A stretch of DNA of 64,000 nt from Beijerinckiaceae bacterium (GTDB taxonomy: Bacteria; Pseudomonadota; Alphaproteobacteria; Rhizobiales; Beijerinckiaceae): positions 62,001-126,000 of the forward strand of contig JAPZTO010000003.1 of assembly GCA_027532775.1 (NCBI GenBank). Reading direction: 5' to 3'. Made by a program: the position numbers and the translations under genes. Positions 1 to 64,000 of the stretch are shown one piece after another. The notes beneath the pieces were generated by a model. The model saw nothing but the letters and a program-made list of their open reading frames with translations. It did no database searches and had not been told where the DNA came from. Numbering within the stretch: position 1 is the stretch's first letter; the number at the start of each line of letters is the position of its first letter.

Positions 1-592
1 GGACGGTGCTGACAAGGACAAGCCCCGATTCCCTTGGCCCTGCCGTAGCGCCGGCAAGGATGACGGCCAGCACGAGGATCATCATCAGGTTGAGCGTAAG
101 AGGCACCAGGGCTGCCAGCGCGAATCGGTCGAGCGCGTTGAGCAGGGCGGCAATGGCCGCCCCGAGAATGACGAAGCCGACAAAGGGGAAAGCGATCCGC
201 CCGAACAGGACGGCATTGTCCAGCTTGCCCGGATCGGCCGCGAAGCCATGCGCCAGCAGCGTCATGACCTGCGGCATGAAAAGCTCGGCGAGGAGAACAA
301 GGAGAATCGTCGCCACCAGCAGGATGGACAGCAGATCTTCGAAGAATCCCTGCATCGCCTGCTGGCCGCCCTCGCGCTCGAGGCGGGCAAGACGCGGGAC
401 GAGCGAGGCGTTGAAGGCGCCCTCGCTCACCATCTTGCGGATCAGGTTGGGTATGAGGAAGGCCGCGACATAAATGTCGGCAATCGGCCCGGTGCCGAGA
501 GCGGCGGCGATCATCACGTCCCGCAAGAAACCCGTTACGCGGGAGGCGAGCGTCGCCGAGCCGACAATCGTGAAGGGAAGGGCGAGCGACAT
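1..592 (-). CDS. murJ: Lipid II flippase MurJ, N-terminal part (cut by window edge)
   Basis: The start codon lies at 592 and the reading frame runs off the left edge, leaving about 197 N-terminal residues. The protein begins MSLALPFTIVG, followed by the family signature SRVTGFLRDVMIAAALG and then IPNLIRKMVSEGAFNAS. These are the first transmembrane helix and loop of the MurJ/MviN members of the MOP superfamily, which flip lipid II across the inner membrane for peptidoglycan synthesis. At least four hydrophobic segments are visible in this portion. The ATG is 32 bases after the stop of the upstream phosphoesterase gene, so the two are probably co-transcribed. Identity is confident from the N-terminal motif. 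Completeness cannot be judged. Confidence 0.9.
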   Translation of the reverse strand, partial: MSLALPFTIVGSATLASRVTGFLRDVMIAAALGTGPIADIYVAAFLIPNLIRKMVSEGAFNASLVPRLARLEREGGQQAMQGFFEDLLSILLVATILLVLLAELFMPQVMTLLAHGFAADPGKLDNAVLFGRIAFPFVGFVILGAAIAALLNALDRFALAALVPLTLNLMMILVLAVILAGATAGPRESGLVLVSTV

Positions 593-624
593 GCCGGGAA
601 GTTGGGCGAAACCAACCGCCGGCG

Positions 625-1389
625 TCAAGCGCCGGAGCCGCCGAGGGCTGCAGGCATCCAGCCGGAGCGTAAAGGGGCGGCCCAATCCGGCCTGCCATTT
701 TCTTCGGCCCGCCGTGCCGCCGCCTCGTTGTCATAGGGCAGGGCGCGGAAGGTGACATCCGGCTCTCCGGAGGCGGGCAGCGTCAGCAGGACATAGCAGG
801 CCAGCGGCGTTCCGGCTTCGGAGACATGGGCGCGGCCGGTCCCGTCCTGATAGCCGGCGCACCCGACGCTGCCGGGATTGAGGATCCAGCGCCCATCCGG
901 CAGGCGCAGAAGGTCCGGACGGTGACTGTGCCCGAACAGGATGATCCGCGCGTCAACCGGGCCGAGGCGACGCGCGATTTTGGCGACAGGCGCACGAACG
1001 AGCCGGCCCTCGACAATATCCTCCACGACATAGCGGTCATCATACTGCGGCGTGGCGTGGAAGGCCCGGATGCCCGGGGCCGGACTGGCCATGAAGGGCA
1101 AGGCCCGCAGCAGGGCGCGGCTCTCCGCATCAAGCGCATCGAAGGCGAAACGATCGGAAGGGCCCAACCCATCGGGTGATTCGCTGCCGGCAAGCCGGTC
1201 ATGATTGCCGCGGACGCCGGGAATGGCGTGTTTCCGCATCAGATCGAGCGTCTCGCGCGGCCAGAGCGGGCCCGAAACCCGGTCGCCGAGGTCAAAAAGC
1301 GCGTCAGCGCCCTGGCTTCGGATGTCGCGCAGAACCGCCTCGAGCGCGAGGACATTGCCATGGATATCAGCGAGGATGGCCAGCCTCAT
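625..1389 (-). CDS. Calcineurin-like metallophosphoesterase (YfcE/MJ0936 type)
   Basis: A 254-residue cytoplasmic protein with the binuclear metal site of the Metallophos_2 family: D8-x-H10, G35-D36, G61-N-H63-D64, H111 and G153-H-S-H156. Small bacterial members are phosphodiesterases of varied or unknown substrate, so the physiological target cannot be given. I chose the ATG at 1389 because MRLAILADIHGN is the usual family start. A longer in-frame extension would run back into hslU. The gene begins 10 bases after the hslU stop and is the last gene of the hslV operon before murJ. Confidence 0.85.
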   Translation of the reverse strand: MRLAILADIHGNVLALEAVLRDIRSQGADALFDLGDRVSGPLWPRETLDLMRKHAIPGVRGNHDRLAGSESPDGLGPSDRFAFDALDAESRALLRALPFMASPAPGIRAFHATPQYDDRYVVEDIVEGRLVRAPVAKIARRLGPVDARIILFGHSHRPDLLRLPDGRWILNPGSVGCAGYQDGTGRAHVSEAGTPLACYVLLTLPASGEPDVTFRALPYDNEAAARRAEENGRPDWAAPLRSGWMPAALGGSGA

Positions 1390-1399
1390 GGCATTTTCC

Positions 1400-2710
1400 T
1401 CAGAGGATGAAGCGCGAGAGATCGGCGTTGCGGGCGAGATCACCGATTTCGCGGCGCACCCAGTCGCCATCGATCACGATCGTCTCGCCGCCACGATCGG
1501 TCGCGGTGAAGCTGATCTCGTCAAGCACGCGTTCCAGCACCGTCTGCAGGCGGCGCGCCCCGATATTCTCGACATTGCTGTTCACCTCGAAGGCGGCGCG
1601 GGCCAAAGCGGCGATCGCATCCTCGGTAAACGAGAGCGAGACCTGTTCGGTGGCCAAAAGCGCCACGGACTGCTTGATGAGCGAGGCTTCGGTGTCGCTG
1701 AGGATGCGACGGAAATCCTCCTCGCCGAGCGGCTTGAGCTCGACCCGGATCGGCAGGCGGCCCTGCAGCTCGGGCAGGAGATCCGAGGGCTTGGCGACAT
1801 GAAACGCGCCGGAGGCAATGAAGAGGATATGGTCGGTCTTGACCGGGCCATGCTTGGTGGCCACCGTCGTGCCCTCGATGAGGGGCAGCAGGTCGCGCTG
1901 GACGCCTTCGCGGGAGACATCGCCGCCACCGCGCCCCTCGCGGACCGAGATCTTGTCGATCTCGTCGAGGAAGACGATCCCGTTTTCCTCGACCGAACGA
2001 ATCGCCTCCGCAACGATCCGGTCCTGGTCGATCAGCTTGTCGCTTTCTTCCGCCAGCAGCGGCTCATAGGCCTCGCGCACGGTCATCCGGCGCGGTTTCC
2101 CGCGCGAGCCGAAGGCCTTGCCGAGCATGTCGCCCAGCGAAACCGCACCGATCTGGCCGCCCGGCATGCCGGGAATGTCGAACATCGGCAGACCGCCGGC
2201 GGGGCCGCCCTGCAATTCGACCTCGATTTCCTTGTCGGCCATCTCGCCGTTGCGCAGCTTGCGGCGGAAAGCATCCCGCGTGGCGGGCGACGCAGTCGAT
2301 CCGACCAGCGCATCGAGCACGCGCTCCTCCGCCGCGACATGGGCCTTGGCCTCGACATCCTTGCGGCGGGCATCGCGCTGGAGGCCGATCCCGACCTCGA
2401 CCAGATCGCGGACGATCTGCTCGACATCGCGCCCGACATAGCCGACCTCGGTGAATTTCGTCGCCTCGATCTTGAGGAAAGGCGCCCCGGCCAGTTTCGC
2501 GAGGCGGCGGGCAATCTCGGTCTTGCCGCAGCCGGTCGGGCCGATCATCAGGATGTTCTTCGGCAGGACCTCCTCGCGCATCTGGCCTTCCAGCTGCTGG
2601 CGGCGCCAGCGGTTGCGCAGGGCGATGGCGACGGCGCGCTTGGCTTCCTTCTGGCCGACAATATAGCGATCCAGCTCCGAAACGATCTCGCGGGGAGAAA
2701 AAGCGGTCAT
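1400..2710 (-). CDS. hslU: ATP-dependent protease ATPase subunit HslU (ClpY)
   Basis: 436 residues, the usual family length. HslU is the AAA+ unfoldase ring that feeds proteins to the HslV peptidase in the cytoplasm. Visible features are the Walker A GPTGCGKT at 57-64, the pore-loop GYVG at 90-93 followed by RD, a Walker B stretch [11 protein letters not shown], a sensor region GRLPIRVEL, and the C-terminal DLSRFIL tail that docks into HslV. The insertion domain lies between the two Walker regions. The ATG overlaps the stop of the upstream membrane-protein gene by the ATGA arrangement, so translation is probably coupled. It is unusual that hslU is separated from hslV by another gene. Confidence 0.97.
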
Positions 2711-3780
2711 GACGGGCTTCCTAATTGGACGACGGGCAGGGCAAGGCGGATTCGGGCAGGCGTGACAGCAAGAACGAGCCGGCGGATCGGCTGCCAGCCC
2801 GCGCTGAGGATCAGGATGAACCCGCCGAGGACAAGCAAGGTGGCTGGGATGACGGCATTCGTGATGCCGGACACCTTGAAGACCTGTCCGAAGGCGATCC
2901 CGGCATAAACAAGGCCGGAGACGAGGATGGCACGACGATCGATCAGCAGGGCCAGAAGCGCCAGCGCCAGGAACAGGGCGATCAGGCCCATGGCCTGGCC
3001 AGTCTGGATGTTGCCGACCCCGCCGAAAACCAGCGCGATCAGCGAATGCACGATCATCGGAGCCGCGAGAAGATGCAGCCAGAAGGCGATATCGGTCTTG
3101 CGGGTCTGGCGCTGCAGGTCCTTCGCGTCGAACCGCATCGCCAGCGTGAAGATGCCGATGCCCGCTGCGAGGATCAGCGGCGTGAGCGCAGCTTCGGCAA
3201 AGGCGGGCGAGATCGTCGCGATCAGGCCGAACAAAGCCGCGACGAGGGCTGCGACACCGGCCGCAACGGTGATGGGGACGCGGAACCGCCAGTAATGGAG
3301 GCCAACGAGACCCGCCGTGGCGAGCGCCGCCAAAGCCGCCGGTGCCGGGCGCTCGAATTCGAGGGCCGCCTTGCCCAGCGCGACCGCTTGCGGGCTGGTC
3401 AGCCAGCCGAACAGGCCGTTGAAGGCCGAAAATCCCGCCACGGCAAAGCCGAGCAGGAGAACGATGCTCGGCAGGGCCATGCGGCGGCGGCGGCTGAACT
3501 GCTCGGCGAGGAGCCAGGCTGTCACAGCCAGCCCGGCAAAGCCGGTCACGGCACCGAAAGCATTGATCAGGAAATAGCCAAGGGCGGAGGCAAAGAGCCC
3601 CAACCCGATCACGACAAAGATATCGCCGAAACCGGTGATGAAGCGCAGACGCTCATGATCCGGTGCCGGCTCGAATTCGGCCTTGCGCCGCTCCGACTCG
3701 ATCATGCGGAGAGCCCGCGCCTGATCGGGGCCGATCAGCCCCCGGGCGACGGCCTTTTCAAGCGATTCTTCCGAAATCAT
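2707..3780 (-). CDS. Polytopic membrane protein between hslV and hslU (DUF2157-like)
   Basis: 357 residues. The N-terminal ~45 residues are soluble, with an [19 protein letters not shown]-type helix pair resembling the start of DUF2157 proteins. About eight to ten hydrophobic segments follow to the C-terminus. No catalytic motif is recognisable. The gene is joined to hslV upstream and hslU downstream by ATGA overlaps at both ends, so it is translated as part of the HslVU operon. That suggests, but does not prove, a link to protein quality control or heat stress. The family assignment is by general appearance only, and the function is unknown. Confidence 0.7.
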
Positions 3781-4334
3781 GCTTCCATGCTCTCGATCAC
3801 GAGGTTGGCGTTCGTATAGACGCAGATCTCGCCGGCGATGCGCATCGACCGGCGGACGATCTCCTCGGCGCCGAAATCCGTCTCGGCAAGGGCCCGCGCG
3901 GCGGCCAGCGCGTACATGCCCCCCGAGCCGATGCCCATGATGCCGCCCTCGGGCTCGAGCACATCGCCCGTGCCGGAGAGAACGAGGCCGGTCGAGCGAT
4001 CCGCCACCAGCATCATCGCCTCGAGCCGGCGGAGATAACGGTCAGTGCGCCAGTCCTTCGCCAGTTCGACGCAGGCGCGCATCAATTGCCCGGGATATTG
4101 CTCGATCTTCGCCTCGAGGCGCTCGAACAGGGTGAAGGCATCCGCAGTGGCCCCGGCAAAGCCTGCGATCACCTCGCCCTTGCCGAGCCGCCGCACCTTG
4201 CGGGCATTGCCCTTGATGATCGTCTGGCCGAGGCTGACCTGGCCGTCGCCGCCGATCACCGTCGCGCCGCCCTTGCGGACCATCAGGATCGTGGTGGCAT
4301 GCCAGCCTGTGGCGGCGTTGGACGGTTCGGACAC
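3777..4334 (-). CDS. hslV: ATP-dependent protease peptidase subunit HslV (ClpQ)
   Basis: 185 residues. HslV is the proteasome-beta-like threonine peptidase of the HslVU complex. The sequence WHATTI places the mature N-terminal nucleophile at Thr14, so a 13-residue propeptide must be removed, as in many alphaproteobacteria. [11 protein letters not shown] and the C-terminal MGIGSGG region are typical. The start codon is GTG at 4334, preceded by an AGGAG ribosome-binding site. The gene opens the minus-strand operon hslV / membrane protein / hslU / phosphoesterase and is divergent from hisB. Confidence 0.96.
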
Positions 4335-4390
4335 GGGCGGCTCCTGTTTCAGCTGCCGTCAATGTAGGGATTGTCGCCGAGAGTTGCCAA

Positions 4391-4435
4391 GGTCGGACTT
4401 GCAGAGGTCGGACTTGCAGAGGTCCGGCTTGTCGG
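4391..4435. repeat. 15-bp tandem repeat in hslV-hisB intergenic region
   Basis: Two perfect copies of GGTCGGACTTGCAGA (4391-4405, 4406-4420) are followed by a degenerate third copy starting GGTCCGGCTTG (4421-4435). They lie in the 192-bp divergent spacer between hslV and hisB. They could be a regulatory repeat or simply slippage. No dyad symmetry is obvious. Confidence 0.8.
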
Positions 4436-4526
4436 GATCGGCGATCCGGAATTGCCGTCCCGAGCCTTTTTCGGTAAAGCCGGCTGCGGATGTCCGGAGC
4501 AAGGCCGGACGGGAGTGGAGTGAGCC

Positions 4527-5120
4527 ATGCGTCGCGCCGACATCAAGCGGGAAACCGGTGAGACGAAGATCGAGGTCGGCCTCGATCTCGACGGGACCGG
4601 ACGGGCCGATATCGCCACCGGGATCGGCTTTCTCGACCACATGCTGACCCTGCTTGCCCGGCATTCGATGATCGACCTGCTGGTCCGGGCCGAAGGCGAC
4701 CTGCATGTCGATGACCACCACACGACGGAGGATGTCGGCATCGCCCTTGGCCAGGCTTTCGCCAGGGCGCTGGGCACGAAGGCCGGCATTACCCGCTACG
4801 CGGATTGCCTGATGCCGATGGACGAGACGCTGACGCGGATCGCGCTCGACATTTCGGGCCGGGCTTTCCTCGTGTTCAAGGTCGATTTCCCGACCGAGAA
4901 GATCGGCACCTTCGATACTGAACTCGTGCGCGAATTCTTCCAGGCCTTCGCGTCGAATGCCGGCATCACACTGCATGTCGAGTGCCTGCATGGCGCGAAC
5001 AGCCACCATATCGCCGAGAGCGCCTTCAAGGGCCTCGCCCGGGTACTGCGCCTCGCCACCGAAAAGGATGCGCGTGCGGCAGACCGCGTGCCCTCGACCA
5101 AGGGGACGCTGTCGGTCTGA
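4527..5120 (+). CDS. hisB: Imidazoleglycerol-phosphate dehydratase HisB
   Basis: 197 residues, the monofunctional dehydratase size. It catalyses step six of histidine biosynthesis, converting imidazoleglycerol phosphate to imidazoleacetol phosphate. The Mn-binding motifs are visible: [15 protein letters not shown] and ANSHHIAE near the C-terminus. The ATG at 4527 has GGAG-like sequence (GGGAGTGGAG) upstream. It heads the operon hisB-DUF2628-hisH-hisA-hisF-hisE-coaA, and its stop overlaps the next start (TGATG). Confidence 0.97.
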
Positions 5121-5602
5121 TGGCTTGCTACACCGTCCACCTCAAGACCCGCATCGCTGATCCGGATCTCGCCCGCGAGAAGGCCGTCTTCGTGCGGGAC
5201 GGCTGGAATGTCGCCGCTTTCGGATTCGGGCCGTTCTGGCTGATCGCCAAGGGGCATGCGGTGACCGGGGTCATCGCGCTGCTGCTCCAGCTGGCGCTGC
5301 TCGGCATCGTGGCCGCCCTTGGCCTGCCGCCGGGATTCCAGCTGGCGGTGATGGGCCTGATCTCGCTTTCCTGGGGGCTCGAAGGCGCAAGCTTGCGCCG
5401 GCTCGCGCTGCGTCTGACGCGCCATCACGAGGCCGGGCTGGTGATCGCCCCGAGCGAGGACGAGGCCGAAAGGCGGTTCTTCGCCGGTGAGGAGAGTGCG
5501 GATGTTGCCCCGCCGGCAAAGCCCGGCCCGGATAGCTTCGTGCCGCACGGACCGGCCAATCCGGTGATGGGCCTGTTCCCGCAGGCACGAGGTTCGGCGT
5601 GA
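5120..5602 (+). CDS. DUF2628 small membrane protein in his operon
   Basis: 160 residues starting MACYTVHLK at the ATG that overlaps the hisB stop. The N-terminal part carries the DUF2628 pattern ([19 protein letters not shown]), then two closely spaced hydrophobic helices (roughly 45-90), then a hydrophilic Pro-rich tail. DUF2628 proteins commonly sit between hisB and hisH in Hyphomicrobiales. Their role is unknown, and there is no sign of a histidine-pathway active site. A longer upstream extension in the same frame only overlaps hisB and is rejected. Confidence 0.8.
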
Positions 5603-6249
5603 GGATCGCCCTGATCGATTACGGCGCGGGGAACCTGCATTCCGCCGCCAAGGCGCTGATGCGCGCGCTCGACGAGACGGGCCAGCGCGGCGAGGTCATC
5701 ATGGGGGCCGATCCCGATGTGATCGCCTCGGCCGATCGTATTGTCCTGCCGGGTGACGGCGCTTTCCGGGACTGCCGGGAAAACCTCGCCATCGTCCATG
5801 GCCTCGAAGCCGCGCTCGACCATGCCGTCCGTGGCAAGGGGCGGCCCTTCCTCGGGATCTGCGTCGGCATGCAGCTGCTGGCGACGCGCGGGCTCGAACG
5901 CGGCATCACCGCCGGGCTTGGCTGGATTCCGGGCGATGTCGTGCGGCTGGCGCCAGCCGATCCGGCGCTCAAGGTGCCGCATATGGGCTGGAACACGCTG
6001 GCCATGACATCGAGCCATCCGGTTCTTGAGGGTATCGCGCTCGGCCCGCAGGGGCTCCACGCCTATTTCCTGCATTCCTACCACCTCATTCCCGAGGGCA
6101 CCGGGAACCTGATTGCCACGGCAGCATATGGCGGGCCGGTTTCGGCCATTGTCGGCCGCGATACGGTTGTCGGCACGCAGTTCCACCCGGAAAAAAGCCA
6201 GGTCCTCGGCGTCAAACTGCTTGCCAATTTCCTCAAATGGGCGCCATAG
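5599..6249 (+). CDS. hisH: Imidazole glycerol phosphate synthase glutaminase subunit HisH
   Basis: 216 residues. HisH is a class I glutamine amidotransferase that supplies ammonia to HisF. The catalytic triad is visible as Cys88 (GICVGM), His196 and Glu198 (QFHPEKS). The oxyanion region PGDGAF is at 51-56. The start is GTG at 5599, overlapping the upstream stop (GTGA). [12 protein letters not shown] is the classical N-terminus. It pairs with hisF in the same operon, with hisA between them. Confidence 0.96.
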
Positions 6250-6272
6250 CGGCGCTTTCGACCGGAAGCGCG

Positions 6273-7010
6273 ATGATCCTTTACCCCGCCATCGACCTCA
6301 AGAACGGGCAATGTGTTCGCCTCAAGCAGGGCGACATGGCACAGGCCACGATCTTCAATGATGATCCGGCTGCGCAGGCCGCCGCCTTCGAAGCACAGGG
6401 TTTCGAAGCACTGCATGTTGTGGATCTCGACGGCGCCTTTGCCGGCTCGCCGGTGAATGCAAGGGCGGTCGAGGGCATCATCGACCGCGTGCGCTTCCCG
6501 GTACAGCTGGGCGGCGGCATCCGCGAGATGGCGCAGGTCGAAGCGTGGCTCGCCCGCGGGATCGCGCGCGTCATTATCGGGACGGCCGCGCTGAAAAATC
6601 CGGGTTTTGTCCGCGAGGCTGCCCGGGCCTTTCCCGGCAAGGTTGCCGTGGGGATCGACGCCCGGGACGGCCGCGTCGCCGTGGAAGGCTGGGCCGAGAC
6701 CTCCGACCTGCTGGCCGTGGATCTCGGCCGGCGCTTCGAGGATGCTGGCGTGGCGGCGATCATCTACACCAATATCGCCCGCGACGGCATGCTTTCCGGG
6801 CTGGATTTCGAAGGCACGGTCGGGCTGGCCGAGGCGCTTTCGATCCCGGTCATCGCCTCAGGCGGGCTCGCCTCGATCGTGGATGTCGAGCGGCTGGTCT
6901 CGCCGGATTGCGCGCGGCTGGCCGGTGCGATCACCGGACGCGCCCTGTATGACGGCCGGCTGGATCCGGCCGCCGCGCTCGTGCTGGTCAGCCGGAAAAG
7001 GGCAGCCTGA
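6273..7010 (+). CDS. hisA: HisA, ProFAR isomerase
   Basis: 245 residues. This is the (beta/alpha)8 isomerase that converts ProFAR to PRFAR in histidine biosynthesis. The two catalytic aspartates are Asp8 (PAIDLKNG) and Asp129 (VGIDARDG). The phosphate-binding GG motifs are at 80-82 and near the C-terminus. I chose the ATG at 6273 (MILYPAIDL) over an in-frame ATG 36 bases upstream that overlaps the end of hisH. Its stop overlaps the hisF start (TGATG). Confidence 0.96.
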
Positions 7011-7801
7011 TGCTGAAAAAGCGCGTCATTCCCTGCCTTGATGTCAAGAATGGCAGGGTGGTCAAGGGCATCAATTTCGTCGATCTCGCCGATGTCGGCG
7101 ATCCGGTCGAGAGTGCGAAGGCCTATGATGCCGCCGGCGCGGATGAATTGTGTTTCCTCGACATTACGGCCAGCCACGAGAATCGCGGCACCTTGCTCGA
7201 TGTCGTCCGCCGGACGGCCGAGAACTGCTTCATGCCGGTAACGGTGGGCGGCGGCGTGCGCGACGTCGAGGATGTGCGCGCGCTGATGCTTGCCGGCGCC
7301 GACAAGGTCTCGATCAATACGGCGGCCGTGCGCGACCGGTCGATTGTCGGGCGGGCGGCGGAAAAGTTCGGCGCCCAGGCCATCGTTGTCGCGATCGACG
7401 CCAAGAAGGTCAGCCGGGAAGGAGAACTCCCGCGCTGGGAGATCTTCACCCATGGCGGCCGCAACCCCACGGGCATCGACGCCATCGCCTTCGCGCGCGA
7501 GGTCGCCGATCTCGGCGCGGGCGAAATCCTGCTGACCTCGATGGATCGCGATGGTACCAAGTCCGGGTTCGACCTTGCGCTCACCCGCGCCGTCAGCGAC
7601 GCCGTGACGGTGCCGGTCGTGGCTTCCGGCGGGGTAGGCACGCTCGACCATCTCGTCGAGGGGATCCGCGAGGGCGGCGCCAGCGCGGTTCTCGCCGCCT
7701 CGATCTTCCATTACGGTACGTTCTCGATCGCCGAGGCCAAGAGGCATATGGCCCGCGCAGGCCTGCCGATGCGGCTGGATGGGCTGGAGGGAACCCCGTG
7801 A
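7010..7801 (+). CDS. hisF: Imidazole glycerol phosphate synthase cyclase subunit HisF
   Basis: 263 residues. HisF is the (beta/alpha)8 cyclase that uses ammonia from HisH to make IGP and AICAR. The catalytic aspartates Asp11 (CLDVKNG) and Asp130 (AIDAKK) sit at the exact family positions. TVGGGVRD forms a phosphate-binding loop. The start codon overlaps the hisA stop, and the stop overlaps the hisE GTG, consistent with coupled translation. Confidence 0.97.
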
Positions 7802-8127
7802 CCCCGTTCACGCTCGAGACGCTCGATTCCATCGTCGCAGCCCGTTCGGCCGATGATCCGGCACAATCCTACACAGCGCGCCTCGCCGCCGAAGGCATGC
7901 CGCGCGCCACGAAGAAGCTGGGCGAGGAAGCGGTCGAGACCGTGATCGCAGCGCTTTCGGGTGACCGGCGGGAACTGGCGAAAGAAAGCGCGGATCTCCT
8001 CTATCATCTGCTCGTCGTGCTCCGGATCGGGGGGGTCGGGCTGGACGAGGTGATGGCCGAACTGGAGGCCCGGACCGCGCAATCCGGGCTCGCGGAGAAG
8101 GCCAGCCGGCCGGGCGGCCGGGGATAA
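7798..8127 (+). CDS. hisE: Phosphoribosyl-ATP pyrophosphatase HisE
   Basis: 109 residues, all-alpha MazG-like fold. It performs the second step of histidine synthesis by hydrolysing PR-ATP to PR-AMP. The signature [14 protein letters not shown] and [11 protein letters not shown] supply the acidic metal ligands. The start is GTG at 7798, in a GTGA overlap with the hisF stop. HisI is not fused to it, so a separate hisI should lie elsewhere. The C-terminus is rich in Arg and Gly. Confidence 0.94.
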
Positions 8128-8163
8128 CGCCGCGTCAGACGGCGGGAAGGGGGGCTCAACGCC

Positions 8164-9135
8164 ATGGATGTCGAAATCTCGAAGCTGTCGCCCGATGTCG
8201 ACCTTTCGCCGTTCCGCCTGTTCAGCCGCGAGGAATGGGCTTCGCTGCGCGCGGATACGCCGCTGACGCTGAGCCTCGAGGAGATCAAGGGGCTGACCTC
8301 GATCAATGACCGGCTGGGCCTCGACGAGGTGGTGGATATCTACCTGCCGCTCTCGCGGCTTCTGGCTCTCTATGTCGCGGCCACGCAGGGCCTTTTCAAG
8401 GCGACGCAGCGCTTCCTCAATGCCGGCGGCGATGCCAAGGTTCCCTATATCATCGGGGTGGCGGGGTCGGTTGCGGTGGGCAAATCCACCACGGCCCGCG
8501 TGCTCGAGAAGCTGCTCGCCCGCTGGCCGAACACGCCCAAGGTCAGCCTTGTGACAACGGATGGCTTCCTGCTGCCCAATGCAGAGTTGCGGCGGCTGGG
8601 GCTGATGGAGCGCAAAGGCTTTCCGGAAAGCTACGATACGCCGGCGCTGCTGCATTTTCTCGCGCGGATCAAGGCTGGCGAACGCAATGTGACCGCGCCA
8701 CTTTATTCCCACCTCGTCTATGACGTGGTGCCCGGCGAGCAGATCGAGATTGACCGGCCGGACATCCTGATCGTCGAGGGGCTCAACGTGCTGCAGCCGC
8801 CGAAGTTGCCGCGCGACGCCAAGCCGATCCCGTTCGTCTCGGATTTCTTTGATTTCTCGATCTATATCGACGCGGAAGAGGAACTGCTCCGGCGCTGGTA
8901 TGTCGACCGGTTCATGACCTTGCGCAAGACCGCCTTCCGCAAGCCGGAAAGCTTCTTCCGGCGTTATGCCGAGATTTCCGAGGAAGAGGCACGGCAGACC
9001 GCTTTCGGCCTCTGGGACCGGATCAACCTGCCGAACCTGCGCGAGAACATCTTCCCGACGCGGCCGCGCGCGGATCTCATCCTGCGGAAGGGCAGCAACC
9101 ACATGATCGAGGAAGTGGCGCTCCGGAAGCTCTGA
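8164..9135 (+). CDS. coaA: Type I pantothenate kinase CoaA
   Basis: 323 residues. This is the first committed step of coenzyme A synthesis, phosphorylating pantothenate with ATP. The P-loop [11 protein letters not shown] is at 98-108, followed by TTDGFL and the SHLVYD region of the P-loop kinase fold. The overall length and [10 protein letters not shown] segment match the bacterial type I enzyme. It lies 36 bases after hisE at the end of the his operon, a standard arrangement in this order. It converges on the neighbouring sugar-kinase gene with only 15 bases between the stops. Confidence 0.96.
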
Positions 9136-9150
9136 GCGCCTGCTGCTTCG

Positions 9151-10149
9151 TCAGGCCAGCAGGCCCGCCTGCCGGGCAAGGCCCAGCAGCGGCTCGGCCG
9201 GCCGAGCACCGATCTTCTGGATGACATGGCTCGCTGCCAGCGCGCCGAGCTGACCGGCCTTCTCGAAGCCCATGCCCTGCGTGTAGCCGAACAGGAAGCC
9301 GGCTGCGAAAGCATCACCGGCACCGGTTGCATCCACCAGCTGCTCGATCGGCCGGGCGGGAACCGTGACCGTGCGATTGCCTTCGATCATGACGGCGCCC
9401 TGTTCGGACCGCGTGACGGCTGCACGCTTGACATCGTTGCGGAGCGCCGAAAGGGCGGTGCCGAAATCGGCCGTTTCATACAGCGCCTTCAGCTCGCTCT
9501 CGTTGGCGAAGACAAGATCGACCTCGCCGCCGCGCATCAGGGCGATGAACTCGTCCCGGTAGCGGTTGACGCAGAAGGAATCCGACAAGGTCAGCGCGAC
9601 TTCGCGCCCGGAAGCATGGGCCAGCTTCGCCGCCTTGCGGAAAGCGGCCTTCGCATGGGGCGGATCCCAGAGGTAGCCTTCGAGATAGGTGACTTTCGCC
9701 CGCGCCACCGTTGCGGGGTCGATTTCTGCCTCGGTGAGGTTCTGGCAAGCGCCGAGATAGGTGTTCATCGTACGCTCGCCATCCGGCGTCACCAGGATGA
9801 AGCTGCGTGCGGTTGCCGGGCCGTCCAGCGCGGCCGGGGTCCCGAAGGCGACACCCGAGGCAACGATGTCATGCGCGAAGACCTCGCCGACCGGATCAGC
9901 CTTGACCCGGCCGATGAAGGCAGCCGTGCCGCCGAACGAGGCGAGCCCGACCACCGTGTTCGCGGCCGAACCGCCGGAAATGATGGTGGCGGGCCCCATG
10001 GCCGCATAGAGCCGCTCGGCCTGGGCCTCGTCGATCAGGGTCATCGACCCCTTGGCGACGCCCTGGGCCACGAGGAAATCCTCCTCGGCCCGGGCAATCA
10101 CGTCGACAATCGCGTTGCCGAGGGCGAGAACGTCGAATTCGCGGTCCAT
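9151..10149 (-). CDS. PfkB-family carbohydrate kinase, probable adenosine kinase
   Basis: 332 residues beginning MDREFDVLALGNAIVD. Ribokinase-fold markers are GGSAANT in the N-terminal half and DATGAGDAFAAGF at 273-285, with Asp279 as catalytic base. Close relatives in Hyphomicrobiales are annotated as adenosine kinase, but specificity among PfkB kinases cannot be read from motifs alone. I took the ATG at 10149. An in-frame extension upstream overlaps the Smr gene and is not protein-like. Its 3' end is 15 bases from the coaA stop on the opposite strand. Confidence 0.88.
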   Translation of the reverse strand: MDREFDVLALGNAIVDVIARAEEDFLVAQGVAKGSMTLIDEAQAERLYAAMGPATIISGGSAANTVVGLASFGGTAAFIGRVKADPVGEVFAHDIVASGVAFGTPAALDGPATARSFILVTPDGERTMNTYLGACQNLTEAEIDPATVARAKVTYLEGYLWDPPHAKAAFRKAAKLAHASGREVALTLSDSFCVNRYRDEFIALMRGGEVDLVFANESELKALYETADFGTALSALRNDVKRAAVTRSEQGAVMIEGNRTVTVPARPIEQLVDATGAGDAFAAGFLFGYTQGMGFEKAGQLGALAASHVIQKIGARPAEPLLGLARQAGLLA

Positions 10150-10222
10150 CTGGAAATCCTTTGTGGCTCGGGACGCGTCGTCCACGGCCCCGGCGGGTGA
10201 ATGGCCGAGCAGGCCCGAGAAA

Positions 10223-10801
10223 TCAAGTGTCGCGGCGGCGGCGAAGCCGAACATAGAGCGCACCCTCGCCACCATGCTGGCGGGCCGAGACCTCGAACCC
10301 GACCACCAGGGATCGCAGATCGGGGTCCGACAACCAGTGCGGCACGAGGCGGCGCAGGATTCCGCGTTCCCCGCCGAGGGAATCAGGGCCACCGCCCTTG
10401 CCCGTAATGACGAGGAGAAGCTTCGAGCCCAGCGCATGATGCCGGTGCAGGAACATCCGGAGCGCCTGATGCGCCTCGGCCTGCCGCATCCCGTGCAGGT
10501 CAAGGCGGCCATCGACCTGCCGGCTCCCTCGGGAAAGATCCTTCAGGAGGCGGCGCTCCACGCCGGCCAGCGGAAGCAGGCGCGGTCGGGCGGGCGCCTT
10601 CGGAACAGGAAGCCGTGGAACTACCGGAGCCGGCTGTTCTTCAACCTCGGGCCGGGGCTCCGGAACCGGGAGGGTGCGGCCGGGCATCGGCTTGGCGCTC
10701 TGCACGACATGGGCCCAGAGCGTTCGCTCTTCCGCAGTCAGCCCGCGGCGGAGCCGCCGGGCCGGTTTCGGCGGAACATCGCCGTCCGGACGCCGCTTCA
10801 C
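10223..10801 (-). CDS. Smr/MutS2-type domain protein
   Basis: 192 residues. The N-terminal half is basic and Pro-rich (LRRGLTAEERTLWAHV is typical of the alphaproteobacterial branch). The C-terminal half is a Smr domain with RLDLHGM and the ITGKGG loop. Smr domains have nicking-nuclease or RNA-endonuclease activity in characterised relatives. The substrate here is unknown. The start is a GTG at 10801 overlapping the mltA stop in a GTGA junction. A long upstream extension in this frame is the antisense-like shadow of mltA. Confidence 0.85.
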   Translation of the reverse strand: MKRRPDGDVPPKPARRLRRGLTAEERTLWAHVVQSAKPMPGRTLPVPEPRPEVEEQPAPVVPRLPVPKAPARPRLLPLAGVERRLLKDLSRGSRQVDGRLDLHGMRQAEAHQALRMFLHRHHALGSKLLLVITGKGGGPDSLGGERGILRRLVPHWLSDPDLRSLVVGFEVSARQHGGEGALYVRLRRRRDT

Positions 10802-12003
10802 GGCGAAACCTCGCGCGGAACGAGGACAATGAACCGCATCGGATCGCGGAAAAGGCCGGCGCGATCGCCAGCCCCGGAGCCGGAGCCGACGAAAAAGTCG
10901 CCGCGTGCCGCCCCGACAATGGCGGAGCCGGTATCCTGCGCGATCATCAGGCGCGCGATCCGCTGACGTCCGCCTTCGGGAACCAGCGGCGAGGCCTCGA
11001 TGAAGACCGGGAGCCCATAGGGCCAGATCGACCGGTCGACGGCGAGCGAGCGGCCCGCCACAAGCGGCACGCCCGCACCGCCGATCGGCCCCTCTTCCGG
11101 AGAGAGGCTCTCGTCGAGCTGGAAGAACACGTAGGAACGGTTCTCCTCCATGAGCGCGCGGGCTTCGGCGGGATTGTCCCGCAGCCATCCCATCAGCTTG
11201 GCCAGCGTCATCGTTTCGAGCGCCATGATGCCGCGTTCGACCAGCCTCCGCCCGATCGAGGTATAGGGATGGCCGTTCCGGCCGGCATAACGCAGGCGGC
11301 CGACACCGCCCTCGGCCCAGCGGAGGCGGGCGGAACCCTGCACCTGCGTGATGAAGAGCTCGGGCTTGTCGCGCAGCCATGCGATTTCCAGCCCCTGGCC
11401 GGCCAGGGCTCCTGCCCAGATCGCCTTCCGGTCGGGATAGGGTTCCGGCCCGCTTGAGCCCCGGCGCCAGGCCTGCAGGCCTGCATCCAGTAGCGATGGT
11501 GCAGGCTCGCCCTGCGGAACCGAGACAAGATCGGCCGGACGGCCGAGAACCGGTTCCGGGAAGCCGGCGCGCGGCTGTCGGGAGGCCTCGAGTTCGGGCT
11601 CGTAATAGCCGGTCAGGAATCCGGCACCGCTGGCCGGGATGATCTCGACCGGCGTGAACTGACGCTCGAAGAACTGTCGGGCAAGGCCGGGATCCGACGA
11701 AAGCGCATCCTGCCCGGCGAAGCCTAGGTCACAGACTCTCTGGAGTGTGGCAGGGCGCGGCTGTCCAGCCCTCAGGGCCGGGATGCCGGCCGGGCACGTG
11801 CGGAGAAATGCGGAGAAGGCTTCGGCGTGGTTGTCGCCGGTCCAGCCCGGCACGGCAGCCCATTCGAGCACCCGGGTCCGGGTGCCGTCGGGCAGCGGGG
11901 CGGACAGGACCGTTCCGGCAGGTTCAGCGGAGACCGACATGGACGAGAGGGCCCCGATCATCGCGGCAAGGCAGCCGGAGCCAACCCTGCCGGCCGGCTT
12001 CAT
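10798..12003 (-). CDS. mltA: Membrane-bound lytic murein transglycosylase A family protein
   Basis: 401 residues with an N-terminal signal peptide (hydrophobic residues ~8-25, cleavage near SVSA-EP). The MltA domain covers roughly 100-280 (TGYYEPEL, AGRNGHPYTSIGR), followed by a 3D domain with AQDTGSAI that carries the catalytic aspartate. The enzyme cleaves peptidoglycan glycan strands to 1,6-anhydromuropeptides in the periplasm. No lipobox is evident, so it may be soluble rather than a lipoprotein. It sits in the operon Tim44 protein - mltA - Smr, with ATGA and GTGA overlaps at its two ends. Confidence 0.93.
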   Translation of the reverse strand: MKPAGRVGSGCLAAMIGALSSMSVSAEPAGTVLSAPLPDGTRTRVLEWAAVPGWTGDNHAEAFSAFLRTCPAGIPALRAGQPRPATLQRVCDLGFAGQDALSSDPGLARQFFERQFTPVEIIPASGAGFLTGYYEPELEASRQPRAGFPEPVLGRPADLVSVPQGEPAPSLLDAGLQAWRRGSSGPEPYPDRKAIWAGALAGQGLEIAWLRDKPELFITQVQGSARLRWAEGGVGRLRYAGRNGHPYTSIGRRLVERGIMALETMTLAKLMGWLRDNPAEARALMEENRSYVFFQLDESLSPEEGPIGGAGVPLVAGRSLAVDRSIWPYGLPVFIEASPLVPEGGRQRIARLMIAQDTGSAIVGAARGDFFVGSGSGAGDRAGLFRDPMRFIVLVPREVSP

Positions 12004-12728
12004 TGCGCCGATTCGGTTGCCACAAGCCGCCAGTTCGGATCACGGGCGGTGGTCTCCCGGGCGAAAGTCCAGATATCGACCACGTCGGCCACCTTTTCCG
12101 CATTGCCATCGATCACGGCGCCGCCGGCATCCCGGGTGGCGGTGATCAGCTTGGACTGGAAGCGGACCGTGACCTGTGCCGTGCGGGCCCGCAGCAGCGC
12201 ATCGGAGATCTCGGCCTTGTCGATCGAGACGAACTGGGTCTCGACCCGCTCGTTGCGGGTTTCCCGCTCGCGGATGGCCGCCTCGAAGCCTTCGAAGACA
12301 TCCTTGGCCAGCAAATCCTTGAGGGTGCGGCGGTCACCATTCGCAAAGGCCAGCACGATCATCTCGTAGGCCGAGCGGGCGCCGCCGACAAATTCCTTCG
12401 GGTCAAAGCTCGGATCGGCCTGCATGATCTCGATGAGCGCCTTCTGGGCCGGGCTGTCCTTCGCTACAATGCCCTCAAGGCGGGCTTCCGGCGGAAGAGC
12501 CTCGGTCGGCGCATCGCGGCGGATGCCAGGCATCGGCACCACATTCGAGCTGCCATTGGGGCCCGGGCTGTTGTCCTGCTGGGGCACATCGGCCGGCGGG
12601 CGCCGGTCGAACAGGTCGCGCGGCGGCTTTTCCGTGCCGGTCCGCGTGCCCAGGACGGAGCGCAACTTGTAGATCACGAAAACGGCCAGCCCCAAAAAGA
12701 CCAGCGTGAGGATATCGAAATTCTGCAT
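12000..12728 (-). CDS. Tim44/TimA-domain membrane-anchored protein
   Basis: 242 residues. A single N-terminal transmembrane helix (about residues 5-22, FDILTLVFLGLAVFVIYKL) is followed by a Pro-rich linker and a C-terminal Tim44-like alpha/beta domain (roughly 95-242). It is the bacterial counterpart of the mitochondrial Tim44 C-terminal domain. The position beside fxsA and secB is characteristic of alphaproteobacteria and fits a suspected role in inner-membrane protein handling. I chose the ATG at 12728 because upstream extension overlaps divergent fxsA. The stop overlaps the mltA start. Confidence 0.88.
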   Translation of the reverse strand: MQNFDILTLVFLGLAVFVIYKLRSVLGTRTGTEKPPRDLFDRRPPADVPQQDNSPGPNGSSNVVPMPGIRRDAPTEALPPEARLEGIVAKDSPAQKALIEIMQADPSFDPKEFVGGARSAYEMIVLAFANGDRRTLKDLLAKDVFEGFEAAIRERETRNERVETQFVSIDKAEISDALLRARTAQVTVRFQSKLITATRDAGGAVIDGNAEKVADVVDIWTFARETTARDPNWRLVATESAQ

Positions 12729-12885
12729 TGGTTCTTCCCGGCAAACCGCCATCGCATCCCGCATTGGCCAGGAAACGATGTTTCCCTGCATGTCATATAG
12801 GGCCTGTTCGCCCGCTTCGCTATCCTCTAGATGATCGCATGATCGCCGGAATTCGGTATCACCCCTGAGGCAGCGACGGCTCGTC

Positions 12886-13368
12886 ATGCTCCGATCGTCT
12901 TTTCCAGCCCTTCGCCCCCTGCTGATCCTCGTTGCAGGCTGGATGCTGCTCGAATTCGTCCTGCTCGAGCTGCTTGCCGCGCGGCTGGGCTGGGGCCTCG
13001 TGCTGGCCCTCGTGAGTCTGAAAGGCGGGCTTGGCCTGATCGCGCTCGTCCTGATCACGCTGCTTGCAGGGCGTGCGGCACGCGGTCGCCAGGGGCTGGA
13101 CCGTCTTGCCGCGCTGAGCTTCCCGATGGCATCCGGGATCCTGATCGCGCTGCCGGGCCTGATTCCGATGCTGTTCGGCATCGCCTTGTTCTCGCCAAGC
13201 CTGCGAAAAGGTGTCGTTGCATGGTGGCAGCGACGCTCCGGCGGGGCAGAGGATCCGCGATTTCTCGAGCTTCCGGCAACGGAATGGAAGGAAATCGGGG
13301 CGAAAAAAACCCGCCGCAAGGCAAAATCCGTGAAGCGCCCGCTTGAGGGCCAGCCGCCATCCGTGTAA
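12886..13368 (+). CDS. fxsA: FxsA family membrane protein
   Basis: 160 residues with three or four hydrophobic helices in the first 110 residues and a basic C-terminal tail rich in Lys and Arg. FxsA proteins are small cytoplasmic-membrane proteins. In E. coli overproduction relieves phage T7 exclusion by F-plasmid PifA, but the cellular role is unknown. Placement divergent from the Tim44-domain gene and upstream of secB is conserved in this bacterial order and supports the call. Confidence 0.88.
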   Translation: MLRSSFPALRPLLILVAGWMLLEFVLLELLAARLGWGLVLALVSLKGGLGLIALVLITLLAGRAARGRQGLDRLAALSFPMASGILIALPGLIPMLFGIALFSPSLRKGVVAWWQRRSGGAEDPRFLELPATEWKEIGAKKTRRKAKSVKRPLEGQPPSV

Positions 13369-13441
13369 GCGGGGGCTCGGATCCACCCGGATTGAACGGC
13401 GCACCGGTGATGGTGCGCATCGCGAGAACAGGACGAAAACG

Positions 13442-13900
13442 ATGGCCGATGGCAATGGCGGCGCGCCGCATCTCGAAGCGCTTGCGCAATATGTGAAGGA
13501 TCTCTCCTTCGAGAATCCGAACGCACCGCAATCGCTGCGGCCCCAGGAAACCCCGCCGAATATCTCGATCCAGGTCAATGTCAATTCGAAGCCGCTGGGC
13601 GACGACGATTACGAGATCGAGCTCGTGCTCGAAGGCTCGGCCGGCGAAGGCGATGGCATGCTGTTCCGCTTCGAGCTGAATTTCGGCGGCGTGTTTCGCC
13701 TGCTGAACATCCCGAAGGAACATATCAACCAGGTGCTCATGATCGAGTGCCCGCGCCTGATGTTCCCGTTTGCACGCGCTGTTCTGGCCAACGCAGTCCG
13801 GGATGGCGGGTTCCCGCCCTTCCTGCTCCAGCCAATCGATTTCGGCGGTCTCTATCAGGCGCGCATGCAGGAATTGCAGCGCGGCGGCATGAACAGCTGA
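13442..13900 (+). CDS. secB: Protein-export chaperone SecB
   Basis: 152 residues. SecB is the cytosolic tetrameric holdase that hands unfolded preproteins to SecA. Recognisable elements are the KDLSFENPNAP strand, QVNVNSKPLGDDDYEIEL, and the C-terminal PRLMFPFARAVLANAVRDGG signature, ending in the GGLYQARM tail. The ATG at 13442 begins MADGNGGAP and fits the family start. An upstream in-frame ATG would add a basic, non-family leader. It converges with dnaQ, leaving a 16-base gap. Confidence 0.96.
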   Translation: MADGNGGAPHLEALAQYVKDLSFENPNAPQSLRPQETPPNISIQVNVNSKPLGDDDYEIELVLEGSAGEGDGMLFRFELNFGGVFRLLNIPKEHINQVLMIECPRLMFPFARAVLANAVRDGGFPPFLLQPIDFGGLYQARMQELQRGGMNS

Positions 13901-13916
13901 TCAACCCGTCTTGCAA

Positions 13917-14657
13917 TCAGCCCGTCCTGGCCGGGTCGCCCGGCTGGTCGGGCGCTCCGGCGAGATACTCGTTCCAAAGCGCCTTTGCGCCGATCTGCGC
14001 GACAAACTCCGCATGGAGCCGGCGCTCGTCCTCCGAGATCCGGGCATCGTGCCGCATGAAGCTGCGTTTGCGGTCGGCTTCGCGCACGGCCGCAACGGCG
14101 CCCGTTGCCGGCGCCGAGAGATCCGCTGTCAGCCCCAGGGATGACTGGCGGCCGCCGGTCAGCTCGGCATAGACCTCGGCCAGAATCTCCGAATCGAGCA
14201 AGGCGCCGTGCTTGGTGCGGCGGGAATTGTCGATTCCGTAGCGCTGGCACAGCGCATCCAGCGAATTCTGCTGGCCAGGATGGCGCCGCCGCGCCAGCAT
14301 CAGCGTGTCGATCACGCGTGTCTGCACGATGGGCGGGTGCCCGAGTCGTTTCAGCTCGTAATTCAGGAAGCCGATATCGAAGGCGGCGTTATGAATGACG
14401 AGGGCCGAATCGCCGATGAAGTCGAGGAATTCCTGGGCGACATCGCGGAAGACCGGCTTGTCGGCAAGAAATGCATCCGAAAGCCCGTGAATGGCGAAGG
14501 CGTCGGGCGACATCGGCCGCTCGGGATTGAGATAGCGGTGGAAGACCCGGCCGGTGAGAAACCGGTTCACCATCTCGACGCAGCCGATCTCGACCAGCCG
14601 GTCACCCTTGAACGGGTCGAGGCCAGTGGTTTCGGTATCGAGCACGATCTCGCGCAT
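13917..14657 (-). CDS. dnaQ: DNA polymerase III epsilon subunit (3'-5' proofreading exonuclease)
   Basis: 246 residues. The DEDDh exonuclease residues are all present: Asp7 and Glu9 (DTETTG), Asp94 (NAAFDIGF), His150 and Asp155 ([10 protein letters not shown]). The C-terminal segment after ~185 is the region that contacts the alpha subunit. The gene follows coaE on the minus strand at a spacing of 11 bases. The order PPSR-maf-aroE-coaE-dnaQ-secB matches the left arm next to the Caulobacter origin. Confidence 0.96.
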
Positions 14658-14668
14658 TCAGGGGTCCT

Positions 14669-15259
14669 TCATCCGACAGTTGATGCCAGGGCCCGGATGA
14701 GCGCGTGGACATCCCGACGCGCGGCATCAAGGCCCAGACCGGTATCGATCATGGCATGGGCGCGGCGGCATTTCTCCGCCGGGGGCATCTGGCGCGCGAG
14801 AATGGCGTGGAAAAGCGCCTCGGTCATGCCCGGCCGTGACAGGACGCGCCGGGCCTGCTCCTCGGGCGAGACATGGACAACAAGCACAGCGTCACAGCGT
14901 TGCTCGGCCTGTGTTTCGAAAAGGAGCGGGATATCGAGGACGACGAGTCTGTGCCCAAGCCGGGCGGCGGCCTCGAGGGCCTCCCGCTCGGCAGCCCGGA
15001 CCAGCGGATGAACGATGGCCTCCAGTTCCGGAAAGCGCTCCGGCGATGCGCGCAGCACCGCCGACAGAGCCGCGCGGTCGACCTTCCCTTCGTGCGTCGT
15101 GCCGGGAAAGGCGGCCTCGACCAGACGGGCAGCCGGGCCGGCATAGAGCGCATGCACAGCTGCATCGGCGTCATGAACGGGAATCCCGGCCTCCCGGAAG
15201 AAGGCAGAAGTGGTCGACTTTCCGCTGCCGATCGATCCTGTCAGGCCGAGCCGGAACAT
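14669..15259 (-). CDS. coaE: Dephospho-CoA kinase CoaE
   Basis: 196 residues. It phosphorylates dephospho-CoA, the last step in coenzyme A synthesis. The P-loop TGSIGSGKST spans 7-16. The HDAD motif and the DIPLLFET segment of the lid/core region follow. MFRLGLTGSIGSGKS is the usual start, so I set the ATG at 15259 rather than a longer upstream reading that overlaps aroE. It lies in the minus-strand run maf-aroE-coaE-dnaQ. Confidence 0.95.
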   Translation of the reverse strand: MFRLGLTGSIGSGKSTTSAFFREAGIPVHDADAAVHALYAGPAARLVEAAFPGTTHEGKVDRAALSAVLRASPERFPELEAIVHPLVRAAEREALEAAARLGHRLVVLDIPLLFETQAEQRCDAVLVVHVSPEEQARRVLSRPGMTEALFHAILARQMPPAEKCRRAHAMIDTGLGLDAARRDVHALIRALASTVG

Positions 15260-15278
15260 CCCGAGATCCCTGTTCCTA

Positions 15279-16157
15279 TCAATGGGGGGCCAGCAGATCG
15301 GCGAAAACATGCTGCCGCAAGGCCGGAGTGACCGAGGGACGCTGGCCGAACCAGCGTTCAAAGCCTGGCACGGCCTGGTGGAGCAGCATCCCGAGACCAT
15401 CCAGCGTTCTGAGGCCAAGGCGGTTCGCATCGGCCAGCAGGGGTGTTTCAAGCGGAACATAAACGATATCCGCGACGATGCCGGAGGGCTTCATCGCCGC
15501 CAGATCGATTTCGAGCGGTGGCTGGCCGTCCATCCCCATGCTGGTCGTGTTGATCAGGAGATCGACGGTTCCGAGATCGTCGCCGCGATGCGACCAGTCG
15601 AGAATTTCCAGCGGCGCATCCGGCAATACGGCCCGGATATCGTCGCGCAGGGTTTCCGCCCGCTCGCGGGAACGATTCGACACCGAAATGGCTTTCACAT
15701 TGCGGTCGAGCAGGGGGGCGATCAGACCGCGGGCAGCTCCTCCGGCTCCGACAATACGGATTTCGGCAGGTTCGCGGTCCCAATCGGGCCATGTCTCCGA
15801 GAGATGCGCCACGAATCCGATGCCGTCGGTATTGTCACCGTGGAGTTCGGAACCCTCGAACCAGAAGGTGTTGACGGCGCCGGCAATCCGGGCCCGCTCC
15901 GTCACGTGGTCGCAGGCCATGAAGGCCTCTTCCTTGTGTGGCACGGTCACGTTGCCGCCGGCATAGCCCTCATCCCGCAATTCGCGAAGCACGGCCGCGA
16001 CCGCTCCGGGCATGACCTCGCGGCGATCATAGGTGCCGTCGATGCCGAGCTGCTTCAACCAATGGCCGTGGATCAGCGGCGACCGGGCATGCGTGATGGG
16101 GCGGCCGATGATCACGGCCCTGGTTCGCGGATGGCCGGGTCCGGCTTGATCCTTCAT
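15279..16157 (-). CDS. aroE: Shikimate dehydrogenase (NADP+)
   Basis: 292 residues. It reduces 3-dehydroshikimate to shikimate for aromatic amino-acid synthesis. The substrate site is GRPITHARSP (18-27), catalytic Lys75 lies in NVTVPHK, and Asp111 in DNTDG. The NADP-binding GAGGAARG loop follows at about 136. I chose the ATG at 16157 because an AGGAG Shine-Dalgarno lies eight bases upstream and the protein then starts just before the first beta strand. A start nine codons earlier is possible. Confidence 0.94.
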   Translation of the reverse strand: MKDQAGPGHPRTRAVIIGRPITHARSPLIHGHWLKQLGIDGTYDRREVMPGAVAAVLRELRDEGYAGGNVTVPHKEEAFMACDHVTERARIAGAVNTFWFEGSELHGDNTDGIGFVAHLSETWPDWDREPAEIRIVGAGGAARGLIAPLLDRNVKAISVSNRSRERAETLRDDIRAVLPDAPLEILDWSHRGDDLGTVDLLINTTSMGMDGQPPLEIDLAAMKPSGIVADIVYVPLETPLLADANRLGLRTLDGLGMLLHQAVPGFERWFGQRPSVTPALRQHVFADLLAPH

Positions 16158-16168
16158 CGGGGAGGCTC

Positions 16169-16792
16169 CTAGACGGCAAGACAATCGAGATCCCGCAGGG
16201 CATGCAGGACCGGGATCAAGGGTAGTCCAAGGATGGTGCTGTGGTCACCCTCGATCGCATCGAAGAGATGGATTCCCAGCGCCTCAAGCTGGTAGCCGCC
16301 GACAGTGGTGGTGACGACCGCGCCCATCCTCTCGAGATAGGCATCGAGGAAGACTTCAGAGAAATTCCGCATCCGCAGCGATGCCGAGGCGATGCCGGCC
16401 CATAGCACTGCGTCTCCCCGGCGGAGCACAGCCGCCGAATGAAGGAGATGCTCGGTCCCGCGCAAGGACATCAGCTGGGCTCGGGCATGGGGTCTGTCGG
16501 CAGGCTTCATCAGCAGGCGCCCCTGATGGTCGAGCGTCTGGTCTGCGGCGAGAAGGAGTTCGCCCGGGTGCCGGCGCGCGGCAGCCTCGGCCTTGGCATG
16601 CGCCAGTGCGATGGCGATCTCGGCCGGGGTTTTGCGCGTTTCCAGCAGCGCAGCCGCGATCGCGCCCTCATCGACCGGTGCGCGCACGACCTCGAGCGGG
16701 ATTCCCGCCGCTTCCAGCATCTGCCGCCGCGTGGCCGAGCCGGAGGCAAGCAGCAGCGGCTGTCCGGCCTTCCAGAAAGACTGCCCGCTCAT
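16169..16792 (-). CDS. maf: Maf-family nucleoside triphosphate pyrophosphatase
   Basis: 207 residues. Maf proteins hydrolyse non-canonical or pyrimidine NTPs. The N-terminal phosphate-binding motif reads [13 protein letters not shown] (14-26), against the more usual S-x-SPRR; the Ser and the double Arg are kept. The catalytic-Asp strand is [21 protein letters not shown] segment near the C-terminus is also family-typical. It may act on dTTP/UTP or on m7GTP; the subtype is not decided here. The ATG overlaps the stop of the PPSR gene (ATGA). Confidence 0.92.
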
Positions 16793-17622
16793 TGCGCGAC
16801 CAGCCCAAGCCGATGGGTGCGGTAGAGATCGATGATCGCGGCAGCGGTTTCCTCGATCGAACGGCGCGTGACGTCGATCACCGGCCAGTTGTTGCGGTCG
16901 AACAGGCGGCGCGCCTGGGCGATTTCCTCGGTCACCGCCTGGCGGTCGATATAGGTCGAGTCCTTTCCATCCGCCGCCAGCGCCAGCATCCGGTTCTGGC
17001 GGATCTGGACTATGCGTTCCGGCGAGGCCACGAGCCCGACGATCAGCGGCTTGGCCAAGGTCTCGATATTGGGCGGCAGCGGCACATTGGGGACCAATGG
17101 CACATTGGCCGTCTTGATGCCGCGATTGGCGAGATAGATGCTGGTCGGCGTCTTCGATGTGCGGCTGACGCCGACGAGGACAACATCGGCCTGATCGAGA
17201 TTCTCGGTCAGTTGCCCGTCATCATGCATCATCGTGAAGTTGAGGGCATCGATGCGGCGAAAATATTCAGCGTTCAGCATATGCTGGGCGCCAGCCTTGG
17301 GTGTCGTCACCACGCCAAGATAGGACTGGAACAGGTTATGGACCGGCTCGAGGACGGAGAGACTAGGGCATCCCTGTTCCTCGCAGGCCCGCTGAAGGCG
17401 GGCAGCCAGTTCCTGGTCGACCATCGTGTACAGGACAATGCCGGGCTCGTTCTCGATATCGAGGATGACCCGGTCGAGCTGTCTTTCATTACGGACAAGC
17501 GGATAGACATGCTCGATCGGCGATATGCCGGCATAGAGGGCCGTTGCCGCGCGGGCGACGGTAATCAGCGTCTCGCCGGTCGAATCCGAGACCAGATGGA
17601 GATGAAAGAAGTTCCGGCCCAT
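16789..17622 (-). CDS. Pyruvate phosphate dikinase / PEP synthase regulatory protein (DUF299, RP001 homologue)
   Basis: 277 residues beginning [18 protein letters not shown]. This is the DUF299 bifunctional Ser/Thr kinase-phosphorylase that inactivates and reactivates PPDK or PEP synthase. The P-loop-like [10 protein letters not shown] runs 151-160. The ATG at 17622 is preferred; an in-frame extension upstream would read through the putative origin. The protein corresponds by order and family to Rickettsia RP001 and the Caulobacter gene on the left side of Cori. That makes it the left flank of the putative replication origin. Confidence 0.93.
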
Positions 17623-18014
17623 GATCCCTGTCCGAAGCCCCGGGGCGATGGTGATATCAACCGGGTTGTCCACATGCCTGTTTACGGCGGGGGACAGACG
17701 AGCGCAATCGAGCCCGGTGCGGGAAGACGTCCGGGGGCCCTGTGGGAAAGCTGAAAATCCATCCCCAGGGAGCGGGTTGGGGATCCCCGCCAACAGGGTC
17801 TGTGAAAATCGGGGAGAAGCCCGGCAGTGCCGGATCATGCTGCTCCAAGGCGCTGGAATCCTTTGGAAAGCCATAGGCCCCAAACGGGCTGTAGCTGGCA
17901 TGTGTCCAGTCTGGTTGACATTCCGCTGTGGATGATCTTGCGAATGCCCTTTGAGGCGTGCCAGAAAGAGAAACAGAGAAGAATCCTCTTCCTTTCTTAT
18001 TTTCGGGAGCCTTC
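17623..18014. other. oriC: Putative chromosomal replication origin (oriC), PPSR-hemE intergenic region
   Basis: A 392-bp gene-free interval with diverging genes on both sides. Three DnaA-box-like 9-mers are visible: TTGTCCACA at 17666-17674 (one mismatch to TTATCCACA), TGTGGATGA at 17927-17935 (one mismatch on the minus strand) and TGTGGGAAA at 17741-17749 (two mismatches). Palindromes occur at 17779-17788 (GGGGATCCCC) and 17821-17833 (CCGGCA-G-TGCCGG). The segment 17961-18004 is purine-rich then pyrimidine-rich and by hand count only about 36% GC, a candidate unwinding element. GANTC methylation sites lie at 17856 and 17981. The RP001-hemE border is the known origin site in Caulobacter. No CtrA TTAA-N7-TTAA site was found. 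Confidence 0.8.
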
Positions 18015-19034
18015 GTGAAGCCCTTCCTCGATGTTCTGGCCGGAAAGGCTGCTGCGCGTCCCCCCATCTGGCTCATGCGTCAAGCCGGTCGCTATCTCCC
18101 GGAATACCGGGCTATCCGTTCCAAAGCGCGAGACTTCCTGCATTTCTGTTACTCGCCGGAAATGGCGATCGAAGCGACGATGCAGCCGATACGCCGGTTC
18201 GGTTTCGATGCTGCGATCATCTTCTCGGATATTCTGGTGATTCCGGATGCACTCGGACAAGGTGTTCGCTTCGCCGAAGGCGAGGGGCCTCGTCTTGAAG
18301 CGATGGAGACGCCGGAGGCCCTCAAGGGTCTTGCGAGTGGCCTTGATGAGGAGAAGCTGGAGCCGGTCTACCAGGCCCTTCGCGGGGTGCGGGCTGCCCT
18401 GCCTTCATCGGTGGTCCTGATCGGCTTCTGTGGCGCTCCCTGGACGCTGGCGACCTATATGATCGGCGGGCGGGGCACACCGGACCAGGCGCCGGCCCGT
18501 CATTTCGCCTATCAGAACCCCGTGGCATTCCAGTCGCTCATGGATCTGCTTGTCGAGGCTTGCACGCGACATCTTTGCCTGCAGGTCGAAGCGGGTGCCG
18601 AGGTGCTGCAGATTTTCGATTCGTGGGCGGGCAACCTGCCGGAGCGGGAATTGTGGCGCTGGAGCGAGGCGCCGATCCGCCGGATCATCGCGGGGGTCAA
18701 GGCGCACCATCCTTCCGTGCCGATCATCGCATTTCCGAGGGGCATTGCCGGGGGTTTCTCGCGATTCGTCTCCGAAACAAAATCCGACGCGATCAGCCTC
18801 GATACTGCCTGCGCGATTTCGGAGATCCGGAAGCAGCTTCCGGCCAGCATGGTAACGCAGGGCAATCTGGATCCGATGGTTTTGATCAACGGCGGCTTTG
18901 CGCTCGACGCTGCAATCGATCATATCCTCGAATCGACTGCGGGCCTGCCGCATGTCTTCAATCTCGGTCATGGCATCCTGCCGCCGACGCCGATCCCGCA
19001 TGTCGAAGCCATGTTGCGCCGGGTGCGGGGCTGA
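18015..19034 (+). CDS. hemE: Uroporphyrinogen decarboxylase HemE
   Basis: 339 residues. It decarboxylates the four acetate chains of uroporphyrinogen III to coproporphyrinogen III in heme synthesis. The signature [18 protein letters not shown] lies near residue 15, and [13 protein letters not shown] in the middle is the second family signature. The GTG at 18015 is preferred because GGGAG lies five bases upstream and the product matches family length. A GTG 57 bases earlier would add a Pro- and Phe-rich leader encoded in the AT-rich origin segment. Its stop overlaps the hemJ start. Confidence 0.95.
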
Positions 19035-19456
19035 TGGATCTCTGGCTCAAGGCGCTGCATGTTCTGGCGATCATCTCGTGGATGGCCGGCTTGCTCTATC
19101 TGCCGAGGCTGATGGTCTACCATTCCGAGGCGCCGGCGCATTCCGATGCCAGCGAGCGCTTCAAGGTGATGGAGTACAAGCTGTATCGCTACATCATGCG
19201 ACCGGCCATGATCGTGGCCTGGGGGACGGGCCTGTGGCTGGCCTGGTCCAGTTTCGGTTTCCGCGGCGGCTGGCTGCATGGAAAGCTGCTGCTGGTCGCA
19301 GTGATGACCGGGCATCATCACATGCAGGGCGCGTGGGTCAGGTCGTTCGCGCGTGATGAGCGGCGACATGGCGGACGGTTCTACCGCATCCAGAACGAGG
19401 TTCCGACGCTTCTGATGGTCGGCATTGTCGTTCTGGTCATCGTGAAGCCATTCTGA
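19034..19456 (+). CDS. hemJ: Protoporphyrinogen IX oxidase HemJ
   Basis: 140 residues with four hydrophobic helices. HemJ is the membrane, heme-dependent protoporphyrinogen oxidase of most alphaproteobacteria. The N-terminal WLKALHVLAIISWMAG carries the conserved His (residue 9). A second conserved His-rich stretch, TGHHHMQGAWV, precedes the last helix. The ATG overlaps the hemE stop (TGATG), which couples two steps of the same pathway. Confidence 0.94.
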   Translation: MDLWLKALHVLAIISWMAGLLYLPRLMVYHSEAPAHSDASERFKVMEYKLYRYIMRPAMIVAWGTGLWLAWSSFGFRGGWLHGKLLLVAVMTGHHHMQGAWVRSFARDERRHGGRFYRIQNEVPTLLMVGIVVLVIVKPF

Positions 19457-19674
19457 TCGACCTGTCGGCGGTTCGATGCCGGGGCAGCGCTCCTTCGAAA
19501 GACGGCTTGCCGAATCCGGATAAAGCGGCTATCGGACTCGCACGCTCGCCCCCTATCTGCGGCTGAGCGGCTCCGGCTGTCAGTATTCTGGCATGCCAGA
19601 CTGGCCTTTCCCGAGATGCGTAACGGCCCGTCTTCGCCTTTTCCCCGTTCGACTGTTCCAATCAAGGTTTGACA

Positions 19675-20940
19675 ATGCCGGAGATCAAGCTCCACGACCT
19701 AAAGCGCAAATCGCCCACCGAACTCCTCAGTTTCGCGGAGGAACTGGAGGTCGAGGGCGCCAGCACCATGCGGAAGCAGGAGCTGATGTTTGCCATTCTG
19801 AAGCAGCTCGCCGCCAACGACACCGAGATTATCGGCGAGGGTGTTGTCGAGGTCCTGCAGGACGGTTTCGCCTTCCTTCGTTCCCCTGATGCCAATTATC
19901 TGGCCGGGCCGGATGACATCTACATCTCTCCTGCCCAGATCCGTCGCTTTTCGCTGCGGACCGGGGATACGGTCGAGGGGCTGATCCGCTCCCCGCGGGA
20001 CGGGGAGCGGTATTTCGCGCTGCTGAAGGTCAATACGATCAACTTCGAAGACCCGGAAAAGGCGCGGCACAAGGTTCATTTCGACAATCTCACGCCGCTC
20101 TACCCTGACCAGCGGCTGCGGCTGGAAAACCCTGATCCGACGAAGAAGGACATGTCGGCCCGGGTGATCGATATTGTCTCGCCGATCGGCAAAGGCCAGC
20201 GCGCCTTGATCGTCGCCCCGCCGCGGACCGGCAAGACCGTTCTGCTACAGAATGTCGCCCAATCGATCACGACCAACCATCCGGAATGCTATCTGATCGT
20301 CCTGCTCATCGACGAGCGGCCGGAAGAAGTGACGGACATGCAGCGCTCCGTGCGTGGCGAGGTCGTGTCGTCGACCTTCGACGAACCGGCCACGCGGCAT
20401 GTGCAGGTCGCGGAAATGGTCATCGAAAAGGCCAAGCGCCTCGTCGAACATGGCCGCGATGTGGTGATCCTGCTCGATTCGATCACCCGCCTCGGCCGCG
20501 CCTACAACACGGTTGTGCCGTCTTCCGGCAAGGTCCTGACCGGCGGTGTCGATGCGAATGCGTTGCAGCGGCCGAAGCGGTTTTTCGGTGCGGCCCGCAA
20601 TATCGAGGAAGGCGGTTCGCTGACGATCATCGCGACCGCGCTGATTGATACGGGAAGCCGCATGGATGAAGTGATCTTCGAGGAATTCAAGGGCACGGGC
20701 AATTCGGAAATCGTGCTCGACCGGAAGGTGGCGGACAAGCGCGTCTTCCCGGCGCTCGACATTCTCAAGTCCGGCACCCGGAAAGAAGAGCTCATCACAC
20801 CGCGCGATCAGCTTCAGAAGACCTATGTCCTGCGCCGCATCCTCAACCCGATGGGCCCTCAGGATGCGATCGAGTTCCTGCTCGACAAGCTCCGGCAGAC
20901 CAAGCAGAACAGCGACTTCTTCGAGTCGATGAACACCTGA
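19675..20940 (+). CDS. rho: Transcription termination factor Rho
   Basis: 421 residues. Rho is the hexameric RNA-dependent ATPase that terminates transcription. The Rho N-terminal and cold-shock RNA-binding domains occupy roughly 1-125. Walker A APPRTGKT is at 181-188, followed by [11 protein letters not shown] and the Q-loop/R-loop region [16 protein letters not shown] chose the ATG at 19675, although a TTG two codons earlier is in frame. A 218-bp leader precedes it, consistent with the Rho autoregulation known in other bacteria, though no specific element was identified. Tight convergent genes elsewhere in the window suggest heavy use of Rho. Confidence 0.97.
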
Positions 20941-20977
20941 TCGCGCGCCATTCGGGGCAGGGGTCCGGGACGGAGCA

Positions 20978-22288
20978 ATGGATACGATCTATGCGCTCAG
21001 CACGGGCCCTTCTGTTGCCGGGATTGCGGTGATCCGCATTTCCGGACCGGAGGCGATGGACGTGGCATCGCTCTTCGGCTTCGTAATGCCGAAGCCCCGG
21101 CAGGCAGCCTTGCGCCAGCTCTGCGAACCAGGCTCGGGCGAGCAGCTGGATGAGGGGCTGGTCATCGCTTTCCGGGCGCCGCACAGTTTCACCGGAGAGG
21201 ATCTGGTCGAGCTGCATGTCCATGGCAGCCGGGCGGTCGTCCGCTCGGTCGTGCAGGTGCTGTCCGGGCGGCCTGGCTTCCGGCCTGCCGATCCTGGCGA
21301 GTTCACCCGACGGGCATTTCTCAACGGGAAGATGGACCTTCTTGATGTCGAGGCGCTTGGCGATGTCCTGCAGGCGGAAACGCGTGCTCAGGCTCGACTG
21401 GCGGAATCGAACCGGCATTGGCTCCGGGAGCGAGTTGCTAGCTGGCGCGACACCTTGGTTGAACTGCGCGGCCTCACCGAGGCCCTGATCGATTTCGCGG
21501 ATGAGGATGATGTCCTCCAGACATTCGATTCGAACCTGCAACAATCTATTCTGGATCTGACGCAGAGCCTTTCCGATGCTGCCGCTCCCGCGCCCGCTGC
21601 CGAAATCATCCGGGATGGCTATCGCGTTGCGCTACTCGGCGCACCCAATGCCGGCAAGTCATCCTTGCTGAACGCTCTGGCGCGGCGTGACGTGGCGATC
21701 ACGTCCGAGATTGCCGGCACGACGCGGGACGTCCTGGAGGTCAATCTCGACCTCGGCGGGTTTGCGGTCGTCATGATGGACACGGCCGGATTGCGCGAGA
21801 CTGACGACCAGCTGGAGCAGGAAGGTATTTCGAGGACCCGGCGTGCTGCCGACTCGGCGGATCTGAGGCTTTGGCTTCAGCCGTTGGACGCGCCTGCCCC
21901 TGAGCATGAACTCCGGGACGGATCGGAGCTCCTGGTTATGACAAAGGCCGACCTGATTGATTCTTCAGCGAAACAAATTTACGGTCTTGTGGTATCCGCG
22001 AAGACCGGCGCAGGTCTGGATTCCCTGATCACTGAGTTGGCTGAACGCGCCCGCGAGGCGGCCTGGATACGTCAGGGTGAAGTCGCCCTTGTGCATGAGC
22101 GCCAGCGTCGGGCCTTGCTGGAGGCTTCTGAAGCGCTCCGTGAAGCCGTTGGCTTCGGAGCCGATGCGTTGGAAATGCGGGCCGAAGGTCTGCGCCGCGC
22201 TTCCCTTGCGTTGGATCGACTCGTTGGCCGTATCGAGCCGGATCATGTCCTTGACGTGGTGTTCAAGCGATTCTGTATAGGGAAGTAG
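20978..22288 (+). CDS. mnmE: tRNA modification GTPase MnmE (TrmE)
   Basis: 436 residues. With MnmG it installs 5-carboxymethylaminomethyl or related groups on U34 of tRNAs. The N-terminal folate-binding domain (1-115) is followed by a helical domain. The G domain has G1 GAPNAGKS at 221-228, the G2-side IAGTTRD and G3 DTAG, and the protein ends in the catalytic C433-I-G-K436. The stop at 22286-22288 touches the first parS palindrome. The neighbours mnmG and rsmG form the classical gid cluster next to parAB. Confidence 0.96.
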
Positions 22289-22304
22289 TGTTTCACGTGA
22301 AACA
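22289..22304. other. parS centromere site 1
   Basis: TGTTTCACGTGAAACA is a perfect 16-bp palindrome matching the bacterial parS consensus that ParB/Spo0J binds to load onto DNA. It fills most of the 29-bp gap between the mnmE stop and the mnmG ATG. It lies about 4.3 kb from the putative origin and 3.4 kb from parB. Confidence 0.96.
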
Positions 22305-22317
22305 GCGGAGCTCGGAT

Positions 22318-24174
22318 ATGGGTGAACAAGGCTATGATGTCGTCGTCGTCGGCGGTGGCCATGCCGGCACCGAGGCCGCGGCTGCGGCTGCGCGTGTTGG
22401 CGCTCGGGTTGCGCTGGTCACATTGCGCCGGGACCGGATCGGGGAAATGTCCTGCAACCCTGCGATCGGCGGTCTTGGCAAGGGCCACCTCGTTCGCGAG
22501 GTTGACGCGCTGGATGGCATCATGGCCCGAGCAATTGATCGCGCCGGAATTCATTTCAAGCTTCTGAACCGAAGCAAAGGTGCGGCCGTACGCGGGCCTC
22601 GGGCTCAGGCCGACCGCGCTCTCTATCGCCAGGCGGTTCAAGAATTGCTGGCGGCGCAGGACCGGCTTGATATCGTCGAAGGGGAGGTCAGTGATATTGA
22701 TCTCGATTCGATTCGCGTCCGGTCTGTTTGTCTCACCGATGGCCGCGTTCTCCGCTGCCGTGCAGTCGTCGTGACGACGGGAACATTTCTGCGGGGCATG
22801 ATCCATATTGGCCGACGGCAGATCCCGGCAGGGCGCGCCGATGAGCCGCCTGCGCGTTTGCTGGCGGAGCGCCTGCAATCCCTCGGCTTTGTTCTCGGCC
22901 GTCTGAAAACGGGCACCCCAGCGCGACTCGATGGTCGCTCCATCGACTGGCATCATTGCGAAGAGCAGAAGGGTGATTCGCCTCCGGAACCATTTTCAAC
23001 CCTGACGCAGCAGATCGAAGTTCCGCAGATTTCCTGCTACATCACCCGTACCACGGCTGAGACGCAGGCAATCATCGAGAAGAGCCTGCATCTCTCCGCC
23101 ATGTATTCGGGGGAAATCTCCGGTCGGGGGCCGCGCTATTGTCCGTCCATTGAGGACAAGATTGTCCGGTTCGCGGACCGTCCATCGCACCAGATCTTCC
23201 TTGAGCCGGAAGGGCTCGATGACCCTACCGTCTATCCGAACGGATTGTCGACTTCCCTTCCGGAAGAGGTGCAGGATGCGATGATCGCCTCGATCCCCGG
23301 GCTCGAGAAGGCTCGCATCATCCGACACGGATACGCGATCGAGTATGACTTCATGGATCCGCGCGAACTTTCCCCAACGCTCGAGAGCAAGCGTGTTGAA
23401 GGCTTGTTCTTTGCCGGGCAGATCAACGGCACGACGGGTTACGAGGAAGCCGCAGGGCAGGGACTCGTTGCGGGCCTGAATGCGGCACGGCGGGCCGGCG
23501 GTTCCGAGGGTATAATTTTTGACCGGAGCCAGAGCTATCTCGGCGTGATGATCGATGACCTCACACGGATGGGCGTCACCGAGCCCTATCGCATGTTCAC
23601 GTCGCGCGCGGAGTTCAGGCTTTCACTCCGGGCAGACAATGCCGATGCACGACTGACCGACCAGGGCGTAGCGCTTGGGCTTGTCGGCGAAGCACGGCGT
23701 CTGGCGCATGAAGCGAAGATGGGTCTGCTGGAACAATATCGCAATAACCTGAAATCGATCCGGCTTACGCCCAACGAGGCTCGGTCTGCCGGACTGGACG
23801 TCAATCTCGACGGGCTTCGTCGCGACGGCTTCTCGCTTCTGGCCTTGCCGGGTGTGGGTCTTGAGAGGCTCATAGCTTTCAAGCCCGAGTTGGCCGGGTG
23901 CCCGCCCTGGGCGCAGGACCTTCTGGAAACCGAGGGCAAATACAGCGTGTACCTTGCCCGGCAGGCCGAAGATCTTGAACGGGTTGCACGAGACCGGGAA
24001 CTGCAGATCCCTGGCGATTTCCGATTCGAACACGTCGTCGGGCTGTCGAATGAGCTTCGGCACAAGCTTGATTCGATTCGGCCACGTTCCATTCACGAGG
24101 CTGGCCAGATCGAAGGCATGACCCCCGCAGCGCTCGTCTTGCTGACTGCGATCCTGCGCAAGCGGGCCGCATGA
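22318..24174 (+). CDS. mnmG: tRNA uridine-5-carboxymethylaminomethyl modification enzyme MnmG (GidA)
   Basis: 618 residues. It is the FAD/NADH partner of MnmE in wobble-uridine modification. The dinucleotide-binding motif [14 protein letters not shown] is near residue 10. [14 protein letters not shown] and the C-terminal LSNELRHKL helical region are family hallmarks. The ATG at 22318 has a GGAG site seven bases upstream and is preferred. A GTG at 22288, overlapping the mnmE stop, would translate through the parS site and add ten residues (FHVKQ-type leader). The gene ends by overlapping rsmG. Confidence 0.96.
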
Positions 24175-24827
24175 TGCGGCTGGGTGATCGCGAGGCGGGT
24201 AGTGGGTCCCTGGCAAAGATCGGGATCGATGTTTCACGTGAAACAAGCGCTCGGCTTGATGCCTATGTCGCCATGCTCCGGGAATGGCAGACACGGATCA
24301 ACCTCGTTTCCCCGACGACGCTTGGTTCTCTCTGGGAACGACACATTGTCGATAGCCTTCAACTGCACGCATTGAAGCCAAAGGCTCTTCGCTGGGCGGA
24401 TATGGGCTCGGGTGGTGGATTGCCGGGTATCGTGCTGGCTTGCGCCCTCGCCGGTCAGGACGGCGCGGAGATCCATCTGATTGAGAGCAATTACAAGAAG
24501 GCGGCCTTTCTCAGGGCGGTCTCCGTGGCGCTCGAGCTGCCCACGACGATCCATGCAATGCGGATCGAAGAGGCAGTACCACGTCTCCCAGCCATCGATG
24601 TCTTGACTGCCCGGGCCCTCGCGCCATTGGATGATTTGATCGCCTACGGGAATCTCCTGTTGAAAAGCGGGGCGACAGGTCTCTTTCCCAAGGGCCGTGA
24701 CCATCAGTCCGAATTGACCGATGCCCTACGAAACTGGCAATTCTCTTACCAGCTGCACGACAGCATCACCGAGCCGGCCTCGCGGATCATCGAAATCACC
24801 TTCGATCCGCTGAATCAGTCAGGTTAG
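24171..24827 (+). CDS. rsmG: 16S rRNA (guanine527-N7)-methyltransferase RsmG (GidB)
   Basis: 218 residues. It methylates G527 of 16S rRNA using SAM. The methyltransferase motif I is [15 protein letters not shown], and NLVSPTT precedes it. The N-terminal VSRETS is encoded directly by a parS palindrome, a known peculiarity of alphaproteobacterial gidB. The start is ATG at 24171, overlapping the mnmG stop; a second ATG follows immediately at 24174. parA lies downstream. Confidence 0.95.
24230..24245. other. parS centromere site 2 (inside rsmG)
   Basis: A second perfect TGTTTCACGTGAAACA, identical to the copy at 22289-22304 and 1.94 kb away. It lies within the rsmG coding sequence, where it encodes D-V-S-R-E-T. 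Retention of the exact palindrome in a protein-coding frame argues for selection as a ParB-loading site. Confidence 0.95.
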
Positions 24828-24859
24828 GCCCCGCTCGTGTGGCAACAAGGAGGAATTCC

Positions 24860-25660
24860 ATGAAGCCACGCGTCCTTACAGTAGCCAATCAGAAGGGTGG
24901 CGTCGGGAAAACCACGACAGCCATCAATCTGGGCACTGCGCTTGCCGCCATCGGCGAACGTGTGTTGCTTATCGATCTTGACCCCCAGGGCAATGCGTCT
25001 ACCGGTCTTGGCGTGGATATGCGTGATCGCGACATTTCCGCCTATGACGTTCTGCTCGGCGATGTCTCGCTGTCCGATGCGGCTCGGGCGACCGATGTCC
25101 CTCGCGTCTCGATCGTGCCCGCGACGATGGATCTGCTTGGCGCCGAAATAACTCTGGCTACGCAAAAGGACAGGACCGACCGTCTCAAGAAAGCGATCCA
25201 GTCTCTGTCCAGCATCGGACAATCATCGCCCTTCACGTATATCCTGATTGATTGTCCGCCTTCGCTCAATTTGCTGACGATCAACGCCATGGCAGCGGCC
25301 GATGGCGTTCTTGTACCACTCCAGTGCGAGTTTTTTGCCTTGGAGGGCCTGAGCCAGCTGCTGAAGACCATTGATCAGGTCCGGAGCACCGTGAACCCCG
25401 ATCTCGATATCCATGGCGTTGTCCTGACCATGTTCGATCCGCGCAACAACCTTGCCGGACAGGTCATCCGTGATGTCCGGCAGTATCTCGGCAAGAAGGT
25501 GTTCGAGACCGTGATCCCCCGGAATGTCCGGGTTTCGGAAGCGCCGTCCTATGGCAAGCCGGTCCTGCTTTATGACCTGAAATGCGCCGGCAGCCAGGCC
25601 TATCTCAAGCTGGCCTCCGAGATCATCCAGCGCGAGCGCCTGCTCGCTGCGGCCGAGTGA
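24860..25660 (+). CDS. parA: Chromosome partitioning ATPase ParA
   Basis: 266 residues. It is the Walker-type ATPase that drives segregation of ParB-parS complexes. The deviant Walker A KGGVGKTT is at 12-19, with LLIDLDPQGNAST following and ILIDCPPSLN as Walker B. The product is short and lacks an N-terminal HTH, the chromosomal Soj type. A strong AAGGAGG ribosome-binding site precedes the ATG at 24860. parB starts 13 bases after its stop. Confidence 0.96.
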   Translation: MKPRVLTVANQKGGVGKTTTAINLGTALAAIGERVLLIDLDPQGNASTGLGVDMRDRDISAYDVLLGDVSLSDAARATDVPRVSIVPATMDLLGAEITLATQKDRTDRLKKAIQSLSSIGQSSPFTYILIDCPPSLNLLTINAMAAADGVLVPLQCEFFALEGLSQLLKTIDQVRSTVNPDLDIHGVVLTMFDPRNNLAGQVIRDVRQYLGKKVFETVIPRNVRVSEAPSYGKPVLLYDLKCAGSQAYLKLASEIIQRERLLAAAE

Positions 25661-25672
25661 GGGAGGTCCGCG

Positions 25673-26572
25673 ATGGCAGATGAACAATCCAGGATGCGTC
25701 TCGGTCGTGGTCTGGCAGCTTTGCTGGGTGATGTCGGCAACGAGACGGCTGCAGAGACGCGGAACCGGGCCCAGCGCCGGGTGCCAGTGGAGTTTCTGCG
25801 GCCGAACCCGCTGAATCCGCGACAGACATTCGGCGAGGAGGAGCTTGAAGAACTGGCCGCTTCGATTCGGGAGCGTGACATTATCCAGCCGATCATTGTC
25901 CGGGGCGTTCCCGGGTCAATCGATGCCTTCGAGATCATCGCGGGTGAGCGCCGCTGGCGGGCGGCCCAGCGGGCCGGGCTTCGGGATGTCCCGATCGTGC
26001 TTGTCGAAGCGGATGACAAGCAGGCTCTGGAATTCGCGATTATCGAGAATATCCAGCGGGCGGATCTCAATGCGCTCGACGAGGCACGTGGCTACGAGAA
26101 CCTGATCGCGCAGCATGGTTACACGCAGTCCGATCTCGCCAAGGTGATGGGGAAGAGCCGTTCGCATGTGGCCAACACGCTGCGTTTGGCGCGGCTACCG
26201 GATTCGGTGAAGGAGAAGGTGGCAAGCGGGCAGGTTTCGGCGGGCCATGCCCGTGCCTTGCTGGCTGTTGCAGATCCTGAACTGATGGCCCGGAAGATCA
26301 TCGATCAGGGGCTGACGGTTCGCGATATCGAGCGTGTTGCGCAACGCGAGAACCGTGGTGAGGATGCACCGGCTCCATCGATGAAAAAAGCCAGCGCGAG
26401 GGATGCGGATACGACCGCGCTTGAGCTGCGCCTTGCCGAAATCCTCGGGTTGACCGTGGAGATTGACCATCGTGGCGAAAAGGGCGGGGTGCTGAAAATC
26501 CGGTATCGCACGCTCGAGCAACTCGAATTGCTCAGCCATAAGCTCGCAAGCGGCGGCCTACCGGCGGCGTGA
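25673..26572 (+). CDS. parB: Chromosome partitioning protein ParB (CTPase, parS-binding)
   Basis: 299 residues. It binds parS, clamps and spreads on DNA in a CTP-dependent manner. The ParB/Srx CTP-binding domain includes NPRQTF, GERRWRAAQRAGL (91-103) and ENIQRADLNALDEA. The HTH is TQSDLAKVMGKSRSHVANTL. A C-terminal dimerisation domain follows an Ala/Lys-rich linker. The basic N-terminus RLGRGLAALLGD is the ParA-activating motif. It pairs with parA and the two parS sites just upstream. Its 3' end overlaps convergent holA by 15 bases. Confidence 0.96.
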   Translation: MADEQSRMRLGRGLAALLGDVGNETAAETRNRAQRRVPVEFLRPNPLNPRQTFGEEELEELAASIRERDIIQPIIVRGVPGSIDAFEIIAGERRWRAAQRAGLRDVPIVLVEADDKQALEFAIIENIQRADLNALDEARGYENLIAQHGYTQSDLAKVMGKSRSHVANTLRLARLPDSVKEKVASGQVSAGHARALLAVADPELMARKIIDQGLTVRDIERVAQRENRGEDAPAPSMKKASARDADTTALELRLAEILGLTVEIDHRGEKGGVLKIRYRTLEQLELLSHKLASGGLPAA

Positions 26573-27568
26573 CGCCAGGGCAATCGACCAGAGCGCGCGA
26601 ACGGTCACCGTTTCCTCGATGGCGGGGGTCTTGCGCATCTGTGCCTGCGTCTGGGCCAGAATGTCGATGGCCCGGCCCAGTTGATCGATGGGCCAGAGCT
26701 TCTGCTGGCCCCGGATGCGGTCCTGCCGCTTGAAGAAGATCCGTTCGGCGCGGAAGGCGGCCTCCATATTGCCGCTCGCCATGGCAAGACGACGTAGCAA
26801 TCCGGCATGGCCGAGTGCCATGGCAATCAGCCCCGACGGCGCGATGCCTTCCGCGAAGCACCGGAGCGTCGCGGATTCCACCTCCTCCAGCTTGCCCTCG
26901 AAGGCCCGGTCGATTGCCTCGGCGGGGCCCAGTTCCGAGGTGTCGACCAGCATGGTCGCAACGTCATCCACCTCGATCGCCACTCGACCGTGGCAATAAA
27001 GGATGAGCTTTTCGATTTCGCGATCGGTGAGGCCGAGATCGGAGCCGACGAGGTCGCACAGGGCGGCGGAGGCAGCGGCGGTGATGCTCAGCCCGGACGC
27101 CTTGACGCGCTCTTCGATCAGGGCCTGGATCTCCGAACGGCTGGCAGGATAGCAGGCAATGGCTGCGGCGTTTTCGTGCTGCTCGAAGGCCGCCCGGATA
27201 GGGGCGTTCTTGGCCAGTTCGTCAGCGAGGAAGAGGATGGGTGTTTCGAGGCCGGGCGTTTCGAGGACGAGTGACCAGATGGTCTTCGAGAGCTTGCTTG
27301 CGCCCGAAACGGTGATCAACCGTCTGGCCGAGAACATGCTGAAGGCCTGCGCCTCGTCCATCAGCTTTCCGGGATCGCCATTGAGCGTTTCGGCATCAAA
27401 ATCGAGGCGTTCCAGCGAATCGCGGGACTTGCCGGTGAAGGATGTGACGATCTGGTCAGCGCGGATCCGGACACCGCCTTCATCCGGGCCGAAAATCAGG
27501 AAAGCCCGCTTTGCGAGGCAGTCCCTGCTTGTGAAGCGCGGCAGCTCGGAGGGCCGGATGGCGACCAT
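26558..27568 (-). CDS. holA: DNA polymerase III delta subunit HolA
   Basis: 336 residues. It is the clamp-loader delta subunit that opens the sliding clamp. The sequence has the AAA-like architecture without a full P-loop, as expected for delta: FLIFGPDEGGVR near residue 22, ARRLITVSGASK in domain I, and helical EVESATLRCFAEG in the collar region. It is the third gene of a minus-strand leuS-lptE-holA unit, nine bases after lptE, as in many Gram-negatives. The stop lies inside parB on the other strand. Confidence 0.92.
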   Translation of the reverse strand: MVAIRPSELPRFTSRDCLAKRAFLIFGPDEGGVRIRADQIVTSFTGKSRDSLERLDFDAETLNGDPGKLMDEAQAFSMFSARRLITVSGASKLSKTIWSLVLETPGLETPILFLADELAKNAPIRAAFEQHENAAAIACYPASRSEIQALIEERVKASGLSITAAASAALCDLVGSDLGLTDREIEKLILYCHGRVAIEVDDVATMLVDTSELGPAEAIDRAFEGKLEEVESATLRCFAEGIAPSGLIAMALGHAGLLRRLAMASGNMEAAFRAERIFFKRQDRIRGQQKLWPIDQLGRAIDILAQTQAQMRKTPAIEETVTVRALWSIALASRRR

Positions 27569-27577
27569 GCCGGACCG

Positions 27578-28180
27578 TCAGCTCTCGTCGCCGGGCTCTG
27601 CACTGGGCTGGTCGGGATCCGGCGGGCTCAATTGCGGCACGGCATTGCCTGCGCCTGTGGCCGAATCGCGGGCCAACGCGGCGCTGATGATGATCCGGAG
27701 GCGTTCGGCCAGCGATTTCGCGACCTTCTCCTCGGCATCCCGTTCCGCCCGGAGCGTCGCGAAGCGGAGCTGCGAACGGTCGAACGAAGCCGAGGCAAAG
27801 GTCTTGCCGGAGGCGCGGATACGGCCACCCTGCTGCTGGTCAACCAGGACATAGACCGCCTCGATCTGCAGCGTGGCGATCTGCGCGCGGCCGGTCGAGG
27901 CGTCGATGATGCTCGAGGCTTTCGATTGCTGTGTCTTGACCTTGAGGACATAGCGCCCGCCAGCCGTCGGCGCGTTGCCGCCCGTAAGCAGGAAATCGAG
28001 TTCCGATTTCAGCTGGTAGCCGAGATAGCCGTCGATCCGGTCAACGGAGACCTGCGCCAACTCTGTCGCAATCCGGGATTGCCCGCCGATCGTGGGCTGG
28101 TGGACAGGCTGGATGCATCCGCCGAGCCCGAGGCCCAGAAGCCCGGTCAGCAGCAGGACCCGCGACGATGACCGAAGCAT
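27578..28180 (-). CDS. lptE: LPS-assembly lipoprotein LptE
   Basis: 200 residues. It plugs the LptD barrel that inserts lipopolysaccharide in the outer membrane. A lipoprotein signal peptide is visible, with a lipobox LGLGGC and acylated Cys22. The mature part has the two-layer alpha/beta LptE look but weak primary conservation, so identification relies on lipobox plus the leuS-lptE-holA order. The ATG at 28180 has GAGGAG upstream. The C-terminus is Pro- and acid-rich. Confidence 0.88.
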   Translation of the reverse strand: MLRSSSRVLLLTGLLGLGLGGCIQPVHQPTIGGQSRIATELAQVSVDRIDGYLGYQLKSELDFLLTGGNAPTAGGRYVLKVKTQQSKASSIIDASTGRAQIATLQIEAVYVLVDQQQGGRIRASGKTFASASFDRSQLRFATLRAERDAEEKVAKSLAERLRIIISAALARDSATGAGNAVPQLSPPDPDQPSAEPGDES

Positions 28181-28190
28181 GGCGTTCTCC

Positions 28191-30779
28191 TCAGGCCACA
28201 ATATTCACGATCCGCTTCGGGACGACAATCACCTTTCTGATCGCCTGGCCGCCAAGCCAATGCGCAAGATCGGGATGTGCCCGCAGGATCGCCTCAACGG
28301 CATCATTGGCGGCCTCCGCCGGGATCTCGATCTCGCCGCGCTTCTTGCCATTGACCTGGACCGGAATGGAGATGACCGAATCACGCGCAAGAGCCGGATC
28401 GACATCCGGCCAGGGCGCATTCGCGATCAAGCCTTCACCGCCAAGCAGCGTCCAGCATTCCTCGGCAAGATGCGGCATCATCGGCGCGAAAAGCTGCACC
28501 ATCATCCGCGTGGCTTGCCGGATATCCGCACCCTTCTCACCCGTCGCGAGGGCGGCTGCGATGGTGTTGGAGAGATCATGCACATGGGCGATGCAGCGAT
28601 TGAAGCGCAAGCGCTCCAAATCCTCGCCCACGGCCAGCGCGGCCTTGTAGGCGGCCTTCAGGACCGGCGTGACGGCATTGCCGCCGCTACCTTCGGGCAA
28701 GTCTGCTGCCTCGCCGACAAGGCGCCAGACCTTCTGGACGAAGCGCGAGGCGCCCTGCACGCCTTCCTCGCTCCAGATGACGTCACGTTCGGGCGGCGAG
28801 TCCGACAGCATGAACCAGCGGGCCGTATCGGCGCCATAACTCGCGATGATGTCGTCCGGATCGACGACGTTCTTCTTGGACTTCGACATCTTCTCGATCG
28901 AGCCGATGGCGACCTCCGTGCCGGAGTCGAGCATGAAGGCCTTGCGCTGGCCTTCGACGCTCTCGATGCGGATCTCGGCCGGCGGCACCCAGGCGCCATC
29001 CGGGTCCTTGTAGGTCTCGTGCACGACCATGCCCTGCGTGAACAGGCCGGCAAAGGGCTCCGACAGGTTGGCATGACCAGTTGCGGTCATGGCGCGCGTG
29101 AAAAAGCGCGAATAGAGCAGGTGCAGGATCGCGTGTTCGATCCCACCGATATACTGGTCAACCGGCAGCCATTTCGCGATCGCCGCCATCGTGGTCGGTG
29201 CGTCGGCATTGAACGGATCGGTGAAGCGGGCGAAATACCACGAGGAATCCACGAAGGTGTCCATCGTGTCGGTTTCGCGTCGGGCCGGCTTGCCGCAGGA
29301 CGGGCAGGCGCAGTGTTTCCAGGTCGGGTGCCGGTCGAGCGGGTTGCCGGGCTGGTCGAACGAGACATCCTCCGGCAGTTTCACCGGCAGATCCTTGTTC
29401 GGCACCGGAACGATTCCGCAGGAATCGCAATGGATGACCGGAATCGGGCAACCCCAGTAGCGCTGGCGCGAGATACCCCAGTCACGCAGACGATAGTTCA
29501 CGGTGCGCGTACCGGTCGATTCGGACTCGAAATGACGGATGATCCGATCCTTTGCCTGGGCCACAGTCAATCCGTCCAGGAAGCCCGAATTGAACAGGAT
29601 CCCCTCGCCATCCTGCGCCGGCGCAGCGGGATCGAAGGCCGCATTGGCAGCGGCATCCGTCAGGTCGGCAGGGCGCACGACCGGGATGATCGGCAGGGCG
29701 TATTTTGTCGCGAAATCATGGTCGCGCTGGTCATGGGCCGGGCAACCGAAAATCGCACCGGTGCCATAATCCATCAGGATAAAATTGGCGATATAGACCG
29801 GCAGGGTCTCGCCCGGCTTCAGCGGATGGGCCACCCGGATGCCGGTATCCATGCCTTTCTTCTCGGCGGTGTCGAGCGTGGCCTGCGAGGTGCCCATGCG
29901 GCGGCATTCCTCGATGAAGGCCTGGATTTCCGGGTCCTTCGCGCCTGCGGCCCGCGCCACGGGATGATCCGCCGCCACGGCCAGGAAGCTCGCGCCGAAC
30001 AGCGTGTCCGGGCGGGTGGTGTAGATCTCGATATCCGACAGCCCAGATGGCGCCGTTCCCGGGACGATGGCCCAGCGCATGGTCAGACCTTCCGAGCGGC
30101 CGATCCAGTTCGCCTGCATCAGGCGCACTTTCTCCGGCCAGCGATCCAGCGAACCGAGGGCCTGCAGCAACTCTTCCGAATGATCGGAAATGCGCAGGAA
30201 CCATTGGGTGAGTTCGCGCTGTTCGACCAGCGCGCCGGATCGCCAGCCGCGGCCATCGATCACCTGCTCGTTGGCGAGCACGGTCTGGTCGACTGGGTCC
30301 CAGTTGACCTTCGAGGTTTTCCGCGCGACCAGCCCCGCCTTCAGGAAGTCAAGGAACATCCGCTGCTGGTGCTTGTAATAGGTCGGATCGCAGGTCGCGA
30401 ATTCGCGGCTCCAGTCGAGGGACAGGCCCATCGACTTGAGCTGGCCCTTCATGGTGGCGATATTCGCATAGGTCCAGGCGGCGGGATGGGTCTTCTTCTC
30501 CATTGCCGCATTCTCGGCCGGCATGCCGAACGCATCCCAGCCCATCGGATGCAGCACGGCATAGCCCTTCGCGCGGCGATAGCGGGCGACAACATCGCCC
30601 ATGGCATAATTCCGGACATGCCCCATGTGAATGCGGCCGGACGGGTAGGGAAACATTTCCAGGACGTAGTATTTCGGCCGGGGATCATCGGTCCGCGTTT
30701 CGAAGACCTTCTGATCCTCCCATACCGACTGCCAGCGGCCTTCGGATTCGCGGAAATTGTAGCGGCTTGTCTGGGTCAT
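28191..30779 (-). CDS. leuS: Leucyl-tRNA synthetase
   Basis: 862 residues, the bacterial class Ia length. The HIGH-type motif is HMGH at 51-54 and the KMSKS loop is intact (about residue 630). The CP1 editing domain is present between them, with the [10 protein letters not shown] threonine-rich region. A zinc-type CPxC segment ([12 protein letters not shown]) occurs in the middle. The gene begins the leuS-lptE-holA operon. A 910-codon open frame on the opposite strand is a GC-driven mirror and is not annotated. Confidence 0.97.
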
Positions 30780-30921
30780 GGTTCCGGTACGGCTGGACAG
30801 GGGGCTATGTGCTTGAGCGATTAGACGTCCGAAGCGTTGGGTATGGACATCATAACGGCTTTACGGTCAACGACGATTTCAGCGAAAAGGCCCGGCAACC
30901 GGGCGAAGAAAGGACATTCCG

Positions 30922-31596
30922 ATGACCGCGCATGACGATGTCGTCCCGCAACTGGCGCTCGTGCGCGACTCCATCCGGCGAGCCGAGCAGGATTTCGGCC
31001 GCCCCGCCGGATCGGTCGCACTGGTGGCGGTGTCCAAGACCATGCCGGCAGAGCGGATCCGTCCGGCCCTGGAGGCTGGCCACCGCGTGTTCGGCGAGAA
31101 CCGCGTCCAGGAGGCCCAGTCCAAATGGCCTGCCCTGCGCGAGGCCTTTCCCGATCTCGAACTGCATCTGATCGGCCCGCTCCAGACCAACAAGGTGCGA
31201 GAGGCGGTGGCGCTGTTCGATGTGATCCAGACGGTGGACCGGCCGTCGCTGGCCGAGGCGCTGCAGAAGGAGATCCAGCGGCAGGGCCGTTCTCCGCGCC
31301 TGCTGGTGCAGGTGAATACCGGCGCCGAACCGCAGAAAGCCGGAATCGACCCGCGCGAGGTGCCCGCCTTCTTGCACGCATGCCGCGAGGTCCATGGCCT
31401 TTCGCCCGAGGGGTTGATGTGCATCCCGCCAGTCGATGCGCCGCCCTCGGCGCATTTCGCATTGCTGGCCCGGCTGGCCCGATCGGAAGGCCTGCCGATC
31501 CTGTCGATGGGGATGAGCGCCGATTACGAGGCGGCGATCCAGCTTGGTGCCACGCATGTGCGCGTCGGCTCGGCGATTTTCGGCGCCCGCGCCTGA
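30922..31596 (+). CDS. YggS/PLPBP family pyridoxal-phosphate homeostasis protein
   Basis: 224 residues. This is the COG0325 alanine-racemase-fold protein that binds PLP and influences vitamin B6 and amino-acid balance without known catalysis. The PLP lysine is Lys39 in VAVSKTMPAE. GENRVQEAQSKW, HLIGPLQTNK and LSMGMSADYEAAIQLGATH complete the signature. It is convergent with the L,D-transpeptidase-like gene, with 12 bases between the stops. Confidence 0.93.
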   Translation: MTAHDDVVPQLALVRDSIRRAEQDFGRPAGSVALVAVSKTMPAERIRPALEAGHRVFGENRVQEAQSKWPALREAFPDLELHLIGPLQTNKVREAVALFDVIQTVDRPSLAEALQKEIQRQGRSPRLLVQVNTGAEPQKAGIDPREVPAFLHACREVHGLSPEGLMCIPPVDAPPSAHFALLARLARSEGLPILSMGMSADYEAAIQLGATHVRVGSAIFGARA

Positions 31597-31608
31597 CCCG
31601 GCCGGGCC

Positions 31609-32154
31609 TCAGCGGATGATGAACCGCGCCCGCCGGTCGAGCCGCAGCATCAGCCGGTCGAGCCAGAAACGCGGCAGGGCGAGGCAACCAGCCGTCGGGC
31701 CGCCTTCCGGGCGGGCCAGATGCAGGAAAATCGCGCTGCCGCGGCCCTGCCGCCGGGGGATGCGGTTCCAGTCCAGTTCGACCACGACATCATAGAGCGC
31801 ATCCTGACGCATCATGTCCTCGTGGCTCGCGGCATAGGGTTTCCGGACGAGGCGGTTATAGGCGCGGTCGCCCGGCGTCTCGCACCAGCCGTCACCTGGC
31901 CGCAGTGGCTGGACCGGAAGCCCGGTCTGGGGCCGGAACCGGCGATCCGCCCGCCAGAAGCCCCGGACCGGATGGAGGATCGTGGCCGGCGTCGCTCCGT
32001 CACCTTCGCGCTTGTCATGGCGAATGCCCGTCCGGCCGATGCGGCAGGGCCAGCGGATCATACCGAATCGCAGCGTTGCCACATGCGGGGTACGCCCGTT
32101 TCGCGTGAAGCCGGTTCGATCAATGAAGAAAGTCCGGGGTCGCTGCTTGAGCAT
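31609..32154 (-). CDS. L,D-transpeptidase (YkuD-type) family protein
   Basis: 181 residues. The catalytic region is recognisable: His145 in the IFLHLA strand and Cys157 in GPTAGCLALP, spaced as in YkuD domains that form 3-3 peptidoglycan crosslinks or attach lipoproteins. No clear signal peptide is seen, so export is uncertain. The start may be elsewhere, but the N-terminal ~25 residues are basic. Short YkuD proteins of this kind are common in Hyphomicrobiales. Confidence 0.82.
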   Translation of the reverse strand: MLKQRPRTFFIDRTGFTRNGRTPHVATLRFGMIRWPCRIGRTGIRHDKREGDGATPATILHPVRGFWRADRRFRPQTGLPVQPLRPGDGWCETPGDRAYNRLVRKPYAASHEDMMRQDALYDVVVELDWNRIPRRQGRGSAIFLHLARPEGGPTAGCLALPRFWLDRLMLRLDRRARFIIR

Positions 32155-32204
32155 GTCGAGCCATTATCCCTTCACATTGCCGCACAATCGCGTGAATCAC
32201 CGGA

Positions 32205-32226
32205 ATTCCCTTTGATTCGAGGGAAT
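32205..32226. promoter_or_regulatory. Palindrome upstream of response regulator gene
   Basis: ATTCCCT (32205-32211) and AGGGAAT (32220-32226) form a perfect 7-bp inverted repeat with an 8-base spacer that contains a GATTC (GANTC) site. It is about 88 bases before the regulator ATG, in the 159-bp divergent spacer. It is a candidate operator, with no experimental support here. Confidence 0.4.
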
Positions 32227-32313
32227 AACTTGCCATCTCGTGGCGAAGTGAAGCAACGTGTCCGGGGCCTGCGCGGTGAATTTGCGAGGGTTGGCCTCGA
32301 TCTGGGGAGAGTG

Positions 32314-33000
32314 ATGAGCAACGTCCGCAAAATCCTGGTCTGCGATGACGACAATGAATTGCGATCGGCGCTTGTCGAGCAGTTGCAGCTCTATGATGAA
32401 TTCCAGATCAAGCAGGTGGATACCGGCACTGCTGCCGTCCAGATGGCGAAAAGCGATCATTTCGACATTGTCGTCATGGATGTAGGCCTGCCGGATATCG
32501 ATGGCCGCGAGGCCGTGAAGATCCTGCGGAAGGCGGGGTTCCGATCGCCCATCATCATGCTGACCGGCCATGATGGCGAGGCGGATACGATCCTCGGCCT
32601 TGAAGCCGGCGCCAATGATTATGTGACCAAGCCGTTCCGGTTTGCCGTGCTGCTGGCGCGCATCCGCGCCCATCTGCGCCAGCACGAGGCCAGCGACGAT
32701 GCCATCTTCACGATCGGGCCTTATTCCTTCCGGCCCGGCGCGAAGCTGCTGGTGACTGAAAAGGGCTCGAAGATCCGTCTGACCGAGAAGGAAACCGCGA
32801 TTCTCCGCTTCCTCTACCGGGCGGGCCAACGTGTCGTGGGCCGAGATGTCCTCCTGCAGGAGGTCTGGGGCTATAATTCCAATGTCACGACCCACACGCT
32901 CGAGACGCATATCTATCGCCTCCGCCAGAAGATCGAGGTCGATCCCGGCCGGGCACGGATCCTCGTCACGGAAAGCGGCGGCTATCGCCTCGTGCCCTGA
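32314..33000 (+). CDS. OmpR-family response regulator, CenR-like
   Basis: 228 residues. The receiver domain has the acidic cluster D11-D12-D13, phosphoacceptor Asp56 (VVMDVGLPDID) and the KPFR switch lysine. A winged-helix DNA-binding domain occupies roughly 130-228 (TLETHIYRLRQKIE). The whole sequence, with GLEAGANDYVTKPFRFAVL and FTIGPYSFRPGAKLL, resembles CenR, an essential envelope regulator of alphaproteobacteria. That name rests on memory of the family. The ATG at 32314 is preferred over long upstream extension. No histidine kinase is adjacent. A cNMP-binding protein gene begins eight bases after the stop. Confidence 0.88.
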   Translation: MSNVRKILVCDDDNELRSALVEQLQLYDEFQIKQVDTGTAAVQMAKSDHFDIVVMDVGLPDIDGREAVKILRKAGFRSPIIMLTGHDGEADTILGLEAGANDYVTKPFRFAVLLARIRAHLRQHEASDDAIFTIGPYSFRPGAKLLVTEKGSKIRLTEKETAILRFLYRAGQRVVGRDVLLQEVWGYNSNVTTHTLETHIYRLRQKIEVDPGRARILVTESGGYRLVP

Positions 33001-33008
33001 GGATCGCG

Positions 33009-33452
33009 ATGCGCCTCGATGATCTCATCCTCCTGCTGCGCGACCTGCCGGTTTTCGAATCGGTGGATCCGGAGGCGTTGCGCCTTCTGGCCTTTTCCGC
33101 CATCCGGCGGCAGTTGCGAGCGGGCGACATCCTCTTCCGGCGCGGTGACCCGGCGGATGGCGGGTTCCTTGTGGTGAGCGGCGAGATTGTCCTCGACCGG
33201 AGCGATGACGGTGCGCCTTCGCCGCATGTTTTCGGACCGGGCTCGCTGATCGGCCAGCTTGCACTTGTCGCTCCCATCCAGCGACCGGCGACAGCCGTGG
33301 TGCGTGACGGGGCCACCGTGATGTATTTTTCGCGCGATCTGATGACGAAGGTTCTCGAAGCGCATCCCGAGAGCGCGCTGGCCATGCGCAATTACCTCGT
33401 GCGGCAGACCCGGCAGCTGGCTGACAAGCTCGCGCGGGTCACCGGACTCTGA
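33009..33452 (+). CDS. Cyclic nucleotide-binding domain protein (Crp-like, no HTH)
   Basis: 147 residues forming a single cNMP-binding beta-roll: LPVFESVDPEALRLLA, then AGDILFRRGDPADGGFLVVSGEI and the GSLIGQLALV phosphate-binding-cassette region, followed by a C-helix. No DNA-binding domain is present, so it probably acts through protein contacts. The usual cassette Arg/Ser pair for cAMP is not clear, so ligand binding is uncertain. It is probably co-transcribed with the CenR-like regulator, and convergent with xth with a three-base gap. Confidence 0.85.
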   Translation: MRLDDLILLLRDLPVFESVDPEALRLLAFSAIRRQLRAGDILFRRGDPADGGFLVVSGEIVLDRSDDGAPSPHVFGPGSLIGQLALVAPIQRPATAVVRDGATVMYFSRDLMTKVLEAHPESALAMRNYLVRQTRQLADKLARVTGL

Positions 33453-33455
33453 GCC

Positions 33456-34271
33456 TCAGTCGATCTGGATCCGCGCCATGACGGGGACATGGTCCGAGGG
33501 GCGTTCCCAGCCACGGGTCTCGCGGTGGATCGAGATCTCCGCCTCGCCGCCGGCCAGCCCGCGCCCGACCCAGACATGGTCGAGCCGCCGGCCCTTGTCG
33601 GCCTTGTCCCAGTCCGGCGACCGGTAGCTCCACCAGGAATAGACCTTGCGGGGTTCGGGCCATTGCGCCCGGACCACATCGTGCCACTCGCCGGCGGCCA
33701 GAACCTCCGTCAGGCCACGCGTTTCGACCGGCGTGTGGCTGACAACATCCAGCAGTTGCTTGTGGCTCCAGACATCGTGTTCGAGCGGGGCGATATTGAA
33801 ATCGCCCACGATGACGCTGCGCGCATCTTCCGAGCGAAGGGCTTCGGAGAATCGTTTCAGTTCATCGACGAAGGCCAGTTTGTGCGCGAATTTCGGGTTT
33901 TCATCCGGGTCGGCGATGTCGCCACCGGCTGGCACGTAAAAATTGTGCAGGGTGATGGCCCTGCTGCCCTCGCCGATCCGCGCAGCAATGTGGCGGGCAT
34001 CCTCGCGCTCGCACATCGCGCGCGGCGCCAGCGGCGCCAGCGGCCGCTTCGACAGGATCGCCACGCCGTTATAGCCCTTGATGCCGATATAGGCCTTGTG
34101 ACGATAGCCAAGCTTGTCAAAGGCCGCAGTCGGGAACACGTCATTCGGGCATTTGGTTTCCTGAAGGCACAGGACGTCCGGCGCCTGCTCCGTCAGGAAG
34201 CGGCCGACGAGATCGATTCGCAGGCGAACCGAATTGATGTTCCAGGTGGCGATGGAAAGAAATTCGGGCAT
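33456..34271 (-). CDS. xth: Exodeoxyribonuclease III (AP endonuclease)
   Basis: 271 residues of the exonuclease-endonuclease-phosphatase fold. It repairs abasic sites and trims 3' ends. Motifs seen are IATWNINSVRLR at the start, CLQETKC with the metal-binding Glu, VGDFNIAP in the centre, and RLDHVWV plus SDHVPVMA carrying the catalytic His at the C-terminus. Downstream of lolA on the minus strand with a 129-bp gap, so it may have its own promoter. Confidence 0.94.
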   Translation of the reverse strand: MPEFLSIATWNINSVRLRIDLVGRFLTEQAPDVLCLQETKCPNDVFPTAAFDKLGYRHKAYIGIKGYNGVAILSKRPLAPLAPRAMCEREDARHIAARIGEGSRAITLHNFYVPAGGDIADPDENPKFAHKLAFVDELKRFSEALRSEDARSVIVGDFNIAPLEHDVWSHKQLLDVVSHTPVETRGLTEVLAAGEWHDVVRAQWPEPRKVYSWWSYRSPDWDKADKGRRLDHVWVGRGLAGGEAEISIHRETRGWERPSDHVPVMARIQID

Positions 34272-34400
34272 GAGGGCTCCCGCGATGAACGCATCGCCCT
34301 TCTTAGCCGAGCCGCCACGGTTGGCGAAAGGGATGTCGACAGCGTTCCGGCGCGTTGATCCGGTTTTCCCCGCTGGCGGTCTGCCCGGAAGCCCGATGCC

Positions 34401-35084
34401 TCAGTTCTTCGGATCGACCAGCCGCTGTTCGTCGATCACGAAGAGTGCCTTGTCCGGAAGGGCGGCGAGGTTCAGGTTGGACAAGGCCACGCGTGTGTCG
34501 CTGCCCTGCGGATCTGTCACAATCCATTCTTTCAATGCATAGGTCTCGCCATCGAAGATCACGCGGATGCGCGATGTGCCGCCGAGCGTACTCTTGTCTT
34601 CGATCGTCAGGATGATTTCGGGGCCGAAGCGCTTGAGATCGATAACCTTGGTGTCCTTGGCGATATCGATCTTCGGTTGCAGCAGGAATTTCAGCGGCGT
34701 CTGGCCGATGTAATAATCATCCCAGGTCTTCAGCTTGCGATCCATGATACGGACCGTCCGGCCATCTGCAACGATCTCGAGCGTCGCCGGCGGGGCATAT
34801 TCAAAGCGCATCCGGCCGGGGCGCAGCAGGTAGAGCACGCCGTCGAACTTGCGGCCATCCGGGGCCGTCTGGATGAAATTGGCCTGCATGCCGCGCATGG
34901 CATTGAAGTAGCCGTTGATGCGGTCAAGGCTCGGCGGCGGCTCGACCTTCTGTGGCTGGGCGGGCTGGCCGGCAGCGGGTGTGGCCGGGCGTTGCGGCGG
35001 CAGCGGGGCCTGCTGCGCGAGGCCTGCTGCCATGCCGGAGATCCAGATCAGGCCAGCAAGAGACCAGGAGAGCGGTTTCGACAT
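34401..35084 (-). CDS. lolA: LolA-family outer-membrane lipoprotein carrier
   Basis: 227 residues with a cleavable signal peptide (hydrophobic ~8-24, cut near GLAQ). A Pro-rich linker precedes the LolA-like half-barrel domain from about residue 55 (INGYFNAMRGMQANFIQTAPDG, GRMRFEYAPP). LolA ferries lipoproteins through the periplasm from LolCDE to the outer membrane. It follows ftsK on the same strand with a 95-bp gap, an arrangement common in alphaproteobacteria. The C-terminal region of E. coli LolA is less conserved here. Confidence 0.9.
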   Translation of the reverse strand: MSKPLSWSLAGLIWISGMAAGLAQQAPLPPQRPATPAAGQPAQPQKVEPPPSLDRINGYFNAMRGMQANFIQTAPDGRKFDGVLYLLRPGRMRFEYAPPATLEIVADGRTVRIMDRKLKTWDDYYIGQTPLKFLLQPKIDIAKDTKVIDLKRFGPEIILTIEDKSTLGGTSRIRVIFDGETYALKEWIVTDPQGSDTRVALSNLNLAALPDKALFVIDEQRLVDPKN

Positions 35085-35179
35085 GGAGTGTCGCGATCCT
35101 TCGTGAAGCGTGGCGCGAGGCCCGAGCGTGACCGTCCTAGGATCCGCTTGTGGCGGAATGGAGACAGGAATTCCCTATC

Positions 35180-37759
35180 CTAGTCTTCCCGCCCCGATTC
35201 GAGAAGGATTTCCCGCTTCCCGGCATGGTTGGCCGGCCCGACAATTCCCTCGCGTTCCATCCGCTCGATGATCGAGGCGGCACGGTTATAGCCGATCTGG
35301 AGGCGCCGCTGGACATAGGAGGTCGAGGCCTTCTTGTCGCGCAGGACCACGGCGACCGCCTGATCGTAGAGATCCGCGCTCTCGTCGCCGAAATCGCCCT
35401 TGTCGAAGACGGGGGAATCGCCGCCGCCTTCGGCTGCACCGCCCTCGTCATCGAGATCGGTCGTGACGGCATCGACATAATCCGGACGGCCCTGCGTCTT
35501 GAGATGGCTGACCACCTTCTCGACTTCCTGGTCGGCCACGAAAGGACCATGGACGCGGCTGATGCGGCCGCCACCGGCCATATAGAGCATGTCGCCCTGG
35601 CCGAGCAGCTGCTCGGCGCCCATTTCGCCGAGAATCGTCCGGCTGTCGATCTTTGAGGTCACCTGGAAGGAGATCCGGGTCGGGAAATTGGCCTTGATGG
35701 TCCCGGTGATGACATCCACCGAGGGGCGCTGCGTCGCCATCACGATATGGATGCCGGCGGCGCGGGCCATCTGGGCGAGGCGCTGCACCGCACCTTCGAT
35801 TTCCTTGCCGGCGACGAGCATCAGATCGGCCATCTCGTCGACGATCACGACGATATAGGGGAGCTTCTCCAGCTCCATGATCTCTTCCTCGTAGAGCGCC
35901 TCGCCGGTTTCGCGATCATAGCCGGTCTGGATCGTGCGGGTCAGGCATTCGCCACGCTCGCGCGCTTCTTCCATCCGGGCATTGAAGCCGTCGATGTTGC
36001 GGACGCCGATCTTCGACATCTTGCGGTAGCGCTCTTCCATCTCGCGCACGGCCCATTTCAGGGCAACGACCGCCTTCTTCGGGTCGGTCACGACGGGCGA
36101 GAGCAGATGCGGGATCCCGTCATAGATCGAGAGTTCCAGCATCTTCGGATCGATCATGATCAGGCGGCATTCCTCCGGCTTCAGCCGGTAGAGGAGCGAG
36201 CAGATCATGGTGTTGATGGCGACCGACTTGCCCGAACCGGTCGTGCCGGCGACGAGCAGATGCGGCATGCGGGCGAGATCGACGATGACCGGCTCGCCGC
36301 CGATGGTCTTGCCGAGGCAGATCGGCAGGCGGAGCTTGGATTTCTCGAAATCCTCCGAGGCGAGCAACTCGCGCAGCAGCACGGTCTCGCGCTTGGCATT
36401 CGGCAATTCGATGCCGATGGCATTACGGCCGGGGACCACCGCGACACGGGCCGCAACCGCGCTCATCGAGCGGGCGATATCCTCGGCAAGACCGATCACA
36501 CGGGAGGATTTGGTGCCCGGTGCCGGTTCCAGCTCGTACAGGGTTACGACCGGGCCCGGCCGGACATTGATGATCTCGCCGCGGACGCCGAAATCATCCA
36601 GCACGCCTTCGAGCAGCCGGGCATTCTGTTCGAGCGCGTCGGTCGAGATCTGCGGCGTTGCGTTCCGCTTTGGCTCCGCCAGCAGGGAGAGCGGCGGGAA
36701 CTGGAACTCCATCTGGTCGAAGATCGAGACCTGGGCTTCGCGGATCTCGCGCTTGCCCGCCTTCAGCGAGCCGACCGGTGCCGTCACGCGGCCGGGACTG
36801 TCAGGCAGGTCTGGCAGGACATCCGCCGGCAGTGGGTTCTGGCGCGCGGCCGGCATCGACCGCGGCTCGAGCGGGGCCATATCCTCGTCTTCGTCCTCGT
36901 CGAAATGGGCGACAGGATCGAAGGGCGGGGCGGCTGTCTGGCCGAAGCCGGGTTCGATTCGGCGGGGTGCTACAGGCGCCATGGCCGGCTCCACCGGTGT
37001 CCTGGCGGCCGGCGGCGCGGAGCGGCGGGCCTCGAAACGTGCGCGTCCCCGCGTCCAGAGGGGTCCGAGGCGGGCGAGGAAGCCGCGCACCATGTAGAAG
37101 CCGTGCAGGATCGCGCCGATCGACAGGATGGCTGCGGAAGGCTCGTCTGATTCACGGTCATCCTCGTGCTCTTCGGCTTCCTCCTGTTCGCGGACGAGCC
37201 CGCGGCTCAGCAGGCTGAAGGCGAGGATGGTGAGTGCCCCGAAGGCGAGGCCGGCAATCAGCCGGCCGAAGCCCTGGCTGCCCATGCCGAGAAAGGCGGT
37301 CAGGCCGAGAAGCACGTCACCCAGGGCGCCACCAAGCCCGCTCGGCAGCGGCCAGCGTTCGGTCGTCGGGAGGGCTGCGGCGAAGATCGACGAGGACATC
37401 AGGCCGAGGATCGCGATCAGCAGGCGCCAGTGCAGGCCCGCGGTCTCGCGCGTCCAGAGAAGGCGGCTGCCGATCAGGCCGAGCGTCGCCGAGAGCCCGA
37501 CGCTGCCGATCCCGAAGAGCTGCATGGCAAGATCTGCCGCAACGGCGCCGGGAAAGCCCAGCCAGTTCCTGGCTTTCACCGTCGTGGCATTCGACAGGCT
37601 GGGATCCGCCACCGACCAGGAGGCGAGAGCCAGCCCGAGCAGGATCGCAATGGTCAGCAGGAAAAGCCCGGTCAGGTCGACCAGGCGGCGCGACAGACCC
37701 TCGCGCATGTCGTGGGAGAGCACATCCAGCGATGATGGAGCGAGGCGCGTGGTCCGCAT
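35180..37759 (-). CDS. ftsK: DNA translocase FtsK
   Basis: 859 residues. It couples chromosome dimer resolution and terminus pumping to cell division. The N-terminal ~220 residues hold four transmembrane helices, then a Pro-rich linker, then the RecA-like motor with Walker A GTTGSGKS and Walker [12 protein letters not shown]. The C-terminal gamma domain is a winged helix ([27 protein letters not shown]). I chose the ATG at 37759 ([10 protein letters not shown]). A GTG 84 bases upstream adds a non-conserved Gly/Pro leader. Confidence 0.96.
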
Positions 37760-37909
37760 CTCAGGGCCGTTCCTTACGCGAGACTGACAGATCGGGGCGC
37801 CCGGACCCGGCCCTCCAGAGGGTTGACCGAGTCTGACCGCCACCCTTTGTTATTGCAGCGGCCGGTTAAGGTTCTGTTTGCACACGGGCCTGGCTGGCCG
37901 GCCGCGCAT

Positions 37910-37937
37910 AAAAAAAGCGGGCTCCGCAGAGCCCGCT
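37910..37937 (-). terminator. Intrinsic terminator after amtB
   Basis: Read on the minus strand, AGCGGGCTC-TGCG-GAGCCCGCT forms a perfect 9-bp stem with a four-base loop, followed directly by seven T residues. It ends the glnK-amtB transcript about 55 bases after the amtB stop. Confidence 0.93.
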
Positions 37938-37991
37938 TCGAAGTCCGATCCGGCGAGAGGGAGGAGAATTCCCGCCGGGTCGCGGAACGCA

Positions 37992-39461
<1,470 letters not shown>

Positions 39462-39489
39462 TTGGACAACCTTTTCTCTGGATACGGGA

Positions 39490-40138
<649 letters not shown>

Positions 40139-41011
40139 TCACTCGGGGGCGGGCCCGGGCGCGCGCAGTCGCATCAGACCTTCCTGCATGACCGAGGCGA
40201 CAAGCCGGCCGTCCCGGGTGTAGATCAGCCCGCGGCCGAGCCCGCGCGAGGCTCCGGACCAGGGGCTGTCCTGCGCGTAGAGCAGCCAGTCATCCGCGCG
40301 GAACCGGTTATGGAACCAGAGTGCGTGATCGAGGCTGGCCGCCTGGATCTCCGGATCGATCACGCTGCGCCCATGCGCAACCGCCGCGCCGTCGAGCAAG
40401 GTCATGTCGGAGGCATAGGCGAGAATGGTGGAATGGAGATCATCGCCGTCCGGCAGCATTCCCGATGCCCGGAACCAGACATTCTGGTAGGGCGGGCCCG
40501 GTTTGCGCAAAAAATAGGCTTCCGGGCTTGTCGGCCGCAATTCGATGGCCCGCTGGCTCTTCCAGTAGCGCTGGCGGATTTCGGTAAGGTGCGGCACGAA
40601 GCGGGCCCGGATCTCCTCCTCGTCGGGGAGCGATTCGGGTGGCGGGACATCCGGCATCGGCATGGCATGATGCAAGCCGTCCTCCGGGCTCTGGAAGGAG
40701 GCCATCATTGCGAAGATCGATTCGCCGTTCTGGATCGCGCGGACGCGGCGTGTCGTGAAACTGCGCCCGTCGCGGATCCGGTCGACCTCGTAGAGGATCG
40801 GGCGGGTCGGATCGCCGCCGAGCATGAAATAGCCGTGCAGCGAATGGACCGGCCGGTTCTCGACCGAACGCATCGCGGCGACGAGCGACTGGGCGATGAC
40901 CTGGCCGCCGAATACGCGGTACCGGCTCGAATCAGGAGAAATGCCCCGAAAGAGATTGGTGTCGAGCTGTTCGAGATCCAGGATGTGAAGAAGGGTTGCG
41001 ATCGGGGACAT
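40139..41011 (-). CDS. tesB: Acyl-CoA thioesterase II (TesB)
   Basis: 290 residues with the tandem hot-dog architecture. It hydrolyses medium- to long-chain acyl-CoA. Typical segments are LFRGISPDSSRYRVFGGQVIAQSL, VHSLHGYFMLGGD, and near the end the catalytic region SLDHALWFHNRFRADDW with the conserved Asp, plus GRGLIYTRDGRLVASVMQEG. The ATG at 41011 (MSPIATLLHILD) is the family-like start. An upstream extension enters the spacer before the hydroxylase gene. Confidence 0.94.
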   Translation of the reverse strand: MSPIATLLHILDLEQLDTNLFRGISPDSSRYRVFGGQVIAQSLVAAMRSVENRPVHSLHGYFMLGGDPTRPILYEVDRIRDGRSFTTRRVRAIQNGESIFAMMASFQSPEDGLHHAMPMPDVPPPESLPDEEEIRARFVPHLTEIRQRYWKSQRAIELRPTSPEAYFLRKPGPPYQNVWFRASGMLPDGDDLHSTILAYASDMTLLDGAAVAHGRSVIDPEIQAASLDHALWFHNRFRADDWLLYAQDSPWSGASRGLGRGLIYTRDGRLVASVMQEGLMRLRAPGPAPE

Positions 41012-41159
41012 CGGCCTCGCCGGCTCTCGCGTTGGATATTGTTCGAGCGCGAAGGTGGCCGCCCCCATGCGGGGCGTCAAGCCTTGCGCGGCCAAACCCC
41101 ACATCCGGCTTTTCCCGGATCGCCGCCGCGCCTATACAGGGTCCCGATGAGGAGGCTGC

Positions 41160-42392
41160 ATGTCTGATCCAATCATCGTCCATGGCGCAGGCCCGGCCGG
41201 GTCGTCTTTGGTCCTTGCCCTGCTCGGGGCGGGCATTCCGGCGTCACGGCTTGCTTGGCTGGTCGAGGCCGGGCCGGACCAGATCCGCCGGAAGACGCCG
41301 GAAGCCCGCTACATCGCGCTGCATCCCGGCTCGCGCCGCCTGCTCGAACAGCTTGGTGTCTGGGCCGTGCTGGCCCCCCTGGCCTTCCCGATGGAGACCA
41401 TCCGGATCACTGATTCGGCGCTGGAGGAAGCGATCCGGCCTGACCTGCTGGGCTTCAGCCCGGTGGAGCCCGACGCGCCGCTCGCCCATCTCGTACCCCT
41501 CGACCGGCTGACCGCTGCCCTCGCCGAGGCCTGTGCCGCTGCCGGCTGCACGCCGCAGCCTGTCGTGCTGCGGGGCCTCGACCAGAAGCCCGGACATGCC
41601 CGCCTGACGATCCGTCATGCCGATGGCCGTGAAAGCCAGCTGGACGGGGAGCTCGTCGTGGCTGCCGATGGCGCCCGCTCGCGTCTCCGGATGCTCGCGG
41701 GGATTCCGGTCCATGGCTGGCCCTATGACCAGATTGCTATCGTCGCCACGATCCGGCATTCGCTGGATCACGAGGGCGAAGGGCTTCAGCATTTCCTGCC
41801 GGCGGGTCCCTTTGCCATGCTTCCGCTGGATGCAGGCCGCTCCTCGATCGTCTGGTCCGAGCGGACGGCGGAGGCCGAACGGATCCTTCGCGGCGGGGAA
41901 CGGGCCATTCTCGAGGGGATCCGGCAGCGGGCCGCAGGGCGCCGGGGTGAGATCACTGCACTCGAGGCCGTGACCTCCCATCCGCTCCAGATGCGTCTGG
42001 CCCGGCGCTTCCATACGGGGCGTGTGGTTCTGGCCGCCGATGCCGCCCATGTCGTCCATCCGCTGGCGGGGCAGGGGCTCAATCTCGGTCTGGCGGATGT
42101 GGCGATGCTGGCGGAGCAGATCGTGGACCGGATGCGGCTCGGGCTTGATCCGGGCGCGCCGGACATGCTGGAGGCCTATCAGGCGGCGCGCCGCCCGCCG
42201 GCTGTCGCCATGGCCATGACCACGGAGAGCCTCAACCGGCTGTTCTCGCGGGAATCGGGGCTGCTTCGCCTCGTCCGCGATGTCGGCGTCGGGCTGGTCG
42301 AACGCTGGCCGGGGCTGAAGGACCGTCTGGTCGAAAACGCGGCCGGGACGGCGCAAGGCGCGCCGCGGCTGATGCGCGGCGAGGCGCTCTGA
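41160..42392 (+). CDS. UbiH/UbiF-family FAD-dependent hydroxylase
   Basis: 410 residues. The N-terminal GAGPAGSSLVLALL is the FAD dinucleotide-binding motif, VVAADGARSRLR is the central DG motif, and VVLAADAAHVVHPLAGQGLNLGLADVAML is the GD-type motif of the class A flavin monooxygenases. These act in ubiquinone ring hydroxylation. Which carbon is hydroxylated (UbiH, UbiF, UbiL or UbiM type) cannot be decided from motifs. It is divergent from tesB and convergent with the Trm112 gene with a six-base gap. Confidence 0.9.
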   Translation: MSDPIIVHGAGPAGSSLVLALLGAGIPASRLAWLVEAGPDQIRRKTPEARYIALHPGSRRLLEQLGVWAVLAPLAFPMETIRITDSALEEAIRPDLLGFSPVEPDAPLAHLVPLDRLTAALAEACAAAGCTPQPVVLRGLDQKPGHARLTIRHADGRESQLDGELVVAADGARSRLRMLAGIPVHGWPYDQIAIVATIRHSLDHEGEGLQHFLPAGPFAMLPLDAGRSSIVWSERTAEAERILRGGERAILEGIRQRAAGRRGEITALEAVTSHPLQMRLARRFHTGRVVLAADAAHVVHPLAGQGLNLGLADVAMLAEQIVDRMRLGLDPGAPDMLEAYQAARRPPAVAMAMTTESLNRLFSRESGLLRLVRDVGVGLVERWPGLKDRLVENAAGTAQGAPRLMRGEAL

Positions 42393-42398
42393 CCGCGT

Positions 42399-42644
42399 TC
42401 AATCGTCGAGGCGCCGCGCTTCCTCCGGCAGCATGATCGGAATGCCGTCGCGGATCGGATAGGCCAGCCGGGCCGGCCGACTGACCAGCTCCTGATGGAC
42501 GGCATCATAGTCAAGCGTCGACTTGGTGACCGGGCAGACCAGCAATTCGAGCAGCTTGGGGTCAATCCCCCGTTCGGTTGAACCGGGTGTCAGATTGGTG
42601 TTGGTCATCGGAAGGGCAGCCTGTTTCTCGGGTTCGTCAGCCAT
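42399..42644 (-). CDS. Trm112-family small zinc-ribbon-like protein
   Basis: 81 residues. The core [21 protein letters not shown] and [20 protein letters not shown] is the Trm112/YcaR pattern. Only one Cys of the potential metal site remains (VCPVTKS), as in most bacterial members. These proteins act as methyltransferase partners in eukaryotes and have unknown roles in bacteria. It lies seven bases after the LON-domain gene on the minus strand and is probably co-transcribed with it. Confidence 0.9.
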
Positions 42645-42651
42645 GGGGCAC

Positions 42652-43323
42652 CTATTGCATGCGGGTTCCGCCGTCGCCGGCGTCGCGGACGAGATCCATC
42701 TCGGTCAGCGCCACCAGCATGTCTGCCCGGGATTCGAGATCCGGCGCTTCCAGCAGGGCCTGTTTTTCCGCCACACCGAAAGGCGCCATCATCGACAGGG
42801 CATTGACCAGCGCCTCGTTCGGGGCGGCATGGATGTTGTCCCAGTCGATTTCCAGCCTGTTGGCTTCCGAGAACCGGCGCAGCGCGTCGATCACGGCCTG
42901 GCGGCGGACCCGTTCCTCGCCCCGGCGTGCCTCGAGATCGGCTTCGAATGCACGAAAATCGGCGCGGACCTGTCGGAACAGCGTATCGGCCGGGATTTCC
43001 TCGAGCAGCCGGAACCGGCAGATCCCGGTCAGCTGCACCAGGTAGCGGCCGTCGCCGGTTTCCGCGAACTGCGTGATCCGCCCGGCGCAGCCGACCTGAT
43101 AGAGCGGAGGCAGGCCGATCTGCGCTGCCTGGGAGACATCGGGCTGGATCATGCCGATCAGCCGGTCACCGCGCAGGGCGGCATCGATCATCGCGAGGTA
43201 GCGCGGCTCGAAAATGTTGAGCGGCATCTGCCCGCGCGGCAGCAGCAAGGCACCCGGGAGCGGAAAGACCGGGAGCGTTCCCGGCAATTCGCCTGCATCG
43301 AGATACGCGACATTGCTGGCCAT
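42652..43323 (-). CDS. LON peptidase substrate-binding domain protein
   Basis: 223 residues with the Lon N-terminal (LAN) domain only: [30 protein letters not shown], then [29 protein letters not shown]. There is no AAA+ or protease domain. Such stand-alone LON domains are conserved in alphaproteobacteria, are probably peptide-binding, and have no established role. The ATG at 43323 ([11 protein letters not shown]) is preferred. It sits between the thioredoxin-TPR and Trm112 genes, all in the same direction. Confidence 0.9.
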
Positions 43324-43336
43324 GACCCGATCCGCC

Positions 43337-44215
43337 TCAGGAGAACAAAGTGGCGGAGAGCATGCGGCGCCCGGCCAGCGTTGCCTCGTCCACCGGGCCC
43401 CAGGCCTCGAAGAACTGGATGAGCTGTTTCCGGGCACCATCGTCGTTCCAGTTCCTGTCCTTGCGCAGGATGGCGATGAGGTGCTCGGCGGCCTCGAGCC
43501 GGTGGTTCTTGGCGTTCAGCGCCAGGGCGAGGTCAAACCGTGCCTGATGATCGGCCGGGTTGGCTTCGACCTGCCGGACGAGGTTTGCGACATCGCCGAG
43601 GGATTCGACCTGCCGCGCGAGATCAAGCGCGGCACGCGCGCCGGCAATCGCGGCATGGGAAGCCTGCGCCGGCGGAACGGCAGCGAGAATGCGGTCGGCC
43701 TGGTCGAGATTTCCGGCCAGGACCTGCGCGCGGGCCAGGCCGCCGAGAGCATCGGCATTCCCGGATTCCTCGGCGAGGATCTGCGCAAAGCATTCGGCTG
43801 CGCCGGCGGCATCGCCATCTTCCAGCAGGGCGTTGCCCTCGGCGACCAAAGTGGCAATATCCGCGCCCAGCGGTCCGACGAGACGCTCAATGAAGCCGCG
43901 GATCTGGCTTTCCGGCAGGTTGCCGACGAAACCGTCGACCGGCTGGCCGCGCGAGAAGGCGAAAACCGCCGGGATGGATTGAACGCCAAGCTGGCCGGCA
44001 ATCTCGGGATACTGGTCGATATTCATCTTGACCAGCTTCACCTTGCCCTTGGCCGCCTTGATCACCTTCTCGATGGCGGGGCCCAGCTGCTTGCAGGGGC
44101 CGCACCAGGGCGCCCAGAAATCAACAAGGACCGGCTGTTTCACGGATTCCTGCAGGACATCCTGCCGGAAGGTCGCGGTTGTCGTGTCCTTGATCAGATC
44201 GGCTGTGTCGCTCAT
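43337..44215 (-). CDS. Thioredoxin-TPR co-chaperone (YbbN/CnoX family)
   Basis: 292 residues. The thioredoxin domain spans about 1-115 with an intact redox site W37-C38-G-P-C41. The C-terminal ~175 residues are TPR-like helical repeats, matching YbbN/CnoX, which holds oxidation-damaged proteins for GroEL/DnaK. In E. coli the CxxC is degenerate, so an intact CGPC suggests redox activity here, as in the Caulobacter homologue. The ATG at 44215 is chosen over one ten codons upstream that enters a tandem repeat region. Confidence 0.92.
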   Translation of the reverse strand: MSDTADLIKDTTTATFRQDVLQESVKQPVLVDFWAPWCGPCKQLGPAIEKVIKAAKGKVKLVKMNIDQYPEIAGQLGVQSIPAVFAFSRGQPVDGFVGNLPESQIRGFIERLVGPLGADIATLVAEGNALLEDGDAAGAAECFAQILAEESGNADALGGLARAQVLAGNLDQADRILAAVPPAQASHAAIAGARAALDLARQVESLGDVANLVRQVEANPADHQARFDLALALNAKNHRLEAAEHLIAILRKDRNWNDDGARKQLIQFFEAWGPVDEATLAGRRMLSATLFS

Positions 44216-44251
44216 CAGCCCGGTTCCTTCTGCTGCCAATGCCATTCCCGT

Positions 44252-44285
44252 TTACATGGGGCCTCGACTTACATGGGGCCTCGAC
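44252..44285. repeat. Perfect 17-bp tandem duplication
   Basis: TTACATGGGGCCTCGAC occurs twice, head to tail, at 44252-44268 and 44269-44285, between the deacylase and thioredoxin-TPR genes. It looks like a recent slippage or duplication event. No obvious regulator motif. Confidence 0.9.
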
Positions 44286-44312
44286 CGGATCGACGCAACT
44301 GCCTTGCTTCCC

Positions 44313-44852
44313 TCAGCCCTGCGGCTCCGATCCGTCCTGACGATGCGGCAGCGGCAGCACGGTGACCGTATGGCCTGTCGCCTCGATATACCGGCGCAGA
44401 TCGTCAGCGGCGAGCGAGGTTGTCATCGTGTTGACCAGCGGATGGACGTTGATGACCGGCTCGCCCGCCAGCCTTTCCTCGAGGATGAAACGCACCCTGC
44501 CTGCCCGGTCGTTGACCAGCGCCAGCGGGCTGACCGAACCCGGCAGGATGCCGAGCGCGTCGAGCAGTTGTTCGGCGCTGGCGAAGGAGACGCGGCCTTT
44601 CGCGCCGATGACCTTGTCGATCTGCTTGAGATCGAGCGGGGAGGATTCCTCGGCCGTCACAAGGAACAGATTGCTGCCCTTGTCTTTCAGGAAAAGGTTC
44701 TTGGTATGCGCGCCGGCAATCTCGCCGCGCAGGGCGCGCGATTCCTCGACCGTGTGCAGCGGCGGATGCTCGACCGTGCTGGCGCGGATGCCGAGTTCCG
44801 TCAGGAGGGCGAGCGCGGCGTTGGTTGCGGGCGGGGCGGGGGAATCCGTCAT
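44313..44852 (-). CDS. YbaK/ProX-type aminoacyl-tRNA deacylase
   Basis: 179 residues of the YbaK/ProRS-INS editing fold: VEHPPLHTVEES, GAHTKNLFLKDKG with the key lysine, and a C-terminal VINVHPLVNTMTTSL. Family members hydrolyse mischarged aminoacyl-tRNAs, notably Ala-tRNAPro (ProXp-ala/PrdX type). The sequence most resembles the prolyl-tRNA-associated PrdX group, but specificity is inferred. I chose the ATG at 44852 (MTDSPAPP). Confidence 0.9.
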   Translation of the reverse strand: MTDSPAPPATNAALALLTELGIRASTVEHPPLHTVEESRALRGEIAGAHTKNLFLKDKGSNLFLVTAEESSPLDLKQIDKVIGAKGRVSFASAEQLLDALGILPGSVSPLALVNDRAGRVRFILEERLAGEPVINVHPLVNTMTTSLAADDLRRYIEATGHTVTVLPLPHRQDGSEPQG

Positions 44853-44952
44853 GGGGGAAAATCTTTCGTCACCGAACCGAAAATTCGGACTTGTCAGGCC
44901 GAACAAGTTGGGGCATAGAGCCCTCCTCCGGCGATTTCAACCGGACATGGAT

Positions 44953-45027
44953 GCGGGTGTAGCTCAGGGGTAGAGCACAACCTTGCCAAGGTTGGGGTCA
45001 AGGGTTCGAATCCCTTTACCCGCTCCA
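44953..45027 (+). tRNA. tRNA-Gly (GCC)
   Basis: A complete 75-nt cloverleaf. The acceptor stem GCGGGTG pairs with TACCCGC with one G-T pair. D-arm GCTC-AGGGGTA-GAGC. Anticodon stem CAACC/GGTTG with loop TTGCCAA, giving anticodon GCC. T-arm AAGGG-TTCGAAT-CCCTT. Discriminator T and encoded CCA end. Confidence 0.97.
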
Positions 45028-45066
45028 GTTTCCCGGCCCCAGGAAACAATGTCCCTACCGGACCTT

Positions 45067-45789
45067 TCATTCCCGACGCAGCAGCGTATCCGCTACCAGG
45101 CTGTGAAGCCGCTTGGGCCTGAAGCTCTTCTGCAGCTGTTCCGGATCATAATCGTCGCGCACCCAGTCCATGAAGGCCTTGCCGTGCTTTTCGCCGTTCT
45201 CGGCGTAATCCTCGAGGAACGCATCGAGGATGCCGGTCTTGGCATAGCGGAAATGGCCCTTCAGCAGCGATAACTCGCGGCGCGCCTCGCTGACGCGGGC
45301 ACCCTCGACCACCAGAAGATACAGGGCCGCGAACAAACCGGCACGATCCGCGCCCGATTTGCAATGCGCCAGAACCGGATAGTCGAGGCTGGCGAAGAAG
45401 GCCGGGAGGCCGAGCAGCGATTCGCGGTCCGGCGCCTCGCGCGAGCGCAGCACGAAATCGACGATGGTGACGCCATGGCGCTCTGCCGCGTCCCGCTCGA
45501 GCTGCCAGGCCCCGTGCGAACGACCGCCCCGCAGGTTCACGATGGTCTTGAGCCCTTGCTGTGCCATCCGGGCGATATCGCGCGGGGAAGGCTGCGCCGA
45601 ACGCAGCAGGTTCTTCCCGACGCGGTGCCGGTTGAGATGCACGAGGCGGAGGATGCCGTGATCGACGAAAAGCAGGTCGAGCCATGCGCGGAGCCGCTCG
45701 CGCGCCGAGCCGATCGGCCGGTTCCAGCGGGCCTCGCGCTTGAGGCGACGCCATTCGTAATATGCATCGGAATGGACCGGCTTGGGCAT
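45067..45789 (-). CDS. Dual-specificity/tyrosine phosphatase family protein
   Basis: 240 residues. The cysteine phosphatase P-loop H-C-K-S-G-A-D-R-A-G matches HCx5R, and GLKTIVNLRGG upstream is the characteristic first strand of this bacterial group. The N-terminal ~50 residues are basic and Trp/Arg-rich. Relatives in Hyphomicrobiales are annotated as protein tyrosine phosphatase or phosphoinositide-like phosphatases; the substrate is unknown. The ATG at 45789 is chosen. The gene is divergent from ppa. Confidence 0.88.
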   Translation of the reverse strand: MPKPVHSDAYYEWRRLKREARWNRPIGSARERLRAWLDLLFVDHGILRLVHLNRHRVGKNLLRSAQPSPRDIARMAQQGLKTIVNLRGGRSHGAWQLERDAAERHGVTIVDFVLRSREAPDRESLLGLPAFFASLDYPVLAHCKSGADRAGLFAALYLLVVEGARVSEARRELSLLKGHFRYAKTGILDAFLEDYAENGEKHGKAFMDWVRDDYDPEQLQKSFRPKRLHSLVADTLLRRE

Positions 45790-45906
45790 GGTGGGGGGCT
45801 TAGCATCCCTTCGGCCGGTGTCAAACCGGCGGTCTTGGTCTTCCGGTGATATTGTGCATCGCAAACATTGCGATTAGAGCGTCAGGAAAGAACAGGAGTT
45901 GTCCCC

Positions 45907-46437
45907 ATGCGCCTCGATGCCATCTCCATCGGCAAGAACCCGCCTCACGATATCAATGTGGTCGTCGAGGTTCCGATCGGCGGGGAGCCGATCAAGTACG
46001 AAATGGACAAGGAAGCCGGCACGCTGGTCGTCGACCGGTTCCTCTACACGCCGATGCGCTATCCGGGGAATTACGGCTTCGTGCCGCATACGCTGTCCGA
46101 GGATGGTGACCCGATCGACGTGCTGATCGCCAATACGCGACCGATTATTCCCGGCGCCGTGATCAACGTGAAGCCGATCGGCGTGCTTCGCATGGAAGAT
46201 GACGGCGGCGGCGACGAGAAGATCATCGCGGTTCCCTCGCCCAAGCTGACGCAGCGTTACGCCAAGGTGGAGAATTATTCCGACCTCCCGGAAATCACCT
46301 GGAAGCAGATCGAGCATTTCTTCCTGCACTACAAGGATCTCGAACCTGGCAAGTGGGTGAAGCTGCTCGGCTGGGGTGATGCGGCCGAGGCCCGGCGCTT
46401 CATCGTCGAGGCGATCGAGCGGGCGCGCCTCGCCTGA
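45907..46437 (+). CDS. ppa: Inorganic pyrophosphatase (family I)
   Basis: 176 residues, the hexameric family I size. It hydrolyses pyrophosphate to drive biosynthesis. The signature DGDPIDVL holds the metal-binding aspartates, with [20 protein letters not shown] before it and [15 protein letters not shown] in the C-terminal part. The ATG at 45907 is chosen over an earlier in-frame codon. It converges with mtgA with a ten-base gap. Confidence 0.97.
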
Positions 46438-46447
46438 GCCCGGCTGC

Positions 46448-47113
46448 TCAACCGCGTGGCAGCACGCAGCCGGCGAGGTCTCCGAGTGCGAAGCTCCTCG
46501 CCGAGACCCGCCGCGCCGAGGCGGAATCACGCCGTGGGTCCCGCCGCAGCGGATCCGGCAGAATGGCGACGAGCCGGGCGGCTTCCGTCGGGGTGAGCCG
46601 CAGGGCCGGCTTGCCGAAATGATGGCGGGCCGCAGCCTCGATGCCGAAAATGCCTTCTCCCCATTCCGCGATGTTGAGATAGACCTCCATGACGCGGCTC
46701 TTGCCCCAGGCAAGATCGACCAGAAGCGCCAGCGGAATCTCGAGCCCCTTCCGGATATAGGACCGGCCGGGCCAGAGATAGACATTCTTGACGACCTGCA
46801 TCGTGATCGTCGAGGCGCCGCGCGAGGGACCGTCCGGATCATCCAGGACTTCTGCCAGCGCGCCGAAATCCACGCCATGATGCTGGCAGAAGCGCTGGTC
46901 CTCCGAGGCGATGGCCGAACGGATCACCGATGGCGCGATGGCCTCCAGCGGCACCCATTGCCGCGTGACGGGCATCTGCCCCAGCCAACGGCCGAGCATC
47001 AATGTCGAGGGGACAGGCAGGAAACGCCCGAGCAGGAGGCTCAGCGCGAGGAGGGCGATCAGCCCGATCATGATGCGCATCAGGATCCGGCGCAGGCGGT
47101 GAAGCCGCTTCAT
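46448..47113 (-). CDS. mtgA: Monofunctional biosynthetic peptidoglycan glycosyltransferase
   Basis: 221 residues. A single N-terminal membrane anchor (about 13-30) is followed by a GT51 domain with the catalytic Glu71 in SEDQRF, then GASTITMQVVKN and the second catalytic Glu in VYLNIAEWG. No transpeptidase domain is present, so it is MtgA rather than a class A PBP. It polymerises glycan from lipid II, the product flipped by MurJ. Confidence 0.95.
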   Translation of the reverse strand: MKRLHRLRRILMRIMIGLIALLALSLLLGRFLPVPSTLMLGRWLGQMPVTRQWVPLEAIAPSVIRSAIASEDQRFCQHHGVDFGALAEVLDDPDGPSRGASTITMQVVKNVYLWPGRSYIRKGLEIPLALLVDLAWGKSRVMEVYLNIAEWGEGIFGIEAAARHHFGKPALRLTPTEAARLVAILPDPLRRDPRRDSASARRVSARSFALGDLAGCVLPRG

Positions 47114-47168
47114 CCTGCCAGTCTAGGGCCATGTGGCGCGGCCGGCCACCCCGTATCTCCCCGTGCCC

Positions 47169-48056
47169 TCATTCGGCGAGGGCGAGGACCTGCTTCGCCA
47201 CGCGGTAATGGAGATCCTCGACCATCCGGCCGTTGACGACGAGCACCGCGCGTCCGGCATTGTCCGGGTTCTCGAACGCCCTCACGATCGTTTCCGCCTC
47301 CGCGCGTTCGGCCTCGGAGGGCGAGAAGGCCCGGTTGGCGATGTCGATCTGCGAGGGATGGACCAGTGTCTTGCCGTCGAAGCCGAGGGCGCGGCCCTGA
47401 TGGCACTCGCTCTCGAAGGCGGCCTTGTCCTCGATCCGCCCGAAAACGCCATCGAGGACAACCAGATCCCGCGCCCGCGCCGCCAGAACCGTCGAGGACA
47501 GCGCGTGCAGCAGTGGCAGCCGTGATGGCGAAGGCGGCAGCCGCATCTCCTTGGCGAGATCGTTCGTGCCCATGACCAGCGCTTCGAGCCGGCCATGGCT
47601 TTCTTCCTGCGGCGTCACCACATCGCGCAGATTGAGGATGGCTTGCGGGGTCTCGATCATCAGCCAGAGCCGGAGTGAGGGCGGAGCGAAATGGTGATCG
47701 AGCACGCCTTCCGCGCGAGCGACATCGGCGCCCGTCCGGATCTTGGGGAACAGCACGGCATCCGCCCCGGCGGCGGCGATCTCGGCGAGATCGTCGGCCA
47801 GCCATTCATGGGTCTGCTCGCCTTCCGGCAGGCCGTTCACCCGCACGATCACGGTTCTCGGCGCAAGGATCCGGCTTTCCAGCGCGGCGCGCGCGCGGCG
47901 TCGGGCCTCGGCCTTGGCATCAGGCGCCACGGCATCCTCGAGGTCGAGGATGATAGCATCGGCCGGGAGCGTCGCCGCCTTGGCAATGGCGCGCTCGTTG
48001 ATGGCAGGGACATACAGGACAGAACGAAACTTCCGGGCCGGGGGGTTTTCGATCAT
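47169..48056 (-). CDS. HpcH/HpaI (CitE-like) CoA ester lyase
   Basis: 295 residues of the TIM-barrel aldolase/CitE superfamily. RSVLYVPAINERAIAKA and ILDLEDAVAPDAK carry the CoA/metal-binding residues, WLMIETPQAILNL the metal Glu, and GFDGKTLVHPSQI the conserved C-terminal motif. Likely substrates are L-malyl-CoA, beta-methylmalyl-CoA or citramalyl-CoA. Neighbours do not decide which, as no malate-CoA ligase is adjacent. It is divergent from the DUF429 gene, with a 54-bp spacer. Confidence 0.88.
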   Translation of the reverse strand: MIENPPARKFRSVLYVPAINERAIAKAATLPADAIILDLEDAVAPDAKAEARRRARAALESRILAPRTVIVRVNGLPEGEQTHEWLADDLAEIAAAGADAVLFPKIRTGADVARAEGVLDHHFAPPSLRLWLMIETPQAILNLRDVVTPQEESHGRLEALVMGTNDLAKEMRLPPSPSRLPLLHALSSTVLAARARDLVVLDGVFGRIEDKAAFESECHQGRALGFDGKTLVHPSQIDIANRAFSPSEAERAEAETIVRAFENPDNAGRAVLVVNGRMVEDLHYRVAKQVLALAE

Positions 48057-48110
48057 GGGGCACCTGCCAATATCGATGCGGAACCTTGGGATTAACGCGG
48101 GAGAGCGGGC

Positions 48111-48833
48111 TTGCCAACCGGAAGCGAATGGATCGCCGGGATCGATGGCTGCCCCTCCGGCTGGATGGTGGTGATCGGCCCGGTTTCCGGACCCATGACG
48201 ATCCGTCAGGCGGTCATATCCAGGCTGGCGGATCTCGAAAGCCTGGCATCACCTTTGGCGGCGGTTGCGATCGACATGCCGATCGGCCTTCCGGACCGGA
48301 TCGAGGGTTCCGGGCGCAGGGCGGAGCGGGCTGTCCGGCCGCTGCTCGGAGCCCGGCAATCGAGTGTCTTCTCCATCCCCGCTCGCGCGGCGGTGGAGGC
48401 TGAGGATTATCGGCAGGCCTGTGACGCGGCTTTGGCCTCCTCCGATCCGCCGCGCAAGATCGCCAAACAGGCTTTCAACCTCTTCACCAAGATCCGCGAA
48501 CTGGATAGCTGGCTGCGTGACCCCGGGCACCCCGGCTTCCCGGTGGTCGAGACGCATCCGGAACTGGTCTTCCGCCGCCTGAAGGGCCGCCCGCTCGAGC
48601 ATCCGAAGAAGACCGGCGAGGGCAAGCGGGAACGCCGCGCGCTGCTCGCTGCTGCCGGGATTCCTGCCGAAGCCCTCGATGCCCCGCCGGCGAAGGGTGC
48701 CGGTATGGATGACCTTCTGGATGCGCTGGCCTGCCTGCTGACCGCGCAGCGCGCGGCCATGGGCCTCGCCCGGGCCCATCCCGACCCGTTCGACCGCGAC
48801 CGGTATGGCCTGCCCATGGCTATCTTCGCGTGA
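48111..48833 (+). CDS. DUF429 protein (RNase H-like fold)
   Basis: 240 residues. WIAGIDGCPSGWMVVI is the DUF429 N-terminal strand with the acidic residue, AVAIDMPIGLP the second, and ETHPELVFRRL plus DDLLDALACLLTA the C-terminal signature. DUF429 is a predicted RNase H-fold nuclease of unknown target. The best start is TTG at 48111, because no ATG/GTG precedes the first conserved strand closely, and a GAGAGCGGG purine stretch is upstream. SbtA starts 36 bases after it, so co-transcription is possible. Confidence 0.85.
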   Translation: MPTGSEWIAGIDGCPSGWMVVIGPVSGPMTIRQAVISRLADLESLASPLAAVAIDMPIGLPDRIEGSGRRAERAVRPLLGARQSSVFSIPARAAVEAEDYRQACDAALASSDPPRKIAKQAFNLFTKIRELDSWLRDPGHPGFPVVETHPELVFRRLKGRPLEHPKKTGEGKRERRALLAAAGIPAEALDAPPAKGAGMDDLLDALACLLTAQRAAMGLARAHPDPFDRDRYGLPMAIFA

Positions 48834-48869
48834 TTGACGGCGCAAACCTCCTCCGGCAAAGGGTGCGGT

Positions 48870-49853
48870 ATGTCCGGATTTGATCTCGCGCTTGCCAATC
48901 TCACTTCGCCGATGGTGCTTTTCTTCGTCCTCGGCTTTGCCGCGGCACTGGCGCGGAGCGACCTGTCGGTGCCCGAGGCCATCGCGAAGGCGCTCGCGCT
49001 CTATCTGATGCTCGCCATCGGCTTCAAGGGCGGGGTCGAGATCCACAAGACCGGCATCGACAGCCGCATGCTGGGCGCGATCGGGGCCGGCGCGCTGCTC
49101 TCTGCCGCCATCCCGCTGATCGGTTACGGGCTGCTTCGCCTGACCACCCGCCTCTCCGCTGTTGATGCCGCCGCCGTAGCGGCCCATTACGGCTCGATCT
49201 CGATTGTCACCTTCGTCGCCGGCACCGAGGCGGTGCGTCTCGCGGGCTGGCCCTTCGAGGGCTATCTCGTTGCGGTGGCCGCGATCATGGAAACGCCGGC
49301 CATCATGGTCGCCCTGCTGCTGGCCCGACGTGCGGCGCCGGATCGCCGGGGCGAACCTGTCGGCGCGTTGCTGCGCGAGATCGGCCTCAACGGCTCCATC
49401 GTCATGCTGATCGGCTCCTTCATCATCGGGGCGATCACCGGGCCAAAAGGGCTGGCGATGATCGATCCCTTCATCGGCGCGCCGTTCCGGGGCATTCTCT
49501 GCCTTTTCCTGCTGGATATGGGGCTGGTTGCCGGGCGCGGCCTGCGCGAGGGCGGGAAACTGCTTTCGCTGCCGGTGATTGCCTTCGGCCTCTACATGCC
49601 GATGATTTCAGCCCTGCTGGCCGCCGCCTTCTGCCTCGTGCTGCCGCTCTCGCCCGGCGGGGCGGCGCTGCTGATCACGCTTTCCGCCTCGGCCTCCTAT
49701 ATCGCTGTGCCGGCGGCGATGCGCCTCGCCCTGCCCGAAGCGCGGCCGGCGATCTACCTCACGCTGTCGCTGGCGGTCACGTTCCCGTTCAACCTCACGA
49801 TCGGCCTGCCGCTCTATCTCTTCCTCGCCGCGCGTGTTTCCGGAGGCGCCTGA
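48870..49853 (+). CDS. SbtA-like sodium-dependent bicarbonate transporter family permease
   Basis: 327 residues with about ten hydrophobic helices in two inverted halves, the SbtA/DUF897 architecture. GFKGGVEIHKTG in the first half and YGSISIVTFVAGTEAV in the middle are recognised SbtA-like stretches, and LSASASYIAVPAAMRLALPEA near the C-terminus corresponds to the second substrate motif. In cyanobacteria SbtA imports bicarbonate with Na+. The ATG at 48870 is chosen. The next gene, SbtB-like, starts by a TGATG overlap. Confidence 0.9.
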   Translation: MSGFDLALANLTSPMVLFFVLGFAAALARSDLSVPEAIAKALALYLMLAIGFKGGVEIHKTGIDSRMLGAIGAGALLSAAIPLIGYGLLRLTTRLSAVDAAAVAAHYGSISIVTFVAGTEAVRLAGWPFEGYLVAVAAIMETPAIMVALLLARRAAPDRRGEPVGALLREIGLNGSIVMLIGSFIIGAITGPKGLAMIDPFIGAPFRGILCLFLLDMGLVAGRGLREGGKLLSLPVIAFGLYMPMISALLAAAFCLVLPLSPGGAALLITLSASASYIAVPAAMRLALPEARPAIYLTLSLAVTFPFNLTIGLPLYLFLAARVSGGA

Positions 49854-50164
49854 TGGATATGCACCCCAAGAAGCGGATCGAGATCATTGTCGAGGCGCCG
49901 GCCATCCACCGCCTGACAGCGGCGCTAGAGACGGCGGGCGTGACGGGGTATTCCATCCTGCCCGTGCTGGCCGGGCGGGGCAGCACCGGCAGCTGGACGC
50001 GGGACGGGCTGGTCGGCGGCGCCGGGCAGATGGTCATGCTGATCTGCATCACCGATGCCGGCCGCGTCGAAGCCATCCTCGCCGATGTGATGCGCCTGCT
50101 CTCGCGGCAGATCGGGATTGTCACGGTCGGCGATGTCGCAGTGGTGCGCGGCGAGCGCTTCTAG
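49853..50164 (+). CDS. SbtB-like PII-family regulatory protein
   Basis: 103 residues with a ferredoxin-like PII fold: KKRIEIIVEAPAIHRLTAALETAGVTGYSILPVL, a T-loop-like GRGSTGSWTRDG, then QMVMLICITDAGRVEAILADVMRLL. It lacks the GlnB/GlnK T-loop tyrosine. In cyanobacteria SbtB binds cAMP/AMP/ADP/ATP and inhibits SbtA. The redox CGPxGC C-terminal extension of cyanobacterial SbtB is absent. The ATG overlaps the permease stop (TGATG), a strong sign of partnership. It is a second PII-type protein in the window besides GlnK. Confidence 0.88.
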   Translation: MDMHPKKRIEIIVEAPAIHRLTAALETAGVTGYSILPVLAGRGSTGSWTRDGLVGGAGQMVMLICITDAGRVEAILADVMRLLSRQIGIVTVGDVAVVRGERF

Positions 50165-50188
50165 AACACCCCGAATCACCGGAAAAGC

Positions 50189-50242
50189 GCGGAATTTGAC
50201 GGATATTCCCTGGCTGCGTTGCAGCAAATTCCGCTTGCGGAA
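50189..50242 (+). promoter_or_regulatory. Alternative overlapping hairpins upstream of carbonic anhydrase
   Basis: GCGGAATTTG (50189-50198) and CAAATTCCGC (50225-50234) form a perfect 10-bp inverted repeat around a 26-base loop. The loop holds a small CTGC-GTT-GCAG stem. The right arm also begins a second perfect inverted repeat, TTCCGC-TT-GCGGAA (50229-50242). The two stems compete for the same bases, 27 bases before the carbonic anhydrase ATG. Attenuator, operator or 3' end of sbtAB mRNA are all possible. Confidence 0.55.
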
Positions 50243-50268
50243 ACGCGGGAACCCGCCATAACGGCGCC

Positions 50269-50907
50269 ATGAACGCGCCGCTTCCTACCACGCCGTTCCC
50301 GCAGCGCCTGCTGGACGGGTATGCCGCCTTCAAGAGTGGGCGCCTGCCGCAGGAGCGCGAGCGCCTGTTCGACATGGCAGAAAACGGGCAGAAGCCTGAA
50401 ATCATGATCATCGCCTGCTGCGACAGCCGGGTTTCGCCGGAGGTCATTTTCGATGCGCGGCCGGGCGAGGTTTTCGTGGTCCGCAACGTTGCCAATCTCG
50501 TGCCGCCCTATTCGCCCGACGGCGAATTGCACGGCACATCGGCCGCGCTGGAATTCGCGGTGCAGGCCCTCCGCGTGAAGCATATCGTGGTGATGGGCCA
50601 TGGCCGTTGCGGCGGCGTTCATGCCTATGTCCGGCGTACCCGCAATCCGGACAGCGAGGATGCGCTCTCCCCGGGCGATTTCATCGGCAAATGGATGACG
50701 CTGATCTCGCCGGCCGCGGAATCACTTCCCGCCCAGGCAGACGAAAGCGACCATGATTATGCCGAAAGGCTGGCGGTGGCCTCGATCGGCAATTCGGTCG
50801 AGAACCTGCTGACCTTTCCCTGTGTGAACATCCTGCACGGGCGCGGCAAACTGCACCTGCATGGTGCGATGTTTGACGTGAAGACCGGCCTTTTGCGGAC
50901 GCTCTGA
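50269..50907 (+). CDS. Beta-carbonic anhydrase
   Basis: 212 residues. It interconverts CO2 and bicarbonate. Zinc ligands are Cys50, His111 and Cys114, with the Asp52/Arg54 dyad in ACCDSR; VVRNVANLVPPY is the usual second motif. It is preceded at 105 bases by SbtA/SbtB-like genes, so it probably serves an inorganic carbon-supply function: bicarbonate for carboxylases or CO2 trapping. It converges with the reductase gene with a six-base gap. Confidence 0.94.
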   Translation: MNAPLPTTPFPQRLLDGYAAFKSGRLPQERERLFDMAENGQKPEIMIIACCDSRVSPEVIFDARPGEVFVVRNVANLVPPYSPDGELHGTSAALEFAVQALRVKHIVVMGHGRCGGVHAYVRRTRNPDSEDALSPGDFIGKWMTLISPAAESLPAQADESDHDYAERLAVASIGNSVENLLTFPCVNILHGRGKLHLHGAMFDVKTGLLRTL

Positions 50908-50913
50908 CCCGTC

Positions 50914-51858
50914 TCAGTAGCCGGCCCGCCGGTCCACCTCGTTCGGCAGGGTCTCGCCCCGCTCGAACCGGGCGATATCGGCGAGGATGCCGCCCGCCAG
51001 CCCTTCCGGCGTCGAATCGGCCGCAACATGCGGCGTGATGACGATCTTCGGATGCGTCCAGAGCGGGCTTGTCACCGGCAGCGGTTCGGTTTCGAAGACA
51101 TCGAGGCTCGCCCCGGCAAGCAGTCCGGATTCGAGCGCGGCGAGGATATCCGCCTCGACCTGCAGCAGGCCGCGGCCGGCATTGATCAGGACCGGGCCAC
51201 CCAGAACCCCGTCCCGCGCGAGGCCGGCAAACAGCCTGCGATCCAGAATTCCGCGGGTATCCGGTGTGAGTGGAAGCAGGACGACGAGCATGTCGGTCCG
51301 GGCGAGGAAGGCGGGCAGGGCGTCCTTCCCGATAAAGACCGGGCAATCGGCCTCCGGCTGCGGCCTGCGGGCCCAGACCGCGACATTGAAGCCGAGGCGT
51401 TGCAGCACGTCGGCGGAATCCCGGCCGAGCACGCCATACCCCATCAGGCCGACGCGCACCTCGCGCGCTGCGGGCTGCGCCAGCTGGCGCCATTCCCGGC
51501 GGGCCTGCTGGGCCTGGTAGGCCGGCATCTGCCGGAGATGGAACAGGGCCTGCAGCACGATCCACTCGGTCATCCGGACGGTCAGGTCCGGGTTGACGAT
51601 GCGGATGATCGGAACATCCGGCAATGTCGTGTCCGCCAGCAGCGCATCGACGCCGGCGCCGAGATTGAAGATGGCGCGCAGGTTCGGCAGGCTGGCCAGA
51701 AGACCGGGACGGGGCTTCCAGACTGCGGCATAGTGGATGGAGGCCGGGTCGAAATCCTGCCCGACGGACTTAACGGGCCGCCGGCCCTCGCTGTGCTTCC
51801 CGAAGGCTTGAATCCAGGGTGCAGGGTCCCAGCCCTCGGCGGCAAAAAGGATCGTCAT
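50914..51858 (-). CDS. ghrA: Glyoxylate/hydroxypyruvate reductase A-type D-2-hydroxyacid dehydrogenase
   Basis: 314 residues. The NAD(P)-binding motif GLMGYGVLGRDSADVL lies in the middle. Downstream are the catalytic Arg (INAGRG), Glu (DVFETEPLP) and His (TPHVAADS) of the D-2-hydroxyacid dehydrogenase family. The short length and N-terminal FAAEGWDPAPWIQAF resemble GhrA rather than PGDH or FDH. Likely substrates are glyoxylate and hydroxypyruvate. The gene is divergent from metZ across a palindrome-bearing spacer. Confidence 0.88.
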   Translation of the reverse strand: MTILFAAEGWDPAPWIQAFGKHSEGRRPVKSVGQDFDPASIHYAAVWKPRPGLLASLPNLRAIFNLGAGVDALLADTTLPDVPIIRIVNPDLTVRMTEWIVLQALFHLRQMPAYQAQQARREWRQLAQPAAREVRVGLMGYGVLGRDSADVLQRLGFNVAVWARRPQPEADCPVFIGKDALPAFLARTDMLVVLLPLTPDTRGILDRRLFAGLARDGVLGGPVLINAGRGLLQVEADILAALESGLLAGASLDVFETEPLPVTSPLWTHPKIVITPHVAADSTPEGLAGGILADIARFERGETLPNEVDRRAGY

Positions 51859-51954
51859 CGGTCACCTCATGTTTGAAGCGTGATAGGGGCTTTCGGGGGG
51901 CGAGAGCAACAGGCCGCGCCGGGCGTTCTTGCCAAATTCCGACAAACAGGACGT

Positions 51955-51974
51955 TCGTTCGTCTTTACGAACGA
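51955..51974. promoter_or_regulatory. Perfect 8-bp-arm palindrome between ghrA and metZ
   Basis: TCGTTCGT (51955-51962) and ACGAACGA (51967-51974) flank a CTTT loop. It sits in the 163-bp divergent spacer, about 48 bases upstream of the metZ ATG. It resembles a TetR/ArsR-type operator in shape; no T tract follows, so it is not a convincing terminator. No SAM-II riboswitch consensus was found here. Confidence 0.5.
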
Positions 51975-52021
51975 TTTGGGCTGGGTTATGGGTCGGCATC
52001 CTGCCGTCCCGGAGACCCGCC

Positions 52022-53215
52022 ATGGCCGATCCGCATTCCACCCCGAAGCGCCACTTCGAAACGGAGCTCGTGCATGGGGGCACGCTACGCTCCCAGTTTG
52101 CCGAGACATCCGAGGCGCTGTTCCTGACGCAGGGGCATGTCTACGAGAGTGCGGAGCAATGCGAGAAGCGCTTCATCGGCGAGGATCCCGGCTATATCTA
52201 TGCCCGCTTCTCGAACCCCACCGTGGCGATGTTCGAAAAGCGCATGGCACTGCTGGAAGGCGCCGAGGCCGCGCGGGCGACCGCCACGGGGATGGCGGCG
52301 GTCACGGCGGCGCTGATGGGCCTCCTTCGGGCGGGCGACCATATCGTGGCCGCGCGGGCGCTGTTCGGGTCCTGCCGCTACGTGGTGGAGGAGCACCTGC
52401 CGCGCTACGGGATCGAGTCTACGCTGATCGACGGCACCGATCTTGCGGCCTGGCAGGCGGCTGTCCGGCCGAACACGAAGGTGTTCTTCCTCGAAAGCCC
52501 GGCCAACCCGACCCTCGAGGTCATTGACATCGAGGCCGTGGCCGCGATCGCGAAATCGGCTGGTGCCAAGCTTGTCGTCGACAATGTCTTCGCCACACCG
52601 GTCTGGCAGAAGCCGCTGGCCCTGGGGGCGGATTGCGTCACCTATTCCGCGACCAAGCATATTGACGGCCAGGGTCGCTGCCTCGGCGGCGTGATCCTCG
52701 CCTCCGAGGAGTTCATCAACACGCATATCCATACCTTGTTGCGCCAGACCGGGCCGGCCATGTCGCCGTTCAATGCCTGGGTGCTGCTGAAGGGCCTGGA
52801 GACGCTGGCCATCCGCGTCGAGCGCCAGACCCGCACGGCCAGCCTGCTGGCCGATTGGCTGGCCGACCAGAAGAAGGTCACGCGGCTGATCTTCCCCGGC
52901 CGGAAGGACCATCCGCAGGCCGAAATCATCGCGCGGCAGATGGGCGGTCCGTCGACGCTGATCGCGCTGGAGGTCGAGGGCGGCAAGGCGGCGGCTTTCC
53001 GGTTCCTCAATGCGCTCCGGATTTTCCGGATCTCGAACAATCTCGGCGATGCCAAGAGCCTCGCTGTCCATCCGGCAACGACCACGCATCAGCGGTTCAC
53101 CCCGGATGTCCGCGCCTCGATGGGCGTGGGCGACGGGCTTGTGCGCCTGTCCGTCGGGCTGGAGCATCCGGACGACCTGAAGGCGGATCTCGCGGAAGCG
53201 CTCCGCGTCGCCTGA
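52022..53215 (+). CDS. metZ: O-succinylhomoserine sulfhydrylase MetZ
   Basis: 397 residues. This PLP enzyme makes homocysteine from O-succinylhomoserine (or O-acetylhomoserine) and sulfide. The PLP lysine is Lys212 in YSATKHIDGQGRCLGG. FSNPTVAMFEKRMALLEG and FRISNNLGDAKSLAVHPATTTH are MetZ hallmarks, the latter distinguishing it from MetB/MetC. The ATG at 52022 is preferred over an upstream TTG that would translate the palindromic spacer. It converges with the rhodanese gene, with 12 bases between stops. Confidence 0.94.
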   Translation: MADPHSTPKRHFETELVHGGTLRSQFAETSEALFLTQGHVYESAEQCEKRFIGEDPGYIYARFSNPTVAMFEKRMALLEGAEAARATATGMAAVTAALMGLLRAGDHIVAARALFGSCRYVVEEHLPRYGIESTLIDGTDLAAWQAAVRPNTKVFFLESPANPTLEVIDIEAVAAIAKSAGAKLVVDNVFATPVWQKPLALGADCVTYSATKHIDGQGRCLGGVILASEEFINTHIHTLLRQTGPAMSPFNAWVLLKGLETLAIRVERQTRTASLLADWLADQKKVTRLIFPGRKDHPQAEIIARQMGGPSTLIALEVEGGKAAAFRFLNALRIFRISNNLGDAKSLAVHPATTTHQRFTPDVRASMGVGDGLVRLSVGLEHPDDLKADLAEALRVA

Positions 53216-53227
53216 GGCGCGGCGCCC

Positions 53228-54073
53228 TTACGCCGTCGCGACGGGCCGGGCGGGATCCTGCGTCCATTCGGTCATGGAGCCATCATAGAGTCGTGCTATC
53301 TCGCCGAGGATCTCGCTCAGGACGAACCAGTTCAGCGCGGCCGTATGGCCGGTATTGCAGTAGTGGATGACCGGCTTGCCGCGGATCTCTGCGAAGGCGG
53401 CTTCCAGGGCTGCCCGCGGCAGCAAGCGGCCGGTTTCGGGATCGAACAGGCTCGTGTAGTCGCGCGGACGGGCGCCCGGCACATGGCCCGGAACACGGGC
53501 TTCGGGCGCCTTTTCGCGGCCCGCGAAATAGGAGGCATTCCGGGCATCGACCAGCGGGTCGCCCTGTTCGAGCGCCTGCATTACATCCTCTGCCAGTGCC
53601 CGGAGCCCGGGTTGCCACCGGACCGGATAGGGTGCGGCCGGTACGGGCCCCGCTCCCGGCCCGGTTTCGACCGGGCGCCCCGAGGCGAACCAGCTGCGCG
53701 TGCCGCCATCGAGGATCGCAACCTCCCGGTGGCCGGCCAGCCGCAGGGTCCAGCAGGCCCGTGCGGCGGCGGCGAAGTCATTGGCGCTGGCCCCGAGCGG
53801 CACAAGGATCACCCGGCTTTCCGGGGTGATTCCGAGGCCCCCGAACAACCGGGCGAGATAATCCGCCTCCGGCAGCAGCCCGGGCACCTGCCCCACCCGC
53901 TGGCGCCAGCCATCGGCAGCATAATCAGAGAAGACCGCACCGGGGATATGGGCCTGCTCGAAAGCGGCGCGGCCGCCATCGGCCGGGAGGCGGATATCGA
54001 GCAGCACCGTATCCGGTCTGCCCGCAAGGGCTTCCAGTGCCTCTGCCGAGACGAGGCCCGACAGGCGGGTCAT
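53228..54073 (-). CDS. Two-domain rhodanese-type sulfurtransferase
   Basis: 281 residues with two rhodanese domains. The C-terminal one carries the active Cys239 in HYCNTGHTA. The N-terminal one has the structural strands but no catalytic Cys. Thiosulfate or 3-mercaptopyruvate could be the donor; the CxxGxxA-like loop favours the thiosulfate type. I chose the ATG at 54073 (MTRLSGLVSAEALEAL). It overlaps the stop of the OsmC gene by ATGA, so the two form an operon. metZ and its sulfide chemistry lie on the opposite strand. Confidence 0.9.
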   Translation of the reverse strand: MTRLSGLVSAEALEALAGRPDTVLLDIRLPADGGRAAFEQAHIPGAVFSDYAADGWRQRVGQVPGLLPEADYLARLFGGLGITPESRVILVPLGASANDFAAAARACWTLRLAGHREVAILDGGTRSWFASGRPVETGPGAGPVPAAPYPVRWQPGLRALAEDVMQALEQGDPLVDARNASYFAGREKAPEARVPGHVPGARPRDYTSLFDPETGRLLPRAALEAAFAEIRGKPVIHYCNTGHTAALNWFVLSEILGEIARLYDGSMTEWTQDPARPVATA

Positions 54074-54489
54074 TCCGAGGCCTCGACATGGAATTCGTGG
54101 GTGATCTTCGCGGTCTTGCCCAGCATGATCGAGGCGGAGCAATATTTCTCCTTGGAAAGCGAGATAGCCCGCTCGACCTTGGCCGGCGAGAGGTTCCGGC
54201 CCTTCACGCGGTAGACGAGATGCAGGGTGGTGAAGACCTTCGGGTCTTCTTCCGCGCGGCCCGCGCTGACCTCCACCACGCAATCCGCCACGTCTTCCCG
54301 GCCTTTCCGCAGGATGTTGACGACGTCGAAGGCGGTGCAGCCGGCCATGCCGACCAGCAGCAACTCCATCGGCCGGAAGCCGAGATTGCGGCCCCCGTAT
54401 TCAGGTGCTCCATCCATGATGACGCCGTGGCCGGATCCGGCTTCGCCGAGGAAGGCCATGCCTTCGATAAGCTTTGCGCGCGCTTTCAT
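54070..54489 (-). CDS. OsmC-family protein
   Basis: 139 residues. OsmC/Ohr-fold proteins are cysteine-based peroxidases or sulfur-handling proteins. The conserved Cys51 lies in MAGCTAFDVVNIL, and a second Cys near 70 sits in the strand DVADCVVEVS, the usual pair. Coupling to a rhodanese by overlapping stop/start codons suggests a role with persulfides or low-molecular-weight thiols rather than just organic hydroperoxides. The exact subfamily cannot be settled from motifs. Confidence 0.9.
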   Translation of the reverse strand: MKARAKLIEGMAFLGEAGSGHGVIMDGAPEYGGRNLGFRPMELLLVGMAGCTAFDVVNILRKGREDVADCVVEVSAGRAEEDPKVFTTLHLVYRVKGRNLSPAKVERAISLSKEKYCSASIMLGKTAKITHEFHVEASE

Positions 54490-54531
54490 GCCTGACCTGC
54501 CTTCCTGCTTCTGATGATCCTGCCGGCCGCC

Positions 54532-55062
54532 TCAGCGGATAAACTGGTCGACATACCCTTCGCCCAGCCCGTTCGCGGCGTAATGCCGGCGGCATTTGTC
54601 GATCCGCGTGAACACATCGTCAAAGCCGGTGCATTTGCCATCCGGGTCGCAGTAGATCATCGCGCCATTGACCTGGAACATCGTGATCATTTCCTCGACA
54701 TGCGGATCGACGACCAGCGTATGTGTCTCGCCCGGCGCTTCATAGACATAGGAACCCTCGGTGGCCACCCAGTCATGCTCGAGATAGCGCCACTGGCCCT
54801 TGAGCACGTAGCCATGCACGGGCTGCGGGTGCCGGTGCCGCGAGAGCACGCCGGCGCGGCGCACGCGGAGCAGATTCATCCAGTAGCCGCGGGTGGCGGA
54901 AAGGCAGAGCGGGCGGAACCAGACATTGTCATCCACCGGCACCCAGATCCGCTCATCCTGCGGGATCACATTTGGAACGAGGAGTTCGGGCGGGCTTTCC
55001 TTCGGCATGGGGTGGCGGTAGGGCAGCCACTTTTCGGAATCAAGCGGAACGGGAGCGGTCAT
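54532..55062 (-). CDS. Cupin protein, 2,4'-dihydroxyacetophenone dioxygenase family
   Basis: 176 residues of a cupin beta barrel. The first cupin motif is seen as SRHRHPQPVHGYVLKGQWRY with the His ligands, and the second as GETHTLVV. The overall layout matches the 2,4'-dihydroxyacetophenone dioxygenase-like group, Fe-dependent C-C cleaving enzymes. The actual substrate is unknown, and several members are poorly characterised. It lies 17 bases after an SDR gene on the same strand, suggesting a shared catabolic unit with the two SDRs upstream. Confidence 0.8.
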   Translation of the reverse strand: MTAPVPLDSEKWLPYRHPMPKESPPELLVPNVIPQDERIWVPVDDNVWFRPLCLSATRGYWMNLLRVRRAGVLSRHRHPQPVHGYVLKGQWRYLEHDWVATEGSYVYEAPGETHTLVVDPHVEEMITMFQVNGAMIYCDPDGKCTGFDDVFTRIDKCRRHYAANGLGEGYVDQFIR

Positions 55063-55079
55063 GGCGGGTCCTCAGGGTG

Positions 55080-55793
55080 TCAAAGCGTGAGATAGCCGCC
55101 ATCGACCGGCAGGATCGTGCCGGTGATGAAGCGGGCGGATTCGGAGGCAAGGAAGACGACCGCGCCGGCCACATCGTCCGGCTTCCCCCATCTCTTCATG
55201 GGGGTCCGGTCGAGGATCGGCGCGGAGCGAACGGGGTCTTCCACCAGAGGGCGGGTCAGCTCGGTGTCGATCCATCCCGGCGCGACCGCATTGACGCGGA
55301 TGCCCTCCGGCGCCCAAGCGGCGGCGAGGCTCTTGGTCAACTGGCCGACGCCGCCTTTCGAGGAGGAATAGCCCGGAACGAAGGGCGAGCCCTGGAAGGT
55401 CAGCATCGAGGCCGTATTGATGATGGAACCGCCGTTGCGGGCGAGAAGCGGCCTTGCGGCCAGGCAGCAGCGCATCGTGCCCACGAGATTCACCTCAAGC
55501 GTGAGCCGGAAGGCCTCGATCTCGAATTCCTTGCCGCCACGCTGGATGGTGCCGGCGCAATTGACCAGCAGGTCGAGCCGGTCCAGCCCGTCGAAAAGCG
55601 CCCCGACAGAGGCATCCTGCGTGACATCCATCACTGTGGTCCGGATGGCGGGATCCGGCGCGAAAGCCGCGCATTCCGCTTCGGTGAGGCCGGTCGCCAT
55701 GACCGAATATCCCGCCGCCACCAGCGCGCGGGCAATGCCCTCGCCGATCCCGCGCGTGCCCCCCGTGACGACGGCAACCGGTTGAACTGCCAC
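55080..55793 (-). CDS. Short-chain dehydrogenase/reductase (first of pair)
   Basis: 237 residues. The cofactor motif GGTRGIG is at 11-17, NCAG follows, and the catalytic Tyr-Lys is in GYSSSKGG. It is a classical SDR; substrate unknown. The best start is GTG at 55793 (VAVQPVAVVTGG), immediately after the stop of the upstream SDR. A longer reading would overlap that gene. The C-terminal ITGTILPVDGGYL is typical of the family. The pairing with a second SDR and a cupin suggests oxidation of a small alcohol or sugar acid. Confidence 0.88.
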   Translation of the reverse strand: MAVQPVAVVTGGTRGIGEGIARALVAAGYSVMATGLTEAECAAFAPDPAIRTTVMDVTQDASVGALFDGLDRLDLLVNCAGTIQRGGKEFEIEAFRLTLEVNLVGTMRCCLAARPLLARNGGSIINTASMLTFQGSPFVPGYSSSKGGVGQLTKSLAAAWAPEGIRVNAVAPGWIDTELTRPLVEDPVRSAPILDRTPMKRWGKPDDVAGAVVFLASESARFITGTILPVDGGYLTL

Positions 55794-55794
55794 C

Positions 55795-56547
55795 TCAATA
55801 GGTCCCGCGGCCACCGGAAATGTCGAAAACCGCACCTGTCGAGAAGGCGCAATCCTCCGAGGCGAGCCAGCAGGCCATGGCGGCAATCTCGTCGACCTGG
55901 ACGAAACGGCCCATCGGGATCTTCGAGAGCATGAACTGGATGAATTCGGGCTTCATCTGATCGAAGATCGCGGTTTTCGCCGCAGCCGGGGTGATGCAGT
56001 TCACCAGGATGTTCGACGTGGCCAGTTCCTTGCCGAGGGATTTTGTCAGCGCGATCAGGCCAGCCTTGGAAGCCGAGTAATGGGAGGCATTCGGGTTCCC
56101 CTCCTTGCCGGCGATCGAGGCAATGTTGACGATCCGGCCATAGCCGCCCTTCAGCATTTCCGGCACGATGGCCCGGCAGACGAGATAGGGGGCCACGAGG
56201 TTCACCTCGACAACCTGCCGCCAGATGGCCGGTTCAAGTTCCCAGAGGCGCGCATTGCCGCCGGTAATCCCGGCATTGTTGACGGCGATGTCGATCCGGC
56301 CATGGCGCGACATGACATTGGCTGTTGCCGCCGCCACGGAGGTCTCGTCCGTCAGCTGCACGAGATCGGTCGTGACTGCCCCGAGCGGGGCCAGTGACCC
56401 CGCCGCCTCGGCGAGGGCGGCCTCGTCCATATCCCACAAGACGGCTACGCCGCCCGAGCGCAGCACGCGTTCGGCAATGGCATAGCCAATGCCGCGCGCA
56501 CCACCGGTGATGATCGCCACGCGATCCCGAAGATCCAGCTGGTTCAT
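55795..56547 (-). CDS. Short-chain dehydrogenase/reductase (second of pair)
   Basis: 250 residues. ITGGARGIGYAI supplies the cofactor-binding TGxxxGxG and NNAG the structural motif. SIAGKEGNPNASHYSASKAG holds the catalytic Ser-Tyr-Lys triad. A lone Asp after the second beta strand (LWDMDEA) suggests NAD rather than NADP use. It is probably the first gene of the SDR-SDR-cupin unit. It starts at ATG 56547. Only about one base separates it from the next SDR start. Confidence 0.9.
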   Translation of the reverse strand: MNQLDLRDRVAIITGGARGIGYAIAERVLRSGGVAVLWDMDEAALAEAAGSLAPLGAVTTDLVQLTDETSVAAATANVMSRHGRIDIAVNNAGITGGNARLWELEPAIWRQVVEVNLVAPYLVCRAIVPEMLKGGYGRIVNIASIAGKEGNPNASHYSASKAGLIALTKSLGKELATSNILVNCITPAAAKTAIFDQMKPEFIQFMLSKIPMGRFVQVDEIAAMACWLASEDCAFSTGAVFDISGGRGTY

Positions 56548-56680
56548 TTCACTCCCGCGAAAGTCTTTGGCGCGATGATCGCGTCTTGTCCGGCAAGGAT
56601 AGCCCCAGCCCGGCCGAGGAAACAATCGGGAATTGCCATTCCCGCGCCGGCGCACATTCCCGGCAGGCTTCGCTTCGTGA

Positions 56681-56695
56681 TTAACGAGGCCTTAC
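56681..56695. promoter_or_regulatory. CtrA-like site upstream of TadG gene
   Basis: TTAA-CGAGGCC-TTAC matches the CtrA pattern TTAA-N7-TTAA in seven of eight fixed bases. It lies in an AT-rich stretch about 110 bases before the TadG/vWA ATG. Alphaproteobacterial pilus genes are frequent CtrA targets. Weak without footprinting. Confidence 0.35.
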
Positions 56696-56806
56696 CGCAA
56701 GCCTCTAAATATCTACCTGACATTTAAGCGAATTTTCGCGCGGCAATGTTAGATCTGGCAAATGTAGACGTCATTTATGGCGTCCGGTGAGGGGATGAGG
56801 TCCTGC

Positions 56807-58267
56807 ATGTCCGGTCTAATGAAGCTGTTTCGTGCGTTCCGGCGCGACACGGGCGGAAATTTCGTCAGCCTTTTCGCCCTCGGTGCGGTTTCCGTCATCG
56901 GTGTGACCGGGTTGGCCGTCGACTATTCCCGGGCCGTGCAGATGCGCGCTTCCATCTTCGCCGCTGCGGATTCCGCCGCATTGGCCGCTGCCCGCACCAT
57001 GGGCACGGCAGCCGAGCGCGAGAAGGTGGCCAAGGATGTGTTCGGGGCCAACACCATCAAGCTCACCGATGCCTTCGCGCTGACCATGTCGCCGGAGAAC
57101 ATCACGAAGGATGGTGCCAATTACGGCTATCGCGTCCGGGCGAGCGGTTCGGTCAAGACGTTCTTCGGCGGCATTTTCGGTCTGGATCAGGTCAGCATGG
57201 ATGTGCTGGCGGAAGCGATCAGCACGATCTCGTCGAAGACCGAGATCGCGCTTGTCCTCGACACGACCGGCTCGATGAGCGGCTGGAAAATGAACACGCT
57301 GAAGAAGGCGGCCGGTGACATGGTCGAGAATCTCAGCAAGCTCTCGGCCAAGCCGGATCAGCTGAAATTCTCGGTGGTTCCCTTCGCCGAATACGTCAAT
57401 GTCGGCCTCGCGAACCGCAACAAGCCGTGGATCAACGTGCCGGCCGACTATCAGGATCCGTCCAAGGAAGTGTGTTCGAAGTCCAAGCCGGTCATCGGCG
57501 AGAAGAACTGCAAGCAGGAATGGGTGGCGCCGCAACCCGGCAAGCCGCCGGGCACCTGCTACAATGACGGCGTTCCCTATAGCTGCGGCGGTTCCTCGCC
57601 CAAGGCCGGCTATTTCAAGCAGGTCTGCGAGAAGATCTACGGTCCCGAGGAAACGAAATGCTCCATCAAGCAGGGCGCGTGGCACAAATGGCATGGCTGC
57701 GTCGGTTCGCGGAACCATCCGCTCGACACGCAGGATGGCAGTTATTCGAACAAAATCCCCGGGCTGATGGACACGTGGTGCAGCGATACGCTGGTCGAGC
57801 TGACCTCTGACTTCAACAAGGTCAAGTCGATGATCAAGGGCCTCAGCCCGAGCGGGAATACCTACATCCCGGCCGGCCTGATCTGGGGTTGGCGGACCCT
57901 CTCGGCGCAGGAGCCCTTCAGTGCGGCAACGAGCACGCCGACAGAGCAGGTGCGCAAGTTCCTGGTGTTGATGACCGATGGCATGAACACGAAGTCACCG
58001 ACCTATCCGCAGCATTGGGGCAATGACACGGCCAAATCGAATGACCTTGTCAAGAAGATCTGCGCCAACATCGCGGCCGACAAGACCAGCGACATCCAGA
58101 TCTACACGGTGGCCTTCGATGTGTCCGATGCCACCATCAAGACGCTGCTCAAGGATTGCGCGGCCAATACCAAGGGTCAGTTCTTCGACGCGCAGAACTC
58201 GGAAGAGTTCCTCGCCGCCTTCTCGAAGATCAGCGACATCATCGCCGAATTGCGCCTCAGCAAGTAA
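56807..58267 (+). CDS. TadG-like pilus-assembly protein with vWA domain
   Basis: 486 residues. A basic N-terminus (FRAFRRDTGGNFVSL) leads into one transmembrane helix (about 15-40) and the TadE/G-like SRAVQMRASIFAAADSAALAAA segment. A von Willebrand A domain follows, with the MIDAS-type LDTTGSMSG near residue 155 and VLMTDGMNT late in the fold. The middle contains an insert with eight cysteines (roughly residues 220-325), probably disulfide-bonded outside the cytoplasm. No other tad or flp gene is adjacent, so it is an orphan. The ATG at 56807 is chosen for its GAGG; ATGs at 56795 and 56777 are alternatives. Confidence 0.88.
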   Translation: MSGLMKLFRAFRRDTGGNFVSLFALGAVSVIGVTGLAVDYSRAVQMRASIFAAADSAALAAARTMGTAAEREKVAKDVFGANTIKLTDAFALTMSPENITKDGANYGYRVRASGSVKTFFGGIFGLDQVSMDVLAEAISTISSKTEIALVLDTTGSMSGWKMNTLKKAAGDMVENLSKLSAKPDQLKFSVVPFAEYVNVGLANRNKPWINVPADYQDPSKEVCSKSKPVIGEKNCKQEWVAPQPGKPPGTCYNDGVPYSCGGSSPKAGYFKQVCEKIYGPEETKCSIKQGAWHKWHGCVGSRNHPLDTQDGSYSNKIPGLMDTWCSDTLVELTSDFNKVKSMIKGLSPSGNTYIPAGLIWGWRTLSAQEPFSAATSTPTEQVRKFLVLMTDGMNTKSPTYPQHWGNDTAKSNDLVKKICANIAADKTSDIQIYTVAFDVSDATIKTLLKDCAANTKGQFFDAQNSEEFLAAFSKISDIIAELRLSK

Positions 58268-58286
58268 GGCACGAAGAGCACAGCAG

Positions 58287-58310
58287 AAAGGCCGGGGTGA
58301 CCCGGCCTTT
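58287..58310. terminator. Bidirectional terminator between TadG gene and hmgA
   Basis: AAAGGCCGGG-GTGA-CCCGGCCTTT is a perfect 10-bp stem with a four-base loop. The T run on both strands is only three bases, so it is a modest terminator for both convergent genes. It begins 20 bases after the TadG stop. Confidence 0.8.
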
Positions 58311-58337
58311 GTTGCGTTCGCCGAGGCGCTGGGACAG

Positions 58338-59705
58338 CTACCAGTTCGGCTCCTTGCGGGTGGGGTCGAAATGGCGTTCCAGCCCGGCCCAGCAATCGAG
58401 GTATTCCGAATCGATCGCCTTGAGTGTCGAGGCATAAGCCGTCAGCCGCTGGGGCAGCCGGGTCTCCAGCATGAAAGCCATGGTGCCCGAGAGTTTGACC
58501 GGGGCCATCGGCTCGTTCGAGGCCTTCTCGAAGGCGGGGGCATCCGGTCCGTGCGGCAGCATCATGTTGTGAAGGCTCATCCCGCCCGGCACGAAGCCCT
58601 TCGGCTTGGCGTCATAGACGCCGTAGATCAGCCCCATGAACTCGCTCATGATGTTGCGGTGATACCAGGGCGGACGGAATGTGTTCTCGGCCACCATCCA
58701 GCGTTCGGGGAAGATCACGAAATCGATATTGGCTGTGCCCGCCTCACCGGAAGGTGAAGTCAGCACCGTGAAGATCGAGGGATCGGGATGGTCGAACTGG
58801 ATCGCCCCGACCGGCGAGAAATGCCGGAGATCGTATTTGTAGGGATAGTAATTTCCGTGCCAGGCGACCACGTCGAGCGGAGACTGGCCGATATCGGTGA
58901 CGAACATCTCGCCGCACCATTTCACATAGAGCTGGGCCGGGCCGACCCTGTCCTCGTAGGCGGCCACGGGCGCCTTGAAATCGCGGGCATTGGCGAGGCA
59001 GTTCGCCCCGATCGGGCCGCGTTCCGGCAGCGTGAAGGCACCGCCGTAATTCTCGCAGACATAGGCCCGGGCCGGGCCATCGACCAGCTCGCAGCGGAAG
59101 ATCACGCCGCGCGGGATCACGCAGATCTCGCCGGGTTCGATCTCGATGATCCCGAATTCGGTGCAGAAGCGGAGCCGGCCCTCCTGCGCGACGACCATCA
59201 ATTCGCCGTCGGCATTGAAGACGTATTCGTCGGTCATCGATTGCGTGACGAGGGCGATATGGGCCGCCATGCCGGTCTGGCCCTCGGCATCCCCGGCCGT
59301 GGTGATAGTGTGCAGGCCGGTGCGGAAATTCACGCCTTCAGCCGGAAGCGCGATCGGCATCCAGCGCATCTGGCCGATCGGCAGCGCCGATTCCTCCCGG
59401 TTCGGTGCGCTCCGGAGCATGCCGAGGCCCGCCTTGCGGTAGCGCCCCTGATGTTTCACGCCGGGCTGGATCCGGTAGAGCCAGGAGCGCTCGTTGGTCG
59501 AGCGCGGCGCCGTGAAGGGCGAGCCGGAAAGCTGCTCGGCATAGAGGCCGTAATTGCATTTCTGGGGCGAGTTCCGGCCCACCGGCAGGGCATCGGGCAA
59601 GGCCTCCGTCTCGAAGGAGTTGCCAAAACCCGTCATGTAGCGAAGTCCGGTCCGGGCCTCTTCCCGGACCATCGCTCCGGCCCTTGCTTGCGCATGGATG
59701 TTCAT
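58338..59705 (-). CDS. hmgA: Homogentisate 1,2-dioxygenase
   Basis: 455 residues, slightly longer than many family members. This is the Fe(II) enzyme that opens the homogentisate ring in tyrosine/phenylalanine catabolism. Signatures are [15 protein letters not shown] and [16 protein letters not shown] at the N-terminus, and [36 protein letters not shown] contains the metal-site Glu and His residues. maiA and fahA are not adjacent; a dienelactone-hydrolase-like gene is upstream on the same strand. Confidence 0.95.
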
Positions 59706-59837
59706 GGATCTGCCTTCCTGCGATCATTTCCCCGCAGGCAAGCCGGACATGGCGATTCCCGCCGCTCGGCCACCTGTCAGCGCAAGAATGCCGGGCTTCG
59801 GACGGATTGGCAAGAAATTTGTTGCAAGTGAAACTAA

Positions 59838-60755
59838 TCAGCCCGTCGGCGCCGGCGCGCCGAGATGGCGGGCAAGGAAGGCAAGGCTGCGCTCCCAGGC
59901 CAGCTTCGCGGCAGCTGCATCATAGCGCGCGGTGTTCGTGTCATTGTTGAAGGCGTGGTCGACCCCGTCATACATGTGCAGCTCGAAGGTCTTGCCCGCC
60001 GCTTCCAAAGCCGCCCGGTAGGCGGGAATGCCGGCATTGATGCGCTCGTCCTTGCCGGCATAGTGGAGTTGCAACGCACCCCGGATGCCGGCCACCCGCT
60101 CGGCCGGGATTTGCCGGCCGTAATAGCTGACGCCGGCACCCAAAGCCGGCTCGATGGCGAGAACCGCATTGACCATACCGCCACCCCAGCAGAAGCCCAT
60201 GGCGCCGACCTTGCCATTCGAAAACGGATGGGAGGCGAGGAAACGCACCGCTGCCGCGATCCGGCGAGCGGCGACCTCGGCATTGAGCTGGCCGATCATC
60301 TCGCGGGCCTTGTCCTCGTCGGCGGGCGTTCCGCCTTCGGGCGAGAGCGCGTCGATCCCGAGCGTGAGATAGCCTGCCAGGGCGCCGCGCCGGGTCATGT
60401 CCCGGATATGCGGGTTGAGGCCGCGATTTTCGTGGATCATGACAAGGGCCGGGCGTTTCATCCGGTCCTTCGGCCCGACGAGATAGCCGGTCAGCCCGGC
60501 ATCGGAGCCCGGAATGGCGACCTTCTCCTCCGCCACGAGGCGTGGATCGTCCGGCCGTACCGTATCGGCGCGGGCATAGTCATTCTGGAGCAGGGGCAGC
60601 AAAGCCGTGGCCGCCGCAACCGAGCCGGCCAGTCCCGTCAGGCGCTCGAAGAAGGCGCGGCGATCCATCGCGCCATGGGTGAAGCGGTCATACAGGCGGA
60701 TGACGTCGTCAGACAGCTTCGGCGTGTTCGGATCGGACGTGTTCGGATCGGACAT
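59838..60755 (-). CDS. Dienelactone hydrolase family protein, probable Tat substrate
   Basis: 305 residues of the alpha/beta-hydrolase dienelactone-hydrolase family. The nucleophile is Cys189 in GFCWGGG, with HENRGLN (Glu109) and DGVDHAF containing the acid/base residues. About residues 31-60 look like a twin-arginine signal (MDRRAFFERLTGLAGSVAAATALLP), suggesting export. The N-terminus starts with a short tandem repeat SDPNTSDPNT encoded by a 15-bp duplication. It may act on lactones from aromatic catabolism; the link to neighbouring hmgA is only positional. Confidence 0.88.
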   Translation of the reverse strand: MSDPNTSDPNTPKLSDDVIRLYDRFTHGAMDRRAFFERLTGLAGSVAAATALLPLLQNDYARADTVRPDDPRLVAEEKVAIPGSDAGLTGYLVGPKDRMKRPALVMIHENRGLNPHIRDMTRRGALAGYLTLGIDALSPEGGTPADEDKAREMIGQLNAEVAARRIAAAVRFLASHPFSNGKVGAMGFCWGGGMVNAVLAIEPALGAGVSYYGRQIPAERVAGIRGALQLHYAGKDERINAGIPAYRAALEAAGKTFELHMYDGVDHAFNNDTNTARYDAAAAKLAWERSLAFLARHLGAPAPTG

Positions 60756-60886
60756 GGCGCATCTCCCCGACGCCCGGTTGTGTTCCCTCCGGGCATGGCG
60801 AGCATGTCACATCCGGTCCGGGAGTCGAGACGGAGGCGCCATCAACCCTTCGTGAGGGGGCGGCGGCGATGCGGATTGCGGACAAG

Positions 60887-60908
60887 AAAAAAGCGGCCCG
60901 GAGGCCGC
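60887..60908 (-). terminator. Intrinsic terminator after rplS
   Basis: On the minus strand GCGGCC-TCCG-GGCCGC forms a 6-bp stem with a 4-base loop followed by six T residues, ten bases past the rplS stop. It ends the ffh-to-rplS operon. Confidence 0.92.
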
Positions 60909-60917
60909 CTTGTCTCG

Positions 60918-61298
60918 TCAGCCGGCCGGCGTTTCCTTCCGGTCGGTGCGTTCGGCGATACGCGCCGACTTGCCGCGGCGATCGCGCAGGTAATACAGCT
61001 TTGCCCGGCGGACCTTGCCGCGGCGGACCAGCTTGATGGAATCGATATTCGGCGAGTAGAGCGGGAATACGCGCTCGACGCCTTCGCCATACGAGATCTT
61101 GCGGACAGTGAAGCTCTCGTTGAGGCCGCCGCCATTGCGCGCGATGCACACGCCTTCATAGGCCTGCACGCGGCTGCGTTCGCCTTCCTTGACCTTCACG
61201 TTCACGATGACCGTGTCGCCCGGGGCGAAATCCGGGATCTTCTTCTCGCCGAGAACGCGCTCGGCTTCTTCTTTTTCAAGCGTAGCAATGATGTCCAT
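60918..61298 (-). CDS. rplS: Ribosomal protein L19
   Basis: 126 residues. L19 sits at the 30S-50S interface. [30 protein letters not shown] and [28 protein letters not shown] are unmistakable, with [16 protein letters not shown] at the C-terminus. It is the last gene of the rpsP-rimM-HAD-trmD-rplS operon. A 123-base gap separates it from trmD, so a separate promoter or leader is possible. Confidence 0.98.
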
Positions 61299-61421
61299 GG
61301 GACCAGACCTTTTCCGTTTCGCCTTATCCTGGCGGGCGTTTCGGGACGCTGTTGTGAGTTGAGTTGCGGGCGGTACACGATCCCGCAGGGAATGTCACCC
61401 CCCGAGGCCGAAAAAACGCAG

Positions 61422-62117
61422 TCAGCGGCGATATTTGGCCCAGAGATCCGGCCTGCGGATCCGGGTGATCGCCTCTGCCTGCTCCTGCCGCCAGCGGCCG
61501 ATGGCGGCATGGTTGCCCGAGGTCAGAATGGCGGGAATATCCTCGCCTTCCCAGCTTCGAGGCCGGGTGTAATGCGGATACTCGAGCAGGCCCTGCTCGT
61601 GGCTCTCCTCGAGATCCGAGCCGTCCCCGCCCATAACCCCGGGCAGAAGCCGGATGACCGCATCGAGCACGACCTGCGCCGCGATCTCGCCGCCGGAGAG
61701 GACATAATCGCCGATCGACAATTCCTGAAGCCCGCGCCCGGCAATGACCCGCTCGTCGACACCTTCGAAGCGCCCGCAGACCAGCACTGCGCCGGGCCCG
61801 CCCGCGAGTTCGCGCGCGAAAGCCTGGTCGAGGACCCGCCCGCGGGGCGAGAGCAGGAAGCGGGGCCGTGTATCCTCCGCCGGCACAGAGGCATCAATCG
61901 CTGCCGCCAGCACATCGGCCCGGATGACCATGCCTGGCCCGCCGCCGGCCGGCGTATCGTCCACTGCCCGGTGGCGGCCGATCCCGTGGTCGCGGATATC
62001 CTTGACTGCAAGCGACCAGAGCCCGCGCTGGAGCGCATCCCCCGCCAGCGACATGCCGAGCGCTCCGGGGAACATGTCCGGCATCAGCGTCAGCACGGTG
62101 GCCCGGAACCCGGCCAT
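61422..62117 (-). CDS. trmD: tRNA (guanine37-N1)-methyltransferase TrmD
   Basis: 231 residues, SPOUT-class. It methylates G37 next to the anticodon, preventing frameshifting. [14 protein letters not shown], the [11 protein letters not shown]-knot loop, [12 protein letters not shown] and [12 protein letters not shown] (knot with the catalytic Asp region) are present. It begins three bases after the HAD gene stop, implying coupling. Confidence 0.97.
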
Positions 62118-62119
62118 GC

Positions 62120-62785
62120 TCAGCCCCGGGGCCCGAGCAGCGGCAGGGCGGCGGTGAAATCACGCAATGTCGCGACGACATTGTCGAATGCGGCGAAGGC
62201 CGAGGCATCCAGCATCGTTTCCACGGCCACGGCACGCATGCCGGCGCGGCGCGCCGCCTCGACACCGAGCGGAGCATCTTCGAATACGATGCAGATTTCG
62301 GGCGCGATGCCCATCCTTTCGGCAGCCGCGAGGAACATGTCCGGATGCGGCTTGCCCCGGAAGCCCTGGCTCGGCGAGACGATGGTGCGGAAGCGCGGCC
62401 GCAGGCCGAGGGTATCGAGGACCACGGCGATGTTGTCGGGCGGGGCGGCGGTGCCGACCGCCATCGCGATGCCGTTGGCATCCGCAGCATCGAGCAGCGC
62501 CTCGAGCCCGGTCATGGGCCGGACATGGGCTGCGTAGAGGCTGCGATAGGCCGCCTCCTTCTCCTCGCCACGGCGGATGATCTCCTCGGGGGGAAGGTCG
62601 GGGAAGAGTTCGCCCAGGATTTCCGGGTTGGTGCGACCCGCCGTCCGGGCGAAAAAGCCGGCCCTGTCGAAGGGGAGGCCGTATTCCCGATGCCAGACTT
62701 CCCAGGCATCGTCATGGAAGCGCATATTGTCGACGATGGTGCCGTCCATGTCGAAGATGAGGCCGTGAACCGGAGCGTGCATCAC
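62120..62785 (-). CDS. HAD-superfamily phosphatase inserted in rimM-trmD operon
   Basis: 221 residues. HAD motif I is DMDGTIV with nucleophile Asp12 and general acid Asp14. GTAAPPDN supplies motif [11 protein letters not shown] motif III and [11 protein letters not shown] motif IV. The cap domain is of the beta-phosphoglucomutase/phosphatase type. The start overlaps the rimM stop (ATGA), and the stop is two bases from trmD. The usual order is rpsP-rimM-trmD-rplS, so this gene is an insertion into a ribosome-maturation operon. The substrate is unknown. Confidence 0.9.
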
Positions 62786-63366
62786 CCCTCCTCGCCCATG
62801 CCGGGCGGGCGGCGTTCGGGCTTCGCCAGAAAGGCCGGGTCGATCACGATCCGCCGGCCGGGGACATCGACGACGGGTGTCGCCACCCGCGTGAAAGGCT
62901 GCAGCCAGGTGCCGCCGCCGGAAGCGGGGCGGATTTCCATCAGGTCGCCCGCGCCGAAATCATGCATCGCGAGGACTGTGCCGATCAGGGCACCGGCCTG
63001 ATCATAGACCGGCAGGCCGATCAGGTCGGCATGGTAGAACTCGTCCTCCTCGTCGGGAGGCGGCAGGCTGGCGCGATCGATATAGAGGAGCGTGCCGGTC
63101 AGCGCCTTGATGCGATCGCGGTCATCCTCGCCGGCGAATTTCACAACCAGCATGTCATCCTTGAGGAAACGGCCCTGTTCGATCTCGAAGACGCGGCCGT
63201 CTTCCGAGAAAAGCGGGCCATAATCGGCAATGGCCATCGGATCGGCCGTATAGGCCTTGACCCGGCATTCGCCGCGCACGCCATGCGGGGCGCCGATCAC
63301 CGCAAGGACGACACGGCTTTCCGGCGCGGGTGGTTTCGGCGCGGAGCGGGAACGGGGTTTCTTCAT
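62782..63366 (-). CDS. rimM: Ribosome maturation factor RimM
   Basis: 194 residues. It binds S19 and assists 30S head maturation. The N-terminal RimM domain reads VVLAVIGAPHGVRGECRVKAYTADP, and the C-terminal PRC-barrel holds YHADLIGLPVYDQAG and TWLQPFTR..VVDVPGRRIVID. A basic 20-residue N-terminal extension precedes it. The ATG at 63366 fits; an earlier in-frame start would add a Cys/Pro-rich leader. Confidence 0.95.
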   Translation of the reverse strand: MKKPRSRSAPKPPAPESRVVLAVIGAPHGVRGECRVKAYTADPMAIADYGPLFSEDGRVFEIEQGRFLKDDMLVVKFAGEDDRDRIKALTGTLLYIDRASLPPPDEEDEFYHADLIGLPVYDQAGALIGTVLAMHDFGAGDLMEIRPASGGGTWLQPFTRVATPVVDVPGRRIVIDPAFLAKPERRPPGMGEEG

Positions 63367-63439
63367 GGCCTGTCCTTGATCCGCCGGGCAGCAGCGCCCG
63401 GCCGATACGAGAATGCCCGAGCATGGCCCGGGCATGGAA

Positions 63440-63457
63440 GCCCGCCGGAAGGCGGGC
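63440..63457. other. Hairpin between rpsP and rimM
   Basis: GCCCGCC-GGAA-GGCGGGC is a 7-bp stem with a GGAA loop in the 142-bp rpsP-rimM spacer. No T tract follows on the minus strand, so it is more likely an mRNA stabiliser or attenuator than a terminator. Confidence 0.45.
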
Positions 63458-63508
63458 CCGTTTCTCGGTTGTGGCGGCTGCCGATTACTCGGCGGCGCCT
63501 CAGCCTTG

Positions 63509-63847
63509 CTACTCGGCTTCGCCAGCCTTGGCGGCAGCGCGCTCGGCCATCTTCTTGCCCGGCTCGGCCTTCTGCGGGTTGTTGCGGGCTTCGCGCTTCA
63601 TGACACCGGCGGCATCGAGGAAGCGCAGCACGCGATCGGTCGGCTGGGCGCCCTTGGCGAGCCAGGACTTGGCCTTTTCGAGATCGATCACCACGCGCTC
63701 GGCCGAATCCTTGGCCAGCATCGGGTTGTAGGTGCCGATCTTCTCGAGGAAGCGGCCATCCCTCGGGGCGCGGGCATCCGCCACCACGATGCGATAGACC
63801 GGGCGCTTCTTGGCGCCGCCACGGGCGAGACGAATTTTCAGAGACAT
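63509..63847 (-). CDS. rpsP: Ribosomal protein S16
   Basis: 112 residues. [41 protein letters not shown] is the S16 signature, followed by [23 protein letters not shown]. The C-terminus extends about 30 residues beyond E. coli S16 with an Ala/Lys/Glu-rich tail, as is common in alphaproteobacteria. It follows ffh on the same strand. Confidence 0.97.
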
Positions 63848-63888
63848 GGGTTACTCCTGGATTTGCTCTGTTTCGGTGAGAGGAAAAC

Positions 63889-64000
63889 TTACTTCTTGCG
63901 GAACGGGTTGAAGCCGCCGAGGCCGGGCAGGCCGCCGCCGGTTCCAAGGCCGGGAAGGCCGGGTTTGGCGAGGCCGGGGAGAGCCGGCTTGCCGCCGGGA
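63889..64000 (-). CDS. ffh: Signal recognition particle protein Ffh, C-terminal tail (cut by window edge)
   Basis: Only the last 36 or so residues before the TAA at 63889 are in the window. They are rich in Gly, Pro and Leu (PALPGLAKPGLPGLG) and end GFNPFRKK. That low-complexity tail and the position just upstream of rpsP match the C-terminus of Ffh in Hyphomicrobiales. The GTPase and M domains lie beyond the edge, so the identity rests on tail composition plus synteny. Confidence 0.85.
   Translation of the reverse strand, partial: PGGKPALPGLAKPGLPGLGTGGGLPGLGGFNPFRKK

What the first reader, a model, noticed from the sequence alone, without database searches (positions are those of the whole stretch)
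17623..18014. Likely chromosomal replication origin at the PPSR(RP001)-hemE border
The interval is gene-free (392 bp) and the genes point outward on both sides. It has three DnaA-box-like 9-mers, two palindromes, two GANTC sites and a 44-bp segment of about 36% GC by hand count. Gene order on both sides (PPSR-maf-aroE-coaE-dnaQ-secB to the left; hemE-hemJ-rho-mnmE-mnmG-rsmG-parA-parB to the right) matches the Caulobacter Cori neighbourhood. No CtrA TTAA-N7-TTAA site was found, unlike Cori, so initiation control may differ. The overlap of the low-GC segment with the possible longer 5' end of hemE is also notable.
Basis: partly seen in the sequence, partly recalled or inferred. Interest (0 to 1): 0.85.

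Follow-up and report, generated by a model that had tools for sequence, protein, structure and literature searches.

The report
Chromosome replication start site, Hyphomicrobiales bacterium
This 392-base gap is very probably the point where the bacterium starts copying its chromosome, an ordinary site for its class, and in related bacteria its likely unwinding stretch nearly always carries a DNA-methylation mark whose role can be tested.

Summary
In detail: 17623-18014 is a gene-free 392-bp gap between divergent PPSR and hemE, with the reported boxes, AT-rich tract, GANTC sites and gene order. The reading as chromosomal oriC is well supported. Of 60 related gaps, 49 measure 336-447 bp. DnaA boxes (at most one mismatch) occur in 45 of 60, against 93 of 1570 flanking windows. 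The genome's only two parS sites (up to one mismatch) lie 4.3 and 6.2 kb away. Fourfold-site AT skew changes sign near here.

Contigs are unordered, so the switch point is unknown.

One addition from the comparison: a GANTC (CcrM methylation) site lies in the hemE-proximal 110 bp of 57 of 61 gaps, in 55 within the lowest-GC segment. It remains where hemE has left (16 of 18) and is not enriched in 27 loci drawn class-wide (13, 11.1 expected). CtrA-type sites are absent here but exact in 17 of 61. The origin is a known kind; the methylation-site pattern is the testable part. DnaA binding and origin activity were not tested.

The parts
17623..18014 (.). predicted chromosomal origin of replication (oriC), whole PPSR-hemE gap
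17656..17674 (+). block ending in DnaA box TTGTCCACA (17666-17674), PPSR side; its CACA is kept in all 13 aligned rows
   Evidence: box; alignment of the window and 12 relatives:
17741..17749 (-). weak DnaA box TTTCCCACA (two mismatches)
17762..17783 (.). inverted pair of W-box-like TCCCCA hexamers (17762-17767 +, 17778-17783 -), candidate low-affinity DnaA sites; two against 0.62 expected, weak
   Evidence: W-box definition from PMC4285127 passages
17856..17860 (.). GANTC (GAATC), central; unremarkable by count
17927..17935 (-). DnaA box TCATCCACA, hemE side; TGTGG core (plus strand) in 12 of 13 aligned rows
17959..18002 (.). AT-rich purine/pyrimidine tract, likely duplex unwinding element (GC 0.364)
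17962..17976 (+). run of five NAN triplets (DnaA-trio-like) within the tract
17981..17985 (.). GANTC (CcrM methylation site) inside the tract; a GANTC lies in the hemE-proximal 110 bp in 57 of 61 gaps
16789..17622 (-). PPSR (pyruvate, phosphate dikinase / PEP synthase regulator; COG1806, RP001), left neighbour
18015..19034 (+). hemE, right neighbour
22289..22304 (.). parS TGTTTCACGTGAAACA, exact, at the mnmE/mnmG junction
24230..24245 (.). second exact parS, within rsmG
24839..26572 (+). parA (24839-25660) and parB (25673-26572)

Best explanation
The gap is the DnaA-dependent chromosomal origin, of the alphaproteobacterial type that lies between PPSR (COG1806) and hemE. Proposed working: DnaA binds the conserved boxes at both ends and weaker sites between; the oligomer opens the AT-rich tract beside hemE (DnaA-trio-like triplets on the plus strand); helicase is loaded there and forks leave both ways; ParB on the two nearby parS sites moves the sister origins apart. 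Shown here: conservation of the gap, boxes, tract and GANTC, and the nearby parS. Inferred: DnaA binding, the melting site, bidirectional firing. CtrA has no site of its known full type here. The CcrM site inside the tract may report or gate whether the origin has just been copied; that step is a hypothesis.
For: Divergent PPSR-hemE in 60 of the 80 relatives kept (of 109 found), 49 of 60 gaps 336-447 bp. At least one box with at most one mismatch in 45 of 60, two or more in 19 of 60; flanking windows of the same length 93 and 2 of 1570; shuffles 91 and 3 of 1200. Class-wide draw, one genome per family: 27 of the 29 loci examined have the divergent pair (the other two show no hemE in the stretch held), and 21 of 27 have a box against 2.1 expected. 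Two parS in the 3.8-Mb genome at up to one mismatch, both exact, 4.3 and 6.2 kb away; reversed-pattern control 0. Fourfold AT skew, gene strand removed: +0.077 in the 79.8 kb left of the gap, against at most +0.048 in 74 other (overlapping) windows of that size on the contig; in close relative G166 +0.09 left, -0.08 and -0.04 right. Out-of-sample 8-mer polarity: +0.02 to +0.11 in four 20-kb windows left, +0.12 to +0.35 in eleven right.
Against: GC skew does not change sign at the gap: 88 of 90 10-kb bins of the contig are positive and the cumulative minimum is at about 9 kb, not 79.8 kb. Fourfold GC skew is positive on both sides (+0.051 left, +0.079 right; its best change point is 320 kb), and in G166 too (+0.086 left, +0.058 and +0.044 right). 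The best AT change point is 70 kb, not 79.8 kb. With 5-, 6- and 7-mers the polarity step is blurred: windows on the two sides overlap. No IHF consensus, no CtrA site, no exact TTATCCACA. No box of at most two mismatches pointing at, and within 16 bp of, the triplet run in this species, so the published BUS rule is not met here (rule read). 15 of 60 gaps have no box with at most one mismatch.
Confidence: 0.93

Rival explanations
1. The active origin has moved left of the window; the PPSR-hemE gap is a fossil kept for its promoters.
For: GC skew stays positive left of the gap and the cumulative minimum is near the contig's left end; fourfold GC skew does not flip.
Against: Box cores and tract remain conserved in close relatives; the only parS pair is here; AT skew and 8-mer polarity change near here. 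The only pair of boxes with at most one mismatch within 400 bp in the 2.25 Mb scanned is this one, though about 1.5 are expected by chance.
Confidence: 0.05
2. The gap is only a divergent promoter region for PPSR and hemE.
For: It lies between divergent genes, which need promoters.
Against: In 20 loci where hemE is not beside PPSR, 14 still have a box with at most one mismatch within 900 bp of PPSR, and an AT-rich tract stays about 310-340 bp from PPSR in most of the 18 long enough to examine; boxes are far above flanking rates.
Confidence: 0.02
3. (About the GANTC site only, not exclusive of oriC.) The conserved GANTC serves an origin-embedded promoter read by GcrA/CcrM, not replication control.
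For: GANTC is reported to be over-represented in alphaproteobacterial intergenic regions and GcrA to read methylated GANTC in promoters (PMC7987155, passages); the genome has a GcrA match. CcrM depletion did not visibly change ori1 in Agrobacterium (PMC11514494, passages) and a Caulobacter ccrM deletion had a normal DNA-content profile in minimal medium (PMC3973325, passages).
Against: Only 10 of 95 tail GANTC fit YGAKTCK on either strand. The site persists where hemE has gone (16 of 18). Upstream of rho only 11 of 55 have one.
Confidence: 0.5

Closest known systems
Caulobacter crescentus Cori
   Same: between hemE and the COG1806 gene, DnaA boxes, 40-bp AT-rich region (PMC1914354 passages)
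   Different: no CtrA sites and no IHF consensus here; boxes are TTGTCCACA and TCATCCACA, not the G-box TGATCCACA (PMC4285127 passages). Cori's sequence itself was not compared.
Sinorhizobium meliloti chromosomal origin (Sibley 2006, not read; seen only in the reference list of PMC2877005)
   Same: same order (recalled); no CtrA motifs, not bound by CtrA (PMC4433202 passages)
   Different: not compared letter for letter
Bacterial BUS (DnaA box, spacer, DnaA-trios; PMC8287927, section 13 and passages)
   Same: NAN runs of five or more on the strand toward hemE in 35 of 61 gaps, against 10 of 61 on the other strand
   Different: no box within 16 bp in the window species
E. coli oriC with Dam sites and SeqA (PMC10073500 passages)
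   Same: methylation sites at the origin
   Different: different methylase and motif; no SeqA counterpart was sought

Membership tests
hemE/COG1806-type alphaproteobacterial oriC | lies between divergent COG1806 (PPSR) and hemE | tested here: met
hemE/COG1806-type alphaproteobacterial oriC | intergenic region over 300 bp with DnaA boxes | tested here: met
   392 bp
hemE/COG1806-type alphaproteobacterial oriC | AT content above background; AT-rich tract | tested here: met
   GC 0.587 against 0.647 for the window; tract 0.364
hemE/COG1806-type alphaproteobacterial oriC | GC-skew shift | tested here: not met
   AT skew does shift; PMC1914354 passages say not all elements need be present
hemE/COG1806-type alphaproteobacterial oriC | no other region as rich in boxes | tested here: inconclusive
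   one pair in 2.25 of 3.80 Mb, but about 1.5 expected by chance
hemE/COG1806-type alphaproteobacterial oriC | DnaA binding and autonomous replication | not testable with these tools
   needs experiment
CtrA-silenced origin (Cori) | TTAA-N7-TTAA sites | tested here: not met
   no TTAA in the interval, no site at up to two mismatches
CtrA-silenced origin (Cori) | IHF site | tested here: not met
   WATCAANNNNTTR (recalled consensus) absent; present in 2 of 61 gaps
BUS unwinding module | DnaA box (up to 2 mismatches) within 16 bp of at least three NAN triplets | tested here: not met
   five triplets at 17962-17976 but no such box; a tandem box of up to 4 mismatches was not searched

The most novel reading that the evidence does not exclude
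In Hyphomicrobiales the unwinding tract of the chromosomal origin carries a selected CcrM (GANTC) site whose hemimethylated state after passage of the fork delays reopening. This would be a methylation eclipse at the DUE itself, in a group where CcrM is reported essential and CtrA sites at the origin are patchy.
Probability: 0.2. Interest if true: 0.7.

Novelty: new member of a known kind. Interest (0 to 1): 0.4.

Why it matters
The origin itself is expected. The GANTC footprint in the unwinding tract (57 of 61 gaps, N free) is present more often than a DnaA box with at most one mismatch (45 of 60), is not enriched in the class-wide draw, and points to a simple test of why CcrM is reported essential in other alphaproteobacteria but only conditionally needed in Caulobacter (PMC6090056, PMC7987155, passages). 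The patchy CtrA-type sites suggest that direct CtrA control of the origin varies inside one order.

Tried and rejected
GC skew as locator: rejected on this contig, with no sign change and unordered contigs. Shorter-word polarity (5- to 7-mers): no clean step. 16S rRNA orientation as a replication-direction marker: no 16S found in the assembly. Single-strand structure of the gap: z -0.30. Palindromes and W-box pair: two TCCCCA against 0.62 expected, weak. Exact BUS in the window species: not met. Uniqueness of the box pair: weaker than it looks, 1.5 pairs expected. GANTC count in the window itself (two): unremarkable; only the comparative position is. Conservative null for GANTC: a third-order Markov model trained on the same tails already gives 43.3 of 61 (sd 3.4, maximum 54 in 200 runs) against 57 observed, so part of the enrichment sits in short words of the AT-rich tract; A-rich patterns AANAA and AANAG are nearly as common (55 and 54 of 61). 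Relatedness: the 61 gaps fall in 42 sequence clusters; in 40 the majority of members carry the site. The 16-of-18 count for loci without hemE has no shuffled control. Of the 60 named loci some are titled only Proteobacteria, Alphaproteobacteria or (L195) Rhodobacteraceae, so 'Hyphomicrobiales' is by titles and similarity, not by a tree.

Rows dropped: L205-L207 left out of the order-wide counts as near-duplicates of L125-L127 by hit identity (not aligned to prove it); L126, L127, L134, L135 and the window also left out of the k-mer; two of 20 loci without hemE too short (L176, L198); L154 counted among the 18 although no rho was found there; of 36 other class-wide genomes with PPSR, loci were held for 29, and 2 of these showed no hemE.

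Full report
What was checked. The interval 17623-18014 is 392 bp with GC 0.587 against 0.647 for the window. Profiles place PPSR (minus strand, start ATG 17622) and hemE (plus strand, start GTG 18015) on its two sides. The longer ORFs that enter the interval extend beyond the profiles, and in 12 relatives the tract before hemE aligns upstream of its start with indels. The listed motifs are present; the two boxes with one mismatch are the only ones in the 64-kb window.

Where it comes from. The window is C13:62001-126000 of a 3.80-Mb, 17-contig genome. The closest named relative by PPSR among the loci fetched is Rhabdaerophilum sp. SD176, PPSR 99.6% and hemE 92.0% identical, so this is a Hyphomicrobiales bacterium of or near that genus. 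Of 199 genomes of its family as grouped by the tool, 4 match the interval at DNA level, the window's own included, all in its genus; six others of the genus listed do not.

Conservation of the gap. Of 80 named loci kept (109 found), 60 have PPSR and hemE divergent; 49 of the 60 gaps measure 336-447 bp, the longest 1123. The alignment of the window and 12 relatives shows CACA of the PPSR-side box in all 13 rows, TGTGG of the hemE-side box in 12 of 13, and a purine-then-pyrimidine AT-rich tract just before hemE. Boxes with at most one mismatch occur in 45 of 60 gaps, two or more in 19 of 60, against 93 and 2 of 1570 flanking windows and 91 and 3 of 1200 shuffles. The most enriched 8-mer in 56 gaps is TGTCCACA, in 20 against 0.5 expected. 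In a class-wide draw of 67 genomes, 37 had PPSR, the window's own included; of 29 loci held for the others, 27 have the divergent pair and 21 of those 27 have a box, against 2.1 expected.

Neighbourhood. The genome has two parS sites at up to one mismatch, both exact, at window 22289 and 24230, next to parA-parB. One dnaA over the family cut-off lies elsewhere, C15:785941.

Skew. It is not met: on C13, 88 of 90 10-kb bins are positive and the cumulative minimum is near 9 kb. Gene-strand-corrected fourfold GC skew is also positive on both sides, with its best change point at 320 kb, and positive on both sides in relative G166. The genes were called with a simple script of mine, not a standard gene finder. 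Fourfold AT skew changes sign near the gap: +0.077 left, at most +0.048 in 74 other overlapping windows of that size; the best change point is 70 kb, t 5.35, and t 4.63 at 79.8 kb. In G166: +0.09 left, -0.08 and -0.04 right. 8-mers chosen on C13 300-897 kb lose much of their polarity left of the gap; 5- to 7-mers show no clean step. I read this as a real boundary with an unusual GC component in the left arm; C15, sampled at 41% and of unknown orientation, looks like the left arm as given. Without contig order the whole-chromosome curve cannot be drawn. A passage of PMC1914354 says GC skew was insufficient in several alphaproteobacteria, and one of PMC3794950 reports no clear pattern in Methylocystis SC2.

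CtrA. The interval has no TTAA at all. Exact TTAA-N7-TTAA occurs in 17 of 61 gaps (9 of 42 clusters), in seven of them at -192 to -195 from hemE with a variable middle, and with up to one mismatch in 27 of 61 against 12% of shuffles. None of L125-L135 or the window has an exact one; L128 alone of L125-L135 has one with one mismatch. In the class-wide set: 2 of 27 exact, 4 of 27 with up to one mismatch against 3.1 expected. The S. meliloti origin is reported to lack the motif and binding (PMC4433202) and Brucella CtrA not to bind its origin (PMC2877005), passages only.

The methylation site. A GANTC lies in the hemE-proximal 110 bp in 57 of 61 gaps (60 relatives plus the window; missing in L133, L135, L146, L194), against 15 of 61 in the PPSR-proximal 110 bp, 31 of 61 in the next 110 bp, 11 of 55 upstream of rho and 22% of flanking windows. 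Of all 256 XYNZW patterns it is the commonest there (next AANAA 55, AANAG 54), and its N is free (T 35, A 27, C 17, G 16). GA-TC at the other spacings from 0 to 5 occurs in 13 to 36 of 61. In 55 of 61 it lies within 4 bp of, or inside, the lowest-GC 44-bp segment of the last 130 bp. Dinucleotide shuffles of the last 100 bp give 23.4 of 61; a harsh third-order null gives 43.3, maximum 54 in 200 runs. By cluster: 40 of 42. In 18 examined loci where PPSR is no longer beside hemE, 16 have a GANTC at the AT-rich tract, mostly about 310-340 bp from PPSR, with rho 0.7-1.25 kb on in 17 of the 18. So the site goes with the origin rather than with hemE. In the class-wide set: 13 of 27 against 11.1 expected; Fisher 57/61 against 13/27 p 4.6e-6, not corrected for relatedness. 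The genome encodes a 392-aa ORF with a DPPY-type methylase motif (my reading of the letters) and a RAMA domain; RAMA rings in 1 of 14 control genomes, Caulobacter; I take it as CcrM. A GcrA match is present too (that control rings in Caulobacter and in Sulfolobus).

What the site may mean. [quoted passage not shown] PMC11514494 found no obvious effect of CcrM depletion on ori1 in Agrobacterium. The last two speak against a strong methylation gate. A passage of PMC6090056 says GANTC methylation seems essential in other alphaproteobacteria. Searches (listings) and the passages read showed no paper that describes a GANTC conserved in the unwinding tract of Hyphomicrobiales origins; the library lacks most subscription papers, and Sibley 2006 and Shaheen 2009 were not read, so it may be in print.

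Mechanism and verdict. Shown: location, conservation, boxes, tract, methyl site, parS. Inferred: DnaA assembly from both ends, melting at 17959-18002, bidirectional forks. The plus strand of the tract carries NAN triplet runs of at least five in 35 of 61 gaps against 10 of 61 on the other strand; the mean longest run is 5.1, against 4.1 for locally shuffled tails. This resembles DnaA-trios, but the window species lacks a box within 16 bp, so the BUS rule is not met in it. I file it as a hemE/COG1806-type oriC without the CtrA layer.

Noticed in passing
whole genome G000: The consensus DnaA box TTATCCACA is absent from all 3.80 Mb (reversed-pattern control 13); 141 of 149 family genomes have at least one, by eye mostly fewer than the control.
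   Followed up: partly
G000 C13 right of the gap, C10, left part of C17 against C15, C8, right part of C17: One set of regions has clear positive GC skew, the other little; fourfold AT and GC skew disagree about the boundary.
   Followed up: partly
L139, L140, L142, L146, L147, L149, L168: An exact CtrA-type site at -192 to -195 from hemE with varying spacer, in origin gaps of other relatives.
   Followed up: partly
Bradyrhizobium loci L171, L173, L178-L180 and others: hemE is no longer next to PPSR; the origin-like gap remains and rho follows about 1.1 kb on.
   Followed up: yes
window 16789-19034: PPSR is far more conserved than hemE in the same relatives (99.6% against 92.0% in L125, 91.3% against 66.1% in L128).
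   Followed up: no
window 17656-17690: Beside the PPSR-side box, 9 of 13 aligned rows keep TCAACCG before it and 6 of 13 (not the window) CTGTTGTCAAG after it; binder unknown.
   Followed up: no
G000: No 16S rRNA gene was found in the assembly (the same search rang in 9 of 14 control genomes).
   Followed up: no
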